Shown here piece by piece: positions 1 to 64,000 of a DNA stretch of 64,000 nucleotides. The position numbers and the translations under genes are program-made. Each line of letters starts with the position of its first letter. Within the stretch, counting starts at the first letter, position 1. The notes under the pieces were generated by a model, which did no database searches, was not told where the DNA came from, and saw only the letters and a program-made list of their open reading frames with translations. The DNA comes from Halorubrum trapanicum (lineage in GTDB: Archaea > Halobacteriota > Halobacteria > Halobacteriales > Haloferacaceae), in contig NZ_JAGGKE010000005.1 in assembly GCF_017873555.1 (NCBI RefSeq), positions 62,001-126,000 of the forward strand, in the 5' to 3' direction.

Positions 1-58
1 CGAGCCGCGACATCGCCTGAATCGGTCCAACGTCCTCGCGGCTGGCTCAGTTCTCGGG

Positions 59-319
59 TTAGACTACGGCGGAAACGACCAGCACGACGCCACCTACGGC
101 GGCCGCCACGATCGCCCAGTTTCGCGCGGTGTCGAACGCTCCGTACGGGCCGCCCTTCCGCGAGAAGAGGTACAGCGCGTAGACGGCGAGCGGCGTCAGC
201 GCCGGGAGCGTCGCGACCGAGACGAGACCGGTGAAACTCGACAGCAGCGCGACCGCGACCGTCGTCGCGCCCGCGGCCGCGGCGACGAGCGCGTCCTCGC
301 GTGCCCGTTCGATCTCCAT
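59..319 (-). CDS. Small two-helix membrane protein, unknown function
   Basis: Encodes 86 residues. A charged start (MEIERARED) is followed by a hydrophobic stretch at about residues 11-53 that can hold one long or two short helices, then a polar SRKGGPYGAFDTARN turn and a C-terminal helix at about 68-86. A much longer reading frame continues upstream, but it is the antisense shadow of the FKBP gene, so I start at the ATG at 319, where the protein changes from Arg-rich nonsense to a normal haloarchaeal membrane protein. I do not recognise a named family. The 58 bases before its stop hold nothing I can identify. Confidence 0.6.
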   Translation of the reverse strand: MEIERAREDALVAAAAGATTVAVALLSSFTGLVSVATLPALTPLAVYALYLFSRKGGPYGAFDTARNWAIVAAAVGGVVLVVSAVV

Positions 320-471
320 ACCCTGTCTGGACGGGTCGGCGGGCAAAAGGGATCTGTTCGGCGGTCGGATCGACTCGTCGGGCGGAGACGAACGCGGATC
401 CGACCGAACGCGGTCGCTCCGCGCGACGCGAAAAACGGAAAAATGCGAAGACCGGTAGACGGCGAGGTCGG

Positions 472-1404
472 TTACTCCTCGTCGATCTCGTCGACGATCT
501 CGTCGGCGTCGACGTCGACGTCTTCGAGCGCCTCCTCGATGTCGACGTCGCCGGCGCCGCCGCCCATGCCGCCCATCATGCCGCCGAGACCGCCCATGCC
601 GCCGCCCTCGATGACCTCCTCGACGACCACGCGGTCGAGGTCGAGGCGGCTCATGAGGTCCTGGGCGATCTGCTGTTTCTGGAACATCCACTGCTGGTTC
701 ATCTGCATCGCCTGCGTCGCAGTGACGTAGAGGACGTCCTTCTCGACTTCCTCGGTCTCGACGGTCTCCTCGCCGTCGTCGTCCTCGGTGACGGTCTCCT
801 CCTCCTCGGTGACCGTCTCGATGCGGACCTCCGGCGCCTCCTGGAGGTACATACCGAGCATGCCGGCGGCCTGCTGTTCGCGGTCGTCGATGGCTTCGAG
901 GATCTCGTACTCGTACTCGAGATCCTCGCCGGCCAGCGGGTGGTTGAAGTCGACGCGGGCGCGGCCGCCGATGATCGTTTCGAGGTGGCCCTGGCGGTTG
1001 TCGATCTGGATCTGCGCGCCGGGGTAGCGGTCGTCCTCGGGGATCTTGTCGGCCTTGACCGTCTCGACCTCGTCGGGGTCGTACTCGCCGAAGGCGTCCT
1101 CGGCGGGGACGTCGACCGTGCCCTCGTCGCCGACGGAGCCGCCGACGAACGCCTCCTCGACGGAGGGGAACACGTGGCCGGCGCCGAGCGCGATGATGCG
1201 CGGCTCGAAGTCGTACTCGTCGACGTCGATCTCGGCCTCCTCGGCCGTCTCCTTGTCGGTCGTGTCGATGACGCGATCGTCGTCGGCCGTTCGGATCGTG
1301 TACGCGACGCGGACGAAGTCGCCGTCTTCGAGTCCGTCTGCGTCGGTCTCGGTCTCGGTCTCCTCGGCCTCGTCGGCCGCGTCCGCTTGCTCCTGATCGC
1401 TCAT
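472..1404 (-). CDS. FKBP-type peptidyl-prolyl isomerase (SlyD-like) with GGM-rich segment
   Basis: Encodes 310 residues. An acidic N-terminus (1-26) leads into an FKBP fold interrupted by an insert-in-flap domain, as in SlyD and archaeal FKBPs. The motif RVDFNHPLAGEDLEYE is the SlyD signature (compare D-x-N-H-x-L-A-G). Known role of the family: prolyl isomerisation and holdase chaperone activity in the cytosol. After the catalytic part comes an extra C-terminal region with an acidic run, a helical QMNQQWMFQKQQ segment, and a Gly-Met tract at residues 267-285, then an acidic tail. The Gly-Met tract looks like the GGM tails of group I and II chaperonins. The ATG at 1404 lies about 28 nt after a TATA-like box. 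Confidence 0.9.
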   Translation of the reverse strand: MSDQEQADAADEAEETETETDADGLEDGDFVRVAYTIRTADDDRVIDTTDKETAEEAEIDVDEYDFEPRIIALGAGHVFPSVEEAFVGGSVGDEGTVDVPAEDAFGEYDPDEVETVKADKIPEDDRYPGAQIQIDNRQGHLETIIGGRARVDFNHPLAGEDLEYEYEILEAIDDREQQAAGMLGMYLQEAPEVRIETVTEEEETVTEDDDGEETVETEEVEKDVLYVTATQAMQMNQQWMFQKQQIAQDLMSRLDLDRVVVEEVIEGGGMGGLGGMMGGMGGGAGDVDIEEALEDVDVDADEIVDEIDEE

Positions 1405-1427
1405 ACCTGAAGGTCACCTGTTACACC

Positions 1428-1436
1428 CTTAAGAAG
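1428..1436 (-). promoter_or_regulatory. TATA box of the FKBP gene
   Basis: TTCTTAAGG on the minus strand is centred about 28 nt before the FKBP ATG. In haloarchaea that spacing places transcription start at or next to the start codon, so the mRNA is probably leaderless. Confidence 0.5.
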
Positions 1437-1580
1437 CACGGTTCGGCCCGAAGGCCGCCGACGAACCGGAGACAGCGGCGGTTGGGCGGTTGACGCGCCG
1501 CCGCGCGGAACTCGGCAGTCCGTTTCCGGTCCACGTGGAGTCCCGCGTCCCTTTTGAACGCGCCGGGCGCACGCCCTGCC

Positions 1581-2162
1581 ATGTACGAAGTCGAGATCAA
1601 AGTTCCGGCCGAACTCGACGCGACGCGGGAGCGCCTCCGCGAGGCCGGCGCCGAGCGCGTCGACGCCCGCCGACAGCGCGACACCTACTACGACGCGCCG
1701 CACCGCGAGTTCGCCGAGACCGACGAGGCGCTCCGGATCCGGCGCGAAACGCCGCTGGCGGAGGGCGTGGAGTCGCCGCCGGAAGACGACTCCGACGCGG
1801 CGGCGACGGTCACCTACAAGGGACCGCTCCTCGACGAGGCCTCGAAGACGCGCGCCGAACACGAGACGGGCGTCGACGACGGTGAGGCCCTCGCGGCGGT
1901 CTTCTCGGGGCTGGGCTTCGAACCGGCCGCGACGGTCGAGAAGCGCCGGGAGTTCTGGTCGTACGACGGGTTCACGGTGACGCTCGACGCCGTCACCGGG
2001 CTGGACGAGTACGTCGAGATCGAGCGCGCCGTCGAGACGGAGGGCGAGGTCGACGCGGCGCGCGAGGCGGCGGTCGACGCGCTCGACCGGCTCGACCTCG
2101 ACGCGGACGAGCAGGTCCGCACCTCCTACCTCGGGCTGTTGCTGGCCGGCGAGGGGGACTGA
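1581..2162 (+). CDS. CYTH-domain protein (CyaB / triphosphatase family)
   Basis: Encodes 193 residues. The protein begins MYEVEIKV, which carries the ExExK motif at residues 3-7 that binds the triphosphate in the CYTH (CyaB, thiamine triphosphatase) tunnel fold. Later conserved parts include RQRDTYYDAP, EALRIRRE, VTYKGP and the TLDAVTGLDEYVEIE strand. Family members hydrolyse inorganic triphosphate or thiamine triphosphate, or act as class IV adenylyl cyclases; substrate cannot be told from sequence. I chose the ATG at 1581 rather than the in-frame codon at 1554 because the ExExK motif belongs at the N-terminus. It is divergent from the FKBP gene. Confidence 0.85.
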   Translation: MYEVEIKVPAELDATRERLREAGAERVDARRQRDTYYDAPHREFAETDEALRIRRETPLAEGVESPPEDDSDAAATVTYKGPLLDEASKTRAEHETGVDDGEALAAVFSGLGFEPAATVEKRREFWSYDGFTVTLDAVTGLDEYVEIERAVETEGEVDAAREAAVDALDRLDLDADEQVRTSYLGLLLAGEGD

Positions 2163-2167
2163 CGGAC

Positions 2168-2653
2168 TCAGTCGCTCTTGCCGTCTTCGGCTCCCTCCGG
2201 CCGCTTCTCGGAGAGGACGGTCCGCTCGAACTCGCAGACGAGCACGTGCTCGTCCCCGTCGACGACCTTGAACGCCTCCACGCGCATGGTGACGACGCCG
2301 CGCCCGCCGTCGCTCGTCTCCCGCTTGTCGGTGACGGTCGAGCGCGCTCGGATCGTGTCGCCGTGGAACACCGGGTTCGGGTGTTCGACGCCGTCGTACG
2401 AGAGGTTCGCGACGATGGTCCCGTCGGTCGTCTCCGGGATCGAGATCCCGACCGCGAGCGACATCGTGTACAGCCCGTTCACCAGACGCTCGCCGAACTG
2501 CGTCTCCGCGGCGAAGTCGGCGTCGAGGTGGAGCGGCTGCTGGTTCATCGTCATGTCGCAGAATCGCTGGTTGTCCGCCTCGCTTATCGTCCGTCGCTTC
2601 GCGTGCTCGATCGTCTCGCCGACTTCGAACTCCTCGTAGTACAGTCCGGACAT
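2168..2653 (-). CDS. MaoC-family (hot-dog) dehydratase
   Basis: Encodes 161 residues in a single hot-dog domain. It starts MSGLYYEEFEVGETIEHAKR and has the hydratase-2 motif around DNQRFCDMTMNQQPLHLD, with the Asp and His of the active site, then GERLVNGLYTMSL. MaoC proteins hydrate enoyl-CoA or mesaconyl-CoA type substrates. Its neighbour across the intergenic repeat is a CoA-ester lyase, and glutamate dehydrogenase follows. That grouping would fit the methylaspartate (acetate assimilation) cycle, with this enzyme as a beta-methylmalyl-CoA/mesaconyl-CoA hydratase. Characterised bacterial mesaconyl-CoA hydratases are about twice as long, so the assignment is inference and an (R)-enoyl-CoA hydratase is possible. 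The longer upstream frame runs into repeat DNA and was rejected. Confidence 0.85.
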   Translation of the reverse strand: MSGLYYEEFEVGETIEHAKRRTISEADNQRFCDMTMNQQPLHLDADFAAETQFGERLVNGLYTMSLAVGISIPETTDGTIVANLSYDGVEHPNPVFHGDTIRARSTVTDKRETSDGGRGVVTMRVEAFKVVDGDEHVLVCEFERTVLSEKRPEGAEDGKSD

Positions 2654-2774
2654 GGCCCTCCGGTCGACCGGCGGCGTGAAATCGGTACCGCTCCTTACTG
2701 GGGGACCGTTCGTAGTGACTCCGTCCGATAGGCAGTCGATCGTTCGTAAATGCCCGCCAGCAGATCGGCAGTGA

Positions 2775-3043
2775 CCACCGCCAAAGCCCCAGCCGGGAGG
2801 CGGGCGCACGCTCGCTGCGGTCCTCACTCGGCCGCTCACTGCGTTCGCTCCCTCGTTGCGGTCCTTACTTCGCCTGCGCCCGCCTCCCGGCTGCCCCTTT
2901 GAGTCCCGCCCCACACCGCTCCGCACGGCACCTCACGCCTCCCCAGCCTCGTCGGCCGGCCTCCGCTTCGCTCCAGCCGGCCGACTCCCTCGCGCGTGCT
3001 GGCTTCGCGGCCGCGGAGGGCGGCCGCTCGCAGGCACGCGCCA
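2775..3043 (+). repeat. Structured dispersed repeat, copy A (full length)
   Basis: This fills most of the 467-bp gap between the MaoC gene and the CoA-ester lyase. It contains three nested structures: stem 1 with perfect 18-nt arms at 2791-2808 and 2875-2892, stem 2 with 9-nt arms at 2952-2960 and 2976-2984, and stem 3 closed by GCGCGTGC (2992-2999) and GCACGCGC (3034-3041) with an inner GCGGCCGC pair (3007-3014, 3020-3027). The 20-nt box CTCACGCCTCCCCAGCCTCG sits at 2932-2951. Copies B and C share order and boxes but have different, still complementary, arms. A weak TATA-like TTCGTAAATG (2743-2752) is about 27 nt before its 5' box. No protein is plausible here. Confidence 0.85.
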
Positions 3044-3090
3044 CCGTACTTCGTCGTTCATTTATAAACGATCCTCTCCAGACGCCCACG

Positions 3091-3097
3091 ATTTATG
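3091..3097 (+). promoter_or_regulatory. TATA box of the CoA-ester lyase gene
   Basis: ATTTATG is centred 27 nt before the ATG at 3121, predicting a leaderless mRNA. A second AT-rich site, TTTATAAA at about 3060-3067, lies between this box and repeat copy A and could be an additional or older promoter. Confidence 0.5.
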
Positions 3098-3120
3098 TCC
3101 GACGGCGGGGAGGCCTCGAC

Positions 3121-4074
3121 ATGGCCAGACGAAGCCTGCTGTTCTCGCCCGGCGACAGTCCCGATCTCATGCGGAAGGCGCCCGGGACCGGCGCCGACGT
3201 GATCTGCTTCGACCTCGAGGACGCCGTCGCCCCCGACCGGAAGGACGAGGCGCGGGCGGCGGTCCACGAGGTGCTCTCGGATCCCGCCTTCGACCCCGAC
3301 GCGGAGGTGTGCGTCCGGCTGACAGCCGAGTCGCCCACGGCCGACCTCGACGGTGTGTTGGAGAGCGACGCGGGCGACGAGGGGGGTTCGGAGGGAGAGA
3401 CGGGCGCGGAGAACGAGACCGGCGCGGAGAACGAGGCCGGCGGGAAGACCGGGAGCGGCGGCGTCCGCCTCGACGCGGTGATGCTCCCGAAGGTCGAGTC
3501 CGCCGACCGGGTCGAGCGCGTCGCCGCGCTGTGCGCCGAGCGCGATCGCGACCTCGCAGTGTTCGCGCTCGTCGAGACCGCGGCGGGCGTCCTCTCGGCG
3601 CAGGCGATCGCGGCCGCGGACGCGACCGACGCGGTCGCCTTCGGCGCCGAGGACCTCGCCGCCGACGTGGGCGCCACACGGACCGACGAGGGGACGGAGG
3701 TGCTGTACGCCCGCGAACACGTCGTCCTCGCGGCGAGCGCGGCCGAGGTCGACGCGCTCGACACGGTGTACACGGACTTCTCGGACGAGTCGGGACTTCG
3801 CGAGGACGCGGCGTTCGCCCGGCGGCTCGGCTACGACGGGAAGCTCGCGATCCACCCGGCGCAGGTGGGACCGATCACCGAGGCGTTCACGCCGGACCCG
3901 GAGGCGGTGGAGTGGGCGGCGCGCGTCCTCGACGCGCGCGACGAGGCGGAGCGCGAGGGGCGGGCCGTCTTCGAGGTCGACGGCGAGATGATCGACGCGC
4001 CGCTGATCGCACAGGCGGAGCGGATCCTCGACCGCGCGGCCGACGGCGACCGCGCCCCTGAGGGCGGCCGGTGA
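3121..4074 (+). CDS. HpcH/HpaI (CitE-like) CoA-ester lyase
   Basis: Encodes 317 residues. The start MARRSLLFSPGDSPDLMRKA is typical of the CitE-like family; FDLEDAVAPDRKDEAR gives the metal-binding Glu-Asp, and LPKVES, ALVETAAGVL and the C-terminal GYDGKLAIHPAQV are conserved. These enzymes cleave or form malyl-CoA, beta-methylmalyl-CoA or citramalyl-CoA. The MaoC and glutamate dehydrogenase neighbours suggest beta-methylmalyl-CoA lyase of the methylaspartate cycle, but this is inference. An acidic Gly/Glu insert at about residues 83-114 carries a duplicated TGAENE unit and probably forms a surface loop. The upstream in-frame extension crosses the repeat and is not coding. Confidence 0.88.
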   Translation: MARRSLLFSPGDSPDLMRKAPGTGADVICFDLEDAVAPDRKDEARAAVHEVLSDPAFDPDAEVCVRLTAESPTADLDGVLESDAGDEGGSEGETGAENETGAENEAGGKTGSGGVRLDAVMLPKVESADRVERVAALCAERDRDLAVFALVETAAGVLSAQAIAAADATDAVAFGAEDLAADVGATRTDEGTEVLYAREHVVLAASAAEVDALDTVYTDFSDESGLREDAAFARRLGYDGKLAIHPAQVGPITEAFTPDPEAVEWAARVLDARDEAEREGRAVFEVDGEMIDAPLIAQAERILDRAADGDRAPEGGR

Positions 4075-4110
4075 CGGCGCTCGGCGCGCGGACGACCCGG
4101 GCCGTCCGTC

Positions 4111-4119
4111 ACAATTAAC
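4111..4119 (+). promoter_or_regulatory. TATA box of the glutamate dehydrogenase gene
   Basis: ACAATTAAC is the only AT-rich stretch between the lyase stop and the ATG at 4144 and is centred about 28 nt before it, consistent with a separate leaderless transcript. Confidence 0.45.
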
Positions 4120-4143
4120 CTCCGGCCACCAGCACGTGAGGGT

Positions 4144-5397
4144 ATGTCTTCTGAGGCGAATCCGTTCGAGAGTCTGCGCGAGCAGGTGGACGACGCCGCG
4201 GCCGTGGTCGACGCCGGCTCGGGCGTCATCGAGCGGCTGAAGAACCCGGAGCGGGTGTTGGAGACGAACCTGACGTTCGAGCGCGACGACGGTTCGCTGG
4301 AGACCGTCCGCGCGTACCGCTCGCAGTTCAACGGCGACCGCGGCCCGTACAAGGGCGGGATCCGCTATCACCCGGGCGTCACCCGCGACGAGGTGAAGGC
4401 GCTGTCGGGCTGGATGGCGTACAAGTGCGCCGTCGTCGACATCCCGTACGGGGGCGGTAAAGGCGGTATCGCGATCGATCCGGCCGACTACTCCGCGGAC
4501 GAGTTAGAGCGCATCACCCGCGCGTTCGCGACCGAACTGCGCCCCCTGATCGGCGAGGACCGCGACATCCCCGCGCCGGACGTCAACACCGGCCAGCGGG
4601 AGATGAACTGGATCAAAGACACCTACGAGACCCTCGAGAACACCACCGCGCCCGGCGTCATCACGGGGAAGGCGATCGACTCCGGCGGCAGCGAGGGGCG
4701 CGTCGAGGCGACCGGCCGCTCCGTGGCGCTGTCCGCCCGCGAGGCGTTCGACTGGCTCGGCCGCGACCTCGCGGGCGCGACGGTCGCCGTTCAGGGGTAC
4801 GGCAACGCCGGCTCCGTCGCGGCCGCGCTGCTCGACGACCTCGGGGCCACGGTCGTCGCGGTCTCGGACTCCTCGGGTGCCGTCCACGCCCCCGACGGAC
4901 TCGACCCCAGCGACGTGAAATCGCACAAGTCCGAGACGGGGTCGGTGACCGGCTACCTCGGCGCCGACGACATCACGAACGACGAGCTGCTCACGCTCGA
5001 CGTCGACTGCCTCGTCCCGGCCGCGCTGGAGAACGCGGTCGACGGCGACCTCGCGGCGGACGTCGCCGCCGACCTGATCGTCGAGGCGGCGAACGGCCCG
5101 CTCACGCCCGACGCGGACGACGTGCTCGCCGAGCGCGACGTCCACGTCGTCCCCGACATCCTCGCGAACGCCGGCGGCGTCACCGTCTCCTACTTCGAGT
5201 GGGTCCAGAACCGACAGCGGTTCAGCTGGACCGAGGAGCGCGTCAACGAGGAGCTGGAACGCGTGATCACGGCGGCGTTCGACACGCTGGTCGACACCTA
5301 CGAGTCGAACGAGGTTCACAACCTCCGGACCGCGGCGTACGTCGTCGGGATCGGCCGGATCGTGGACGCGTACGATCAGGCCGGAAACTGGCCGTAG
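4144..5397 (+). CDS. gdhA: Glutamate dehydrogenase (Glu/Leu/Phe/Val family)
   Basis: Encodes 417 residues, the normal length for the hexameric family. KGGIRYHP (70-77) and PYGGGKGGI with the catalytic Lys at 106 mark the substrate domain; [14 protein letters not shown] is the nucleotide-binding Rossmann motif. It interconverts glutamate with 2-oxoglutarate and ammonia in the cytosol. Coenzyme preference cannot be read safely. The gene follows the CoA-ester lyase by 69 bp but appears to have its own promoter. Glutamate is the entry metabolite of the methylaspartate cycle, so its position next to the lyase and MaoC gene may be functional. Haloarchaea often hold several paralogues, so numbering is uncertain. 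Confidence 0.92.
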
Positions 5398-5435
5398 CGT
5401 AGGCGTTCCGGCGAGATCTCGACGAGAGCGACGGA

Positions 5436-6149
5436 CTACTCCAGCGACGCGTCCCGGACCTCGACGTGGCCGCGGTCCCCCTCCCACACCGCGTCGTAGG
5501 CCAGGTCGATGCGGCGGTCCATGTGCGGGCCGTCGACGACGTACGTCTCGAACTCGCCGCCCTCGCCGAGCGGGTGGACGCCGTACTCCTCGCGGAGCGC
5601 GAGCAGGTCGTCGAGCGCGGCCGCGTCGTACCGGCGGCCGAGCCACGACTCGTCGAGTCCGTACGCCGCCACCTGAACGATCCGGATCTCGAAGCCGGCG
5701 TCGAACATCGCCTCCGCGAGTTCGACCGGGTCCTCCTGCCACAGCGGCGCGAACAGATCGATCCCGAGCCGGTCGCACATCCCCTGAATGCGGTTCGTCT
5801 GGAACTCGCTTTCGACCGCGCCGGCCGTGACGCCCGCGAGATCCACGTCGCTCTCGGCGGCGATCTCCCGAAGCGCCGCCTCCATCGGCTCCAACTCCGC
5901 GTCGCCCTGCGCGCCCGCGTCGTCGACGTCGTCCGCGCCGAAGTCCGCGGGCGACACCTCGACGAGGTCGATCCCGACGCTCTCGGCCGCGAGCGACGCC
6001 AGCTCCGTCGCCGGCGTGTGGTACATGTACGAGTCGCCGGCGGGGTGGACGGTCAGGAGTCGCGAGACGTCGAGTCCCTCCTCCAGCGCGCGGTACAGCG
6101 CCCACGAGGAGTCCTTCCCGCCGGAGAAGAGGCTCACCCAGTTGCTCAT
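5436..6149 (-). CDS. dph6: Diphthine-ammonia ligase (Dph6-type PP-loop ATPase)
   Basis: Encodes 237 residues. The PP-loop SGGKDS is at residues 9-14, and the family blocks YMYHTPATEL, GDVD/VTAGAVESEFQTNRIQ and GEGGEFETYVVDGP are present. Dph6 catalyses the last step of diphthamide synthesis, amidating diphthine on the translocase aEF-2 with ATP and ammonia. The reading frame lies convergent to glutamate dehydrogenase and has a 115-bp gap before the next gene. The close match to the archaeal MJ0570 type makes the assignment firm at family level. Confidence 0.88.
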   Translation of the reverse strand: MSNWVSLFSGGKDSSWALYRALEEGLDVSRLLTVHPAGDSYMYHTPATELASLAAESVGIDLVEVSPADFGADDVDDAGAQGDAELEPMEAALREIAAESDVDLAGVTAGAVESEFQTNRIQGMCDRLGIDLFAPLWQEDPVELAEAMFDAGFEIRIVQVAAYGLDESWLGRRYDAAALDDLLALREEYGVHPLGEGGEFETYVVDGPHMDRRIDLAYDAVWEGDRGHVEVRDASLE

Positions 6150-6264
6150 GACCGGAAGAGGGTATCGCGCGGATAAAGGGTCGGCGGTCGGCCGCGGCAG
6201 GCGGCGGAGGCGGGCGTGGCGGGCGGCGGGGCAGGCGCGTGACGCGCGTGGCGGGCGCGTCGCT

Positions 6265-6834
6265 TCAGTCCGAAATGAAGTCGTTGTCGCGCCAGTTGAC
6301 GCCGCCGTCGCCCTCGCCGGCCCCCTGCGGGCTCTCGACGACCTCGATGCTCGCGGGGCGCCGCTCGCCCTCGACGATCCGGGTCGCTTCGAGCTCGCCG
6401 TCCTCCTCGGTTATCGCGGTCAGCGTCCCCTTCTCCGAGAGGGTCGCGATCTCGCGGAGCACGAGGAACATGGGGTACTGGAGCGCGGAGTTCTGGAGGA
6501 CGGTCTCGCGGTCGCCCTTGAAGCAGGCGAACTCGACCAGCTCCGAGGGGATCTCCTCCTCCTCGTCGTCCATCCACTGCGGGCCGCCGGCGCGGGGCGG
6601 CTCCTCCTCCCAGACGCGGGTCTCCGTGACCGACGCCTTCAGCTGCGCCGTGGGCGTGTACTTGCTGATCGACTCGTCGTCGGACAGGGCCTTGATGATG
6701 AGTGTGTTGTTTCGACGCGTGATGTCGATATCGTCGATCTCCGGCGGCAGGTCGGGATCTTCGTCGAAGTACGTCTCTACGTCTTCGAGTGGCAGTTCGA
6801 GCGTCGAATGAAGTCTGAACACGCGGCCTGTCAT
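6265..6834 (-). CDS. Conserved haloarchaeal protein of unknown function
   Basis: Encodes 189 residues. It begins MTGRVFRLHSTLELPLEDV and contains PPEIDDIDITRRNNTLIIKA, a strongly acidic centre (WMDDEEEEIPSELVEFACFK) and a GDRETVLQNSALQYPMFLVL helix. No catalytic motif or membrane segment is visible. I recognise it only as a haloarchaea-restricted family (possibly the one called DUF7110, not verified). The ATG at 6834 was preferred to an upstream alternative codon that adds an Arg/Pro-rich stretch. Unlike many genes here, the nearest TATA-like box (6918-6924) implies a leader of about 60 nt. Confidence 0.75.
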   Translation of the reverse strand: MTGRVFRLHSTLELPLEDVETYFDEDPDLPPEIDDIDITRRNNTLIIKALSDDESISKYTPTAQLKASVTETRVWEEEPPRAGGPQWMDDEEEEIPSELVEFACFKGDRETVLQNSALQYPMFLVLREIATLSEKGTLTAITEEDGELEATRIVEGERRPASIEVVESPQGAGEGDGGVNWRDNDFISD

Positions 6835-6917
6835 TGTTTGTGGAAAGCGGTGGGGTCGAACCGGTGGTCGCGGCGGCAGCGGCAACGACTGCTTCTATCC
6901 TCTGTAGGCACCGTGGG

Positions 6918-6924
6918 TTTATAT
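6918..6924 (-). promoter_or_regulatory. Probable TATA box upstream of the 189-residue protein
   Basis: ATATAAA on the minus strand is the only clear TATA-like sequence between this gene and the glutaredoxin gene. Its spacing to the ATG predicts an mRNA leader of roughly 60 nt, longer than usual in this window, and no Shine-Dalgarno is evident. Confidence 0.4.
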
Positions 6925-7000
6925 GGCCTGCCCTTCGAGACCCTTGGATCGGGTACCGCTCGCAACCGCCGGTGTGCGAGTCCGACACCGTGAGGCGGCC

Positions 7001-7345
7001 TCACTCGGCGCCCAGCTCGGCGGCGAGCTCGCCGCGCTCGTCGAGTTCCGCGAGCACGTCGCTCCCGCCGACGAACTCGCCGTCGACGAACGTCTGCGGA
7101 ATCGTCTCCCAGCCGCTGTGCGACTCCAGCGCCTCGCGGTACTGCGGCAGCGCGGGCAGCACGTCGACCGTCTCGAACTCCTCGACGTGCTGGCTGATCA
7201 GTTCGACGGCGCGCTTCGAGTAGCCGCACTGCGGCATCAGGCGGTTCCCCTTCATGAACAGCACCACGTCGTTGTCGGCGAGAACCGTCTCGACGCGCTC
7301 GTCGATCTCCTCGGGGTCGGCGTCGGCTTCGGGACTGAACGTCAT
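7001..7345 (-). CDS. Glutaredoxin (monothiol-like, CGYS)
   Basis: Encodes 114 residues. The thioredoxin-fold core reads VVLFMKGNRLMPQCGYSKRAV, with CGYS replacing the dithiol CPYC, so only one active-site Cys is present. The WETIPQTFVDGEFVGGSDVL block is the glutathione-binding cis-Pro and GG motif. Monothiol glutaredoxins handle Fe-S cluster transfer or disulfide reduction. Haloarchaea use gamma-glutamylcysteine rather than glutathione, so the natural thiol partner is probably that compound (known for the group, inferred here). Start chosen at the ATG at 7345; the longer frame adds an Arg-rich stretch. Confidence 0.88.
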   Translation of the reverse strand: MTFSPEADADPEEIDERVETVLADNDVVLFMKGNRLMPQCGYSKRAVELISQHVEEFETVDVLPALPQYREALESHSGWETIPQTFVDGEFVGGSDVLAELDERGELAAELGAE

Positions 7346-7438
7346 GGAGGCGCGTACGCGACGGCGAGGCAAAGGGGTTCCGCACGGGGACCGGGAGGAC
7401 AGAAGCGAGGCCGACCGGTCGCGAGGCTCGCGTCTCGG

Positions 7439-8074
7439 CTACTCCTCGCGGTCGACGCGGACGACGTCGACGAGCGAGTACACCGGCACCCCGTCGATCT
7501 CGTCGTACCCCTTCTTGTCGACCAGCACGACGCACGCGACCGGCTCGCCGCCCTGTTCGCGGATCGCGTCGATCGACTCCCGCATCGTCGTCCCCGAGGT
7601 GATGATGTCGTCGACGACGTAGCAGTCGCGGTTCCGGATGGCGGCGAAGTTCCGCGAGAAGCCGCCCCCCTGCTCGTCGATGTCGCCCTCTTCCCACTGG
7701 TGTTTCGCGGGCGCGTACGTGCCGAGGTCGGTGTCGAGCCGGTCCGCGACCGCGGTCGCGAGCGGCGCGCCGGCCTTCTCGATACCGACGGTGAGGTCGA
7801 CCTCCTCGCCCTGTTTGGCCAGGAGGTCGGCCATCGCGCTCGCCGCGTAGCCGAGGCGAGTCGAGTCGCGGCCGAGCGCGGACCAGTCGACGTGGATGTC
7901 GGCGAACGCGGTCGTCTCCGCGGTCGCGTCGGCGGCGTCCGACCCGCCGCCGCGCTCGACCAGCCAGCTCGCCGTCTCGCGGGAGACGTTCAGTTCGTCG
8001 GCGATTTCGCCCTTCGAGAGACCGTGTTCCGCGAGCTCGGCGGCGCTGTCTATCAGGTCGTCAACGTTCTTCAT
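7439..8074 (-). CDS. gfcR: GfcR, PRPP-binding-fold transcription regulator of sugar catabolism
   Basis: Encodes 211 residues. An N-terminal helix-turn-helix (GLSKGEIADELNVSRETASW) is fused to an orotate phosphoribosyltransferase-like domain with the PRPP loop CYVVDDIITSGTTM. This architecture is GfcR, shown in Haloferax volcanii to activate the semiphosphorylative Entner-Doudoroff pathway and lower glycolysis genes. Its start codon lies inside the end of the glucose dehydrogenase gene (14-nt overlap), so the two are co-transcribed and probably translationally coupled. That context supports the regulator role over a pyrimidine salvage role. Confidence 0.9.
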   Translation of the reverse strand: MKNVDDLIDSAAELAEHGLSKGEIADELNVSRETASWLVERGGGSDAADATAETTAFADIHVDWSALGRDSTRLGYAASAMADLLAKQGEEVDLTVGIEKAGAPLATAVADRLDTDLGTYAPAKHQWEEGDIDEQGGGFSRNFAAIRNRDCYVVDDIITSGTTMRESIDAIREQGGEPVACVVLVDKKGYDEIDGVPVYSLVDVVRVDREE

Positions 8075-9131
8075 ACGCGGCAAATTCGACCGCCGTTTTA
8101 ATAGTCGTGTCGTCATCCGCGAACGCGGCCTCGAACTCGTCCAGCCCGTGGACGCCGGTCACGAGATCGCCGAAGAACTCCTCCGAGAGCCCCGAGAGCG
8201 ACTCGATCGCGGACTCGAAGTGACCGTACCCGGAGTTGACGCTACCGACGAGCGCCTTGTTGTGGAGGACGAACTCGCGGTGGAGCCGGCCCCCGTCGAT
8301 CTCGAACTCCCAGTCGCCCGGGACGCCGAGGAGCGCGCCGACGCCGTTGGGCGCGAGCGCCTCGATCGTCTCGAAGGCGTGGGGCGCGTGGCCGGTCGCC
8401 TCGAAGACCAGGTCCATCGGCTCGTACGCGTCCGAGACCTCGGGGACGGACGTCTCGTTGGAGTTCACGTACGTCGCCCCCAGCGACTCGATGATCTCGA
8501 TCGTCGGGTCGGGGCGCTCGCGTCGCCCGAGACAGTAGATCCGGTCGAACTCCTCGTCGAGGGTCGCGACCGTCAGGAGTCCGAGCGACCCGTTGCCCAA
8601 CACCAGCGCCGACTCCGGCTCCCAGTGGAACGCCGACCGGCTGGCGTACGCGTGTTCGATCGCCTTCTCGGCGATCGAGACCGGCTCGACGAGGAACCCC
8701 CACTCCGCGAGCGCCGGCGGGATCTCGACGAGGAACTCGGCGGGGCTGGTGAAGTACTCAGCCATGAAGCCGTGCGCGCCGACGATGCCGCGCTCGTGGT
8801 ACTCGCCGTCCGGCGCCATGTCGGGTTCGCCGCGCGCGAAGTACTCGTTGGCGCCGTTGGGCGGGCGGCGCACCGTCGGGACGACGACGTCGCCGACCTC
8901 GAACGGCGTGTCGTTCGGGTCCTCGACCACGCCGACCGCCTCGTGACCCAACACGAGGTGGTCCTCGCCCGCGGGGGTCCCGCCGTGTCCGCCGGCGATG
9001 ACCTCGTGGTCGGTCCCGTCGACGCCGACCCGGAGGGTCCGGACCAGCGCCTCGCCGGGCGCCGGTTCCGGTCGCGGCTTCTCGGTCACGACCGGTTCGT
9101 CGTCCCCCTCGTAGACGGCAATCGCGTTCAT
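8061..9131 (-). CDS. gdh: Glucose 1-dehydrogenase
   Basis: Encodes 356 residues, matching the zinc-dependent medium-chain haloarchaeal enzyme. Asp38 and His63 (in VGVDGTDHE and LVLGHEAVG) occupy the positions of the catalytic-zinc ligands known from Haloferax mediterranei glucose dehydrogenase, where Asp replaces the usual Cys. ALVLGNGSLGLLT is the nucleotide-binding turn. It oxidises glucose to gluconolactone with NAD(P), the first step of the semiphosphorylative Entner-Doudoroff pathway. It is the first gene of an operon with gfcR, which overlaps its 3' end. An AT-rich palindrome lies just upstream. The long frame beyond the ATG at 9131 is antisense to the next gene. Confidence 0.92.
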   Translation of the reverse strand: MNAIAVYEGDDEPVVTEKPRPEPAPGEALVRTLRVGVDGTDHEVIAGGHGGTPAGEDHLVLGHEAVGVVEDPNDTPFEVGDVVVPTVRRPPNGANEYFARGEPDMAPDGEYHERGIVGAHGFMAEYFTSPAEFLVEIPPALAEWGFLVEPVSIAEKAIEHAYASRSAFHWEPESALVLGNGSLGLLTVATLDEEFDRIYCLGRRERPDPTIEIIESLGATYVNSNETSVPEVSDAYEPMDLVFEATGHAPHAFETIEALAPNGVGALLGVPGDWEFEIDGGRLHREFVLHNKALVGSVNSGYGHFESAIESLSGLSEEFFGDLVTGVHGLDEFEAAFADDDTTIKTAVEFAAYEER

Positions 9132-9156
9132 ATCTCGACTCAGGCGGCCAGTGACC

Positions 9157-9170
9157 AAAAGATTTCTTTT
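9157..9170. promoter_or_regulatory. AT-rich palindrome in the gdh-gfcR promoter
   Basis: AAAAGATTTCTTTT has perfect 6-nt arms around a 2-nt spacer. It sits 26-39 nt before the glucose dehydrogenase ATG, where TATA and BRE elements should lie for a leaderless mRNA. It may be the core promoter, an operator for GfcR or another sugar regulator, or both. The divergent gene starts 68 nt away on the other side. Confidence 0.45.
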
Positions 9171-9237
9171 ATTCTGAGTAAACTGTGGCGGCGGATCCTC
9201 CGTGGAGTTTTCAGTCGCTCGGGGCGTACTCGCGGGC

Positions 9238-10047
9238 GTGTGTACCCTGACCCTCGCGTGGCGGACGTTCGGCGACGCCCCCGTCGCGCTCGCGGCCACC
9301 CGCGACGAGGCGCTCGACCGTCCCAGCGAACCGCCGGCGTTGCGCGGCGACGAGACCGATAGCGGCCACGCCGGCGGCGACGGAGCAGGTAGCGTCCGGT
9401 ATGTGGCCCCGCGCGACGCCGAGGCCGGTGGCACGTGGATCGGCGTCTCGGAGGGCGGTCTCGTCGTCGCCGTCACGAACCGGTGGCTCGACGCCGACCG
9501 CGAGGGGGACCGCTCCCGTGGGCTGCTCGTCCGCGACTGCCTGCGGGCCGCCTCCGCCGAGGAGGCGGTCCGATCGGTCGAGCGGGAGCTCGCCGAGCGC
9601 GCGTACGACGGATTCAATCTCGTCTTGGCCGACGAGCGGGCGGCGTTCCTGCTCGCGTACGACGGCGGTCTCGTCGCGACCCGACTCGACCCCGGCGTCC
9701 ACGTCGTCGGCAACGTCGGCGGCGTGGTCAACGGCGCGGAGCGGTTCGCGGTCCCCGAGCGGCGACGGGAGTTCGGCGAGGAGCGCGCCGAGAGCGCCAG
9801 GCGGATCGCAGCGACGCTCGTCCCGGAGCCGGGCGAGTCGGGCGCGTCGTGGCTCGACCGCGCGAGCGACGTCCTCGCCGACCACGAGTACGGCGCCTGT
9901 CTCCACGGCGACGACTTCGGCACGCGGTCGTTCACCCGAATTCGGACGGGCGACGACCCCGCCGTCGCGTACGCCGACGGCCCGCCCTGCGAGACGCCCG
10001 CGGAACCGGTGTCGCTGCCGGTCGACTTCGCGCTCTCCCGCGGATGA
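9238..10047 (+). CDS. NRDE/TANGO2-family protein
   Basis: Encodes 269 residues from a GTG start. Placing the start at 9238 gives MCTLTLAWR, which puts Cys at position 2 as in the family, whose fold resembles Ntn hydrolases with an exposed N-terminal Cys. The name motif appears as ATRDEALDRPS. Other conserved parts are GGTWIGVSEGGLVVAVTNR and the VGNVGG turn. An AT-rich GAGTTTTCAG centred about 28 nt upstream supports a leaderless mRNA from this GTG. Function in archaea is unknown; TANGO2 relatives have been linked to Golgi organisation and heme or lipid handling in eukaryotes. Confidence 0.82.
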   Translation: MCTLTLAWRTFGDAPVALAATRDEALDRPSEPPALRGDETDSGHAGGDGAGSVRYVAPRDAEAGGTWIGVSEGGLVVAVTNRWLDADREGDRSRGLLVRDCLRAASAEEAVRSVERELAERAYDGFNLVLADERAAFLLAYDGGLVATRLDPGVHVVGNVGGVVNGAERFAVPERRREFGEERAESARRIAATLVPEPGESGASWLDRASDVLADHEYGACLHGDDFGTRSFTRIRTGDDPAVAYADGPPCETPAEPVSLPVDFALSRG

Positions 10048-10089
10048 GGCGACGCGGCGACGTCGAGGGCGGTCCGACCGGAAAGCCAG

Positions 10090-10096
10090 TTTTAAG
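10090..10096 (+). promoter_or_regulatory. TATA box of the winged-helix gene
   Basis: TTTTAAG is centred 27 nt before the ATG at 10120, the leaderless spacing seen at many genes in this window. Confidence 0.45.
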
Positions 10097-10119
10097 CGAT
10101 TCGGGGGGCGTGTGAAACC

Positions 10120-10473
10120 ATGAGCGCGTCCGAAATCGAGTCCGAGCTGTCGGCGGACGAGCGCGCCGGTCTCGAACTCATCCGCGAGACCGGCGGGATC
10201 CACCAGAGCGACTTCTGGAAGGAACTCGACGTCTCCTCGCGGAAGGGGAGCCGCATCGCCGAATCCTTAGAAGAGTCCGGAGTGATCCAGCGCGAGGACA
10301 CCGTCTACGACGGCCACAACACCTACTACCTGGAGCCGGCCCCGCGCGACCTGGACTTCTCGCTGCTTATGGCCGGCGACATGCTCTCGCCGTTCATCGG
10401 CGAAGAGGAGGTCGACGCGCAGGCCGACGCCTTCTCGCAGTGGATGATGAACCTGGCGTACGAGGAGTACTGA
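10120..10473 (+). CDS. Winged-helix DNA-binding protein (MarR/Lrp-like)
   Basis: Encodes 117 residues. Residues about 13-70 form a winged helix: GLELIRETGGIHQSDFWKELDVSSRKGSRIAESLEESGVI with a wing at QREDTVYDGHNTYYLEPA. The C-terminal part (LMAGDMLSPFIGEEEVDAQADAFSQW) is a conserved haloarchaeal extension, perhaps for dimerisation. It is probably a transcription regulator, though no target can be inferred. A T-run follows 14 nt after the stop. It lies alone between a divergent-looking NRDE gene end and a small membrane protein. Confidence 0.78.
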   Translation: MSASEIESELSADERAGLELIRETGGIHQSDFWKELDVSSRKGSRIAESLEESGVIQREDTVYDGHNTYYLEPAPRDLDFSLLMAGDMLSPFIGEEEVDAQADAFSQWMMNLAYEEY

Positions 10474-10486
10474 CCCGCGACACCCG

Positions 10487-10491
10487 TTTTT
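10487..10491 (+). terminator. T-run terminator after the winged-helix gene
   Basis: Five consecutive T residues follow 14 nt after the stop in otherwise GC-rich DNA. Short T-runs without a hairpin are the usual archaeal termination signal, so this is plausible but weak. Confidence 0.35.
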
Positions 10492-10570
10492 CCGATCGTT
10501 TCGTATCTCGCCGTTCGGTCGTCTCGTGCCGACGCCGGGCTTTTGCCGGCCCGCGTCGAACCGAGCGCCC

Positions 10571-10924
10571 ATGAAACGCGCCCTCCCGCTCGCGGTCGTC
10601 GTCGGCCTGCTTGTCGGACTCGGCGTCCACCGAATCGTTCCGACCGCCCCCACGTCCCTCGGAACCGCCGCGGTCTACGCCGGGGCCGCGTACTTCTACC
10701 TCGCGTTCGACATCTCGCTGCTCTCGGAAGCGCCGCGGTTCGACGACCGCGTCGACCGAGTGGGGTACGGGATCGGTCTCTTCGGCGTGAGCACGAGTCC
10801 GCTGCTGTTCGCGCACTACGCCGGCGTCGGAGACGGCGCGGTCCTGGGATTCGCGGTCGCGTTCGTCGGTGCGATCGCCTTCCTCGTGCTCAGCGAACAG
10901 GCCAGACGCCTCGGCGACGACTGA
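10571..10924 (+). CDS. Small membrane protein, four predicted helices
   Basis: Encodes 117 residues. Helices are visible at about 4-20 (ALPLAVVVGLLVGLGV), 30-50 (LGTAAVYAGAAYFYLAFDI), 63-83 (VGYGIGLFGVSTSPLLFAHY) and 87-108 (GAVLGFAVAFVGAIAFLVL). There is no catalytic motif. It runs convergent to the Mnh antiporter operon, ending 37 nt from the end of the last mnhD gene. I do not recognise the family. The ATG at 10571 is preferred to an upstream codon that adds a Pro/Arg stretch. Confidence 0.65.
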   Translation: MKRALPLAVVVGLLVGLGVHRIVPTAPTSLGTAAVYAGAAYFYLAFDISLLSEAPRFDDRVDRVGYGIGLFGVSTSPLLFAHYAGVGDGAVLGFAVAFVGAIAFLVLSEQARRLGDD

Positions 10925-10961
10925 GGCGAGAGAGCCGCCCGACGCGGGCGGCCGACGCCAG

Positions 10962-12758
10962 TCAGACCAACAGGAAAGCGAACAGCGCGACTCCGGCGGT
11001 GAGCGTCAGGAACAGGACGCTCCGGCCGATACCGGCGCGGATCTCGACGTCGAACCCGGCGCGAGCGAGCGCCTCGCGCGGGTCGCTCGCGGTCCGCATC
11101 GCCGCGCCCGCAAGCGCTATCGTCGCGCGGTCGACGGCGGCCCACAGTTCCGTGACGCCCCACACCGAGCCTCGCCCGAGGTAGAACGCGCTCGGGAAGA
11201 GGACGGCGTCGACGTCGGGCATCCGGTGGGCGAGCCAACCGAGCGGCCGCTTCAGCGCGAAGAAGCCGACGAAGCCGGCGACCAACAGCGCCGCGCTCTC
11301 GGTCAGGTGGCTCGTGCTGTACGGGTGGAGTTCGGGGGCGACCTCGGCGGTGAACGGCATCAGGTCGACGAGGAACCCGTAGGTCAGCGGCGTGCCGAAG
11401 AAGACGCACGCCCCCGCCGCCAGCAGCATCCCGCCCGTCTGGAACGGCGTGGCGTCGTCCGGGGACAACGTCGCCGAACCGTGGAAGAACACGTAGTAGC
11501 CGAGCTTGATGAACGACATGAACGTCCCCACGCCGCCGAGGATGAGCAGCCACCAGAGCAGCCCCTCGCCGAGGAGTAGCTCGAAGTTGTGGAGCTCGTG
11601 GGCGGAGTCGATCACCATCCCCTTCGAAATGAAGCCGTTGAACCCCGGCACCGCGGTAATCGAGGCCGCGCCGACGAGATAGACGAGGAAGGTGACGGGC
11701 ATCACCTTCCAGAGCCCGCCCATGTCCCTGATGTCCTCGACGCCGGTGCGGTAGACCACGACGCCGACGGCCATGAAGAGGAGGCTCTTGTAGAGGACGT
11801 TGTTGAACAGGTGCGCGAACCCGCCGGTGACGGCGAACTCGCCGACGTACGTCGCCAGCCCGAAGCCGGCGAGCATGTAGCCGACCTGCGCCTGGATGTG
11901 GTACGACAGCAGCCGCCGCGGGTCGTACTGGAGCAGCGCGAAGAACGCGCCGTAGACGGCCATGAACCCGCCGAGGTACGCGAGCCACATGCCGCCCTCG
12001 GGGAACGCGCGGTACATCACGTAGGCGGCGGTCTTCGTCGTGAACACCGAGAGGAACACCGACGCCGCGACGTGCGGGCGCGGGTAGGTGTCCGGCAGCC
12101 AGCTGTGAAGGAAGATGAACCCGCAGTTGATCCCGATCCCGATCGCCGCGAGCACCGTCGCGGAGGCGTGGATCCCGGTCGTCGACGAGAACAGGAATAT
12201 CTCGCCGGCCGGCACGCTCCCGAGCATCGACACGCCGTGGACGACGACCGCCGCGAGCAGGATGGTCCCGCCGGTGCCGTGGAACAGCGCGTAGCGGTAG
12301 CCAGCCCGCACCGCCGCCCCGCCGTGCTGCCAGACGAGCAGCGTCGAGGTGACGGCCATCAGCTCCCAGAAGAAGATCAGGGTGAGCCAGTCGCCGGCGT
12401 AGATCGTCGCCACCGTCGACGCGACGTAGATCAGCGCGAACGCGGTCACCCACGTCGGCGCCTCGCTGCCGTACGCGTACAGCACCGCCGCCGTCGCGAG
12501 GAACCCGACGACGACCCCCATCAGCAGCGAGAACTGGTCGACGTTGAAGAAGACGACGTCGAACCCGAGGAACTGCGTCGCGAGGTGCGCGCCCGTTCCG
12601 CCGTCGCCGAGCAGCACCGCCTGCGCGAACGTGAACGCCGTCGCCAGCGCGGCGACAGCGTGCCCCGACCGCCGCGGCAGCGCCAGCACCGCGAGCGCCG
12701 CGAACGCGATCAGGACGTACGGCGGAATCGAGGTCAGGAGGTCGGTCGGCACCGTCAC
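10962..12758 (-). CDS. mnhD: MnhD-like proton-conducting antiporter subunit (third copy, operon end)
   Basis: Encodes 598 residues from a GTG. It has the many-helix fold of complex I NuoL/M/N and MrpA/D subunits. Conserved parts include FFWELMAVTSTLLVW, with the key Glu of the antiporter helix, FLHSWLPDTYPRPHVAASVFLS and KTAAYVMYRAFP. The GTG overlaps the upstream stop by 4 nt (GTGA), so a much longer frame starting at 12893 was rejected. It is the last gene of the nine-gene Mnh/Mrp operon and should form part of the proton and cation channel. Its length and HSWLPD block suit a MrpA N-terminal-like or MrpD role; which of the three it matches is uncertain. Confidence 0.85.
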   Translation of the reverse strand: MTVPTDLLTSIPPYVLIAFAALAVLALPRRSGHAVAALATAFTFAQAVLLGDGGTGAHLATQFLGFDVVFFNVDQFSLLMGVVVGFLATAAVLYAYGSEAPTWVTAFALIYVASTVATIYAGDWLTLIFFWELMAVTSTLLVWQHGGAAVRAGYRYALFHGTGGTILLAAVVVHGVSMLGSVPAGEIFLFSSTTGIHASATVLAAIGIGINCGFIFLHSWLPDTYPRPHVAASVFLSVFTTKTAAYVMYRAFPEGGMWLAYLGGFMAVYGAFFALLQYDPRRLLSYHIQAQVGYMLAGFGLATYVGEFAVTGGFAHLFNNVLYKSLLFMAVGVVVYRTGVEDIRDMGGLWKVMPVTFLVYLVGAASITAVPGFNGFISKGMVIDSAHELHNFELLLGEGLLWWLLILGGVGTFMSFIKLGYYVFFHGSATLSPDDATPFQTGGMLLAAGACVFFGTPLTYGFLVDLMPFTAEVAPELHPYSTSHLTESAALLVAGFVGFFALKRPLGWLAHRMPDVDAVLFPSAFYLGRGSVWGVTELWAAVDRATIALAGAAMRTASDPREALARAGFDVEIRAGIGRSVLFLTLTAGVALFAFLLV

Positions 12759-14881
12759 GGGCGCACCACCTCCTCGGGGAGCCGCGTGTCGACGATGAGC
12801 TCGATCAGCTCCAGGAAGCCCATCTGGTGGGGAATCACGCCGAGCAGGACCGCGAGCGCCATCACGGTGAGGATCGGCCCGAGCGTGAACCACGTCGACT
12901 CGCGCCCGCGGAGGGCGTCGACACCGGCGACGTGTTCCCAGCCGCCCGCCGGCGGCCCGCCGTGGTGATGGTCGTCGTGGTCGTCGCCGTGCTCGTCGTG
13001 AGTGTCGGTTGCGAATTCTTCATCGTGAGCGTCGACGGCGGCGGATTCGCCGTCGTCGTGACCCTCGGCGGCATCGGCCGCGCTCTCGTCGGGCGCGTCG
13101 GCGCGCCCGGGACCGAACGGCACGTCCGCGTCCGAGGGGCGCTGGTCGACCGCGTAATCGCCCGTGTCGACGCGTTCGGCCGGTTCCGAGAAGTCGCGCT
13201 CGCTCGCGGCGAAGTCCGGCCGGACGACGCCCTCCTCGTCGGTCGGCAGGTCGTCGAGGTCGGCGTCCGGGACCTCAGACTCGTCGACGCCGTCGGCGTC
13301 GGGCGCGGAGTCGCCCGCGTCGCCGTCGCCCGCGTCCGCGACGATGTCGTCGACCGTGTCGGCGGATTCCTCCTCGCCATCGTCGTCGCTGTCGTCGGTG
13401 TCATCGTCGTTTGCGCGGCCGCCGTCCGTCGCCGCGACGATCGACCGCGACTCGCCGCCGAGCGGGAAGTCGACGAGCGGCTTCGCGTCGTGGGCGTCCT
13501 CCGCCTCGAAGAAGGCGGTGTAGATCACCGGCCAGAAGTACGCGACGTTGAGGACGCCTGACAGGAGCAGCGCGCCGGCGAGGTAGTAGGCGACCGGGGT
13601 GAGGGTCATCCCCATCTGAACTCCGCCGATCAGCATGTAGTACTTGCTCACGAAGCCGGCGAGCAGCGGCATCCCCGCCATCCCCAGCGAGGCGACCGCG
13701 AACGCCCCCATCGTCAGCGGCATCCGCTTGCCGATCCCCGCCATCTGGGAGATGTAGTCGGTGTGAGTCGACACGTGGATGTTGCCCGCACAGAAGAACA
13801 GGGTGAGCTTCATGAACGCGTGCGCCGGGATGTGTAAGAGTGCGCCCACCAGCCCGTACCAGCCGAACAGCCCCAGTCCGAGGATGATGTAGCTCAGCTG
13901 GCTGATCGTCGAGTAGGCGAGCCGGCGCTTCAGGTGGTCCTTCCGGAGGGCGATGAGCGAGGCCGCGGTGAGCGTGATCGCCCCGATGGTCGAGAGGACG
14001 AGGCCGGCGGTGAAGCCGAAGGGGAGCGAGAGGTCGAAGACGAGTTCGGGTCCGAACACGTCGAGGACGACCCGCGAGACGCCGAACGCGCCGGACTTGA
14101 CGACCGCGACCGCGTGGAGCAGCCCGGAGACCGGCGTCGGCGCCACCATCGCCTCGGGGAGCCACTGGTGGAGCGGCATGATCCCCGCCTTCACGCCGAA
14201 CCCGATCGCGAGCAGGAAGAAGGCGAGCATCGCCAGGCCGGGGTCGGCGTTCGCCAGCTCAGCGATTCCCCCGGCGGTGAAGTCGACGGAACCGGCGAGC
14301 AGGTAGACGAGCGCGGTGCCGGCGAGGACGAGCACGCCGCCGCCGAACATCGTGTACGCGAGGTACTTGCGGCCGGCCGAGCGCGCCTCGGCCGTCTCGT
14401 CGTGCGCGACGAGCGGGTACGTCGCGATCGATAACAGCTCGTAGAAGACGAAGATCGTCACGAGGTTGCCGGCGAACGCGATCCCCATCGTCGCGGCGAG
14501 CGACACCGCGAACGCCGCGAAGTACCGGGTCTGGTTCGCCTCGTCCAGCCCGCGCATGTACCCGATGCTGTAGAAGGAGGTGACGATCCACAGCCCGCTC
14601 GCGAGGAACGCGAACAGCATGCCGAGCGCGTCGGCGCGCAGGACGAACTCGATCGGCGCGCCGATCCCGGGGAGGAACGCCCCGAGCGACCACTCGAAGA
14701 CGGCGCCGTCGAGGACCGCCGGCAGCATCGACGCGACGATGCCGAACTTCGCGAGCGACGCGACGAGCGTCCACCCCTCGCGGACGTTCGGCGAGCGGTG
14801 CGACGCGACGATGAAGAACGCCGCGACGAACGAGACGAGAACCGCCAGTAGGGGACGTATGTCGGGTGTAGCTTCTATCAT
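12755..14881 (-). CDS. mnhD: MnhD-like antiporter subunit with 200-residue acidic, His-rich insert
   Basis: Encodes 708 residues. The first 460 show the antiporter fold: FVFYELLSIATYPLVAHDE with its key Glu, LHQWLPEAMVAPTPVSGLLHAVAVVKSGAF, and a helix set ending at NVAYFWPVIYTAFF. Residues 462-661 then form an inserted Asp/Glu-rich, low-complexity domain containing a cluster of His residues (HDEHGDDHDDHHH), after which one more helix (ILTVMALAVLLGVIP) closes the protein. Such an insert is not part of the usual MrpD. The ATG at 14881 overlaps the preceding stop (ATGA) and its own end overlaps the next gene by 4 nt, showing an operon. Confidence 0.88.
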   Translation of the reverse strand: MIEATPDIRPLLAVLVSFVAAFFIVASHRSPNVREGWTLVASLAKFGIVASMLPAVLDGAVFEWSLGAFLPGIGAPIEFVLRADALGMLFAFLASGLWIVTSFYSIGYMRGLDEANQTRYFAAFAVSLAATMGIAFAGNLVTIFVFYELLSIATYPLVAHDETAEARSAGRKYLAYTMFGGGVLVLAGTALVYLLAGSVDFTAGGIAELANADPGLAMLAFFLLAIGFGVKAGIMPLHQWLPEAMVAPTPVSGLLHAVAVVKSGAFGVSRVVLDVFGPELVFDLSLPFGFTAGLVLSTIGAITLTAASLIALRKDHLKRRLAYSTISQLSYIILGLGLFGWYGLVGALLHIPAHAFMKLTLFFCAGNIHVSTHTDYISQMAGIGKRMPLTMGAFAVASLGMAGMPLLAGFVSKYYMLIGGVQMGMTLTPVAYYLAGALLLSGVLNVAYFWPVIYTAFFEAEDAHDAKPLVDFPLGGESRSIVAATDGGRANDDDTDDSDDDGEEESADTVDDIVADAGDGDAGDSAPDADGVDESEVPDADLDDLPTDEEGVVRPDFAASERDFSEPAERVDTGDYAVDQRPSDADVPFGPGRADAPDESAADAAEGHDDGESAAVDAHDEEFATDTHDEHGDDHDDHHHGGPPAGGWEHVAGVDALRGRESTWFTLGPILTVMALAVLLGVIPHQMGFLELIELIVDTRLPEEVVRP

Positions 14882-16518
14882 GCGAACACCTCCGTGAGGA
14901 ACGGGTCGAACCACTCCGCGAGCGCGAAGCCGCCGAAGCCGAGCGCGACCGTCGCCAGCGCCGCCAGTCCGAGCGCGAGCAGCGGCGCCGTCGGCACCCG
15001 GTCGGGGACGAGCGACGACCGCGGCGCGCCCTCGACGGGCGCCGGAAGACCGTCCGCGGTCTTTGCGGGCGACGGTTCCCGGTCGTCGGTCGCGGCGGAG
15101 TCGCCGCCGTCGGTCGCCGCCGCGTCGGCGGCGCCGTCACCGCCTCCCGCGGCCGCGTCGCCGTGGTCGCCGGGAAGCCCCGCCCCGGCGAAGTAGAACC
15201 GCTCTACCAGCCGCGCGACGTACGACAGCGTGAACAGCGTGCTGACGAATATCGCCGCCGCGACCGCGATGCCGATCGGGCCGCCGCCCGCGAGGCCGGC
15301 GTCGACCGCGCCGACCCCGATGTACCACTTGCCGAGGAAGCCGATCGAGGGCGGGATCCCGACCAAGGCGAGCCCGAGGGCCGCGAGCGCGCCCGACGTG
15401 TACGGGGCCGCGCGGGCGACGCTGGCGAGGTCCTCGATCCGGCGGCTGCCGTAGCCGAGCGCCAGCAGCCCGATTCCGAGGAACAGCCCGAATTTCATGA
15501 TCCCGTGGCCGATCAGGTGGACGATCCCACCGAGCAGCGCCGTCTCGTTCGCGAGCGCGACCGCCGCGCCGATCATACCGAACTGCGCGACCGAGGAGTA
15601 CGCGAACATCCGCTTGAGGTTCGACTGCATCGCCGCGAGCGCGGAGCCGGCGACGATGGAGACGGTCGAGACGACGAGCAGCGCGGTCGCGATCCCCTCG
15701 TTGGCCGCGAGGAAGTCGACCGTGAACACCGTGTAGGTCACGCGGATCAGCGCGTACGCGCTCGCCGTCGACACCAGCGCTGCGACGATCGTCGTGACCG
15801 AGTCCGGCGCGCGCTGGTAGGCGTCCGGCTGCCACGAGTGGACCGGGAACAAGGCGATCTTCAGGGCGAGTCCGGTCACGATGAACGCGTAGCTCGCGCG
15901 GACGAGCGGGTCGCCGTAGCCGGCCTGCGCGACGATCTGCGCCTGGACGTCGAGCATGTTCAGCGTCCCCGTCGCGAGGAAGACGTAGCCGACGCCGAGC
16001 AGGTACAGCGAGGCGCCGACGGTCCCGACGACGAGGTACTTCAGCGAGGCGTACGCGCTCGCTCCCGAGCGGTCCGCGGCGATGAGCGCGTACGTCGTCA
16101 GCCCGGTGATCTCGAGGAACACGAACAGGTTGAACAGGTCGCCGGTGAGCACCATCCCGACCAGTCCGCCGACCAGCAGGAGGTACGCGCTGTAGAACGG
16201 GTTCCCCCGCGGACCGGCGACTCGGGCGAACGCGAGCGTCGCGACCGAGACCGCGGCCACGAGCAGCAGCACCGCCACCGACAGCCGGTCGGCGACGAGC
16301 TCGATTCCGATCGGGGGGAGGAAGCCGCCCAGCGCGTGGCTGAACGGTCCGTTTATCACCGTCTCCGCGGCGATCGCGGCCGCTATTCCGGCCACGGCCG
16401 TCGTCCCGACCGCCGCGACCGGCCAGCCGGCGCGGTCGTACCGCAGCCCGAGCGCCAGCGGCAGCGTCGCCGCGACGATGGGGACGACGACCGCGAGCGG
16501 CAGGAGGACGTCAGTCAT
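14878..16518 (-). CDS. mnhD: MnhD, antiporter subunit D
   Basis: Encodes 546 residues. It follows mnhC directly, the usual place of MrpD. Typical blocks are LFVFLEITGLTTYALIAAD with the conserved Glu, FPVHSWQPDAYQRAPDSVTT and LKRMFAYSSVAQFGMIG. Like the other two D-type subunits it should contribute a proton path in the membrane. A Ala/Asp-rich cytoplasmic stretch at about 455-515 lies between the last two helices. It overlaps mnhC by 8 nt at the start and the next mnhD by 4 nt at the end. Confidence 0.9.
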   Translation of the reverse strand: MTDVLLPLAVVVPIVAATLPLALGLRYDRAGWPVAAVGTTAVAGIAAAIAAETVINGPFSHALGGFLPPIGIELVADRLSVAVLLLVAAVSVATLAFARVAGPRGNPFYSAYLLLVGGLVGMVLTGDLFNLFVFLEITGLTTYALIAADRSGASAYASLKYLVVGTVGASLYLLGVGYVFLATGTLNMLDVQAQIVAQAGYGDPLVRASYAFIVTGLALKIALFPVHSWQPDAYQRAPDSVTTIVAALVSTASAYALIRVTYTVFTVDFLAANEGIATALLVVSTVSIVAGSALAAMQSNLKRMFAYSSVAQFGMIGAAVALANETALLGGIVHLIGHGIMKFGLFLGIGLLALGYGSRRIEDLASVARAAPYTSGALAALGLALVGIPPSIGFLGKWYIGVGAVDAGLAGGGPIGIAVAAAIFVSTLFTLSYVARLVERFYFAGAGLPGDHGDAAAGGGDGAADAAATDGGDSAATDDREPSPAKTADGLPAPVEGAPRSSLVPDRVPTAPLLALGLAALATVALGFGGFALAEWFDPFLTEVFA

Positions 16519-17068
16519 CCGTCTCACCCCCCGCGTCGGACGCGCCGGGCGCCCCACCGGCGGCGGGCGCCCCGTCGTCGCCCGACGTCTCCACCGGTTC
16601 CCGCGCCGGGATCGACCCCTCGTCGCGGAGCAGTTCGCGGAGGGTGTCGGTCCGGAGCGTGCCGTACTCGTCGTAGATCCGGATGCACAGGGCGAGCGCG
16701 ACCGCGGTGAGGCTCACGCCGACGACGATGGCGGTGAGCACGAGGACGTGCGGGAGCGGACTGACGTAGAGACCGCCCTCCGGACCGCCGGACGGGACGA
16801 TCGGAATCGCTCCGCCGTCGACGTACGCAGAGGCGATGAAAAGCAGGAAGATCGCCGTCTGGAACAGGTTGAGTCCGATGATCTTCTTCACGAGGTTGGG
16901 GTTCGCTATCATCATGTAGAGTCCGATACAGAGCAGCAGCGCGAACGCGACGTACGCGTGTCTCGTCGCGAGTATCTCGGCGGCGCCGCCGGCCGAGGAG
17001 AGCACCGAAGCGCCGAGAGTCGAGGCGTCGACCGCGGCGGTGAACGCGCCGACGAGCGCGGCGGTCAT
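16511..17068 (-). CDS. mnhC: MnhC, antiporter subunit C (NuoK-like)
   Basis: Encodes 185 residues. Three helices with the NuoK/MrpC pattern are present: AYVAFALLLCIGLYMMIANPNLVKKIIGLN, then QTAIFLLFIASAY and HVLVLTAIVVGVSLTAVALAL. The loop PLPHVLVLTAIV is the MrpC signature. The acidic and Gly/Ala-rich tail after residue 145 is a haloarchaeal extension. It begins in the ATGA overlap with the end of mnhB and shares 8 nt with mnhD. Confidence 0.9.
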   Translation of the reverse strand: MTAALVGAFTAAVDASTLGASVLSSAGGAAEILATRHAYVAFALLLCIGLYMMIANPNLVKKIIGLNLFQTAIFLLFIASAYVDGGAIPIVPSGGPEGGLYVSPLPHVLVLTAIVVGVSLTAVALALCIRIYDEYGTLRTDTLRELLRDEGSIPAREPVETSGDDGAPAAGGAPGASDAGGETDD

Positions 17069-17919
17069 CGTTCGCCCCCGTCGGTCGCCGCGTCGTCAGC
17101 TGCGCGGCCCCCGTCGGTCGCCGCGTCGTCGCCTGCGCGGCCCCCGTCGGTCGCCGCGTCGTCAGCTGCGCGGCCCCCGTCGGTCGCCGCCGGACCCGGA
17201 GCGTCGCCGTCGGTCGGGGCGGTTCCGTCGTCCGGATCGGTGCCGTCGATCGAACCGTCGTCCCGGGCTTCGTCCGTCTCGGGACCGTCTCCCACCTCGT
17301 CGTCGAACGCGTCCGCGTCGGCGAACCCGCCCGCGTCGCTGAACCCGTTCGCGAGGACGAAGAACAGTCCCATGAGCACGCCGGCGACGATGGTGCCGAT
17401 CCCGAGGATCTCGACGCCCTCCATCCCGTACTTGACGGGGTCGGGGATCGGGAGCAGCTCGTACTGGAGGAAGGCGCCGCCGAGCGCGACCGGGACCAGC
17501 CCGATGCCGGCGAACACGAGGGTGCCACCGACAGCGAGCGCGACGACGACCGTGTTCGCGAGCCACTCGCGGGTGGCCTCGATGCCGAACGCGAACGCGA
17601 TCATGAACACGACCGCGGCCACGATCGCGCCGCCCTGGAACCCCCCGCCCGGCGAGCCGCCGCCGTGGAAGGTGACGAACAGCCCGTAGGTGAACGCGAA
17701 CGGCGCGACGATCTTCACCGTCGGCATGATCACCTGGCTCTCCGTGTACGGGGTGCCCTGTCGGCGGTCCGAGTCGAGGCGACCGTCGCTGCGCGCCGGC
17801 CGGTCGCGACCGAACCCGCCGCTGGAGTCGGGGTCGGCGCCGTCGTCGGGGTCGGCGCCGTCGTCGGGGTCGGCGCCGTCGTCGGGGTCGGCACCGGAGT
17901 CGGGAGCGGAGCCGTTCAT
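17065..17919 (-). CDS. mnhB: MnhB, antiporter subunit B, with repeat-bearing tails
   Basis: Encodes 284 residues. The MrpB core is at about 55-200: VKIVAPFAFTYGLFVTFHGG, GGGFQGGAIVAAVVFMIAFAFG and a C-terminal helix near GTIVAGVLMGLFFVLANG. Both ends are low complexity. The N-terminus carries four DDGADP-type hexapeptides from an 18-bp DNA repeat, and the C-terminus carries three and a third copies of an ATDGGRAADDA unit from a 33-bp repeat. Both repeat lengths keep the frame. The tails are acidic and should be cytoplasmic or exposed. The gene overlaps its neighbours by 4 nt on both sides. Confidence 0.9.
   Translation of the reverse strand: MNGSAPDSGADPDDGADPDDGADPDDGADPDSSGGFGRDRPARSDGRLDSDRRQGTPYTESQVIMPTVKIVAPFAFTYGLFVTFHGGGSPGGGFQGGAIVAAVVFMIAFAFGIEATREWLANTVVVALAVGGTLVFAGIGLVPVALGGAFLQYELLPIPDPVKYGMEGVEILGIGTIVAGVLMGLFFVLANGFSDAGGFADADAFDDEVGDGPETDEARDDGSIDGTDPDDGTAPTDGDAPGPAATDGGRAADDAATDGGRAGDDAATDGGRAADDAATDGGER
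17080..17190. repeat. 33-bp tandem repeat in the mnhB 3' end
   Basis: About 3.3 copies of a 33-bp unit start at 17080, 17113, 17146 and 17179. Units differ by only a few bases. Each encodes 11 residues of the Asp/Ala-rich MnhB tail, so changes in copy number would keep the reading frame. Confidence 0.85.
17824..17895. repeat. 18-bp tandem repeat in the mnhB 5' end
   Basis: Four near-identical 18-bp units encode the DDGADP hexapeptides of the MnhB N-terminus. The high identity between units suggests recent expansion by slippage or recombination. Confidence 0.8.
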
Positions 17920-18506
17920 GCGAACACCTCCCTGTGGAGGACGATGAGGGCGGCGATCCCGGCCGCGAACACGACGACCGCCTCGCCGAAGGTATCGAAC
18001 CCGCGGAACGCGGCCAGTACGGCCATCACCGCGTTTTCGACGCCCGTCTCGGCGTACGTCTGGGCGATGTACCACTGGCTCACGTCCGGGTTCGACCAGA
18101 TCGGGGCGTCCTCGGAGCCGACCGCCGGGATGTCGCCCATCGTGAGCAGCAGCCCGCCGAACAGCAGTCCCGCCGCGCCCGCGGCGGGCAGGTTCACCGA
18201 CTCGAAGGCCGCCTCGTGGTCGGCCCGAGTCGTCTTCGCGAGCGTGAGCAGCAGCAGCACGGTGGTCACCCCGGCGGAGATGGCGGCCTCGGTCATCGCG
18301 ACGTCGGGCGCGCGGTAGAACGTGTACAGCGCGGCCATCCCGAGGCTGTAGGCGCCGAAGATGATCACCGCGGCGAGCACGTCGCGTGCCAGCGCCGTGA
18401 ACAGCGCGGTCAACACCACGAAGACGAACAGGCTCGCCTCGATGGCGGTCACCTGCGCGACGACCGGCGCGCCGAGGGGACCGACGGGCGCGAGCGCGCC
18501 GGTCAT
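17916..18506 (-). CDS. MbhD/MrpA-C-terminal-like subunit (DUF4040)
   Basis: Encodes 196 residues. The block VIIFGAYSLGMAALYTFYRAPDVAMTEAAISAGVTT is the signature of the DUF4040/MbhD domain, which is the C-terminal part of MrpA in bacteria and a separate subunit in archaeal Mbh and Mrp complexes. Helices continue to LFGGLLLTMGDIPAV. The last third (FRGFDTFGEAVVVFAAGIAALIVL) matches the MbhE/MrpA tail that links to MrpB, so this appears to be an MbhD-MbhE fusion. It overlaps mnhB and mnhG by 4 nt each. Confidence 0.85.
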   Translation of the reverse strand: MTGALAPVGPLGAPVVAQVTAIEASLFVFVVLTALFTALARDVLAAVIIFGAYSLGMAALYTFYRAPDVAMTEAAISAGVTTVLLLLTLAKTTRADHEAAFESVNLPAAGAAGLLFGGLLLTMGDIPAVGSEDAPIWSNPDVSQWYIAQTYAETGVENAVMAVLAAFRGFDTFGEAVVVFAAGIAALIVLHREVFA

Positions 18507-18835
18507 CGGCGCTCATCCCCGTTGGTCCACGGTACGATTCCCTCCTCGAAGGCGGCCCGAGCGATCGCGTGGGCCGCGGTCGGGTTCGTCACGAAGATGA
18601 AAAACAGCAGGAGGACCGACTTGAAGCCGGCGCCCGCCAGCCCGACGGTGAGCGCGACCGCCGCCAGCCCGAAGCCGGCGCCCAGCGTGTCGGCCTGGGA
18701 GGCGGTGTGCGCCCGCGAGTACAGGTCGGGCAGCCGGAGCACGCCCACCATCGAGACGAACGAGAAGAACAGCCCGAGCAGCGTGAGCGCGACCACCAGC
18801 CAGACGCGGGCCGCCTCCAGCGCCGCGGCGGTCAC
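18503..18835 (-). CDS. mnhG: MnhG, antiporter subunit G
   Basis: Encodes 110 residues with three helices. GVLRLPDLYSRAHTASQADTLG is the MrpG family signature. MrpG is a small membrane subunit required for complex assembly. The order F-G-MbhD-B-C-D is that of archaeal Mrp-type modules. The ATGA overlaps with mnhF and the MbhD-like gene indicate translational coupling. Confidence 0.92.
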   Translation of the reverse strand: MTAAALEAARVWLVVALTLLGLFFSFVSMVGVLRLPDLYSRAHTASQADTLGAGFGLAAVALTVGLAGAGFKSVLLLFFIFVTNPTAAHAIARAAFEEGIVPWTNGDERR

Positions 18836-19137
18836 AGCACACCACCCCGCTCGACGGTGAACTTCGAGATAGCGATGGCCATCAGGAAGTTCAACAGGGC
18901 GTACACCAGGGCGATGTCGAGGAACGTCGGCTCCCCGAGCGCCGCGCCCAAGATCGCGAGGATGACGACGGTGTTCGTCCCGAGCACGTTCACCGCCAGC
19001 ACCCGGTCTTGCATCGTCGGCCCGACGACCGCGCGGTAGAGCATGCCGACCGCGAGGACGGCGAAGCCGGCGGCCGCGACGAGCAGGAAGTCGCCGAGGG
19101 TGTAGCCGGCCGCGAGCGACGCGTCCACGAGGCTCAT
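18832..19137 (-). CDS. mnhF: MnhF, antiporter subunit F
   Basis: Encodes 101 residues. It has three helices and the MrpF motif GPTMQDRVLAVNVLGTNTV; the Asp in this motif is conserved and has been proposed to take part in ion movement. It sits between mnhE and mnhG with 4-nt overlaps at both ends. Confidence 0.92.
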   Translation of the reverse strand: MSLVDASLAAGYTLGDFLLVAAAGFAVLAVGMLYRAVVGPTMQDRVLAVNVLGTNTVVILAILGAALGEPTFLDIALVYALLNFLMAIAISKFTVERGGVL

Positions 19138-20462
19138 CGGTCGGTCACCTCGTCGTCGATCGATTCGGCGGCGTCGGTTTCGTCGCCCCCGTCACTCTCG
19201 TCACCCGCGCCGACCGCTCCGCCGTCGGCGGCGGCGATCGGCAGCTCCTCGGTGGCGTCGTCGCCCTGGAGGATCGCCACGTCGTCGCGCTCGCGGGGGG
19301 TCGGCAGGCGCGCCGACCGGCGGCCGTAGTAGACGAAGCGCGTCCACCGCTCTAAGGAGCCGTCGAACAGCCCCTCGCGGGCCCACGGGACGAGCGAGTG
19401 GACGTAGAGGTCGCTGTCCCGGGCGCGGACCGTCAGCGTGCCGGGCGTCAGCGTGATCGAGTTCGCGAGCGTCATCAGCGGGAGCCCGCTGCCGACGATC
19501 ACGCGCATCCGGTTCAGCGTCGGCTCTATCGGGAGCCGCGGGTCGAGGATGACGCGGGCGACCACGAGGTTCGCCTTCAGGATCTCGTAGAGCAGCACGG
19601 GGACGTACACCAGCCCCCGGGCGATCCGCATCGGGGTGCGCGGGATCGCCGGCGTCGAGTCGAGGCTCACCCGCGAGAGGGTGATCGACACGACCGCGGC
19701 GGTCGCGACCCCCGTCACCGCGTCGAACCAGTAGGTCGGGTCGCCCAACAGGAGGTAAAACGCCAGCGAGAGTCCGAAAAGCGCCACGAACCGTCCGGTG
19801 GTCGCCTCGGTTCGGAACCGCTCGCGGCGCGTCGGTCGATCGACCGGCGCGGTCTCGACCGACAGCGAGGTGTTCGAGAGCGCGAACTCCAGCGGCTGGA
19901 GCAGCGTCGTGTTGCCGACCGGGGTGTACTCGGGGTCGAGCACGACGCGGTCGGCGGCGTTTTCCTCGGCGTACTCCGCGAGCACGCGGACGTAGTCGTC
20001 GGCGCCGAACAGGTAGTCGTCGGCGCCGATCACCGCGGTGACGACCTCGACGTCCGCGGCCGCGGGCGCCTCCGAGTCGTCGAGGTCGGCGGTCGCCCAC
20101 GCCGCGACGCGTTCGAGCACGCGCTCGGCCGCGGCGGCCCGCTCGTCGCTCTCCGGGTCCCCGTCCCGCCACGATGCGATCTCGACGAGGTGGAGCGCCG
20201 GAGCGCCGTCGTTCGCGGCCGCCTCGGCGACGTGCGCGATCGTCGAGCGGAGCGTGGAGGTCGGCTCGACGGGGACGATGATCGCGCCGGCCGTCGCCGT
20301 TGGCCCGCTGGTCGTTGGCCCGCTGGTCGTTGGCCCGCTGGTCGTTGGCCCGCTCGTCGCGTCGGCGTCCGACGCTTCGGCAGAGGGACCAGACGTCTCG
20401 GCGGAGTCGACCGGGCCGTCGGCGGAGGCTCCGTCGCCGGGCGGCGGGTCGGCGTCAGCCAC
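19134..20462 (-). CDS. mnhE: MnhE fused to an N-terminal universal-stress-like domain
   Basis: Encodes 442 residues and is the first gene of the operon. After a low-complexity leader with TTSGP repeats, residues about 60-200 resemble a UspA-type alpha/beta domain (GAIIVPVEPTSTLRSTIAHVAE, APALHLVEIASW, DRVVLDPEYTPV). MrpE follows: helices at FVALFGLSLAFYLLL, then YVPVLLYEILKANLVVARVIL and the signature LANSITLTPGTLTVRARDSD. I start at the GTG at 20462 because a GGGAGG sequence lies 8 nt before it; a GTG at 20471 would overlap that site. The acidic tail is typical. The UspA-like part could sense nucleotide or stress state, which is inference. Confidence 0.88.
   Translation of the reverse strand: MADADPPPGDGASADGPVDSAETSGPSAEASDADATSGPTTSGPTTSGPTTSGPTATAGAIIVPVEPTSTLRSTIAHVAEAAANDGAPALHLVEIASWRDGDPESDERAAAAERVLERVAAWATADLDDSEAPAAADVEVVTAVIGADDYLFGADDYVRVLAEYAEENAADRVVLDPEYTPVGNTTLLQPLEFALSNTSLSVETAPVDRPTRRERFRTEATTGRFVALFGLSLAFYLLLGDPTYWFDAVTGVATAAVVSITLSRVSLDSTPAIPRTPMRIARGLVYVPVLLYEILKANLVVARVILDPRLPIEPTLNRMRVIVGSGLPLMTLANSITLTPGTLTVRARDSDLYVHSLVPWAREGLFDGSLERWTRFVYYGRRSARLPTPRERDDVAILQGDDATEELPIAAADGGAVGAGDESDGGDETDAAESIDDEVTDR
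20299..20358. repeat. 15-bp tandem repeat in mnhE
   Basis: Four copies of a 15-bp unit encode the TTSGP pentapeptide repeats near the MnhE N-terminus. Three units look identical and the last differs by one base, so the expansion is recent and frame-preserving. Confidence 0.85.
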
Positions 20463-20470
20463 CCACCACA

Positions 20471-20476
20471 CCTCCC
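20471..20476 (-). promoter_or_regulatory. Shine-Dalgarno that sets the mnhE start
   Basis: GGGAGG on the minus strand ends 8 nt before the GTG at 20462. This is one of the few strong ribosome-binding sites in the window and argues against the GTG at 20471. Confidence 0.5.
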
Positions 20477-20610
20477 ACGGAGCCGTGCGTGACCGTCTCG
20501 TTACACATGAGTATCTCTACCCATGTGGTCGCTCCACCGCCTCAAAACAGTTTGTATCCGCGGGGAGCCTGCCGGGGTCGAGTGATGCGATCTTCCGTTT
20601 CCCGCGCGTC

Positions 20611-21780
20611 TCACGCCGACGCGTCGAGCGTCGCCGCGAGCCGGTCCGCGATCCGGCCGGCGACCGCGTCCTTCGAGCCGGAGACCTCCTCGGGGTCGGT
20701 CCCCGCCTCGCCGACCAGCAGGACGCGCGTCTCGTCGTCGCCCATCACGCTCGCGTCGTTCGCGACGACGAACGCCAGCCCGACGCGGTCGCGGATGCGC
20801 TCGGCCTCCGCGACCATCGCGGCGTCGTCGCCGGAGGTCTCGGCCTTGAACCCGACGATCGGGAGGTCGGGGTACGCCTCGCGCACCGAGTCGATGAGCT
20901 TCGGCGTCGGCTCCAGCTCGACCGACAGCGGCGAGCCGGACCGGATCTTCTCGTCGACGGCGTCGGCGGTGAAATCCGAGATGGCGGCCGCGGAGATCAG
21001 CGCGTCCGCGGTCGCCGCGGTCCGCCGGCAGGCCGACATCATCTCGTCGGCCGTCTCGACCGCGGCCACGTCGGCGTACGGGACGTCGGGACCGTCCTGA
21101 ACGAGCGTCACCCGCGCGCCGCGGGCGTAGAGCGCCCGGGCGACCGCCCGGCCCGTCTTCCCCGACGCGCGGTTGGTCAGGATCCGGATCGGGTCGATCC
21201 GCTCCTTCGTCGCCCCCGCGGTGACGACGACGTGCGCCCCGGAGAGGGTCTGGGGCGTCGTCGCGCGGGCGACCTCCGTGACGATGTCCCCCTCGGCCGC
21301 GATCTTCGCTTTCCCCTCCTCGATCCTCGGGTCGGCGAAGCGGACGCCCCACGACTCCAGGCGGTCGAGCGCGTCGAGGACGCCCGGGTGGTCGTACATC
21401 GGCTCGTGCATCGCCGGCGCCATCACGACCGGCACGTCAGCGCCGAGCGCGGTCGTCGCGCAGGTCGTCACGGGCGTGTCGTCGACCGCGGCCGCGGCCT
21501 TCCCGGCGGTGTTCGCGGTCGCGGGCGCGAGCAGCAGCACGTCGGCCCATCCCTCGCGGCCGCAGAGCTCGACGTGTTCGACGCTTCCGGTGATCTCGGT
21601 GACGACCGGTTCGTCGGTGGCGAAGTCGACCGCCCACGGGTGGACGATGTTCGTCGCCGCCGGGGACATGACGGCGCGGACGCTCGCGCCGTAGCGGCGC
21701 AGTTCGTGGGCGAGTTCGACGACCTTCACCGCCGCGATGCTCCCCGAGACGCCGAGCGCGACGTTGACCCCATCCAGCAT
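20611..21780 (-). CDS. coaBC: Bifunctional CoaBC (PPC decarboxylase / PPC synthetase)
   Basis: Encodes 389 residues. The N-terminal flavoprotein half (CoaC, decarboxylase) has GVSGSIAA, the His of VHPWAVDFAT, APATANTAGK and PAMHEPMYDHP. The C-terminal half (CoaB) has TAGATKERIDPIR, ISAAAISDF and VGFKAET. It joins cysteine to 4'-phosphopantothenate and then decarboxylates the product in CoA synthesis. The archaeal 4-phosphopantoate-beta-alanine ligase, which makes its substrate, is at 24398-25162, about 2.6 kb further along on the same strand, so two consecutive pathway steps are near each other. Confidence 0.95.
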   Translation of the reverse strand: MLDGVNVALGVSGSIAAVKVVELAHELRRYGASVRAVMSPAATNIVHPWAVDFATDEPVVTEITGSVEHVELCGREGWADVLLLAPATANTAGKAAAAVDDTPVTTCATTALGADVPVVMAPAMHEPMYDHPGVLDALDRLESWGVRFADPRIEEGKAKIAAEGDIVTEVARATTPQTLSGAHVVVTAGATKERIDPIRILTNRASGKTGRAVARALYARGARVTLVQDGPDVPYADVAAVETADEMMSACRRTAATADALISAAAISDFTADAVDEKIRSGSPLSVELEPTPKLIDSVREAYPDLPIVGFKAETSGDDAAMVAEAERIRDRVGLAFVVANDASVMGDDETRVLLVGEAGTDPEEVSGSKDAVAGRIADRLAATLDASA

Positions 21781-21832
21781 TACCGAGACCGTTCCACCCG
21801 CGGCGGCTTATAAGGTGTCGTTGCGGAGCCGG

Positions 21833-22348
21833 TCAGGAGCCGTTCGACTGTCCGCCCTCCTGCGGCGCGGGGAAGTCGGCGGCGGATAAGAGCGCGTTCA
21901 CCGGATCGGCCTCCAGCGCGTCCAGCACCGCCGCGGCCGACCCGCTGACCAGGGCCGCGCCCGCCTGTTCGTTGGCGTTCTCCACGGCGAGTCCGTCCGC
22001 GTCGGCCGCGTACGACTCCAGGTCCTCGATCGCGGCCGAGACGATCTCGGTCTGCGCGTCGAGCAGCTCCGCCTGCGCGTCCTCCTGCGAGAGGTTCCCC
22101 TCCTGAACGCGGGTACTGATCTCCGCTTGGGCCGCCTGAATCTCCGCCTGAACGTCGAGCGCGACCGTCGCGCGGGCGTCGTCGCCGTCGGAGCCGCTCC
22201 CGGTCCCGTCGCCGCTCTCGTCCGTTCCGTCGTCGGTCTGTCCGGCGGCGTCGCCGTCCGATCCGGCGAGGTCGCCGCAGCCGGCGAGTCCGAGCGTCGA
22301 TCCCGTGGCCGCGGCCGCCAGCACGCGTCGTCGCGGTGTGTCAGTCAC
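21833..22348 (-). CDS. Predicted Tat-exported lipoprotein, helical, unknown function
   Basis: Encodes 171 residues from a GTG. Starting there gives VTDTPRRRVLAAAATGSTLGLAGCGD: a twin-arginine stretch, a hydrophobic core and a lipobox (LAGC), the common export route for haloarchaeal lipoproteins. A Gly/Asp/Ser linker follows, then a helical Ala/Gln/Glu-rich domain (VQAEIQAAQAEISTRVQEG, EDAQAELLDAQTEI) with coiled-coil character. It is anchored outside the membrane. The longer frame starting at 22423 would bury the signal and was rejected. I do not recognise the domain. Confidence 0.75.
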   Translation of the reverse strand: MTDTPRRRVLAAAATGSTLGLAGCGDLAGSDGDAAGQTDDGTDESGDGTGSGSDGDDARATVALDVQAEIQAAQAEISTRVQEGNLSQEDAQAELLDAQTEIVSAAIEDLESYAADADGLAVENANEQAGAALVSGSAAAVLDALEADPVNALLSAADFPAPQEGGQSNGS

Positions 22349-22394
22349 GGTCGCGCTCGGCGCTCGGGCCACTTGTCGGTTCCGTAGCGAACCC

Positions 22395-22610
22395 GCGCCG
22401 GTCGAAGGCCGCACCGCAACCACCGGAAGACGGTCTCGCGCACTGCGTTCGCTGCGCGGGCTGCGACTTCCGTGCTCCCGCTCGCTCCCTTCAGTCGCTC
22501 GCGGGACCGCACCTCACGCCTCCCCAGCCTCGGCGGGCGGCGCCGCGCGGCCCGCTCGCCTCCCTCGCGTTCGCGTCGCGCCACGGGGGCGCGACGCGGC
22601 GCGCCGTCCG
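22395..22610 (+). repeat. Structured dispersed repeat, copy D (diverged, stem 1 reduced)
   Basis: This fills the 311-bp gap between the lipoprotein and the DUF63 gene. The 20-nt box CTCACGCCTCCCCAGCCTCG (22513-22532) is identical to copy A, and CCACCGGAAG resembles the 5' box. The 18-bp stem 1 is missing, replaced by a short CCCGC/GCGGG hairpin. A GCGGGC/GCCCGC pair stands at the stem 2 position. A terminal hairpin has 10-nt arms at 22573-22582 and 22588-22597. It has no TATA box in front. I read it as a decayed or variant member of the family. Confidence 0.65.
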
Positions 22611-22659
22611 GCTCCTAAATCGTCGTTTGAGTCGGGATCGTCGGGTCGAATCGACTCGC

Positions 22660-25162
<2,503 letters not shown>

Positions 25163-25274
25163 ACCCGAGCGAGGCGACGCGCCGATTAAAGTGGACCGTT
25201 CGCGGCCGTCGCGTGCGGCGGAACTACCCCGGCACACAACTGTTAACATAGATCATATCGTAGCGCCGCACGGG

Positions 25275-25511
25275 ATGGACCGCACTGGCAAGTACACGAT
25301 CGTCGACGCGTGTAACGACCACAGGGCGATCACGCTCCGCGAGTACCCGCGCAACGGGACGCTGTACGTCGTCGAGTACGACGACTCCGACGTGGAAGAC
25401 GAGCTGTCGTCGCTCGACGCCGGGTCGGTGGTCGAACTCGACCTCCGGCGGGCGGGCCGGCGGGGAAACGCGTGGTGCGCGGAGTCCGCTCGTCCGATCG
25501 AGACGGCGTAG
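25275..25511 (+). CDS. Small conserved haloarchaeal protein
   Basis: Encodes 78 residues with a beta-rich pattern: GKYTIVDACNDHRAITLREY, TLYVVEYDD, SVVELDLRRAG. There is no membrane segment; two Cys (DACND and NAWCAES) are far apart. An AT-rich GTTAACATA (25242-25250) centred about 29 nt upstream supports the ATG at 25275 and a leaderless mRNA. The longer upstream frame is antisense to the ligase gene. Function unknown. Confidence 0.7.
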   Translation: MDRTGKYTIVDACNDHRAITLREYPRNGTLYVVEYDDSDVEDELSSLDAGSVVELDLRRAGRRGNAWCAESARPIETA

Positions 25512-25573
25512 TCGGCGGAACGCGCGGTCGACCCGACGGAACGCGCAGTCGGCCCGTCCTCGTTTTCGTTCGG

Positions 25574-27274
<1,701 letters not shown>

Positions 27275-27297
27275 GCCGCTCGTTACCCGCCGGTCGC

Positions 27298-27305
27298 GTA
27301 TAAAC
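27298..27305 (-). promoter_or_regulatory. TATA box of the mutase gene
   Basis: GTTTATAC on the minus strand is centred about 27 nt before the ATG at 27274. It favours that start over an in-frame ATG at 27307, which lies upstream of this promoter. Confidence 0.6.
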
Positions 27306-27372
27306 ATTCATTATACTCTACAAGGTGCGAATCGCCCGTTCCCCGGCGGCTTCGACCCCCTCCGCGGATCGG

Positions 27373-27378
27373 TTATAT
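27373..27378 (+). promoter_or_regulatory. TATA box of the 117-residue Cys-motif protein
   Basis: TTATAT is centred 27 nt before the ATG at 27402, predicting a leaderless mRNA divergent from the mutase gene. Confidence 0.55.
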
Positions 27379-27401
27379 GTGATCGGAATCAACTCCCGGC
27401 C

Positions 27402-27755
27402 ATGACCGACACCTCGGAGCGCCCGACTCCCCCGGAGGGGCTCCCTCCGAACCTCGTGAACGCGTTGACCGACTGCTCGCCCGGAGAGCTCCGGAAAGCG
27501 ATCGTTCACGCGCAGGAACTGCTCCACTACCATGGGGAGGCGGAGCTCCCGGTCGCCGCGGAGGACAACGAGGACATCGTCCGCGTCACGGAACACGAGG
27601 GGTACACGGAGGTCGTCAAGCAGTTCCGCTGTGCCGACGGCTGCGACGAGTGCCCGCACGGTCCCTACCTCTATCACGTCACCGAGGAGCCGCAGCCCGA
27701 CGGGAGCCACAAGGTTCACTGGTCGTTCATGGGAGGGGTGCGGGTCGAGGAGTAA
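27402..27755 (+). CDS. Conserved protein with CADGCDECPHGPY motif
   Basis: Encodes 117 residues. The N-terminal half is helical (NLVNALTDCSPGELRKAIVHAQELLHYH). The C-terminal half has FRCADGCDECPHGPYLYHVT, a Cys-x3-Cys-x2-Cys-Pro-His-Gly-Pro-Tyr pattern, followed by GSHKVHWSFMG. The Cys and His could bind zinc; the CxxC...HGPY order recalls small bacterial families such as DUF6788, but I cannot confirm a link. It has its own promoter and ends convergent to a trkH gene. Confidence 0.72.
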   Translation: MTDTSERPTPPEGLPPNLVNALTDCSPGELRKAIVHAQELLHYHGEAELPVAAEDNEDIVRVTEHEGYTEVVKQFRCADGCDECPHGPYLYHVTEEPQPDGSHKVHWSFMGGVRVEE

Positions 27756-27798
27756 CCGGACCGACGGCGGGCGGTCGACGCCGGTGACATTCCAGTGC

Positions 27799-29493
27799 TT
27801 ACGGATTTAACCCCCAGATACCGGCTCGGAGGAACACGAGGACCGGGATGATCTCCAAGCGCCCGATCCACATGTTGAAGAGGAACATCCCCTCCGCCAG
27901 CGGCGACATCGACGGGCCGGTGATACCGGACGAGAGACCGACGTTCCCCTGTGCGCTGGCGACCTCGAACAGCGCGTCGGCGTAACCGAACTCCGGCCCG
28001 GCGACGTTGACCAGCACGATGCTGCCGACCGCGAGCGCGACGAGCCACAGCAGGGTGACGATGGCGGCCTCGCCGAACTCCCGCTCCATCGTGGCACGGT
28101 CCAGCGTACGGTCACCGATGCGCGTGGTGACGACGGCGTTTTTCGGCAGGAACACGCGCGAGAACTGCCAGGCGATCCCGCGCGCGACCGTGTAGCCGCG
28201 GACGATCTTGATCCCGCCGACGGTGGACCCGGCGGCGCCGCCGAGCACCATCGCGCCCACGACCAGCACCTTCGCGCCGGCGACCCAGCGGCCGATCGGC
28301 GCCGACTGGAACCCGGTACAGCTCAGGGCGCTGATCCACTGGAACGTCGAGTCCCGAACGGCGTCAAGCCCCGCGCCGTCGAGTAGCGGCACGGAAACCG
28401 GGAGGAACGATCCCGTCGCGAACGCGCCGGGAGTCGCCGGAACGGAGGCGACGTTCTGGATCGAGAGCACCGCGACGCCGGCGCCGAACAGGAGCAACAG
28501 CCACCGCGTCTGGAGGTCGTCGACCAGCTCGCGGAACCGTCGATCCCGCAACACGACGTAATGGACGGGGAACGCGATCGCACCGAGCACCATGATCGGC
28601 AGTAGCGTGGTCTCGACGAGCGGGGAACCGTACGTCGCGATCGAGTTGTCGGTGACCGAGAACCCCCCCGTCGTCAGTCCGGTCATGGCGTGGTTGAGCG
28701 CCTGCCAGGCGGTCTCGCCGTAGGAGAGCGACTCGGCGTACGCGCTCTCGCTCAGCCGGATCGCGGCGAACAGCATCGCGAAGGCCAACAGCGTGTACGC
28801 GACGACGAGCTTCCAGACGGTCCGGACCGTCGAGACGACGCTCGGGTGTATCTTCTTTTCGCGGGCCTCGCTCTGGTAGAGGGCGTAACTCCCGCTGCCC
28901 GGACGCGAGAGGATGGAGACGGTGAGGACGATGACGCCGACGCCGCCCACCCACTGGATGAACGACCGCCACCACTGTATCGCCCGCGGCAGCGACGGCT
29001 CGTGGACCGCCATCGTCAGGCCGCTCCCGGTCCAGCCGCTCATGCTCTCGAAGACGGCGTGGAGCGGGTCGCGGAAGTAAGCGAGACTCGAAACGGTCGT
29101 GGTCCCGCCGACCGCGATCGGGTCCCACGAGGCCGCGGCCGCGGCGGCGGGCACGAACGTGTCCATGACGGCGGGGGGCGTCACCCACGCCGCGAGAAAC
29201 AGCGGGAGTGCGCCGAAGAGGGCGACCCCGAGCCACCCGCCGGCGGCGATCACCATCCCGTGTTTGGTCTTCGGCTCGGGGGCGTCGGCGAACCGTCGAA
29301 CGGCGAGGCCGCCGATCAGGGCCGTCAGGCCGCCGGAGATCAGAAATCCGAGCGCGGCGTAGTACTCCCCGAACCCGAGCGCGACGGCCACGGAGAGCGT
29401 CATCAGCCCGGCCTCCATCAAGAGGAGCGAACCGACGTCCCGCGCGATGATCTCCAGGTCCGTCGGGAGCCGCCCGTCGGATCGGTCGGTCAT
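27799..29493 (-). CDS. trkH: TrkH family potassium uptake channel subunit (copy 1)
   Basis: Encodes 564 residues. It has the four-fold M1-P-M2 plan of TrkH/KtrB; selectivity-loop regions include ESMSGWTGSGLT, NHAMTGLTTGGFSV, ISALSCTGFQSAPI and SSGITGPS. MVLGGAAGSTVGGIKIVR is a conserved membrane block. It admits K+ under control of a TrkA ring. TrkA copy 1 ends one base before this start, so the two form an operon. It is longer than, and distinct in the first 100 residues from, the two other TrkH proteins nearby, and may differ in affinity or salt dependence. Confidence 0.92.
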   Translation of the reverse strand: MTDRSDGRLPTDLEIIARDVGSLLLMEAGLMTLSVAVALGFGEYYAALGFLISGGLTALIGGLAVRRFADAPEPKTKHGMVIAAGGWLGVALFGALPLFLAAWVTPPAVMDTFVPAAAAAASWDPIAVGGTTTVSSLAYFRDPLHAVFESMSGWTGSGLTMAVHEPSLPRAIQWWRSFIQWVGGVGVIVLTVSILSRPGSGSYALYQSEAREKKIHPSVVSTVRTVWKLVVAYTLLAFAMLFAAIRLSESAYAESLSYGETAWQALNHAMTGLTTGGFSVTDNSIATYGSPLVETTLLPIMVLGAIAFPVHYVVLRDRRFRELVDDLQTRWLLLLFGAGVAVLSIQNVASVPATPGAFATGSFLPVSVPLLDGAGLDAVRDSTFQWISALSCTGFQSAPIGRWVAGAKVLVVGAMVLGGAAGSTVGGIKIVRGYTVARGIAWQFSRVFLPKNAVVTTRIGDRTLDRATMEREFGEAAIVTLLWLVALAVGSIVLVNVAGPEFGYADALFEVASAQGNVGLSSGITGPSMSPLAEGMFLFNMWIGRLEIIPVLVFLRAGIWGLNP

Positions 29494-29494
29494 C

Positions 29495-30178
29495 TCACTC
29501 GCCGTCCTCGGCGTGGCCGAACACGCCCGTCAGTTCGGGGGTCACGCCCTCCGCCGAGTACACGGTGAGCAGGTCGCTCGCTTCGATGCGGGTGTTACCG
29601 CGCGGCGTTATCGGCGTCTCTTCGCCGCTTCGCTCGATCGCGACGATCAGCGTCTGCCCGCCGATGAGGTCCGATTCGTCGGCCTCTTGAAGCGTCTTCC
29701 CGGCGATCGGTGCGTCCGGCCCGACGGTGATCTCGAACACCTCGGCCTCCTCGCCGATGTGCATGAAGTCGACGACCGACGGCCGGCTCACGGCCCGGTA
29801 GAGGTACTCGGCGATCAGGCTCTGGGGGTTCTGCATCGTGTTGACGCCGATCTGTTCGAACACGTTCATGTGTTCGGGGTTGTGGACGACCGAGACGATG
29901 TTCGGGATCGACAGCTCCTGCGCCAAGAGACAGACCATGATGTTCGTCGCGTCCTGGTCCGTCGTCGAGATGAGGGCGTCGGCGCGCTCGGTGCCGGCCT
30001 CGCGCAGCGTCTCCTTGGAGGTGGCGTCGTCGTTGATGACGAGACAGTCGTACTGTCTCGCCGCCCGCTCCGCGCGCTCCTCGTCGCGCTCGATGACGAC
30101 GACCTCGTTGCCGCCGGCGGTCGCGAGGTCGACGAGCGGGGTGCCGATATCGCCGGCGCCCACGACGATCAGGTACAT
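29495..30178 (-). CDS. trkA: TrkA family regulatory subunit, single RCK (copy 1)
   Basis: Encodes 227 residues: a TrkA-N Rossmann domain starting MYLIVVGAGDIGTPLVDLA, with a conserved Asp/Glu at VVVIERDEE for NAD(H)/nucleotide binding, and a TrkA-C domain (VFEITVGPDAPIAGKTLQEA...). It gates the partner TrkH. Its stop lies 1 nt before the trkH copy 1 start. It has one RCK unit, whereas TrkA copy 2 has two. Confidence 0.92.
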   Translation of the reverse strand: MYLIVVGAGDIGTPLVDLATAGGNEVVVIERDEERAERAARQYDCLVINDDATSKETLREAGTERADALISTTDQDATNIMVCLLAQELSIPNIVSVVHNPEHMNVFEQIGVNTMQNPQSLIAEYLYRAVSRPSVVDFMHIGEEAEVFEITVGPDAPIAGKTLQEADESDLIGGQTLIVAIERSGEETPITPRGNTRIEASDLLTVYSAEGVTPELTGVFGHAEDGE

Positions 30179-30272
30179 GTGTCAGCCCTTCAGGATCGAC
30201 CACCGAAAGCCTACCGCTTGCTTGAAACGGCGGGACGCTCGTTTCGCTCAGCGCCCGCCGAACGGCCGACGC

Positions 30273-30713
30273 TCAGTTTTCGTCGTTTACTTCCGGGAGC
30301 GCGATCACGGGGAGCGGCGCGTTCGTCACCAGCTTCAGCGAGATGTCGCCCGAGAAGAACTGCATGAGCCGGTTTCCGCCGCGCGACCGATAGGCGACGG
30401 CGCTCGCGTCGACCGCCTCGGCGGCGTCGAAGATCGCACCGACGATGTCGCGGGCGTAGGCGGTGTGTTCGTCGGCGTCGGGGAACACCGTCCGGACCGC
30501 GGCGTACGACTCGGCGGCCAGTTCCTCGGACTGCTCGACGGGCGTCTTGTCGGGGACGCCCCCGCCCTTCTCGACGACGTGGAGCGCCGTCACCCGCTCG
30601 GGGTCGTACGGTTCGAGCGCCCGCGCAGTCGACAGCGCGTCCTCCTCGTTCGCGACCGGGAGGAGGACGTGGTCGAGCAGCTCCTGACCGTCGGGGTCGT
30701 CGGGACTCGTCAT
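30273..30713 (-). CDS. Universal stress protein (UspA family)
   Basis: Encodes 146 residues. The fold is recognisable from LLDHVLLPVANEEDALSTARAL, VTALHVVEKGG and VDASAVAYRSRGGNRLMQFFSGDISLKLVTNAPLPVIAL; the ATP-binding G-x2-G-x9-G(S/T) motif is only partly kept. It stands between a trkH and a trkA gene, a common setting for Usp proteins that regulate transporters. A TATA box (30734-30744) 27 nt upstream predicts its own leaderless mRNA, possibly continuing into trkA and trkH copy 1. Confidence 0.85.
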   Translation of the reverse strand: MTSPDDPDGQELLDHVLLPVANEEDALSTARALEPYDPERVTALHVVEKGGGVPDKTPVEQSEELAAESYAAVRTVFPDADEHTAYARDIVGAIFDAAEAVDASAVAYRSRGGNRLMQFFSGDISLKLVTNAPLPVIALPEVNDEN

Positions 30714-30733
30714 ACGAACACCACTATCCTCGT

Positions 30734-30744
30734 CAGTTAAGAAG
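30734..30744 (-). promoter_or_regulatory. TATA box of the uspA-trkA-trkH group
   Basis: CTTCTTAACTG on the minus strand is centred about 27 nt before the UspA ATG. There is no equally good box in front of trkA copy 1, so the three genes may share this promoter. Confidence 0.5.
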
Positions 30745-30823
30745 ATACGCTCTCGCTATTCCGGTCCCTAGTAACCCCTTCCCACGGCGGAAAGTGCGTT
30801 TTCGCACCTGATGGGTGAGCTTT

Positions 30824-32392
30824 TCACCGACCGTCGACCGCCGAGATGAACACGGCCAGCACCGGGACGATCTCCAGCCGCCCGATCCACATCAGGAACA
30901 CCATCAACAGCTTCGACGTGTCGGGGAAAAACAGGTAGCTCCCGAACGGCCCGAGCCGACCGAAGCCCGGTCCGATGTTCCCGATCGTCGCGAGCGACGC
31001 GCTCGTCGATTCCAGCATCGTCAGCTGGATCCCGATGCGCGCGGCGTCGAGCGACAGGAGCACCGCCGAGACCGCAAACAGGACGATATACAGGATCGTG
31101 AACGACATGATACCGCGAATCGCGTCCTCGTCGACGACGCTTCCGCTGAGGCGGATCGGCTGGACGACGTCGGGGTGCGCCGACGTGAACAGCTCCCGCC
31201 GGATCGCCTTCCCGACGATGAGCCACCGCACGATCTTGACGCCACCACCGGTCGATCCGGCTGAGCCGCCGATGAACATCGCGAACATGAGGAGGATCTG
31301 CGCATCGGTGTCCCACTCCACGAAGTCCGCAGTCGCGTACCCGGTGGAGTTCAAAAGCGAGCCGATCTGGAACGCGGCCTGCCGGAGCGAGTTCCCGGCG
31401 ACCCCCTGGGTCGTGCCGCCAAGCTCGATAGCCGGCGCCGCGCCCCGGAACAGCAGTACGGCGAGGATCGCCGTTACCACAGCGAGCGCGCCGGCGTAGG
31501 CGCGGAACTCCGCGTTCTTCAGCATGACTTCGGCCTCGCCGCGCAACACGTGCCAGAACAGCGCGAAGTTGACGCCCGCGATCACCATGAACGGGATGAC
31601 GACCCACTGGACGACCGCCGAGAACGCCGCGATACTGTTGTCCTCCGGCGAAAATCCGCCGGTCGGAAGGGTGGTGAACCCGTGTGCGACGGCGTTGTAG
31701 AGGGTCATGTTATCGGCCATGCCGAGGAGGTGAAGCCCGTACAGGATCGCGATGTAGACGATCGTGAAGCCGAAGTAGATCAGCCAGAGCGCTCGCGCCG
31801 TCTCGGCTATCTTCGGCGTGAGCTTCTGGAGTTCCGGCCCGGGCGCTTCAGACTCCATCAGCTGCGCACCGTTGACCGCGACCTCCGGGAGGATGGCGAT
31901 CATCAGGACGATGATCCCCATCCCGCCGAGCCACTGCGTGAGCTGTCGCCACATCAGCACCGCGTGGGAGTGCCGGTCCGTGCTGATCTCGCCGAGGACC
32001 GTCGCGCCCGTCGTGGTGAACCCGCTCATCGACTCGAACAGGGCGTTGACGATCGACTCCGTGAGCGCACCGAACGATCCGGTCTGGAGTCCGACCGTCG
32101 ACGCCGTCCCGTACCCCGCGATCAGGTAGGGTATCGTCCCGATGACCGCCGCCGCGAGCCACGCGAGCGAGACGAAGAGCAGCGCCTCGCGCGGGCCGAG
32201 GTCCGGGTCGGGATCGACCCGCTCGACCGCGAAGCCGAGCGCCGCGACGAGCGCCATCGACACCAGAAACACCCAGATGTCTTCGCCGTACGCGAGCGCC
32301 ACGATCAGCGGCACCAGCAGCGTGACGGCGAGGTACTTGATCCCCACGCCGAGAAGCCCCACGCTCGCCTTCCAGTTGACGCCCCACGACAT
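30824..32392 (-). CDS. trkH: TrkH family potassium uptake channel subunit (copy 2)
   Basis: Encodes 522 residues. Selectivity-loop regions ESMSGFTTTGATVL, NAVAHGFTTLPTGGFSP, GSLLNSTGYATADFV and ATIGNIGPGFG are all present with their central Gly. The helix FAMFIGGSAGSTGGGVKIVRWL is conserved. It is closer to copy 3 than to copy 1 (shared GATVLGEIS/GATVLRDFS, MWRQLTQWLGGMGIIVL). It lacks an adjacent trkA of its own, so it may use the double-RCK TrkA upstream. Start chosen at MSWGVNWKASVGLLG. Confidence 0.92.
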   Translation of the reverse strand: MSWGVNWKASVGLLGVGIKYLAVTLLVPLIVALAYGEDIWVFLVSMALVAALGFAVERVDPDPDLGPREALLFVSLAWLAAAVIGTIPYLIAGYGTASTVGLQTGSFGALTESIVNALFESMSGFTTTGATVLGEISTDRHSHAVLMWRQLTQWLGGMGIIVLMIAILPEVAVNGAQLMESEAPGPELQKLTPKIAETARALWLIYFGFTIVYIAILYGLHLLGMADNMTLYNAVAHGFTTLPTGGFSPEDNSIAAFSAVVQWVVIPFMVIAGVNFALFWHVLRGEAEVMLKNAEFRAYAGALAVVTAILAVLLFRGAAPAIELGGTTQGVAGNSLRQAAFQIGSLLNSTGYATADFVEWDTDAQILLMFAMFIGGSAGSTGGGVKIVRWLIVGKAIRRELFTSAHPDVVQPIRLSGSVVDEDAIRGIMSFTILYIVLFAVSAVLLSLDAARIGIQLTMLESTSASLATIGNIGPGFGRLGPFGSYLFFPDTSKLLMVFLMWIGRLEIVPVLAVFISAVDGR

Positions 32393-32498
32393 AGTTACTC
32401 GATCGATATGGGAGTCGCCCGTTCGCTGTATTAAACTGTCGAAGGGGTGATGGAGGCGGGAACGCCGGGCCGCGTCAGTCGCGGTCGCTCGCGACCGT

Positions 32499-34001
32499 TC
32501 ACGACGTCCAGAACGCCTTCGTGAACAGCACGAGAACGGGGATGATCTCGATCCGCCCGATCCACATCAGGACGATCATCACGGCCCGGGTGCTCAGCGG
32601 GAACGTCGCGAACGTGCCGTACGGACCCGCGTCGCCGAACGCCGGCCCGATGTTGAGGAACGTCGTCGCCGCGGCGCCGAGCGCCTCGAACTCGTCTACG
32701 CGAAGGTTCGCCCGCTCGGCGTCGACGACGACGACCACGGCGAGTAAAAAGAAGATCACGATGCTCAAGAGGAGGTACGCGTAGATGTCGCGGATCGCGC
32801 CCTCGTCGACCGACTTCCCCGAGATGCGGACTGGCCGCACGGCTTCCGGATGAATGGAGGTGAAGAGGTTCCGGCGGAACGACTTCAGCGCGACCAGCCA
32901 CCGCAGCGACTTGATCGAGCAGGTCGTCGAGCCGACCATCCCGCCGACGAACATCCCCATGAACAGCATGTGCTTCGCCGCGGGCGCCCACTGTACGTAG
33001 TCGGTGCTGGCGTACCCCGTCGTCGTCACGATCGACGCGACGTTGAAGACCGCGTGGCGAATCGTCCCCTCGGCGCCGAATGTGGTGCTGGGATCGAGGA
33101 ACAGGCCGAGGGCGACGACCGACGCGAGCGTCCCCATCGCGCCCAGATAGAAGTGGAACTCCTCGTTTCGAAGCAGGCGCATCGGCTCGCCGTTGATGGC
33201 GAAGTAGATGAGGACGAAGCTGGTCGAGCCGACCACCATGAACGGGACGACCGCCCACTGGATCAGCGGGTGGAACGCGCCGACGGAGAGCGGCTCCGGC
33301 GAGAAGCCGGCCGTCGCGACCGACGTGAACGCGTGCGCGACGGCGTTGTACAGGCCCATCTGCGGGTCGACGGCGAGTCCGAGCAGGAAGTAGACGGCGA
33401 CCGCGAGTCCGGTGAGTCCGAAGTAGATCCCCCAGATGAGCTGTGCCGTCTGCGAGATCTTCGGCGTGAGCTTGTTGACGTCCTGCGTCTGCGACTCCGA
33501 CTCCATCAGCTGCGCCCCGCCGACCCCGATCTCGGAGAGGACCGCGGTCGCGAGGATGAGGATACCGAGTCCGCCGAGCCACTGGATCACCTGTCGCCAC
33601 ATCATGACGGATTTCGAGTGGAGCGAGAAGTCGCGCAACACGGTCGCGCCCGTCGTCGTCAGCCCGCTCATCGACTCGAACATCGCGTTCACCGGGTGCG
33701 CGAGCGTGCCCACGCCCGGGACGACGAACGGGATCGCGCCGACCGCGGCGACGAGGAACCAGATCAGCGCCACCGCGAGGAACGCCTCGCGGGGACCGAG
33801 GTTCTCCTCCGGGTCCCCCACCGATCGGAACGCCGCGCCGAGCGCGAGCGAGACCGCGATCGCCGCCAGAAAGGGGACCGGTGACTCGCCGTAGTAGAAG
33901 GCGATCAGTAGCGGGAACGCCAGCGGGACCGGGAGCGCGGCGAGGACGTCGCCGGTGAGTCCCACGCTCGCTCGCCAACCGACTCGGATCCTGGAGGTCA
34001 C
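32499..34001 (-). CDS. trkH: TrkH family potassium uptake channel subunit (copy 3)
   Basis: Encodes 500 residues. Loop regions ESMSGLTTTGATVL, VAHAFTSVATAGFSPE, ASIVTTTGYASTDYV and LNIGPAFGDAGP match the TrkH filter repeats. FMGMFVGGMVGSTTCSIKSLRWL replaces the Gly-rich segment of the other copies with a TTCS sequence. TrkA copy 2 ends 7 nt upstream of its start, indicating one operon. With copies 1 and 2 it makes three K+ channels within 6.2 kb. Confidence 0.92.
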   Translation of the reverse strand: MTSRIRVGWRASVGLTGDVLAALPVPLAFPLLIAFYYGESPVPFLAAIAVSLALGAAFRSVGDPEENLGPREAFLAVALIWFLVAAVGAIPFVVPGVGTLAHPVNAMFESMSGLTTTGATVLRDFSLHSKSVMMWRQVIQWLGGLGILILATAVLSEIGVGGAQLMESESQTQDVNKLTPKISQTAQLIWGIYFGLTGLAVAVYFLLGLAVDPQMGLYNAVAHAFTSVATAGFSPEPLSVGAFHPLIQWAVVPFMVVGSTSFVLIYFAINGEPMRLLRNEEFHFYLGAMGTLASVVALGLFLDPSTTFGAEGTIRHAVFNVASIVTTTGYASTDYVQWAPAAKHMLFMGMFVGGMVGSTTCSIKSLRWLVALKSFRRNLFTSIHPEAVRPVRISGKSVDEGAIRDIYAYLLLSIVIFFLLAVVVVVDAERANLRVDEFEALGAAATTFLNIGPAFGDAGPYGTFATFPLSTRAVMIVLMWIGRIEIIPVLVLFTKAFWTS

Positions 34002-34008
34002 GGGCGCC

Positions 34009-35346
34009 TCACGCCATCGAGGCGATGTCGCTCACCGAGTCGGACTCGACGAGCAGGATGACGTGGTCGCCGGCTCGGAGCACGGTGTCCCCACGGGGGG
34101 TGACCAGCTGGTGGTTGCGGGTGATCGCGCCGATGACGAACCGCACGTCGCTTTCCGCGACGATCGCCGAGATCGGCCGCCCGACGAGTCCGCACCCCTC
34201 GGTGAGTTCGAGCTCGAGGACTTCGGCCTGGTCGTTCTCCAGCACAGCGATGTTCTCCGCGACGCTCTCGTAGGTGAACCGCGTTATCTCCTCGGCGGTC
34301 ACCGTGCGGGGGTTGACGGCGATGTCGATGCCGATCTCCTCGAACACGGTGACGTAATCGGGGCTGTCGACGACGGCGATCACGCGGTCGACGCCGAGCC
34401 GCTTGGCGAGCACGGAGATGAGGAGGTTCTTCTCGTCCGAGCGAAGCGCGGTGACGACGATGTCCGCCTCGTCGACGTGTTCGCGCGAGAGAAACTCCGT
34501 GTCGGTCGCGTCGTGTTCCATCACGACTGTGTTCGGGAGGTTCTCCGCGAGCCAGCGCGCGCGGTCGGCGTCCCGCTCTATCAGCCGCGGCTTGAAGTCG
34601 CGCTCCTCGAGCAGCCGGGCGGTCTGGTAGCCGATCTCGCTCCCCCCGACGACGACGATCTCGTCGGCGCGGTCCGGCGTCGTCTCCGGCGCCACGTCGG
34701 TCGCGAACGACTGGACGCTCTCGGGGCTCCCGATCACCACCGCGCGGTCGCCGACGGTGATGTCGGTGTCGCCGCGCGGGATGATCATCTCGCCGTCGCG
34801 GAACAGGCCAACGAACGTGAGCGACTCGAACCGGTCGGCCTCCGAGACCGTCTGCCCGGCGACGGGGCTGTCCGCCGCGATCTCGAACTCCGCCATCTGG
34901 ACGAGACCGCCGGCGAACGGGTCGACGTCGATCGCCGCCGGCAGGCCGATGACGCGGACGATGTTCTCCGCGGTCAGGAGATCCGTACACACCATGAAGT
35001 CGACGCCGAACGCGCCCTCGTTCCCCTCCCACGTCCGGAGGAAGTCGGTGCTTTTCACGCGGGCGATGGTGAAGCCGTCGCCGAGCGTCTTCGCGGTGCC
35101 GCAGGCGACGAGGTTCGTCTGGTCGTTGTCGGTACACGCGATGACCATGTCCGCGCGGCCGACGTCCGCGGCCGTCTGGATCTCCGAGGTCGTCCCGTCG
35201 CCGGCGATGGTGAGAACGTCGAGTTCGTATTTGAGCTGTTCCGCCCGGTCCGGGTCGACGTCGACGACGACGACCTCGTGGTCCGACGCGAGACTCGCGG
35301 CGATGCTCGTCCCGACCTCGCCGGCCCCGATGACGACCACGTGCAT
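34009..35346 (-). CDS. trkA: TrkA family regulatory subunit, tandem double RCK (copy 2)
   Basis: Encodes 445 residues with two TrkA-N/TrkA-C units. The first Rossmann motif is VVVIGAGEVGTSIA at the N-terminus, and the second, EIVVVGGSEIGYQTA, begins near residue 223. This two-unit form is that of classical TrkA, which forms the ring gating TrkH. The ATG at 35346 follows normal family length; the long upstream frame is antisense DNA. It is followed 7 nt later by trkH copy 3. Confidence 0.93.
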   Translation of the reverse strand: MHVVVIGAGEVGTSIAASLASDHEVVVVDVDPDRAEQLKYELDVLTIAGDGTTSEIQTAADVGRADMVIACTDNDQTNLVACGTAKTLGDGFTIARVKSTDFLRTWEGNEGAFGVDFMVCTDLLTAENIVRVIGLPAAIDVDPFAGGLVQMAEFEIAADSPVAGQTVSEADRFESLTFVGLFRDGEMIIPRGDTDITVGDRAVVIGSPESVQSFATDVAPETTPDRADEIVVVGGSEIGYQTARLLEERDFKPRLIERDADRARWLAENLPNTVVMEHDATDTEFLSREHVDEADIVVTALRSDEKNLLISVLAKRLGVDRVIAVVDSPDYVTVFEEIGIDIAVNPRTVTAEEITRFTYESVAENIAVLENDQAEVLELELTEGCGLVGRPISAIVAESDVRFVIGAITRNHQLVTPRGDTVLRAGDHVILLVESDSVSDIASMA

Positions 35347-35468
35347 GGGCCAACCGACCACGCGAACCCACAAGTGGGTTACTATCGATCCCGCCGGGTG
35401 CGGCCGCCCGGGTCCGGCGTCCCCGCCGTGGGTCAGCCGTCCTCTCCGAGGGTCGTCTCCGCCGAGGG

Positions 35469-36362
35469 TCAGGCGTCCCCGCCGAACGACGAGGGGTCCG
35501 TCCACTCGTTGCGCCCCGAGACGGTGCGCTGCGGGAACGGGATCGAGATCCCCTCCTCGTCGAACCGCTCCTTGACGGCCTTCACGTAGTCGGCGCGCGC
35601 CTTCACGAAGTCCGCCCGCGAGGGGTCGTCGATCCAGATCCGCGCCTGAAGCCCGACGTACGAGTCGGCGAGTTCGGTCAGCCGGACCGACGGCGCGGGG
35701 TCGTCGAGGATGGCCTCGCTCCTCTCGGCCTCCTCGACGATAACCTCGGTCGCCGTCTCGACGTCGTCCTCGTAGTCGATCCCGAAGACGAACTTCAGCC
35801 GGAGCGTCTTCTTCGCGACCGGGTTCTTCACCACGTCGCTGGTCAGGGTGTGGTTCGGCACCGTGAGCAGCTCGTTGTCGAACGTGCGGACGCGGGTGAC
35901 CCGGAAGGAGATGTCCTCCACGACCCCCGAGTTCCCCTGCCACTCGATCCAGTCGCCGATGCGGAACGGCTTGTCCGTGTAGATGAAGACGCCCGCGACG
36001 AAGTTCTTGATCACGTCCTGGAGCGCGAAGCCGATCGCGAGCGTCGCCGCGGCCGCGATCGTCGCCAGCGAGCGCAGGAACCCCTGATAGCCCGCCGCGC
36101 CGAACGCGACCGTGACGCCCGCGAACAGCACGACGAACGCCACGATCTTCTGGAGCGGGCGCCGGGCGTGCTCGTCGAGCCCCTGCCTGTCGAACACCCG
36201 CCGGGTGAGCGGGGCGATCACCGCCTTGTAGAGGACGTACGCCGCGACGACGACGACGAGGAAGATCGCGGCGTCGACGACGATATCGGTCAGCGGGCCG
36301 AGGAACGGTCGGAGCGTGCCCCCGATCACGGCGGGTCCGAGCACTCCCGCGGGAGCGCCCAT
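35469..36362 (-). CDS. mscS: Small-conductance mechanosensitive channel (MscS family)
   Basis: Encodes 297 residues. Three helices (about 24-50, 68-90 and 95-115) precede the MscS beta domain. The pore helix region reads LATIAAAATLAIGFALQDVIKNF and the beta domain DKPFRIGDWIEWQGNSGVVEDI, with PNHTLTSDVVKNP. It opens on membrane tension to release solutes during dilution. Its ATG shares one base with the stop of the YhbY gene (TGATG). Closeness to the Trk block gives an osmotic-control region. Confidence 0.92.
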   Translation of the reverse strand: MGAPAGVLGPAVIGGTLRPFLGPLTDIVVDAAIFLVVVVAAYVLYKAVIAPLTRRVFDRQGLDEHARRPLQKIVAFVVLFAGVTVAFGAAGYQGFLRSLATIAAAATLAIGFALQDVIKNFVAGVFIYTDKPFRIGDWIEWQGNSGVVEDISFRVTRVRTFDNELLTVPNHTLTSDVVKNPVAKKTLRLKFVFGIDYEDDVETATEVIVEEAERSEAILDDPAPSVRLTELADSYVGLQARIWIDDPSRADFVKARADYVKAVKERFDEEGISIPFPQRTVSGRNEWTDPSSFGGDA

Positions 36363-36607
36363 CAGTGGAGCACCGCCGTGTTCCCGCGGGTCTCGATCAG
36401 GTCGGCGTCGACCGCCTCGGCCAGTTCCTCGGCGAGCTCGTCCGTCGAGGTCCCGCCGCGGGCCGCCCGGAGGAACTTCACCTTCACCAGCTTCCGGTCG
36501 TCGAGCTGGTCGGCCGTCTCGTCGACGACCGAATCGATGCCGTGCTTCCCGACCCAGACGGTGACGTCGAGGTCGTGCGCCTCCTTCCGGAGCTCGTGGT
36601 CGCTCAT
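36362..36607 (-). CDS. YhbY/CRM-domain RNA-binding protein
   Basis: Encodes 81 residues, the whole of a CRM domain. VTVWVGKHGIDSVVDETADQL carries the GKxG loop typical of YhbY, and LVKVKFLRAARG and DLIETRGNTAVLH complete the fold. Bacterial YhbY binds pre-50S ribosomes; the archaeal role is assumed similar. The mechanosensitive channel gene overlaps its stop by 1 base, an odd but clear operon partner. Confidence 0.9.
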   Translation of the reverse strand: MSDHELRKEAHDLDVTVWVGKHGIDSVVDETADQLDDRKLVKVKFLRAARGGTSTDELAEELAEAVDADLIETRGNTAVLH

Positions 36608-36706
36608 ACGCGGTCGAGTCGGCCGCGCGCATTGAAGCTTGAGGTTCGGCCGCGTCGGTGCGGGTGCGGCCGCGGCGACAGCGCCGGAACGAACCGGGGG
36701 GTCACC

Positions 36707-37168
36707 TCACCGCTCGCGTTCGGATTCGCGGTCCGGTTCGGGGGTCCGCTCCGCCCCTCGGTTCCGCTCCGTCCACTCGGCGGCGTCCTCGGGCGTCTCG
36801 GTCTCCAGGAGTCGATCGAGCTTCCGCTCGAACTGCTCGTCCGTGAGGTCGCCGTCGGCGTACCGGGTCCGCAGCCGTTCGAGCGCGTCGGCGGTGTCGC
36901 CCGTCGTCGCGTCGTCCCGTTCCGCCGCCTCTCCTCGTTCGACGCGGACCGATCCGTCCGACTCGACGTACACCGACTCGGACTCCTCCTCCTCGTCGAA
37001 CAGCATCGAGACGATCGGGACGATCACGATGTACCCGAACAGCATGAACGGGAGCCACCACTCGGCCCCGAGGAGCAACGCCGCCATCCACGTGCCCGTC
37101 ACCGTCGTGGCGGCGACGCCGCTCGCGTTGCGGCGGAACCGCTCGCGGAGGGTCTCGTCGTCGGCCAT
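36707..37168 (-). CDS. SHOCT-domain membrane protein
   Basis: Encodes 153 residues. Two helices lie at about 18-58 (ATTVTGTWMAALLLGAEWWL, FMLFGYIVIVPIVSML), followed by an acidic linker and a SHOCT domain (DALERLRTRYADGDLTDEQFERKLDRLLE). The tail is rich in Arg and Glu. SHOCT domains often mediate oligomerisation in membrane proteins of unknown role. MADDETLRERF at 37168 is the likelier start; MSLMADDE at 37177 is an alternative. Confidence 0.8.
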   Translation of the reverse strand: MADDETLRERFRRNASGVAATTVTGTWMAALLLGAEWWLPFMLFGYIVIVPIVSMLFDEEEESESVYVESDGSVRVERGEAAERDDATTGDTADALERLRTRYADGDLTDEQFERKLDRLLETETPEDAAEWTERNRGAERTPEPDRESERER

Positions 37169-37253
37169 CAGGGACACGATTTCCGTCCCGGTACAAAGTC
37201 GTATCGGCGGTGGAGCGCCCGCGACCCCGCTAGGCGTCGAGCGCGACCGACTC

Positions 37254-37760
37254 CTACGCCTCGATTTCGACCGTGATCTCGTCGCGCTCGACCGCGAGCC
37301 GGAACGTCGGGACGGTGCGGTAGACGACCTCGACGACGTTCTTCCGTTCGAGACTGCGGAGCGCCCGCCGTACCGCGTCGACCTCCGGATCGACCTCGTA
37401 CGCCTCCCGGAGCGCGTTGAGCACGCTGACGACCGACTGCGAGCGCTCGTCCGGCCCGGCGAGCACGTCGACCACCTGCGACTCCAGCGTCGGAACGCGG
37501 ATCGTCTCCGGGACGCCGCCGCGCGCGACCGCGTCGGGTTCGATCCCCGGCTCGACGTCGACGAGGTCGTTCGCCTCCGCCGTCGCGCGGATCAGGCTGT
37601 CGTCGTCGCGGTAGTAGTACTCCTTCAGGTGGTTTTCGAGGTAGCCGTGGACCTCGCTGCCGCTCTCCATCTCCCAGGCGTCCTGAAGCTCGCCGTTCTT
37701 CGTCGGCTGGAGGCGGACCACGTCCGCGAGCCGACCCCGTTCCTCGTCGCTCAGGCTCAT
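37254..37760 (-). CDS. DUF5797-type haloarchaeal winged-helix-like protein
   Basis: Encodes 168 residues. It starts MSLSDEERGRLADVVRLQPTKNGELQDAWEM, then HLKEYYYRDDDSLIRAT, and has a winged-helix-like C-terminus (DAVRRALRSLERKNVVEVVYRTVPTFRLAVE). I recognise it as the haloarchaeal DUF5797 family. Its ATG overlaps the gatA stop by 4 nt, so it is the third gene of a gatC-gatA operon. A link to tRNA-dependent amidation is possible but unproven; it may also be a regulator. Confidence 0.78.
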   Translation of the reverse strand: MSLSDEERGRLADVVRLQPTKNGELQDAWEMESGSEVHGYLENHLKEYYYRDDDSLIRATAEANDLVDVEPGIEPDAVARGGVPETIRVPTLESQVVDVLAGPDERSQSVVSVLNALREAYEVDPEVDAVRRALRSLERKNVVEVVYRTVPTFRLAVERDEITVEIEA

Positions 37761-39061
37761 CGGTCTTCGACCGCGCTCGCGGCGCGGACGATCGTCTCCT
37801 CGCCGAACTTCGGCCCGACGAGCTGGAGTCCGACCGGAAGCCCGTCGGTCTCTCCCGCCGGCACCGAGATAGCGGGGAGGTTCGCGAGGTTCACCGGCGT
37901 CGTGTTCGCGTCCGCGAGGTACATCCGCAGCGGGTCGTCGAGGCTCTCGCCGAGTTCGAATGGGAGGACCGGCATCGTCGGCGAGGCGATCACGTCGACG
38001 TCGTCGAACGCGTCCTCGAAGTCCCGGCGAACCCACGCGCGGGCGTCCTGCGCTTTCTCGTAGTACTTGTCGTGGTAGCCGGCCGAGAGCGCGTACGTCC
38101 CGAGCAGGATCCGGCGTTTGACCTCCGCACCGAACCCCTCCTCGCGCGTCTCCGCGAACGAGTCGTTCCAGTTGCCGTCGGCGTCGCTCCGGTGGCCGTA
38201 CCGCACCCCGTCGAAGCGCGCGAGGTTCGAGGAGGCCTCGGCCATCGCGATGACGTAGTACGCCTGGACCGCGTGTTCGACGGAGGGGAGCGATATCTCC
38301 GTCGTCTCCGCGCCCTTCGCCTCCAGGTCCGCGATCGCGGCCTCGACCGTCGAAACGACGCGCTCGTCGGCCCCCTCGAACAGCTCCGTGGGAACCCCGA
38401 CCGTCAGCCCGTCGACGTCGCCGTCGGCCGCCGCGGCGTAGCTCGCGTCCGGGTCCGCGCCCTCGACCTCGGCGAGGTCGCGCGTGGTCCCGTCGTTGGG
38501 GTCGTCGCCGGCGATGGCGTCGAGCGCGGCGGCCGCCTCCTCGACGGTGCCCGCGATCGGCCCGATCTGTTCGAGGGAGTTCGCGTACGCGATCAGGCCG
38601 TACCGGGAGACCAGCCCGTAGGTGGGCTTGATCCCGACGACGCCGCAGAACGCGGCCGGGCAGCGCACCGAGCCGCCCGTGTCGGAGCCGAGCGCCACGT
38701 CGGCCTCGCCTGCCGCGACCGCGGCCGCGGAGCCGCCGGAGGAGCCGCCCGGGACGCGGTCGGTGTCGACCGGGTTCCGGGTCGGGCCGAACGCCGAGGT
38801 CTCCGTCGTCGTCCCCATCCCGAACTCGTCCATGTTCGTCTTCCCGACGATCGTCGCGCCCGCGTCGGTCAGGCGGTCGACGACGGTCGCGGAGTAGGGC
38901 GGGACGTAGTCGGCCAGCATCTCGGAGCCGCAGGTCGTCCGGATCCCGGCCGTCGAGATGTTGTCCTTCACCGCGACGGTCGCGCCCGCGAGCGGGCCGT
39001 CGGCGTCCGCGTCGCCCTCGATCGTCGCCTCCGTCACGAAGGCGTTGATGTCGGCCGCCAT
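37757..39061 (-). CDS. gatA: Asp-tRNA(Asn)/Glu-tRNA(Gln) amidotransferase subunit A
   Basis: Encodes 434 residues of the amidase signature family. The catalytic triad is visible: Lys in TVAVKDNIS, cis-Ser in LGSDTGGSVRCPAA and the nucleophile Ser near it, with the GGSSGGSAAAVAAG loop. It releases ammonia from glutamine for transamidation of mischarged tRNA. gatC stops directly before its ATG and the DUF5797 gene overlaps its end. gatB, the third subunit, is not in this window. Confidence 0.95.
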   Translation of the reverse strand: MAADINAFVTEATIEGDADADGPLAGATVAVKDNISTAGIRTTCGSEMLADYVPPYSATVVDRLTDAGATIVGKTNMDEFGMGTTTETSAFGPTRNPVDTDRVPGGSSGGSAAAVAAGEADVALGSDTGGSVRCPAAFCGVVGIKPTYGLVSRYGLIAYANSLEQIGPIAGTVEEAAAALDAIAGDDPNDGTTRDLAEVEGADPDASYAAAADGDVDGLTVGVPTELFEGADERVVSTVEAAIADLEAKGAETTEISLPSVEHAVQAYYVIAMAEASSNLARFDGVRYGHRSDADGNWNDSFAETREEGFGAEVKRRILLGTYALSAGYHDKYYEKAQDARAWVRRDFEDAFDDVDVIASPTMPVLPFELGESLDDPLRMYLADANTTPVNLANLPAISVPAGETDGLPVGLQLVGPKFGEETIVRAASAVEDR

Positions 39062-39367
39062 CTACGACACCTTCGGCCCGACGAAGAAGCCGTCTTCCGT
39101 CTCCTCGGCGTTCGCGAGCGCCGCCTCCTGTGAGAGTCCCTCCTCGATTTCGTCGGGGCGCATCACGTTGACCAGCTCCTCCTCCCGGTCGGTCTCGGGG
39201 ACCTCGTCGAGCGCCTCGAAGTACTCCAAGATGTCACCGAACTGCGCCGCGAACTCGTCGACCTCGTCGTCGGCGAGCCGCACTCGCGCGAGTTCGGCGA
39301 CGTGTCTGACCTCCTCGGCGTCGACGGCGGCCGCCTCACCGTCGTCGGACGCTGCGGTGTCGCTCAT
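39062..39367 (-). CDS. gatC: Asp/Glu-tRNA amidotransferase subunit C
   Basis: Encodes 101 residues. After an acidic 20-residue leader comes the GatC pattern: VRHVAELARVRLADDEVDEFAAQFGDILEYFEALDEV and VMRPDEIEEGLSQEAALANAEETEDGFFVGPKV. It helps assemble GatA with GatB. The TAG stop abuts the gatA ATG. The ATG at 39367 is chosen over one five codons upstream. Confidence 0.93.
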   Translation of the reverse strand: MSDTAASDDGEAAAVDAEEVRHVAELARVRLADDEVDEFAAQFGDILEYFEALDEVPETDREEELVNVMRPDEIEEGLSQEAALANAEETEDGFFVGPKVS

Positions 39368-39433
39368 ACCCGAACGTACCACGCGGGCGGCGAGTAAGGG
39401 TTTCGGAAGGGGGCCGGGCGCGCCCGCAAGGAG

Positions 39434-39883
39434 TCACCGCACCTGATCGACGAACGCGAGCCAGCGCTCGTGGCCCGCCAGCGTGTCGGCGTGGTGTTCG
39501 TCCGCGAAGCCGGGGCGGCGGATCCCCTCCAAGGCGTTCAGTGCGCGGTCGATGCCGACCACCTCGTCGGCGAGCGCCTCGGCCGTCTCCCGGCCGAGAA
39601 CGTCGGTTTCCAGCCGATCGACCCGGCGCTCTCGCTCTCTTCGGAGAGACTCCCGCGCCGCCGTCACCTTCCGGTCGAGCGCGGGCGGGACGGTGTCGAC
39701 CTTTCGGGTCTCGACGATGAACGCGGAGAGGTCGAGGGCGCTCCCGTCGACCTCGATCTCGTCGGGAACGCTCGCACCGATCGTCGCGCTCTGGCTGTTC
39801 ACGCGGTCGAGGAGAGTCTCGCGCTGGTCGTCGGTGAGGGAGGTCGCGTCGTCGGTGGGAGGGGTCGGGTCGTCGTCGCTCAC
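39434..39883 (-). CDS. DUF5788-type haloarchaeal protein
   Basis: Encodes 149 residues from a GTG. The sequence LTDDQRETLLDRVNSQSATIGASVPDEIEVDGSALDLSAFIVET is typical of a haloarchaeal family I recall as DUF5788; the rest is a long helical Arg/Glu-rich region (VTAARESLRRERERRVDRLETDVL) and a HADTLAGHERWLAFVDQV end. No catalytic motif is evident. The long upstream frame is the shadow of the aminotransferase gene. Confidence 0.75.
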   Translation of the reverse strand: MSDDDPTPPTDDATSLTDDQRETLLDRVNSQSATIGASVPDEIEVDGSALDLSAFIVETRKVDTVPPALDRKVTAARESLRRERERRVDRLETDVLGRETAEALADEVVGIDRALNALEGIRRPGFADEHHADTLAGHERWLAFVDQVR

Positions 39884-39930
39884 GGCGATCGGTGCGGGGT
39901 CGGGGGACAAAAACCGTCGGGCGAGTACGC

Positions 39931-41085
39931 CTACAGGAGGTCGTTCGCGACGAGCCGGTCGACCGCCTCGCGCAGGCGCTCCTCGCTCGCGGCGTAGGAG
40001 ATCCGGGCGAACCCGTCGGCGTTGAACGCGCTGCCGGGGACGCAGGCGACCGACGCCTCCTCGATGGCGCGCTCGCACCACGCCTGGTCGTCGTCGTCGA
40101 CCGGGATCATCATGTAGAACGCGCCGTCGCCGACGTCGACGTCGACGCCGTGTTCGTCGAACAGGTCCACGAGGAGGTCGCGGCGGTCGGCGAAGGCGTC
40201 GCGCATCTCCTCGACCGCGTCCTCGGTGTTCTCCAGCGCCTCGATCCCGGCGCGCTGGACGAAGTTCGTCGCGCAGGAGACGGAGTGGGAGTGGAGCTTG
40301 CCCGCCTCGCCGACGAACTCGTCGGTGGCGTGGAGGTAGCCAAGCCGCCAGCCGGTCATCGAGTACGCCTTCGAGAAGCCGTTGACGGTGACCGTGCGGT
40401 CGGCCATCCCGTCGAGGCTCGCGAGCGACGTCGGCTCGACCCCGTACGTGATGCGCTCGTAGATCTCGTCGGCGATGACGGCGACGTCGTGCTCGACGGC
40501 GAGGTCGCGAACGCCCTCCAACGCGGCCTCCGAGAACACCGCGCCCGTCGGGTTCGACGGGGAGTTGACGACGAGCAGCTCGGTGTCGTCGGAGACCGTC
40601 TCCGCGAGGTCGTCGAGCGCGGGCTCGAGCTGGAAGCCGTGTGGCGCGAGGTCGACGCGCGAGAGGTCGGCGCCCGCGAGCTTCGCCATCGCCTCGTAGG
40701 AGACCCACGCCGGGTCGAGGAGGACGACCTCGTCGCCGTCATCGATGAGGGTCTGGAACGTCTCGTAGAGCGCCTGCTTGCCGCCGGGGGTGACGATCAC
40801 CTCGTCGGCGTCGGCGTCGATCCCGTTCCCGCGGAGCTTCTCCGCGATCGCCTCCTTGAGCCGGGGGACCCCGTTCGAGGAGGTGTACCCCGTGTGGCCG
40901 GCGTCGAGCGCGTCCTTGCCGGCCTCGACGACGTTCGCCGGGGTGTCGAAGTCCGGCTCGCCGACCGAGAGGTCAACGATGTCCGCGCCCTCGGCCTCCT
41001 TTTCCGCCGCGAGGTTCGATATCGCCAGCGTCGCGCTGGGTTCTACGCGTCCGATCCGCTCCGAGAAGTCGTATGCGTCGCTCAT
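39931..41085 (-). CDS. Class I PLP-dependent aminotransferase (aspartate aminotransferase type)
   Basis: Encodes 384 residues. NSPSNPTGAVFSEA and the Schiff-base Lys in VNGFSKAYSMTGWRLGYLH are clear, along with SVGEPDFDTPANV near the start. Family members transfer amino groups between aspartate or aromatic amino acids and 2-oxoglutarate. The exact amino acid is not determined. It sits 27 nt upstream of nothing on its own strand and is separated from ribH by 27 nt, so it may be co-transcribed after ribH. Confidence 0.9.
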   Translation of the reverse strand: MSDAYDFSERIGRVEPSATLAISNLAAEKEAEGADIVDLSVGEPDFDTPANVVEAGKDALDAGHTGYTSSNGVPRLKEAIAEKLRGNGIDADADEVIVTPGGKQALYETFQTLIDDGDEVVLLDPAWVSYEAMAKLAGADLSRVDLAPHGFQLEPALDDLAETVSDDTELLVVNSPSNPTGAVFSEAALEGVRDLAVEHDVAVIADEIYERITYGVEPTSLASLDGMADRTVTVNGFSKAYSMTGWRLGYLHATDEFVGEAGKLHSHSVSCATNFVQRAGIEALENTEDAVEEMRDAFADRRDLLVDLFDEHGVDVDVGDGAFYMMIPVDDDDQAWCERAIEEASVACVPGSAFNADGFARISYAASEERLREAVDRLVANDLL

Positions 41086-41112
41086 GTGTCGTGTGTGGTC
41101 GTCTCGTCTCGG

Positions 41113-41517
41113 TCAGTCGAGCTCCTCCGCGAGGTCGATCGCGGCCGCGGCCGCGTCCGCGCCCTTGTCGATCCGCTCGCGCGCCTCCGCGCCGGACATC
41201 CCCGGGCCGCTCACGCCGAAGGTGACCGGGGTGTCCCGGTCGAGGCTCACGTCGGTGAGCTTCTCTGCGGTCGCGTTCGCGATGACGCGGTCGTGGTCGG
41301 TGTCGCCGGTGACGATGGCGCCGACGACCGCGACCGCGTCGACGTCCTCGCGCCGTGCGAGCCGGTCCGCGGCCAGCGGGCTGTCGTACGCGCCCGGCAC
41401 GGTCAGTTCGTCGACGACGACGGCGTCGCGGTCAGCGGCCGCCTCTCGGGCGGCCTCGGCCATCGGCTCCGTGACGGAGTCGTTGAACCGCGCCACCACC
41501 AGTCCCAGCGAGACCAT
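41113..41517 (-). CDS. ribH: 6,7-dimethyl-8-ribityllumazine synthase
   Basis: Encodes 134 residues. It has the lumazine synthase pattern: GLVVARFNDSVTEPM, LTVPGAYDSPLAADRLA, DAVAVVGAIVTGDTDHDRVI and TPVTFGVSGPGMSGAEAR. It condenses a ribityl-aminouracil with dihydroxybutanone phosphate in riboflavin synthesis, usually as an icosahedral or pentameric shell. It starts MVSLGLVVARF at 41517; a repeat copy lies upstream. The aminotransferase gene follows 27 nt after its stop. Confidence 0.93.
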   Translation of the reverse strand: MVSLGLVVARFNDSVTEPMAEAAREAAADRDAVVVDELTVPGAYDSPLAADRLARREDVDAVAVVGAIVTGDTDHDRVIANATAEKLTDVSLDRDTPVTFGVSGPGMSGAEARERIDKGADAAAAAIDLAEELD

Positions 41518-41636
41518 ATCGGAACTGGCAGGGGAGACGGCAAAGGTCTACCGTTCGACCGCAGGGTTGCCGGGCGAACGCGTTCGGGGACAGATCCCCG
41601 ACGGGCGGACGATTGCTTATAATTGGATCCGCGGTG

Positions 41637-41945
41637 GCGCGTGCCTGCGAGGCCGCCCCGCGGCCGAGCAGCACGCGCGAGGTCGCCGGCGCTACGCGCC
41701 GGCTGCCAGAGGGACCTTCGGTCCCTCGCTGGAGTCAGTCGCCGGAGCGAAGCGGAGGCGACTGACGAGGTTGGGGAGGCGTGAGGTGCGGTTGCTGTGC
41801 GGTGCGGGGTGGGAATCGAAGGGGCAGCCGTGAGGCGGGCGCAGACGACGCAAGCACCGCAACGAGGGAGCGAACGTAGTGAGCGACCGAGTGAGGAGCG
41901 CAGCGAGTGTGCGCCCGCCTCACGGCTGGGGCTTCGGTGGTGTTC
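41637..41945 (-). repeat. Structured dispersed repeat, copy B (inverted, with two extra hairpins)
   Basis: This occupies the 556-bp gap between ribH and a small membrane protein. Read on the minus strand it has the same order as copies A and C: 5' box (plus 41926-41940), stem 1 with perfect 18-nt arms (41910-41927 and 41826-41843), the 20-nt box with one change (41766-41785), stem 2 arms (41757-41765 and 41735-41743) and closing GCGCGTGC/GCACGCGC (41671-41678 and 41637-41644). Between stems 2 and 3 two further hairpins occur (AGGGACC/GGTCCCT near 41709-41725 and GCCGGCGC/GCGCCGGC near 41685-41703). A TATA-like TTATAAATAA lies 5' at 41957-41966. Confidence 0.85.
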
Positions 41946-42009
41946 GTGTCGATCAGTTATTTATAAGAACTACTGTCGTATCGCCTCACGGCTGGGGCTT
42001 CGGTGGTGT
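41917..42009. repeat. 27-bp direct duplication at the 5' edge of copy B
   Basis: The same 27 bases occur at 41917-41943 and 41983-42009, offset by 66 bp. They cover half of the stem 1 arm and the 5' box. The TATA-like box of copy B lies between the two. A comparable but decayed 5' box (GAACACCGCCGAA at 43082-43094) stands in front of copy C, so a doubled 5' end may be a feature of the family. Confidence 0.8.
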
Positions 42010-42073
42010 CCGCGATCGATTCAACGGCACCCACTCGTTTACCATCGTGGAGACGCGCAAGCCGATTCGACGA

Positions 42074-42295
42074 CTATCGTTCGGGGGGAGATTCCTCTTC
42101 CGCCTTCGGTAGTTCGCGGCGGTTCGCGAGGTAGTACAGTAGGACGACGAAACCAGCCGTCGGCACGACGATCCCGAGTTCGTATTTTACGGGCTGTTTG
42201 AGGCCGAGCCGCTTCGCGTCGTATCGCACGAGCAGCGAGACGGGCAATTGGAGGAAGACGAGGAGGGCCAGCAGCCAGACGACGAGGTCAGTCAT
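42074..42295 (-). CDS. Small membrane protein, unknown
   Basis: Encodes 73 residues: one helix at the N-terminus (DLVVWLLALLVFLQLPVSLLV), a basic loop (RYDAKRLGLKQPVKYEL), a second helix (GIVVPTAGFVVLLYYLA) and an acidic tail. Inside a pair of inverted structured repeats together with msrA. No family recognised. The ATG at 42295 excludes an Arg-rich stretch. Confidence 0.6.
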   Translation of the reverse strand: MTDLVVWLLALLVFLQLPVSLLVRYDAKRLGLKQPVKYELGIVVPTAGFVVLLYYLANRRELPKAEEESPPER

Positions 42296-42442
42296 TCGAC
42301 CCTCTGTCGTCGGCTCGCGTCTCGGCAATGTGTCGCGTCATGGCCGACCGATCGCTCGCTCCGTCTTAAATCGTACTCCGATGGTCCGTCGTCCCGAGAC
42401 CTCCGACCTACCGGCTGCGACCTCCATCTCGCGCCACGCGTG

Positions 42443-42448
42443 ATTAAT
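42443..42448 (+). promoter_or_regulatory. TATA box of msrA
   Basis: ATTAAT inside TGATTAATACG is centred about 28 nt before the msrA ATG, consistent with a leaderless mRNA. Confidence 0.45.
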
Positions 42449-42473
42449 ACGTTTCCGACGCCAACGGGAGCAC

Positions 42474-43013
42474 ATGACGGACACCGAGACCGCGACGGTC
42501 GGCGGCGGCTGCTTCTGGTGCGTCGAGGCGGCGTTCAAGGAACTCGACGGCGTCGAGAGCGTCACCTCCGGCTACGCCGGCGGCCACGCCGACGATCCCA
42601 CCTATCGCGAGGTGTGTACCGGCAACACCGGCCACGCGGAGGTCGTTCAGGTTGAGTACGATTCCGACGCGCTCTCCTACGAAGACATCCTCGAAGTGTT
42701 CTTCACCGTCCACGACCCGACGCAGCTGAACCGGCAGGGACCGGACGTGGGCAGCCAGTACCGGTCGATTGTGCTCTACCACGACGACGAGCAGCGCGAC
42801 GTCGTCGAGCGGTACGTCGAGGCGCTCGACGAGGAGGGCGGCTACGACGACGAGGTCGTCACCGAGATCGAGCCGCTGGAGACGTTCCACCGCGCCGAGG
42901 AGAAACACCAGGACTACTTCGAGAAGAACCCGGCCGACGCCTACTGTACGATGCACGCGCAGCCGAAGGTGGAGAAGGTCCGCGAACGGTTCAACGAGAA
43001 GGCGGAGGCGTAA
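42474..43013 (+). CDS. msrA: Peptide-methionine (S)-S-oxide reductase
   Basis: Encodes 179 residues. GGGCFWCVEAAFKELDGV contains the catalytic Cys of MsrA, and GYAGGHADDPTYREVCTGNTGHAE, FFTVHDPTQLNRQGPDVGSQYRS and the C-terminal HQDYFEKNP are all conserved. It repairs oxidised methionine in proteins, using thioredoxin-type reductants. It lies between inverted repeat copies B and C; no mobility gene is nearby. Confidence 0.95.
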   Translation: MTDTETATVGGGCFWCVEAAFKELDGVESVTSGYAGGHADDPTYREVCTGNTGHAEVVQVEYDSDALSYEDILEVFFTVHDPTQLNRQGPDVGSQYRSIVLYHDDEQRDVVERYVEALDEEGGYDDEVVTEIEPLETFHRAEEKHQDYFEKNPADAYCTMHAQPKVEKVRERFNEKAEA

Positions 43014-43050
43014 GGAGCGGCGCGAAACATCGCTGGAGGCGCGGTCGATC

Positions 43051-43060
43051 GTTTATAAAC
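43051..43060 (+). promoter_or_regulatory. TATA-like box in front of repeat copy C
   Basis: GTTTATAAAC is a perfect palindrome 37 nt after the msrA stop. It is centred about 27 nt before GAACACCGCCGAA, a partial copy of the repeat's 5' box, and no protein gene starts until 43488. It would suit transcription of the repeat. Confidence 0.45.
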
Positions 43061-43142
43061 GGCTGTTCTCGGAACCACGGTGAACACCGCCGAATCACCA
43101 ATCGCTCGCTTACGAACAGCTGATTGCGTCTCAACTAAGAAC

Positions 43143-43420
43143 GCCGCCGAAGCCCCAGTCGCGAGGGCGGCGCACGCTCGCTGCGCGCCTCACTCGGTCG
43201 CTCACTTCGTTCACTCCCTCGTTGCGGTGCTTACGTCGCCTGCGCCGCCCTCGCGACTGCCCCTTCGATTCCCGCCCCGCAACCGCACGGCACCGCAGCC
43301 TCACTCCTCCCCAGCCTCGCCGCTCGCTCGGGGCTCCCTGCGGTCGCCCGCGTCGCTCACGGCGTCCCTCGCGCGTGCTCCTCGCGGCCGCCTTCGGCGG
43401 CCACTCGGAGGCACGCGCCA
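43143..43420 (+). repeat. Structured dispersed repeat, copy C (full length)
   Basis: This fills most of the 474-bp gap between msrA and the phosphoesterase gene. Order: 5' box GCCGCCGAAGCCCCAG (43143-43158), stem 1 arms of 18 nt at 43157-43174 and 43241-43258, linker starting GCCCCTTCGATTCCCGCCCC, the 20-nt box with one change (43300-43319), and a terminal hairpin closed by GCGCGTGC (43371-43378) and GCACGCGC (43411-43418) around GGCCGCC/GGCGGCC (43386-43392, 43396-43402). Stem 1 arms differ from copy A at positions 3, 6, 11 and 12, with matching changes in the partner arm. Stem 2 is not clear in this copy. Confidence 0.85.
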
Positions 43421-43487
43421 GTATCCGAATGTGAGTCCTCACGTCTCGCCACAACCTATTCCATCCCGCCGACCGAACCCATCTCCG

Positions 43488-44168
43488 ATGAAGATCGGCC
43501 TCATCTCGGACGTCCACGCGAATCTCCCCGCGCTGGAGACCGTGCTCGACGACATGCCCGCAGTCGACCGGATCTACTGCGCGGGCGACGTGGTGGGCTA
43601 CAACCCGTGGCCGGCCGAGTGCGTCGAACGCGTGCGCGATGTCGCGGCCGCGACGGTCCGGGGGAACCACGACCGCACCGTCGAGTCGCCCGAGCGCTAC
43701 CGCGCCAACCGGATGGCCGAGGCGGGCCTCGAACACGCGAAGGCGTCGCTGTCGGCCGACCAGCTCGAGTGGATCGGCGGTCTCCCGCGCGCGGAGACGT
43801 TCGCCGGCGACCGCTTCCTGCTCGTCCACTCGCACCCCGCCGCCGAGCGCGAGGACGCCTACGTCTACCCGGAGGAGTTCCCGACCCTCGACCGGCACAT
43901 GGGCGAGTACGACGGTATCGTCCTCGGCCACACGCACGTTCAGGGCGTCCGCGGCGTGGCGGGCGGCTTCGTCTGTAACCCGGGCAGCGTCGGCCAGCCG
44001 CGCGACGGCGACCCGCGGGCGGGCTACGCGGTCCTCGACACGACGGCCGACGGGACCGACGCGGTCGAGACGCACCGCGTGGAGTACGACGTCGACCGCG
44101 TCGCAGACGCGGTCCGCGAGGCCGACCTCCCGGAGACGACCGCGGAGCGCCTCTACGAGGGCAAATAA
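43488..44168 (+). CDS. Metallophosphoesterase (YfcE/MJ0936-like)
   Basis: Encodes 226 residues. All calcineurin-type metal motifs are present: ISDVHANLPAL, GDVVGYNPWP, VRGNHDRTV, LLVHSHP and VLGHTHVQ. Such small phosphodiesterases hydrolyse cyclic or diester phosphates; the physiological substrate is unknown. The start at 43488 gives MKIGLISDVH. The upstream in-frame stretch from 43080 runs through repeat copy C and is not coding. It ends 1 nt before the stop of the peptidase on the other strand. Confidence 0.9.
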   Translation: MKIGLISDVHANLPALETVLDDMPAVDRIYCAGDVVGYNPWPAECVERVRDVAAATVRGNHDRTVESPERYRANRMAEAGLEHAKASLSADQLEWIGGLPRAETFAGDRFLLVHSHPAAEREDAYVYPEEFPTLDRHMGEYDGIVLGHTHVQGVRGVAGGFVCNPGSVGQPRDGDPRAGYAVLDTTADGTDAVETHRVEYDVDRVADAVREADLPETTAERLYEGK

Positions 44169-44169
44169 A

Positions 44170-46404
44170 TCAGACGCCGTCGCGGTCGCCGTCGGCGCCG
44201 GAGGCGACGCCACCGTCCCCGACCTCCACGCCCAACCGCTCGTACAGGAACGCCCACGAGTCCGTCTGCTCGTCGACGATCATCGAGGCCGGCTTCCCCA
44301 CGCCGTGGCCGGTCTCGGCCTTGGTCCGCAACAGGAACGGGCCGCCCGCCGCCTCGTGCTGGAGCCGCGCGGTCATCTTCCGGGCGTGCGAGGGGTGGAC
44401 GCGCGTGTCGCTCGCGGCCGTGGTGAAGTAGACGGGCGGGTAGGTCTCCCCGGACTCGACGTTGTGGTACGGCGAGTACGCGCGGAGGTACTCGAACGCC
44501 TCCGGGTCCTCCGGGTGGCCGTACTCCGTCGTCCACGACTCGCCGAGCAGGAAACGGTGGAACCGGAGCATGTCCAGCAGGGGGACCGCGCACTGCGCGG
44601 CCGCCCACAGGTCCGGGCGCTGGGTGACGACCGCGCCGACCGACAGGCCGCCGTTCGACCCGCCGGCGACCGCCAGGTGGTCCGTGTCGGTGAGTCCCGA
44701 GCCACAGAGCGCCTCCCCGGCCGCGACGAAGTCGTCGAAGGTGTGCTGCTTGTCGGCCAGCATGCCGGACTCGTGCCACGGCTCGCCGTACTCGTAGCCG
44801 CCGCGGGCGCACACCGCCGCGAACGCGCCGCCGTCAGCGAGGAAGGGCAGGCGGAACCGACCGAACGAGGGCGTGATGCTGTTCCGGAACCCGCCGTAGC
44901 CGTACAAAAGCGTCGGGCGCGGCCCGTCGACCGCGACGTCCTCGCGGTAGCAGACGAACACGGGTACCTCGGCGCCGTCCGTCGAGTCGACGAACCGCTG
45001 CTCGACGACGAGGTCGTCGGGGACGGAGAGGTCGACCGAGTCGATCTCGGTGGACGCCGCGTCGCCGCTGGTCGCGGTAGCGCCGGCCGCGCCGTCGCTG
45101 GTCGCGGCAGCGCCGGCCGCGTCGCCTCCGGACGTGTCGTCGAGGTCGAGTCCGCGGACCGCCGGCGGCCGGTCGAAGCCGGTGAGACCGAAGAACGCCT
45201 CCGGGGCGTCTCGGGACCCGGATACCCACGTGACCGAGCAGTACGACGGCAGCGACACGTCGCGCAGGTGCGTCCCGTCGCGGTCGTGGACCGAGAGCCG
45301 CGAGTGCGCGTCCCGCTGGCGGTGGACGAGGAGGCGGTCCGGCGTCGGCACGGCCGACCGGAGGATCCCCTCGCCCTCGGGGAGCACCTCCCGGCACTCG
45401 TCGAACGAGAGGTCGCCCTCGCGGAAGCGCTCGACGGAGCAGGCGAGCAGCCGCCGCCGGGGCGCGCCGGCGTCGGTCGTGACGAACGCCGTCCCGTCGT
45501 GGAACCGGACCGAGGTCTCGGCGTCGGTGCCCGTCAAGACGGGGCGGAGGTCGCCGTCGACGCGGACGTACCACTCGGTTCCCCCGACCATCTCGGAGAA
45601 GGCGACCGCGAGCAGCCCCGAATCGGGGTCGACCGTGACCCGCGGCCAGACGTGCTGGTCGTCGTGTTCGAGCAGGACCGCCTCCTCGTCCGGGCCGTCC
45701 GCGAGCCGGAACCGACGGATCTCCTTGTCCATCTGGGCGCCGTCGGCCGCGCCGCCGGTGGCGACGTAGACGAACCCCTCGTCGTCGGCCGCCCACGCGA
45801 GGCTCCCCGCGTTGACGCGGCCGCGCTCGGGGAGGACCGCGACCTCCTCGACGCCCGCGCCGTAACCGTCGGTCTCCGCCGAACTCGACGGAGAACCGTT
45901 CGGAGCCGGCACCGAGAGCACCCGCACGTCGTAGTTCTCGTCGCCGCCCTCGGTGATCCCGATCGCGACGCGCTCGCCGTCGTGCGAGGGGACGTACCAC
46001 GCCATCGACCGGGGCGGACCGTCCTCCTCGCGGTTCGCCGCCCACGCGTTCGGGTCGACGAGGACGCGGTCCGCGCCGTCGGGCGCGTCGCGCACGACGA
46101 GTCTCGCGTGGTCCGCGCCGGGTTCGCGGACCGTCGCGAAGTACCGCCCCTCGCGGACTGCGATCGGGCCGTAGTCGGCCACCTCGACGAGGTCCTCGAA
46201 CCGCGGGCGGAGCCGGTCCCTGAGCGCGTCGTCGAGCGCGTCGTCGACGTGGGCGTTCTGGGCGTCGGTCCACTCGCGGACGTCCTCGTCGTCGCCTTCG
46301 AGCCACCGGTACGGATCCTCGACGTCGACCCCGTGGAGCGTCTCCGTGACGACCTCGCGTCTGGTCTCCGGCGGGGACGGCGCCGGAGCGGACTGCCGTG
46401 ACAT
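44170..46404 (-). CDS. Prolyl oligopeptidase family serine peptidase
   Basis: Encodes 744 residues. The N-terminus (VDVEDPYRWLEGDDEDVREW) and beta-propeller region are those of family S9A. The catalytic Ser is 583 in VAGGSNGGLSVGAV; the Asp lies in ASDTRVHPSHARKM and the His in KAETGHGVG. It cleaves short proline-containing peptides in the cytosol. An Ala/Gly/Thr-rich insert near residues 425-450 interrupts the propeller. The ATG at 46404 is preferred to one five codons upstream. Confidence 0.93.
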   Translation of the reverse strand: MSRQSAPAPSPPETRREVVTETLHGVDVEDPYRWLEGDDEDVREWTDAQNAHVDDALDDALRDRLRPRFEDLVEVADYGPIAVREGRYFATVREPGADHARLVVRDAPDGADRVLVDPNAWAANREEDGPPRSMAWYVPSHDGERVAIGITEGGDENYDVRVLSVPAPNGSPSSSAETDGYGAGVEEVAVLPERGRVNAGSLAWAADDEGFVYVATGGAADGAQMDKEIRRFRLADGPDEEAVLLEHDDQHVWPRVTVDPDSGLLAVAFSEMVGGTEWYVRVDGDLRPVLTGTDAETSVRFHDGTAFVTTDAGAPRRRLLACSVERFREGDLSFDECREVLPEGEGILRSAVPTPDRLLVHRQRDAHSRLSVHDRDGTHLRDVSLPSYCSVTWVSGSRDAPEAFFGLTGFDRPPAVRGLDLDDTSGGDAAGAAATSDGAAGATATSGDAASTEIDSVDLSVPDDLVVEQRFVDSTDGAEVPVFVCYREDVAVDGPRPTLLYGYGGFRNSITPSFGRFRLPFLADGGAFAAVCARGGYEYGEPWHESGMLADKQHTFDDFVAAGEALCGSGLTDTDHLAVAGGSNGGLSVGAVVTQRPDLWAAAQCAVPLLDMLRFHRFLLGESWTTEYGHPEDPEAFEYLRAYSPYHNVESGETYPPVYFTTAASDTRVHPSHARKMTARLQHEAAGGPFLLRTKAETGHGVGKPASMIVDEQTDSWAFLYERLGVEVGDGGVASGADGDRDGV

Positions 46405-46519
46405 ACGTTCGCCTGTCACCGGTGACGCAAAACGGCTGGGGTCGCGGCGGTCGGAGTCACGGCGGTCGGGGTCGCGGGTCCGACCGATTCCCGGACGACG
46501 GGGACCGACGACACGAGCG

Positions 46520-46837
46520 TCACGGCCACACCCCGGCGACGAACAGGAGGTTCCGCGCGGCGACCGCGAGCGAGAGGACGCCGACGCCCGCGCACATCAG
46601 CGTCGCGACGAACCGGCGCGTGCCGCCCGCGACCGCGACCGGAATCCCGATAACGGCCATCCCGACGACCTTCGTGAGGAGCATCCCGCCGAGGAGACCG
46701 AAGCGAGAGATGAAGAGGCGACCGACGGGCGACCCCTCGACGTACTCGCTGCCGGCGAGGGCGACGTACGTCGTCCCAACGTCGGCCGCGGCGCCGACGA
46801 GGAGGAGGCCGACGGCGAGAGCGAGACGAGAGACCAC
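46520..46837 (-). CDS. DUF5658-like small membrane protein
   Basis: Encodes 105 residues from the GTG at 46837, with helices at about 3-20, 45-67 and 75-95. The pattern LLLVGAAADVGTTYVALAGSEYVEGSPVGRLFI is characteristic of haloarchaeal DUF5658 proteins (D-x2-T-T near the start). The longer frame from 46945 includes an Arg-rich stretch; a TATA-like AGTTTATGCC (46862-46868 core) centred 28 nt before this GTG supports a leaderless start here. Function unknown. Confidence 0.7.
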   Translation of the reverse strand: MVSRLALAVGLLLVGAAADVGTTYVALAGSEYVEGSPVGRLFISRFGLLGGMLLTKVVGMAVIGIPVAVAGGTRRFVATLMCAGVGVLSLAVAARNLLFVAGVWP

Positions 46838-46861
46838 TGACCGGGCGAACGCGATACGCAG

Positions 46862-46868
46862 GCATAAA
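46862..46868 (-). promoter_or_regulatory. TATA box of the DUF5658-like gene
   Basis: AGTTTATG on the minus strand is centred 28 nt before the GTG at 46837 and lies inside the longer alternative frame, which argues against that longer start. Confidence 0.45.
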
Positions 46869-46957
46869 CTTCCGGGCACGCGGTCGGGCCGCGACGGGGT
46901 CACCGTCGCAACTCGACCGCGGATGGCTGGTCGCCGGGCGCGCACAGCACGGCGTCA

Positions 46958-46963
46958 TTTAAA
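46958..46963 (+). promoter_or_regulatory. TATA box of the thioredoxin reductase-like gene
   Basis: TTTAAA is centred 27 nt before the ATG at 46988, predicting a leaderless mRNA. Confidence 0.5.
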
Positions 46964-46987
46964 CCGCCGCGACGCGTACGATCGGTA

Positions 46988-48067
46988 ATGAGTTCGGCAG
47001 ACGACGAGTACGAGATCGCGGTGGTCGGCGGCGGGCCGGCCGGGCTGACGACCGCGCTGTACGGCGCTCGGCTGGGCCACGAGACGGTGCTCATCGACCG
47101 CGGCGGCGGGCGCGCGGCGATGATGGCCGACACGCACAACGTGATCGGCGTCACCGAGGACACCTCCGGCAACGAGTTCCTCGCGACCGGCCGCGAGCAG
47201 GTTCAGTCGTACGGGGGCACCTTCGAGCGCGGCTTCGTCACCGACGTGGAACGCGCCGACGACGACCGGTTCCGGCTGACGACGAACGACGCCGAACTGG
47301 TCGCCGACCGCGTCGTCCTCGCGACCGGCTTCTCCGACGAGCGCCCGGACCCACCGCTCCCGCGGACGGGGAAGGGACTCCACTACTGTCTCCACTGCGA
47401 CGCCTACATGTTCGTCGACGAGCCGGTGTACGTGATGGGCCGCGGCGAGGCCGCCGCCCACGTCGCGATGATCATGCTCAACGTCACCGACGACGTGGCC
47501 GTCCTGACCCGCGGCGCGGAGCCGACGTGGAGCGACGAGACCGCCGCCCAGCTGGAGGCGCACCCCGTCGATATCGTCGACGAGGAGGTGTCCGGCGTCG
47601 AGAACGACCCCGACTCCGGCTGGCTCGAAGCGATCGAGTTCGCGGACGGGACCCGACGGGAGTACCGCGGCGGCTTCGCGATGTACGGCTCCGACTACAA
47701 CACCGCCTTGGCCGAGGGTCTCGGCTGCGAGTTGACCGAGGGCGGCGAGATCGACGTCGACGACCACGGCCGCACCAGCGAGGACGGCGTGTTCGCGGTC
47801 GGCGACATCACCCCCGGCCACAACCAGGTCCCGGTCGCGATGGGGCAGGGCGCGAAGGCCGGTCTCGCGATCCACAAGGAGATCCGCGAGTACCCGCGCT
47901 CGACCGAGGAGATCGCCCGCGACGGTCCCGTCGGCGACGACGAGGTGCCCGCGATCCCGCCGCACCTCATGGCGACCGCAGTCGCCCACGAGGGGCACGC
48001 TGGCGGGCCGCGGACGAAGGGCGTCGAGACCGAAGACGGCGAGGTTCCGGCCGCAGACGACGACTGA
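46988..48067 (+). CDS. Thioredoxin reductase-like FAD/NAD(P) oxidoreductase
   Basis: Encodes 359 residues. FAD-binding GGGPAG is at 14-19, the second dinucleotide motif is VMGRGEAAAHVA, and the C-terminal FAD motif is GVFAVGDITPGHNQVPVAMGQG. The redox pair is C134-L-H-C137 in LHYCLHCDAYMF, where true thioredoxin reductases have CAxC followed by DG. It probably passes electrons from NAD(P)H to a thioredoxin, glutaredoxin or other disulfide partner. A C-terminal extension of about 45 residues after the FAD domain, acidic at the end, is unusual. Confidence 0.88.
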   Translation: MSSADDEYEIAVVGGGPAGLTTALYGARLGHETVLIDRGGGRAAMMADTHNVIGVTEDTSGNEFLATGREQVQSYGGTFERGFVTDVERADDDRFRLTTNDAELVADRVVLATGFSDERPDPPLPRTGKGLHYCLHCDAYMFVDEPVYVMGRGEAAAHVAMIMLNVTDDVAVLTRGAEPTWSDETAAQLEAHPVDIVDEEVSGVENDPDSGWLEAIEFADGTRREYRGGFAMYGSDYNTALAEGLGCELTEGGEIDVDDHGRTSEDGVFAVGDITPGHNQVPVAMGQGAKAGLAIHKEIREYPRSTEEIARDGPVGDDEVPAIPPHLMATAVAHEGHAGGPRTKGVETEDGEVPAADDD

Positions 48068-48185
48068 CCGAACCCACCGCCGACCGGTCGGAACGCGGTC
48101 GGGGAACGAGACGGTCCCCGCCGACCGGTTTGGGAAATCTCACCTCGCCCGCCAGCGATAACCGTCCGTCCGTCCTTCGACCGCC

Positions 48186-48890
48186 ATGGGACTGATCGCG
48201 GAGTTCCGGATGACCTCCGACCGGCTGCCGCTGGTCGACGTGGCGGCGGCCGCGCCCGAGGCGACCGTCGAGTTCGAGTCGGTTCAGGCGCGCCCGTCGG
48301 GAGCGCCGACGTTCATCGTGCGGGTCGCGGGGGGCGACCCCGACGCGATCGAGGCTGCGTTCGCCGACGCCGACTCGGTGACCGACCACTCGCTGGTCGT
48401 CGCCGACGGGGCGACGCGGCGCTACCGCTGTCGGCCGACCGGCGGCCCCCCGGCGGACCTGGAACTGCTCGCGGACAACGGGTCGATCCCCGACCGGGTG
48501 CTCGCCACGCCGAGCGGCTGGGAGGAGCGGCGCTGGTTCGCCGACCGCGAGGAGTTCGACCAGTTCCGGACGTTCTGCCGCGCCAACGACTACGACCTCC
48601 GGCTGGACCGCCTCGTGGAGACCGACGAGGGGTCCGAGGGAAGGGAGACGGGTCCGTTCGGGATCGACGACCGCTCCCGGCCGCTCGAGATGACGGACGC
48701 CCAGCGGGAGGTGCTCGTCACCGCCCACGAGATGGGCTACTTCGACACGCCGCGGACCGCCACGCTGGCCGATGTCGCCGACGAACTCGACGTCTCGTCC
48801 GCGTCGCTCTCCGAGCGACTGCGCCGCGCGCAGAACCACCTCGTCGCGGAGTTCCGGCGCACCACTAAGATAAAACCCCGAACAAATTAG
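48186..48890 (+). CDS. Bat-type helix-turn-helix transcription regulator
   Basis: Encodes 234 residues. The last 50 residues are the bacterio-opsin activator HTH (LEMTDAQREVLVTAHEMGYFDTPRTATLADVADELDVSSASLSERLRRAQNHLV). The N-terminal domain (GLIAEFRMTSDRLPLVDVAAAAPEATVEFES) is the usual haloarchaeal sensory partner. It sits 36 nt upstream of the ABC exporter genes on the same strand and could control them or be co-transcribed. Confidence 0.9.
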   Translation: MGLIAEFRMTSDRLPLVDVAAAAPEATVEFESVQARPSGAPTFIVRVAGGDPDAIEAAFADADSVTDHSLVVADGATRRYRCRPTGGPPADLELLADNGSIPDRVLATPSGWEERRWFADREEFDQFRTFCRANDYDLRLDRLVETDEGSEGRETGPFGIDDRSRPLEMTDAQREVLVTAHEMGYFDTPRTATLADVADELDVSSASLSERLRRAQNHLVAEFRRTTKIKPRTN

Positions 48891-48926
48891 GGAACAGACT
48901 ACGGGTCCGCGGTCACAAAGACCCCC

Positions 48927-49967
48927 GTGACCGACGACACGCGACGGACGGACGGGCGCGGCGCCGCCATCGACGCCGAGGGCGTGGAACTCACCTACGC
49001 CGACGGGACGGAGGCGGTGAAGGGGATCGACCTGACGGTCCCCGAAGGGGAGTTCTTCGGCTTCCTCGGCGCGAACGGTGCGGGGAAGACGACGACGATC
49101 AAGACGTTCTCGACGCTGCTGTCGCCGACCGCGGGGTCGATCACCGTCAACGGCTTCGACGTGCGGGACGAGCCCCGCAGAGTCCGCGAGACGATCGGCT
49201 ACATGGCCCAGGAGACCAGCGTCGACGAGGAGCTCACCGCCCGCGAGAACATCCGCTTCGCCGCGCGGGCCTACGGCGTTCCCAAGGGCGAGCGCGCCGA
49301 GCGCATCGACGAACTGCTCGACCTCGTGGACCTGGCGGACGTGGGCGACAAGCAGGCCGGCGAGTTCTCCGGCGGGATGAAGAAGCGACTGGACGCCGCG
49401 ACGGCGCTCGTTCACGACCCGCCGCTCGTCTTCCTCGACGAGCCGACGACCGGGCTGGACCCGAAGGCGCGCAACCGCCTCTGGGAGTACTTCGAGCGCA
49501 TCAACGAGCGCGGGACGACGCTGTTCCTCACCACGCAGTACCTCGAAGAGGCCGACCAGCTCTGCGACCGCATCGCCGTCATCATGGGCGGCGAGATCGT
49601 CGCCACCGGCTCGCCCGCGGAGCTGAAGCGGCGGGTCGGCGGGGAGATCCTCGACGTGGACGTCCCCGCCGGGGAGGACGCCCGCGAACGCGCCGCCGAG
49701 ATCGCCCGCGAGGGCGACGTGTTCGACGCCGACGCGGACGTGGCCGTCACCGACGACGGGATCAGCGTCACCGCCGAGCGGGCGCGCGAGCACGGGACGG
49801 ACCTGCTCGTCGCCCTGCGCGACGCCGGGATCACCGTTACCGGGTTCAACATCCGCGCGCCGACGCTCGACGACGTCTTCCTCGCGATCACAGGGGAGGA
49901 GCTCGACTCCGAGGAGCGGTCGGCCGACCACGACGACGTGACGGGACCGGAGGTGACCGCCGAATGA
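48927..49967 (+). CDS. ABC transporter ATP-binding protein (DrrA type)
   Basis: Encodes 346 residues from a GTG. Walker A is GANGAGKTTTIK, the signature FSGGMKKRLDAATAL, and Walker B PPLVFLDEPTTGLD. The C-terminal extension (about 235-340) is the DrrA type seen in daunorubicin-like and polyketide exporters; specificity is not determinable. It overlaps the permease gene by 4 nt (ATGA). No other start fits better, as there is no ATG before Walker A in the right place. Confidence 0.93.
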   Translation: MTDDTRRTDGRGAAIDAEGVELTYADGTEAVKGIDLTVPEGEFFGFLGANGAGKTTTIKTFSTLLSPTAGSITVNGFDVRDEPRRVRETIGYMAQETSVDEELTARENIRFAARAYGVPKGERAERIDELLDLVDLADVGDKQAGEFSGGMKKRLDAATALVHDPPLVFLDEPTTGLDPKARNRLWEYFERINERGTTLFLTTQYLEEADQLCDRIAVIMGGEIVATGSPAELKRRVGGEILDVDVPAGEDARERAAEIAREGDVFDADADVAVTDDGISVTAERAREHGTDLLVALRDAGITVTGFNIRAPTLDDVFLAITGEELDSEERSADHDDVTGPEVTAE

Positions 49968-50878
49968 GCGATATCTCGGAAGATGAGACGGTAAACGAGA
50001 CCGCACAGGAGGCCCGCGCCGACGGCGAGCACGCCCGCGCGACGCCGTCTGGCAACTCCTTTCTCAGCGATTTCTGGGTGAACTTCGTCCGCTGGAACCT
50101 GAAGGCGGTCCGGAACCCGTTCGTCGTCGTCGGGTCGCTCGTCCAGCCGATCATCTTCCTCGTCTTGTTCACGCAGGTGTTCGGCCAGATCGCGACGAGC
50201 GCGCTCGGCGGCGGCGCGGGCGACATCACCTACGAGACGTTCCTGTTGCCCGCCATCGCGATGCAGGTGTCGCTGGCGGCCGCCGCGGGGTCGGGGATCG
50301 GGCTCGTCAACGACATGGAGGAGGGGATGTTCGAGAAGACGCTCGTGATGCCGATGAGCCGCTCGGCGATGTTCCTCGGGAAGACCGCCGCCGAGATCCT
50401 CCGGATCGTCGTCCAGATCGCCATCATCCTCGCGCTGGGCGCGGTGCTCGGCGCCAACGTCGCCACCGGGTTCCTCGGCGCCCTCGGCATCCTCGGCGTC
50501 GGGATCCTCTTCTCGCTGTGGTTCGTCGCGCTCTCGAACATCATGGCCATCGTGACCCGGGATCAGGAGTCGACGATCATCGGCGCGAACCTCCTCCAGT
50601 TCCCCCTACTGTTCGTCTCGACCGCCTTCCTCCCGCTGAACGCGATGCCCGACTGGATCCAGGTCGTCGCGACGTACAACCCGATCACCTACGGGGTCGA
50701 CGCCGCACGCGCGCTCATGCTCGATCAGGACGTCATGACCGTCGTCGAGGTCACCCGCTTCGGCGGTATCTGGGACACGCTCGTCCCGGCGATCGCCGTG
50801 CTCCTCGCGCTCGACCTCGCGCTCGGCGGCGCCATGGTCTACCTGCTCAACCGCGCGTCGAGTTCCGCCGTCCAGTGA
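49964..50878 (+). CDS. ABC-2 type transporter permease
   Basis: Encodes 304 residues. After a 40-residue acidic tail come about six helices: NPFVVVGSLVQPIIFLVLFTQVF, FLLPAIAMQVSLAAAAGSGI, MFLGKTAAEILRIVVQIAII, GILFSLWFVALSNIMAIV and others, with the ABC-2 motif MEEGMFEKTLVMPMSRSAMF. It is the membrane part of an exporter with the preceding ATPase. Substrate unknown; drugs, lipids or pigments are possible. Confidence 0.92.
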   Translation: MSDISEDETVNETAQEARADGEHARATPSGNSFLSDFWVNFVRWNLKAVRNPFVVVGSLVQPIIFLVLFTQVFGQIATSALGGGAGDITYETFLLPAIAMQVSLAAAAGSGIGLVNDMEEGMFEKTLVMPMSRSAMFLGKTAAEILRIVVQIAIILALGAVLGANVATGFLGALGILGVGILFSLWFVALSNIMAIVTRDQESTIIGANLLQFPLLFVSTAFLPLNAMPDWIQVVATYNPITYGVDAARALMLDQDVMTVVEVTRFGGIWDTLVPAIAVLLALDLALGGAMVYLLNRASSSAVQ

Positions 50879-50961
50879 GATTCGCGTCGGCCGCAACGTC
50901 CTCGCTGGCGTGATCGCGAGCCGGTCGTTCCGCGGTTGAGAGGATTCAGACCCCTCTCAGT

Positions 50962-51061
50962 ATTTTCCGAGCGTAGCGAGGAAAATCGCCGGCCGGGACT
51001 CCCGTGAGCGAGCGCAGCGAGCGAACGGGAGTACGGCCGGCGCACGACCGCAGGGAGTGCG
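50962..51061. other. Chain of hairpins downstream of tRNA-Gly
   Basis: In the 344 bp between the permease stop and tRNA-Gly no gene is seen, but inverted repeats follow one another: ATTTTCC/GGAAAAT (50962-50968, 50980-50986); a long one with arms CGCCGGCC plus ACTCCCGT and ACGGGAGT plus GGCCGGCG (50987-50994, 50998-51005, 51025-51032, 51035-51042); and CGCAC/GTGCG (51041-51045, 51057-51061). Loops are made of GAGCGAGCGCAGCGAGCG-like sequence, also found in the loops of the dispersed repeats. They lie 3' of the tRNA gene, so they may be read from its promoter. Confidence 0.7.
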
Positions 51062-51079
51062 CCGGCCGGGATTTGAACC
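51058..51079 (-). repeat. Duplicate of the tRNA-Gly 3' end (possible attachment-site scar)
   Basis: These 22 bases are identical to 51223-51244, the 3' part of the tRNA-Gly gene including the acceptor strand and half of the T arm. The copies are 165 bp apart in direct orientation. Integration of a genetic element into a tRNA 3' end leaves exactly such a copy. No integrase or cargo is found between them, so it would be a remnant. Confidence 0.6.
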
Positions 51080-51222
51080 GGAATCAGACGTGCTCGCTCA
51101 CTGCTCGCGGCTTCGCCGCTCGCTCTTCGAGGCGCTCGCTTCGCTCGCGCCTCGCCCCGCTCGCTGCGCGCGACTGATAGGGTACAAATCCCTCGGCGAT
51201 TTCTCTCACTTCGTTCGAGAAA

Positions 51223-51293
51223 TGCGCCGGCCGGGATTTGAACCCGGGCCATGAGCTTGGAAGGCTCAGGTCCTACCACTAGACCACCGGCGC
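51223..51293 (-). tRNA. tRNA-Gly (anticodon UCC)
   Basis: Seventy-one nt fold into a full cloverleaf. Acceptor GCGCCGG pairs with CCGGCGC, followed by discriminator A; D arm TGGTCTAGTGGTAGGAC; anticodon stem TGAGC/GCTCA around CTTCCAA, giving anticodon TCC; T arm CCGGG-TTCAAAT-CCCGG. CCA is not encoded. A TATA-like element lies about 46 nt upstream. Confidence 0.95.
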
Positions 51294-51334
51294 TCGCGTC
51301 GGTCGATGACGCACCTACACGTAGGCACAACGAC

Positions 51335-51344
51335 TTTCATAAGC
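51335..51344 (-). promoter_or_regulatory. TATA box of tRNA-Gly
   Basis: GCTTATGAAA is centred 46 nt before the tRNA 5' end, leaving a short leader of about 20 nt for RNase P. A small CCTAC/GTAGG inverted repeat (51314-51325 region) lies in that leader. Confidence 0.5.
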
Positions 51345-51530
51345 GTTCCGTGTTCGGGCCGGACGCCACCGGGAAACCCGACGCTGAGCGACCGACTCGG
51401 AGAGTTCCTACTTAAAGACCCACGATACTGAGGACCTCTCCCAGCGTGCTATAACGCTTTTCAACCGCTTAGAAAGCTGTTCGGGACATATGTGTGTACC
51501 CACCCAACGTACATCCGTGAGGTGACACCG

Positions 51531-52055
51531 ATGTCATACCAATCGAGCAATCCACTGGTCGGCGAGGTCGAGTTCGCACTGGAGGGACCCTGGGCGACGT
51601 ACTGGATCGCGTTCCTACGTGTCGTCACCGGCTGGTGGTTCTTCCACGCCGGGATCACGAAGATCATCGAGGACGGGCTCTCGTACACCTACGGATCGGC
51701 GTACATGTCGGAGATGAGCGGGACCGCCCTCGGCGGCATCCCGGTCTGGATGGGGAACAACCTCGCGTGGCTCATCGAGCCGGGGGTACCCCTCTTCGAG
51801 ACGCTCATCGGTCTCGCGCTGATGGCCGGGGCCGTGACCCGGTTCGCCGCGTTCGGCGGGGTCATCTTCATGGTCCTGTTCTGGATCGGCAACGCCGGGT
51901 TCGGCAACGGCGTCGTCAACAGCGACCTGATGGGGCTGCTCCTGTTCATGACGGTGATCGTGCTCGCGGCCGGTCGGTACTACGGTCTCGACGCGCTCAT
52001 CGAGGAGACGGAGTTCGTCAAGCAACACCCCAAGCTGCGGTACCTGCTCGGCTGA
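51531..52055 (+). CDS. DoxX family membrane protein
   Basis: Encodes 174 residues. Four helices are visible (TYWIAFLRVVTGWWFFHAGITK, PLFETLIGLALMAGAVTRF, AAFGGVIFMVLFWIG, SDLMGLLLFMTVIVLAAGRYYG). WFFHAGITKI and GAVTRFAAFGG are DoxX/DoxD-like. DoxD is a subunit of thiosulfate:quinone oxidoreductase in Acidianus; here the role may only be redox-linked. The ATG at 51531 has a GAGGTGA site 7 nt before it, unlike an upstream ATG at 51492. Confidence 0.85.
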   Translation: MSYQSSNPLVGEVEFALEGPWATYWIAFLRVVTGWWFFHAGITKIIEDGLSYTYGSAYMSEMSGTALGGIPVWMGNNLAWLIEPGVPLFETLIGLALMAGAVTRFAAFGGVIFMVLFWIGNAGFGNGVVNSDLMGLLLFMTVIVLAAGRYYGLDALIEETEFVKQHPKLRYLLG

Positions 52056-52068
52056 GAGGTGACTACCA

Positions 52069-52353
52069 ATGACTGACATCATCGACACGGCGGCGCGGGC
52101 GTTGAGCGCGGGACTAATGCTGTTCGGCATCGTCGTCCTCGGGATCGTCGAGATCCTGGCCGGCGAGCCCTACAGCCCGGTCCCGATAACGAACGAGGCG
52201 GGCGACGTGGTCGCGGCGCCGATGATCTCGCCGGAGATCCGCACGGCGTTCGTGCTGGCGGGCATCGCGGTGCTCGGGCTGTACGCGGCGTACCGGTTCG
52301 TGGCGCCGCTGCCCGACGACCGCGACGTCAGCCACGAGACGATGGCCGACTGA
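52069..52353 (+). CDS. Small two-helix membrane protein paired with DoxX
   Basis: Encodes 94 residues. Helices: ALSAGLMLFGIVVLGIVEIL (about 11-30) and IRTAFVLAGIAVLGLYAAYRFV (about 57-78), with a loop GEPYSPVPITNEAGDVVAAP between. It follows the DoxX gene by 13 nt and has its own GAGGTGA ribosome site, so the two are an operon and may form a complex. Family not recognised. Confidence 0.75.
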   Translation: MTDIIDTAARALSAGLMLFGIVVLGIVEILAGEPYSPVPITNEAGDVVAAPMISPEIRTAFVLAGIAVLGLYAAYRFVAPLPDDRDVSHETMAD

Positions 52354-52455
52354 ACCGGGACGGAACCACCGACCGTGACGTGATCGGCGGGAAGCGTCGT
52401 CGCGGACGACGACGGCCACTCTTCTGTTCGACGCCTGCTCGTCGAGCGACGCCTG

Positions 52456-54930
52456 CTACGTCTCCGAGCCGTCGCCGGCCGAGTCGCTCGGCTCGATCGC
52501 GCCGTCGGCGGTGCCGCCGTCCGTGCTGGCGGGGGCGGCGTCCGACGGCTCCTCGTCGGCGCCGAAGGTGAACGCGGACTCGGCGGTTTCGGGCGATTCC
52601 CCGGTCTCCGCGTCTTCCGTGCCGCCGCCCGACGGATCGCCGTCACCAGCCGCGGCCTCGGCATCGTCGGTCGACGGATCGCCGTCACCGACCGCGGCCT
52701 CGTCGACCTCGAAGTCCTCCGTCATCTCTCGCAGGTCGCGGGCGCGCTCGTGGAGGTCGTGCGCCTGCTCGGAGACCTCGCCGAGCGTGGCGGCCTGCTC
52801 CTCGGCGGCGGCGGCGACGGTGGTCGCCTCGGCGGTGGTCTGCTGGCTCACGCCCGCGAGGTCGTCGACCGCGCCGGTCACCTCGTTGACCGACTGGGCC
52901 TGCGCGTCCATCGCCCCGGAGATCTCCTGAACGCCGTCGTCGGCCTCGCTCACCCGGTCGGCGACCTCGTCGAGCGCGTCTTCGGCGTCCTCGACGACGT
53001 CGACGCCGTCGTCGACGCCCTCGCGGATCGCGGCCATCTCGGCGACGCTCTCGTCGGTGCGCTCGCGGAGGCCGTCGATTAGCGTCTCCACCTCGGCGGC
53101 GGACTCCTGAGTCTCCTCCGCGAGGGATTTGACCTCCTCCGCGACGACCGCGAAGCCGGAGCCGGCCTCGCCCGCGCGGGCGGCCTCGATCGAGGCGTTG
53201 AGCGCGAGCAGGTTCGTCTGGTCGGCGATCTCCGAGATCGTCTCGACTATCTCGTCGACCTCCGCCATCTCGGCTTCGAGCCGCGCTATCGTCTCGGCGG
53301 CGGACTCGGAGCGTGCCTCGATCCCGTGGAGTTCCGCGACCGCGTCGGCGGCCGCCTCGCGGCCCTCCTCGGTGAGCGCGTCGGCCTGCCGGGAAGTGGT
53401 CGCGACCTGGTCCGCGGAGGCGGCGACCTCCTCGACGGTCGCCGACATGTCCTCCATCTCGCCGGCCACCTCGGACAGCTGACGGCTCTGCCGCTCGGCG
53501 CCGTCGGATATCTCGTCGACCGACTCGCTCGTCTCACGGCCGGCGGCCGCGGCCTCGTCGGTGCCGCTCGTGACCGCGTCGCTCCGCTCCGCCACCTCGA
53601 CCGCGAACGCGTCGACCTCAGCGATCGCGGTCTCCAGCTCGTCCATCGCGTCGTTGAACTCCGCGGCGATGGAGCGGAGCGCCTCCGGGTCGTCGGGGTC
53701 GGCGCGGAGCCGGGCGGTGAGGTCGCCGTCGGCGCAGGCCGCCATCGTCTCGCCGAAGTCGCTCGCGCGCGACTCCAGCCGCTCGGCGAACGCCTCGCTC
53801 TCCGCCTGCGCCGCCTCGGCGCGCTCCCGCTGCGTCTCGGCCGACTCGATCTGCTCGCGCAGCGAGTCGCGCATCGTCGCGAACGCGCCGGAGAGGTCGC
53901 CGAACTCGTCGCGTCGCCCCGTGTCGAAGTCGACGTCGAGGTCGCCGTCCGCCAGCGCCGACGCCCGCGACCGGAGCCGGTTCAGTTCGACGACGGTGCC
54001 GCGGCCGAGCGTCCCCCCGAGCAGCCCGAGTCCGACGATCGCCACGCCGACGATGAGGAGCAGGCTCTGCCCGATCATTCCGGAGAGCGCGTACGCCTCC
54101 GAGAGCGGAACGTGAACCGCGACGTACCAGTCTTCGGTCTCCAGCGGCGCGTACGCGACGAGGTACTCGCCGCCGTCGGCGAAGCCGAACGTCGCGGACG
54201 GGAGGAAGCCCATGGTCCGGTCCTCGCCGAACAGCGTCGACCGGATGTCGCTGTTGTAGCGGAAGCCGGCGGCGTAGTCGTTGTTGCTCGCCATGATCTC
54301 GCCGCCGGGTTCGACGATAGTGGTGAACGCGCTCTCGGTCGGCTGTCGGAAGTCGGCGGTGACGGGAGCGAGCGACACCTCCATCACGAGGTAGTTGCGC
54401 ATCGGCGTCGACGCGACGTACGCGATCCGGCGCTCGCCGTCGACCTGGTAGATCTGACTCGTGAACACGTCGTCCGCGAACAGGAGGTCGTCGCTGAACC
54501 ACGCCTGCGAGGTCACCGTCTCGCCGCCGTCCTCCCCGTCGGTGGTGGCGAGGACGGAGCCCTCCGTCCGGTCGACGAAGTGGAGGGCAGCGACCGACTC
54601 GTCGGTCCGCGAGAGGTGCGAAGAGAGGAACCCGTCGACGCTGTTGGGGTCCTGCGAGAACGCGTCGTTGTCGGCGATGTCCCTGACCGTCGTGCGGCGG
54701 TCGCTCGACCAGCCGTCGAGCTCGGTGGCGCTCAGCTCCGCGACGGCCGTGTAATCGCCCTGCGCGCTCGATTCGAGCTGGTCGGTCGTCTCCGCGTACG
54801 TGACGGCGCCGACGGCGCCGATCGCCAGCACGACGACGACCAGGGCGACGAGGAACTTCGCGAGGTAACTCCGAGCCACCGCGTCGGGTGCGACCCGACG
54901 CAGGACCCGTTCGAGGAAGGTGTCGGCCAT
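52456..54930 (-). CDS. Methyl-accepting chemotaxis transducer (dCache-HAMP-MCP)
   Basis: Encodes 824 residues. Helix 1 (about 25-47) and helix 2 (about 285-310) flank an extracellular double-Cache sensor with [28 protein letters not shown] and [14 protein letters not shown] follows at about 310-362. The signalling hairpin tip is [21 protein letters not shown] and there are many Glu/Gln-rich heptads. The final 120 residues are acidic, low complexity. It should detect small ligands and control flagellar motion through CheA/CheW, which are not in this window. A TATA box stands 28 nt upstream. Confidence 0.94.
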
Positions 54931-54953
54931 TACAATCAGACCGTCGACAAGGT

Positions 54954-54963
54954 CTCTTTAATC
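54954..54963 (-). promoter_or_regulatory. TATA box of the chemotaxis transducer gene
   Basis: GATTAAAGAG on the minus strand is centred about 28 nt before the ATG at 54930. Confidence 0.45.
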
Positions 54964-54990
54964 CACCCCCGTCGATATCTCTCGTGATAA

Positions 54991-55641
54991 TCAGTCGGCC
55001 GGTGCCGAGAGTTCCGCGTAACAGTTCCCGCTCGAAACCCGCGTGTGACGAGTTTCGAGGGCGCTTTCCGCGATATCCGCCTCGAACTCCGAAGGCGAGT
55101 AGATGTGATAGTACCTGGGGACGGTCTCGCCCCCCGGCAGCGTCCAGTCGACGGTCGTGTCGAACCCCTCGTCGCGGTCGAACCGGTCGTGGGCCGTGCT
55201 CCACGCGCTGACGAGCGCGACCCCGCCCGGCGTGAGGGCGCGCGCCAGTTCGTTCAGGCTCTCGATCCGGGCGGCCCGCGGCGAGAGGTGGTGGAGCGTG
55301 GCGACGTACACCGCGAGGTCGACCGCGTCGTCGCGGACCGGCAGCGCGGCCGCGTCGCCGTGGACGAACGCGGTCGCGTCCCCGAACCCTCGGTCGCGGG
55401 CGCGGGCGACCGCCTCGTCGAGCAGCCCGCGGCTGAGGTCGACGCCGACCGCGGTCTCGGCGCGCGCCGCGAGCGCCTCCGTGTGCCGACCGTTCCCGCA
55501 GCCGACGTCGAGCGCGCGGGTCGCCGACCGGCCCTCCAGGAACGACTCGACCTCCGGCCACGCGTACTCCCGCGTCTTCGAGAAGTGGCTCGCGATGCGG
55601 TCGTAGGTCGACTGCGGATCGCCGGTCGACTGCGGATCCAT
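54991..55641 (-). CDS. Trm9/ALKBH8-like SAM-dependent methyltransferase
   Basis: Encodes 216 residues. After TYDRIASHFSKTREYAWPEV, which closely follows the start of eukaryotic Trm9 (YDxIAxHFSxTR..WP), come DVGCGNGRHTEAL (SAM motif I, 45-51), VYVATLHHLS and the C-terminal WTLPGGETVPRYYHIYS. Trm9 methylates carboxymethyl-uridine at the tRNA wobble base. An archaeal homologue may act on a similar wobble uridine or on another substrate; that is inference. The short repeat of QST at residues 4-12 is a leader oddity. Confidence 0.8.
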   Translation of the reverse strand: MDPQSTGDPQSTYDRIASHFSKTREYAWPEVESFLEGRSATRALDVGCGNGRHTEALAARAETAVGVDLSRGLLDEAVARARDRGFGDATAFVHGDAAALPVRDDAVDLAVYVATLHHLSPRAARIESLNELARALTPGGVALVSAWSTAHDRFDRDEGFDTTVDWTLPGGETVPRYYHIYSPSEFEADIAESALETRHTRVSSGNCYAELSAPAD

Positions 55642-55684
55642 ACCCGGGTCTCGGTCGCGACGGGTAAATGTCGACCGGACCGCC

Positions 55685-57922
55685 TCACGCCACGCCTATC
55701 GCCGCGAACGCGACGAGCGTGAGCGCGAGCAGGGCCACGACGTGTTTCACGCCGTCGCGCACCGACCCCTCCCCGAGCTGTCCGGCGACCAGCCCGGAGC
55801 AGACCGCCTGAATCGCCGCGGCGTGGAAGAACAGCTGCTCGTAGGCGTCGACGTCGATGTCGCCGATCCCGTCCGTAATTCCCCCGGGACCGGCGGGGAC
55901 GCCGCTTCCGGACATCGGAAGGCTCCCCCCCGTTCCCGGGACGCCCGCCGACTCGATGGCGGGGATGAACGACACCGAAAGCGCCGCGATGATCCCGAGG
56001 AAGACGAAAAAGGAGATGTAGATGACGATGAGGTACGTCAACATCACCTGCCGGCGCTCGCGCCGGAGCGACCAGGTCGCGCGCGACTCGTCGGCCGCGA
56101 TCCGGAGGACCGGCCCGACGTCGCCGCTCGCCCGGATCGCGTTGGTGACGAGCGCGACCGCCCGGGACATCATCGGCGACCTGACCCGCCGTTCGAGCCG
56201 ACGCAGCGCGGTCGAGACGTCCGCCCCCCAGTCGACGTCGCGGCGGGTCCGGCGGAGGTCCGCCGTCAGCGCCTCCAGGTTTGAGTCGGCGACGCGGCGG
56301 ACGCTGCCGACCACGGCGGTCCCCGCCTCGTTGACGCTGGCGAGGCGGTCGAGGAAGTCGGGCACCGCGGACTCGATGCGCCGAACTCGGCGTTTGCCGA
56401 ACTCGTAGGCGACCGCGTACGCCGCGAGGACGAAGGCGGTGGCGACGACGATCGGTCCGTCGATCTGTCCGACCATCTCCACCGGCGTCCCGAGCGTGAC
56501 CGGGAACGCGAAGGCGAGGAGTCCGACGACCGCGACCGGGACCGCGGCGAGGAACACCGTCCGCGGCGAGGCGAGTACCGTCTCTGCCGGGGACTCGATC
56601 AGGCGGCGCACCCGACGGAGGCGGTCGAAGATCCGGAGCCGTTCGCGGCTCTCCGCCCACCGGTCCGCGCCGGGGGCGGCCGAACCGACTCCGTCCGCGC
56701 CGACCCCGTCGGAATCGACCCCGTCCGCGCCGACGCCGGCCGGGCCTCGGTCGGTCGCCGCTCCCCCGTCGAACCGCGGGGATCCGCCTCGATCTCCGGA
56801 CTCGTCCGTCGCGTGGCGCACGCCGGTGACCGAGGGGGTGTTCGGGTCCGAGAGCGACGACTCCGCGACCCGCTCGGTGCCGCCGACGCCCTGCGTCACG
56901 CTGTCGACGTAGACGACGAACCCGAAGGTGGCGAGCGGGACGCCGAGGTAGACGACGACGCGGAGGAGCGGGAGCGTGTCCTGTAAGACGAGTCCGATGA
57001 CGACGAGGATCGTGATGAAAAAGAGCGGTCCGGCGACCAGCGCCGTCACGTACGCCTCGGCGAACGTCGAGAGCAGTTCGAGGTACTGTTCCTGTTTCGC
57101 CTCCGCCTCCGCCTGGTAGCGCTCGTACTGGTCGTTGAGGAACGCCGACACCGACTGCCCGGTGCCGAGGACGGAGGCGAGGTTCTCCGCGAAGTCCGCC
57201 AGGTCGTCGCTCGGCGTCCGCCGGGAGATCCGCTGGAGCGCGGTGAGCGCGTCGGTCCCGAACGCGTTCATGTCGCGGACCGCGACCGACAGCTCCGCGG
57301 CGGCCTCGCCGTACACCGCCTCGTTCTCCGCGAGCGTGTCCATCACCCGCGGGAACGCCATCCCGGAACGCGAGAGCGCGTACATGAACGCGACGGTCCG
57401 GGGCAGGGTGGCGTCTATCTCGGCCGCGCGCGCGGTGGCCCGCTGGTCGAGCAGCTGCCACCGGGCGACGTACGCGCCGAGCGCCAGCCCCGCGCCGGCG
57501 GTCGCGGAGACGACCGCGAGCAGGACGAACAGCCGGCCGAGTCCGAGGTCGGCGAGCCGCGCGACGACGGCGACGAACTCGACGGCGGCCGGCAGCGCCT
57601 CGCGGATCGCCGCCTCGCCGACGTCGAGTGCGGCGAGTAACCCCCCGGCCGCGTACACGCCGATCACGCTGCCGGCGACGCCGAGGACGGCGGCGTACAG
57701 CAGGGTCCGCGAGGCGTACACCCGGTGGGTCGTCCCGGCGACGTGGGCCGCGCGCATCCGGTCGCGCTGGGCCCGCCGCCGCGCCTCGTCCTCGCCGACG
57801 TAGTCGCCGAACGCCGACAGCGCGACGCGGGTGACGAACAGGTCGGCCCGGTCGTCGACGAGCGGGAGCGCGAGCGCGAGACAGGCCCCGACCGCGAGGG
57901 CGAGCGGAAGGAACTCGATCAT
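55685..57922 (-). CDS. pilC: PilC, pilus assembly membrane platform (two T2SF domains)
   Basis: Encodes 745 residues with two T2SSF/TadC-type domains, centred near residues 170-320 (EIDATLPRTVAFMYALSRSGM, FAENLASVLGTGQSVSAF) and 490-640 (AVPDFLDRLASVNEAGTAVV, VTNAIRASGDVGPVL), split by a low-complexity linker with Gly/Ala/Asp repeats near 400-440. Helix pairs flank each domain. It anchors the PilB ATPase for assembly of a type IV pilus. It overlaps pilB by 4 nt. The much longer frame upstream is antisense to pilB. Confidence 0.92.
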   Translation of the reverse strand: MIEFLPLALAVGACLALALPLVDDRADLFVTRVALSAFGDYVGEDEARRRAQRDRMRAAHVAGTTHRVYASRTLLYAAVLGVAGSVIGVYAAGGLLAALDVGEAAIREALPAAVEFVAVVARLADLGLGRLFVLLAVVSATAGAGLALGAYVARWQLLDQRATARAAEIDATLPRTVAFMYALSRSGMAFPRVMDTLAENEAVYGEAAAELSVAVRDMNAFGTDALTALQRISRRTPSDDLADFAENLASVLGTGQSVSAFLNDQYERYQAEAEAKQEQYLELLSTFAEAYVTALVAGPLFFITILVVIGLVLQDTLPLLRVVVYLGVPLATFGFVVYVDSVTQGVGGTERVAESSLSDPNTPSVTGVRHATDESGDRGGSPRFDGGAATDRGPAGVGADGVDSDGVGADGVGSAAPGADRWAESRERLRIFDRLRRVRRLIESPAETVLASPRTVFLAAVPVAVVGLLAFAFPVTLGTPVEMVGQIDGPIVVATAFVLAAYAVAYEFGKRRVRRIESAVPDFLDRLASVNEAGTAVVGSVRRVADSNLEALTADLRRTRRDVDWGADVSTALRRLERRVRSPMMSRAVALVTNAIRASGDVGPVLRIAADESRATWSLRRERRQVMLTYLIVIYISFFVFLGIIAALSVSFIPAIESAGVPGTGGSLPMSGSGVPAGPGGITDGIGDIDVDAYEQLFFHAAAIQAVCSGLVAGQLGEGSVRDGVKHVVALLALTLVAFAAIGVA

Positions 57923-59667
57923 CGGCCTGCGGCGTCGGATCCCCCTCCCTCGGCGCTCGCGCCGTCGCCCTCGGAGGCCCCGGGACCGCGGCCGATTCGG
58001 TCGCCCGCGTCGCCGCCCTCGTCGGCGAGGGCGTCGGCGTCGACCCCGTCGGCCGCGGTCGCGCGCTCGTCGAGTTTGTCCATCACGCGGTCGGGGTCGG
58101 CGTAGTACTCGTTGACGAGCGCGGTGAAGGTACGGTAGTCGTCGATGCCGAGCGCGGAGAGCAGTTCGAGGAAGCGCTCGCGGCGCCGGACCTCGCGGAG
58201 CAGCTCCGAGCGGGACCAGCCGCGGTCGTCGGCGATCTCCTCCAGCAGCGACGAGTCGTTCCGCCGGAACGTGTCGTCGTCGGGAACCCACTCGAACGCC
58301 GAGGAGTAGTCCAGCTCGCCGGTCCGCTGGTCGATACCGCCGATCTCGCCGATCGTCTTCGCGCGGCGCACCCGCTCGTCGTCGGCGCGCGTGAGCGTCT
58401 GGACCGAGAGCATGTCGAGCGACTGGACCATCGCCCGCGGCACGTTGATCGGCTCGTTCTCCAGCCGGTTGATCACCGTCTCGATCGAGTCGGCGTGCAT
58501 CGTCGAGAACGTGGTGTGACCCGTGTTCATCGCCTGGAACAGGGTGATCGCCTCCTCGCCGCGGACCTCGCCGACGATGATGTACTCAGGGCGGTGGCGC
58601 AGCGCCGAGCGCAGCAGGTCGTACATGTCGATGTCGGTGCCCTCGTACCGGCGCTCGCGGGTGACCGCGGAGAGCCAGTTGTCGTGGTATAAGGAGAGCT
58701 CGCGGGTGTCCTCGATGGTGAGTACCTTCGCGCGCGGCGGGACGAACATCGACACCGCGTTCATCGAGGTGGTCTTCCCCGAGGCGGTGCCGCCCGCGAA
58801 GATGAGGCTCTTGTTGTGCTCGATACAGAGCCAGAAGTACGCCATCTGCTCGACGGAGAAGGTGCCGTACTCCACGAGGTCGACGGGCGTGAACGGGTCC
58901 TCCGCGTACTGGCGGATGGTGAACGCCGAGCCGCGCGGCGTCACCTCCTCGCCGAGCGCCAGCTCCGCGCGCGACCCGTCGGGGAGCGTCGTCTCGACGA
59001 TGGGGTCACCGACGGAGACGTGGCGCCCGGACTGCTGGGCGAGCCGGATCACGTAGCTGTCGAGCGCCTCCTGCGCGAACGAGACGTTCGTCTCGACGTC
59101 GGTGTACTGGTCGTGGTAGACGAAGATCGGCAGGTCGTAGCCGTCACAGGAGACGTCCTCGATGTGGCGGTCGTTCAGCAGGGGGTCGACCTTCCCGTAG
59201 CCGCGGAAGTCGCGGTAGAGGTAGTACAACAGCGCGTGGAACGTGTCCATCCCGGCCTCGACGCCGTACCCCTCCAGCAGCGTCTCCAGCTCCGACTTGA
59301 GCGTCTCCTCGTCGGTCTTCCCGGTCCCCTCGCGGTAGAGGAGCGGGTCGCGGATGTCGTCGACGACGCGGTCGAGGAGGTCGCGCTCGAACCCGTCCAG
59401 TTCCGGCTCGACCGCGTAGTAGCGGTGTTCGCTCTCGACGTCGTCGTAGGTGATCACGACGTACGCGTACGGGGCGTTCACCCAGTAGCGGTCGATCTCG
59501 CGTTCGTCCACGGGAACGGCGAACGAGGCGAGGGGTCCGTCCTCGCCCGGGCGGAAGGGGCGGACGTCGAGCGTGGACCCCTGGAGCAGCTCCCACGTCC
59601 GGGAGAGACGCCGCTGGAGGGCCTCGATCCGGTCGCCGAGGTCGGCCCCGCCGGCGTCACTCGCCAT
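57919..59667 (-). CDS. pilB: PilB, type IV pilus assembly ATPase
   Basis: Encodes 582 residues. Walker A is GGTASGKT at 292-299, followed by the Asp box and HRPEYIIVGEVRGEEA (Walker B) and TGHTTFSTMHADSIETVINRL (His box). The N-terminal 280 residues are the archaeal PilB/TadA type. It drives pilin insertion through PilC. The last 30 residues are Gly/Asp-rich. The ATG at 59667 is preferred; the upstream frame reads through the promoter. No pilin gene is seen in this window. Confidence 0.93.
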   Translation of the reverse strand: MASDAGGADLGDRIEALQRRLSRTWELLQGSTLDVRPFRPGEDGPLASFAVPVDEREIDRYWVNAPYAYVVITYDDVESEHRYYAVEPELDGFERDLLDRVVDDIRDPLLYREGTGKTDEETLKSELETLLEGYGVEAGMDTFHALLYYLYRDFRGYGKVDPLLNDRHIEDVSCDGYDLPIFVYHDQYTDVETNVSFAQEALDSYVIRLAQQSGRHVSVGDPIVETTLPDGSRAELALGEEVTPRGSAFTIRQYAEDPFTPVDLVEYGTFSVEQMAYFWLCIEHNKSLIFAGGTASGKTTSMNAVSMFVPPRAKVLTIEDTRELSLYHDNWLSAVTRERRYEGTDIDMYDLLRSALRHRPEYIIVGEVRGEEAITLFQAMNTGHTTFSTMHADSIETVINRLENEPINVPRAMVQSLDMLSVQTLTRADDERVRRAKTIGEIGGIDQRTGELDYSSAFEWVPDDDTFRRNDSSLLEEIADDRGWSRSELLREVRRRERFLELLSALGIDDYRTFTALVNEYYADPDRVMDKLDERATAADGVDADALADEGGDAGDRIGRGPGASEGDGASAEGGGSDAAGR

Positions 59668-59693
59668 GGATACGGGGACGTAGTGGCGGGGGG

Positions 59694-59703
59694 AAGTTAA
59701 ACT
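59694..59703 (-). promoter_or_regulatory. Probable TATA box of pilB-pilC
   Basis: AGTTTAACTT on the minus strand is centred 31 nt before the pilB ATG, slightly further than the usual 27. Confidence 0.35.
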
Positions 59704-59844
59704 ACCCCCGGCGATTATCAGCGGCGACATCGGATCCGGTCCCCCTCGGTGCCGGCCGGCCGCGGAAGCCGGGGCGCGGTGACCTCGCGCCGCCGATCCG
59801 CCCGTTACGTTGATACGGCCGGACCGCAAAGCGTTCGATAGGAA

Positions 59845-60327
59845 ATGCGGCGTGACTACTTCGATCTGACCGTCGACGGCGTCGGAAGCGACGCCGACTC
59901 CCGGTCTCCCCCGCTGGTGCGGATCGACTTCCACGGGCCGGAGGAGCTGCTCCGGGAGCGGCTCTCCGGGGGCGGGAGCGACGACGCCGACGGCGGCGAC
60001 GACCTGCTCACGGCCGACGAGATAGACGTCGCCTTCCGGCTCCGCGAGCCGCTGGGCGAGGCGGACGACCCGGAGGGCGTCGTCGGCGTCACCAACCGGT
60101 ACACCGGCGACTTCGTCCTTGAACTCAACGAGACGGCGACCGACGTCCTCCCCTTCATCCACGCCGCGCGCGACGCCACCGACGACGGCGACGCCCGGTA
60201 TCGCGTCGAGATCGACGTGGACGGCGATCGGCTCGTCGCCTACGACAAGGACACCTTCCTCGTGTACGACCACGAGGGGAACCTCCTCCGGGGCGAGAGC
60301 CTGATCCCCTCGGGCGTCGAACTGTAG
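59845..60327 (+). CDS. DUF5793-type haloarchaeal protein
   Basis: Encodes 160 residues. It starts MRRDYFDLTVDGVG and ends DTFLVYDHEGNLLRGESLIP, the pattern of a small haloarchaeal family I recall as DUF5793. The middle has an Asp-rich segment and VVGVTNRYTGDFVLELNETATDVLPFIHAAR. No catalytic motif. It may be a soluble nucleotide- or protein-binding domain; no evidence either way. Confidence 0.75.
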   Translation: MRRDYFDLTVDGVGSDADSRSPPLVRIDFHGPEELLRERLSGGGSDDADGGDDLLTADEIDVAFRLREPLGEADDPEGVVGVTNRYTGDFVLELNETATDVLPFIHAARDATDDGDARYRVEIDVDGDRLVAYDKDTFLVYDHEGNLLRGESLIPSGVEL

Positions 60328-60333
60328 CGGCGA

Positions 60334-60339
60334 TTTTTT
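60334..60339 (+). terminator. T-run terminator between convergent genes
   Basis: Six T residues stand 6 nt after the DUF5793 gene stop and 6 nt before the end of the convergent SAM hydrolase gene. This is the clearest T-run in the window. Confidence 0.45.
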
Positions 60340-60345
60340 CGAAAC

Positions 60346-61224
60346 TCACACGCTGACACTGTCGGGGACGAACCGCACCGAGTCGCCCGGCCGGAGGTCG
60401 AACGCGCCGTCGCCCCGCCCGTCGTTCACGTCGCACTCGACGTAGCCGTGGCTCCCGACGGTGACGAGGCGCTCGCCGGGGTCGACGGCGCCGAACGTCT
60501 CCGCGACCGGCGTGAGGTCGCCGTCGACGCGGATCCAGTCGCGGCCGCGGACCAGTTCGCCCGGGACGTTGGTGATCACGTTCCCGAACCGATCGATCGC
60601 GAGCACCTCGCCGTCGACGGCGATCACTTCTCCCTCCTCGTCGCCGGCGTCGCCCTCCTCCTCGACAGCACTCCCCTCGTCGCGCTCGACCGTCGGCTCC
60701 GGGAAGCGGATGTCGACCGGGTCGCTCGCGGGCGCGAGGTCGTCCATCCCCGCGAGCGTCTCGGCGACCGCCTCGGCGTCGAGAGCGCCGTTCGGCGCCG
60801 CCAGGTCGTCGTCGAGCGCCGCTCTGACGCGGGCCGCGGTCGGGGCGAACACGTCCCGGCCGTGGAACGTCTCGCTCGCCGGCTCGTCGACCGCGATGGT
60901 CCAGATCTCGACGTCCGACTCGTCGGGCGCCAGCGCCCTGGCCGGCGGCATCGCGAGGCCGTTGTCGGGCGCGACGAGGACGTGTGCGCCGGCGCGGACG
61001 ACCAAGGCGTCGCGGTCGGTGCCGACGCCGGGGTCGACGACGGCGCAGTGGACTGCGGGCGGGAACTCCGGGAGGACGAACCGGAGCCAGAAGGCCGCCG
61101 CGCGGGGATCACCGCGCGGCAGATCGTGCGCGACGTCGATCATCTCGGCGTTCGTGTGCCGGCGGATCACTCCCTTCATCGCGGCGGGGTACGGCGACCC
61201 GAAGTCCGAGGTGAGCGTGATCAT
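60346..61224 (-). CDS. SAM hydroxide adenosyltransferase (DUF62 / SAM hydrolase)
   Basis: Encodes 292 residues. ITLTSDFGSPYPAAMKGVI, CAVVDPGVGTDRDALVV, DNGLAMPPA and HGRDVFAPTAA match the duf62 family, which cleaves S-adenosylmethionine to adenosine and methionine and is structurally related to chlorinase and fluorinase. An acidic insert (VEEEGDAGDEEGEV) near 195-215 is haloarchaeal. The family usually has a conserved DxxRH-like triad of Asp, Arg, His; Asp7 and Asp65-type positions are seen here. Confidence 0.9.
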   Translation of the reverse strand: MITLTSDFGSPYPAAMKGVIRRHTNAEMIDVAHDLPRGDPRAAAFWLRFVLPEFPPAVHCAVVDPGVGTDRDALVVRAGAHVLVAPDNGLAMPPARALAPDESDVEIWTIAVDEPASETFHGRDVFAPTAARVRAALDDDLAAPNGALDAEAVAETLAGMDDLAPASDPVDIRFPEPTVERDEGSAVEEEGDAGDEEGEVIAVDGEVLAIDRFGNVITNVPGELVRGRDWIRVDGDLTPVAETFGAVDPGERLVTVGSHGYVECDVNDGRGDGAFDLRPGDSVRFVPDSVSV

Positions 61225-61273
61225 GTCAGCACTCGCGTCCGGCGTGGGTTTAAAAGGAACGGGCGGCGGCGGG

Positions 61274-61804
61274 CTATTCGTCGGAGGGTTCGTCGCCGTT
61301 CGCGTCGGTCTCGGCGATCCGGCGGATGCGCTCGACGCCGTCGACCTCGCGGATCACGTCGACGACGGCGTCGGGGACGAGGCCCTCCCAGTCGCGGCCG
61401 CGGATCATCCGCTCGCGGAGTTCGGTCCCCTCCAGCACGTCGCGGCGGAACATCGGCGACTGGCGCACCTCGACGCCGGCCTCCTCGAACAGCCGGACCA
61501 CGAGCGGGTTGTTCGAGTACGCGACGTCGAACCGCGGGGTCATGCTCTGGACGTGGCTCACCCAGACGGAGTTGCGGTCGAGGTCCTCGATGGGGACCAC
61601 GTAGGTGGTGGCCTCCAGCTCCTCGACGGCCTTCGTCACCATCATCACGCGCTCGCCGGCGGTGAAGGGGTTCCGCGTGGTGTGGGAGTCGCCGGCGGAG
61701 CCGATTCCCAGGACGAGCTCGTCGACCTCCGCCGCGATCTCTTCCACCATGTGCTGGTGACCGTCGTGGAACGGCTGATACCGGCCGATGTAAAACCCCC
61801 GCAT
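61274..61804 (-). CDS. Nicotinamide-nucleotide adenylyltransferase
   Basis: Encodes 176 residues. GRYQPFHDGHQHMV gives the nucleotidyltransferase HxGH motif, and YSNNPLVVRLFEEAG and SPMFRRDVLEGTELRERMI are archaeal NMNAT features. It makes NAD from NMN and ATP. The ATG at 61804 has TTTATAAA centred 27 nt before it, so the mRNA should be leaderless; the frame start at 61828 would precede that TATA box. Confidence 0.93.
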   Translation of the reverse strand: MRGFYIGRYQPFHDGHQHMVEEIAAEVDELVLGIGSAGDSHTTRNPFTAGERVMMVTKAVEELEATTYVVPIEDLDRNSVWVSHVQSMTPRFDVAYSNNPLVVRLFEEAGVEVRQSPMFRRDVLEGTELRERMIRGRDWEGLVPDAVVDVIREVDGVERIRRIAETDANGDEPSDE

Positions 61805-61827
61805 GAATCTACGTACCGTCGGCGTCA

Positions 61828-61835
61828 TTTATAAA
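61828..61835 (-). promoter_or_regulatory. TATA box of the NMNAT gene
   Basis: TTTATAAA is centred 27 nt before the ATG at 61804. It is the best TATA match in the window. Confidence 0.7.
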
Positions 61836-61924
61836 CCCCGTGGGAACGCTCACAGGGAGAGATCGTCGGATACACGGCTTCAGAACGGCGTTTGCTGCCA
61901 CCGGGGTGGTGCCTCCGGGGGGAG

Positions 61925-61933
61925 AAAGTATAT
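61925..61933 (+). promoter_or_regulatory. TATA box of lonB
   Basis: AAAGTATAT lies about 45 nt before the lonB ATG at 61975, predicting a leader of roughly 20 nt. Confidence 0.45.
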
Positions 61934-61974
61934 CAGTAGCCGACCCGTCCTTTTCGATAGCGACACTCGATTCT

Positions 61975-64000
61975 ATGAGCAACGAGAAGGACACGAACGA
62001 CCCGACGGCCGACGACCCCGACGAACCGCCCCACGGCGGCGTCGACGACTCGAATCCGGCGGGAGACGGCGAGGACGCCCCGAGCGGCGACTCCGAGCCC
62101 GACGACGGTCCGGCGAGCGAACCCGGCGTCGACGAGGACCCGGCCGCGGACTCCGGTGGGGAGTCGGCCGCGGACCCCGACGACGAGAACCCCGACGACG
62201 CGGACGAACCCTGGGACGACGGCGTCGTCGTCGACGAGGGGGACGGGTTCGAGGACGGCGAAGTCGTCGGAGAGGGTCCCAACGGGAGCCGGAACGGCGA
62301 GACAGCCGATCCGGCCGACGACGGCGGGATCGACGAGCTCGGCAGCACCGTCGAGGTCGAGGGCGCCGAGATCGACGAGGACCCCGACGAGGACGACCTC
62401 CTCGGCGGACTCAAGATCGACACGACCGCCGAACTCGAAATTCCCGACCGGCTCGTCGACCAGGTCATCGGGCAGGAACACGCCCGCGACGTGATCATCA
62501 AGGCGGCGAAACAGCGCCGCCACGTGATGATGATCGGCTCGCCCGGGACCGGGAAGTCGATGCTGGCGAAGGCGATGTCCGAACTCCTCCCCAAAGAGGA
62601 GCTTCAGGACGTCTTAGTGTATCACAACCCCGACGACGGCAACAAGCCGAAGGTGCGGACGGTGCCGGCCGGTAAGGGCGACCAGATCGTCGAGGCGCAC
62701 CGCGAGGAGGCGCGCAAGCGCAACCAGATGCGGTCGCTCCTCATGTGGATCATCATCGCCGTCGTGTTGGGCTACGCGCTCATCATCGTCGGCCAGATCC
62801 TCGTCGGCATCATCGCCGCCGGGGTCGTCTACCTCGTCTTCCGGTACCTCAACCGCGGGTCGGACGCGATGATCCCGAACCTGCTGGTGAACAACGGCGA
62901 CACGAAGACGGCGCCGTTCCGCGACGCGACCGGCGCGCACGCCGGCGCGCTGCTCGGCGACGTCCGGCACGACCCGTTCCAGTCCGGCGGGATGGAGACG
63001 CCCAGCCACGACCGCGTCGAGGCTGGAGCCATCCACAAGGCGAACAAGGGCGTGCTGTTCATCGACGAGATCAACACGCTCGACATCCGCAGCCAGCAGC
63101 ACCTCATGACGGCGATCCAGGAGGGAGAGTTCTCGATCACGGGTCAGTCCGAGCGCTCCTCGGGCGCGATGGTCCAGACCGAGCCGGTCCCGACGGACTT
63201 CGTCATGATCGCGGCCGGGAACCTCGACGCGATGGAGAACATGCATCCGGCGCTCCGGAGCCGTATCAAGGGGTACGGCTACGAGGTGTACATGGAAGAC
63301 ACCATCGAGGACACCCCGGAAATGCGCCGGAAGTACGTCCGGTTCATCGCCCAGGAGGTCGCGAAGGACGGCCGCCTGCCGGAGTTCACGGCCGAGGCCG
63401 TCGAGGAGGTCATCCTCGAGGCCAAGCGCCGCTCCGGCCGGAAGGGCCACCTCACCCTGCTGTTCCGGAACCTCGGCGGGCTGGTCCGCGTCGCGGGCGA
63501 CATCGCTCGCGGCGAGGACGCCGACTACACCACCCGCGACCACGTCCTTCAGGCGAAGGGCCGCTCGCGGTCGATCGAACAGCAGCTCGCCGACGACTAC
63601 ATCGAGCGCCGGAAGGACTACGAGCTACAGGTCTCCGACGGCTACGTCGTCGGGCGCGTCAACGGTCTCGCCGTGATGGGGGAGGACTCGGGGATCATGC
63701 TCCCGGTGATGGCCGAGGTGACGCCGACCCAGAGCGGCGGGCAGGTGATCGCCACCGGCCAGCTCAAGGAGATGGCCGAGGAGTCGGTCCAGAACGTCTC
63801 GGCGATCATCAAGAAGTTCTCCGACGAGAACATCTCCGAGAAGGACATCCACATCCAGTTCATCCAGACGGGCCAACAGGGCGTCGACGGCGACTCCGCG
63901 TCCATCACGGTCGCGACCGCCGTCATCAGCGCCTTGGAGAACGTCGGCGTCGACCAGAGCCTCGCGATGACCGGCTCGCTTTCGGTCCGCGGCGACGTGC
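61975..64000 (+). CDS. lonB: LonB membrane ATP-dependent protease (3' truncated by window end)
   Basis: The first 675 codons are present. A 155-residue acidic, low-complexity N-terminus precedes the AAA+ domain. Walker A GSPGTGKS is at 188-195. A membrane hairpin of two helices follows at about 257-292, inserted in the ATPase domain as in archaeal LonB. Walker B is GVLFIDEINTL; sensor and arginine motifs follow. The protease nucleophile Ser641 in DGDSAS is present, but the catalytic Lys, usually some 43 residues later, is beyond the window. LonB degrades damaged and regulatory proteins at the membrane; in Haloferax it controls carotenoid synthesis. Confidence 0.95.
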   Translation, partial: MSNEKDTNDPTADDPDEPPHGGVDDSNPAGDGEDAPSGDSEPDDGPASEPGVDEDPAADSGGESAADPDDENPDDADEPWDDGVVVDEGDGFEDGEVVGEGPNGSRNGETADPADDGGIDELGSTVEVEGAEIDEDPDEDDLLGGLKIDTTAELEIPDRLVDQVIGQEHARDVIIKAAKQRRHVMMIGSPGTGKSMLAKAMSELLPKEELQDVLVYHNPDDGNKPKVRTVPAGKGDQIVEAHREEARKRNQMRSLLMWIIIAVVLGYALIIVGQILVGIIAAGVVYLVFRYLNRGSDAMIPNLLVNNGDTKTAPFRDATGAHAGALLGDVRHDPFQSGGMETPSHDRVEAGAIHKANKGVLFIDEINTLDIRSQQHLMTAIQEGEFSITGQSERSSGAMVQTEPVPTDFVMIAAGNLDAMENMHPALRSRIKGYGYEVYMEDTIEDTPEMRRKYVRFIAQEVAKDGRLPEFTAEAVEEVILEAKRRSGRKGHLTLLFRNLGGLVRVAGDIARGEDADYTTRDHVLQAKGRSRSIEQQLADDYIERRKDYELQVSDGYVVGRVNGLAVMGEDSGIMLPVMAEVTPTQSGGQVIATGQLKEMAEESVQNVSAIIKKFSDENISEKDIHIQFIQTGQQGVDGDSASITVATAVISALENVGVDQSLAMTGSLSVRGDV

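Follow-up and report, generated by a model that had tools for sequence, protein, structure and literature searches.

The window analysed here, a 64,000-nucleotide stretch of the Halorubrum trapanicum genome (G000), carries on its minus strand a gene for tRNA-Gly(UCC) at 51223-51293 (ARAGORN; RF00005, 71 bits). The final 22 nt of this gene (51223-51244) recur at 51058-51079 with 22/22 identity (plus-strand letters TGCGCCGGCCGGGATTTGAACC), the adjacent base being mismatched on both sides. The duplication is exact, as the preliminary description had it, and so is the spacing given there, 165 bp from start to start with 143 bp in between. With 3 mismatches allowed, these two are the only matches to the 22-bp tail in the window, and no such match occurred in 100 shuffles of the window. 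A 65-aa open frame on the plus strand (MRRPGFEPESDVL...MRRPGFEPGP; 51057-51254) spans both copies; frames spanning tail copies may get annotated as hypothetical proteins.

Reading the DNA between the copies along the tRNA strand revealed an ordered unit, in which the tRNA tail is followed by a leader hairpin, an inverted tail, a palindromic core and the direct tail. The leader hairpin (L; TTTCTCGAACGAAGTGAGAGAAAT; 51199-51222, minus strand, as for all parts of the unit) was recognised by direct reading and is paired in the computed fold. Aligning the segment locally with the reverse-complemented tail located a degraded tail copy in inverted orientation (51180-51198; inner end GGGATTTGTACC), the inner part of which pairs with 51068-51079 in the alignment to a covariance model of the hairpin, R1. 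The palindromic core (51080-51179), of the type 'CTATCAGTCGCGCGCAGCGA ... CACGTCTGATTCC', is supported by the match to the same model, which was made from 42 units not including the one in the window and which matches 51068-51192 with E = 3.1e-13 (63 bits). The last part is the 22-bp repeat (51058-51079), an exact direct copy of tRNA nt 52-73. In computed folds the segment 51040-51310, tRNA included, scored better than 200/200 shuffles (z -3.7).

Farther from the tRNA, a flank that we call X (50987-51057, minus strand) consists of an inverted acceptor end (51034-51044), a palindrome and a partial direct acceptor end (50987-50998), as determined by tail matches at +179..189 (inverted) and +225..236 (direct), and is an acceptor-only version of the unit layout. 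Next to it, at 50942-50986 (minus strand), direct reading found another leader hairpin together with an inverted T arm in a decayed state, a recognisable core being absent; the same place is occupied by a complete unit at loci L051, L053 and L060. Rfam searches of the locus (E up to 1) and of the whole window (gathering score) gave nothing above threshold beyond the tRNA, the RtT family included, and weak matches to mascRNA and ycf2 were rejected because both sit on the tRNA. The possibility that the inverted tail is a C/D or H/ACA guide RNA was dropped since box motifs are not common to the core types. When the locus was compared with plasmids and phages by BLAST, 2 haloarchaeal plasmids and 6 Streptomyces phage records matched in the tRNA-Gly part only, none covering 80% of the query.

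Presence of the unit varies among relatives. We compared 29 orthologous tRNA-Gly(UCC) loci, comprising the window and 28 relatives (L055, without the tRNA, was omitted), and found a tail copy of at least 17/22 in 14 of them, the window included; the contig ends inside the copy in one, and other DNA follows the tRNA in six. In the remaining 8/29 the window's outer flank is joined straight to the tRNA without a copy of at least 17/22, and BLAST pieces follow the same pattern. Because these eight loci join the same flank directly to the tRNA, 51058-51222 (165 bp, minus strand) reads as an insertion between the two. Flank X abuts the tRNA directly in 11/29 loci. Among the eight copy-free loci, no fewer than five (L036, L039, L042, L052 and L056) show vestiges of an inverted T arm or of a core at a greater distance from the tRNA; in these only the first place is empty, and loss is possible there. 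The outcome that the preliminary description held would speak against a scar, the same duplicate in all relatives with no insertion anywhere, was not observed among the 29 loci. Cores differ among loci that share one leader (e.g., L031, L033 and L047), and thus change separately from leaders. At the tRNA-Gly gene of genome G022 (L155, 88-1335) there is a 1.2-kb insertion that closes with a 21/22 tail copy and holds one 180-aa frame, the start of which we take to be pilin-like; no integrase-sized frame is listed in it.

Units occur behind many other tRNAs. We read the sequences downstream of the Rfam tRNAs in G000 (44) and G027 (46) and scanned three more genomes, from three other families, giving a census of five genomes (G000, G027, G055, G058 and G056) in four haloarchaeal families. 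Its records are ARAGORN genes (45, 46, 45, 45 and 44, in that order), from which the Rfam matches (44, 46, 44, 42 and 44) differ slightly; one low-scoring tRNA match of G056 was excluded (44 fetched of 45). A direct copy of the gene's own tail lies within 450 nt of 104/225 tRNAs (16/45, 23/46, 25/45, 25/45 and 15/44), a count that takes in a number of genuine tandem tRNA-Asp genes and of acceptor-only copies (score 13-14). The corresponding count for foreign tails is 196/8,854 (33/1784, 59/1854, 47/1756, 40/1764 and 17/1696). For inverted copies, taken at a looser score, the counts are 83/225 for own tails (15/45, 18/46, 22/45, 15/45 and 13/44) and 880/8,854 for foreign ones (160/1784, 193/1854, 211/1756, 174/1764 and 142/1696). 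G027 contains tandem arrays, and the 450 nt behind its tRNA-Lys(UUU) contain four tail copies. Four genomes from other classes within the same phylum were represented by their 25 best-scoring tRNAs, and a direct tail copy was found behind none of these.

The covariance model R1 finds matches in 112 of the 116 genomes examined in the class (1-35 per matching genome; the misses are G044, G047, G068 and G101), four of the five genomes from which it was made (G000, G027, G055 and G056) being among the 112. In G000, G027 and G055, 50/59 R1 matches with T arms lie within 1 kb downstream of a same-strand tRNA, where under 1% would be expected. As for the other nine, three lie behind tRNAs missing from the Rfam list, two behind a 4.7-kb integrase element at tRNA-Tyr and two in a dispersed repeat, one is another match's shadow on the reverse strand, and one is G027:1144340. 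Fourteen further matches, to the core only, lie away from tRNAs, and the six of these in G000 are all within the dispersed repeat. In the window, such a core copy without T arms (22418-22477, minus strand; 33.5 bits) sits inside a longer dispersed GC-rich repeat (GAGGCTGGGGAGGCGTGAGG ... GGACTCAAAGGGGCAG), which is present at several places of G000 and has no Rfam match at gathering score. We conclude that the 22-bp copy is very likely the right arm of a member of a class-wide haloarchaeal family of tRNA-tail hairpin units.

The direct copy has a sharp edge at tRNA nt 53, where T stem and T loop meet. Across 111 units its identity to the tRNA is at least 0.95 from nt 70 back to nt 53 and 0.82-0.90 at nt 71-73, and it falls sharply upstream (0.98, 0.80, 0.58 and 0.38 at nt 53, 52, 51 and 50), a drop that lies partly within the query, the units having been selected by a 24-nt tail match. 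When the genome collection was searched for exact matches to 23 nt, of which three belong to the arm and twenty to the core, 46 places in 45 stretches were recovered, from Halorubrum, Halobellus, Halopenitus, Halosimplex, Halomicrobium, Natrinema, Natronorubrum, Natronolimnohabitans and one Halobacteriales assembly. In 42 of the 46 places there is a tRNA within 400 nt upstream (nine kinds in all), and in 37 the core is then followed by that tRNA's own tail; of the remaining four, one lies 429 nt from a tRNA, behind another unit, and three have no tRNA in the sequence, two of these being near its edge.

The inverted arm likewise tends to match its host. Its seven T-loop letters are the complement of the host's in 29/42 cases, as compared with a mean of 10.1 and a maximum of 18 when hosts were permuted (2000 permutations); counted by letter, 278/294 match, versus at most 262 with permuted hosts. 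Over 103 units the inverted tail scored 11.25 on its own tail and 8.12 on foreign tails. The own tail was strictly the best in only 33/103 units, and 13% of foreign tails score as well, because T loops are alike. The arms match the host tRNA with some exceptions, and the cores are common to different tRNAs. Closely similar cores lie behind Gly-CCC and Ser-GGA in G027 and behind Gly-TCC and Gly-CCC in G000, the latter pair being the window core and its paralogue, which are 92% identical. At three loci of G027 (L107, L127 and L122) a nested palindrome (GAGAGGGACCGAAGGTCCCTC and GCCGGCGC...GCGCCGGC) was noted; it is contained in the cores behind tRNA-Gly(CCC) and tRNA-Ser(GGA), and pieces similar to it occur in an X-like stretch behind tRNA-Gly(GCC).

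Core length is 100 bp in the window and 9 to 148 bp, as delimited by script, among the units listed. The cores share the motif AG(T/A)CGC...CGTCT, and their outer stem has changes on both sides in 5/6 pairs. We examined covariation in an alignment of 42 of the 85 listed units, which were chosen for having the core motif and include related sequences. In the tail helix and outer core stem 92.6% of cells are paired, as compared with 82.1 +/- 0.8 in shuffled alignments and 21-55% for slid structures, and double-change cells number 76 versus 23.5 +/- 4.0; neither the observed pairing nor the double changes were reached in 500 shuffles. Further pair types, one of the five covariation measures, were not unusual (reached by 78/500 shuffles). 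An alignment of cores with the T arms left out (A2) was misaligned at its 3' side, and no model was made from it. Covariation in the helices lends support to, and is not proof of, the predicted structure.

Three other explanations were weighed against the mobile palindromes that we favour. The units may be kept as RNA, in which case the inverted tail and tail copy, transcribed downstream of the tRNA, would form a hairpin that would mimic the acceptor/T arm and would be cut by tRNA-processing enzymes; the outcome might be a small RNA or, by analogy with what has been proposed for the E. coli tyrT operon, control of 3' maturation. The position of 50/59 T-arm matches behind same-strand tRNAs and the compensatory changes in both helices argue for this, as does E. 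coli tyrT itself, where the same layout comes with an annotated RNA, RttR. RtT RNAs are reported to be released from tRNA operons (PMC4986893). On the other side, orthologous tRNAs within a genus differ erratically in having a unit, some half of the tRNAs lack one, and Rfam gave no match besides the tRNA. In addition, many leaders open with a T run, which would terminate archaeal transcription. We regard such a trailer RNA as unlikely, whichever of the two outcomes is supposed.

The preliminary description had read the 22-bp copy as a possible integration scar at a live attachment target. An integrase-bearing element with a 22-bp att core would have entered tRNA-Gly and shrunk to 143 bp, and the same would have happened at other tRNAs. 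Part of this reading stands, since tRNA-Gly is used as an integration target in relatives and the segment behind it is variable. Directly behind tRNA-Gly, G012 and G007 have a phage integrase gene (PF00589), and G016 an integrase-like frame in two pieces, the first without a Pfam match. An 8.1-kb element in G016 and a 12-kb element in G012 end in tRNA-end copies of 48 and 43 bp, respectively (lengths by eye), beginning in the anticodon arm; the G007 contig stops ahead of any second copy. For an island of Haloquadratum, too, a repeat of 43 nt has been reported (PMC3119063). Integrase genes at tRNA-Gly and elements ending in tail repeats favour a scar, as does an integrase element of G055 that lies between tRNA-Tyr and unit-bearing tRNA fragments. 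The G055 element, 4.7 kb long (L415, 162-5072), includes an integrase gene (PF00589, PF02899) that points away from a tandem pair of tRNA-Tyr fragments, both of them interrupted by hairpins at the T-stem/T-loop junction. Behind G027 tRNA-His (L144/L154) a PF00589 gene starts right after a short hairpin, and no second tRNA-His tail copy (18/23, or a 12-nt exact end) was found in the 19.9 kb covered. Published accounts offer further points in favour of a scar: short haloarchaeal att sites exist, with 13 bp for SNJ2 (PMC8371274); partial tRNA duplications of 22 and 43 bp in Haloquadratum have been ascribed to prophage (PMC3119063); and H. gibbonsii has 11 partial tRNAs, several of which adjoin a full copy (PMC7921747).

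The part of the scar reading that is not supported is the collapsed element. The repeats are of unequal length, 22 bp in the window versus 43-48 bp for the elements integrated at tRNA-Gly, integrases with shorter cores being possible, and beyond the far repeat of the G016 element there are another two tail copies with their units. No integrase or other element genes, or remains of them, were found between the 22-bp copies, where the 143 bp consist of hairpins and of short frames running across the tail copies, and a search of a viral contig collection with the 22-mer and 20 nt of the core returned no exact match. A scar is already strained by the inverted arm; it predicts neither an inverted tail that matches the host, nor a core motif common to different tRNAs and families, nor tandem units, and units stand behind other tRNAs as well. 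Integration does occur at tRNA-Gly, but the copy of 22 bp is of another nature; a collapsed provirus is unlikely here, and integration scars as the general source of the units are, in our estimate, very improbable. Least probable is a pure replication artefact, in which polymerase strand switching at tRNA hairpins, with no mobile element or function involved, would produce the alternation of tail, inverted tail and tail with hairpins between, seen also in the acceptor-only layout of X, since it leaves unexplained the similar cores at different tRNAs of one genome (cases that already suggest transfer of cores between tRNA loci), the single core sequence found in eight named genera and the core copies away from tRNAs.

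Mobile palindromes are favoured over scars by tRNA fragments that are split at the T-stem/T-loop junction. Five such longer fragments are interrupted at nt 53/54 by a two-hairpin insert, namely tRNA-Phe in G027 and G055, tRNA-Tyr twice in G055 and tRNA-Pro in G055; a systematic search of the census found the two tRNA-Phe cases only, and the tRNA-Tyr and tRNA-Pro cases came from reading. A third candidate of the search, at tRNA-Asp of G000, was rejected, as it is a neighbouring whole gene. The splits mark the junction as a landing site of hairpin DNA. Since the left side of these fragments is a direct tRNA piece and not an inverted tail, they show the junction as a target rather than the origin of the standard unit.

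From the observed layout, host-specific arms, edge at nt 53, shared cores, presence and absence, tandem arrays and split tRNA fragments, we infer a mechanism to which we give about an even chance: mobile palindromes would land at the T-loop junction, and their arms would then be homogenised by hairpin-templated copying. Insertion as the cause, an enzyme for it and the copying are postulates of this scheme. Small palindromic elements without genes, comparable to the small mobile repeats of Haloquadratum, would insert between nt 53 and 54 of a duplicated tRNA end. While the hairpin is replicated, strand switching would copy the tail backwards across the core and in this way both create and preserve the inverted arm. 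Units would be multiplied, removed and swapped by recombination between tails of 21-22 bp, and the tRNA would stay whole, keeping the proximal tail. At 21 sites where the direct copy differs from the tRNA, the inverted tail agrees with the copy in 11, with the tRNA in 9 and with neither in 1, an even split by which hairpin-templated copying is not demonstrated. No transposase or recombinase was found tied to the units. It is conceivable, though we think it rather doubtful, that the class as a whole harbours gene-less mobile hairpins that land at the tRNA T loop, have their arms rewritten in each host and move as a folded single strand, which a recombinase or HUH enzyme acting in trans would recognise much as attC or IS605 ends are recognised. 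The asymmetry of the core is conserved (a T-T mismatch and a fixed orientation), which would also fit an RNA role.

No description of this family was found in the open-licence literature on haloarchaeal tRNA-associated palindromes, partial tRNAs, REPs, trailers and RtT/tyrT. The 178-bp repeats of E. coli K-12 tyrT, with RttR (RtT RNA, tpr), resemble the units in having tail copies behind the tRNA, an inverted tail (GGGGAAGGAT), a GC-rich hairpin stretch per repeat and tandem steps, here of 178 bp. They differ in that the E. coli copy begins inside the T loop and the haloarchaeal one at nt 53, and in that a single E. coli locus was examined, whereas haloarchaeal units stand at a third to half of the tRNA genes. 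Integrase attL/attR sites at tRNA genes share with the units a direct copy of the tRNA 3' end, variability between strains and a tRNA used by real integrases, but the units have no integrase, a copy of 21-22 nt as compared with 43-48 at tRNA-Gly, an inverted tail and a shared core. REP/BIME palindromes and integron attC sites are likewise imperfect hairpins, and the inner ends of the unit, AAC...GTT, presumably resemble those of attC; unlike either, the unit has arms of tRNA sequence, and it is not known to depend on a RAYT or an IntI. Several rtT-like elements are reported to belong to BIMEs (PMC2965389). SMR-A of Haloquadratum walsbyi is described as a gene-less element of about 110 bp with inverted ends, inserted into palindromes without target duplication by a mode of movement termed enigmatic (PMC3119063). 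By this description SMR-A may be a counterpart of the unit, whose core is 100 bp in the window and 9 to 148 bp among the units listed and whose inverted ends are derived from the tRNA. SMR-A, however, targets PATEs and IS605-type ends, whereas the site of the unit is the T-stem/T-loop junction and its arms match the host tRNA. As for strain-specific presence within a hairpin target, the units offer copy-free sites and fragments split at the T-stem/T-loop junction, in which gain and loss are not separated.

tRNA 3' ends are mostly viewed as passive targets of integrases, and short copies of their tails are filed as prophage scars. In the haloarchaea examined here, many of these short copies belong to an ordered, host-matched repeat family that stands behind a third to half of the tRNA genes, which bears on how att sites, genomic islands and 'partial tRNAs' are annotated. 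Through comparison of many loci, the family also opens the origin of the E. coli tyrT repeats to testing. Should the units move, they would rank as site-specific elements of very small size; should they act as RNA, they would constitute a common tRNA trailer in an archaeal class.
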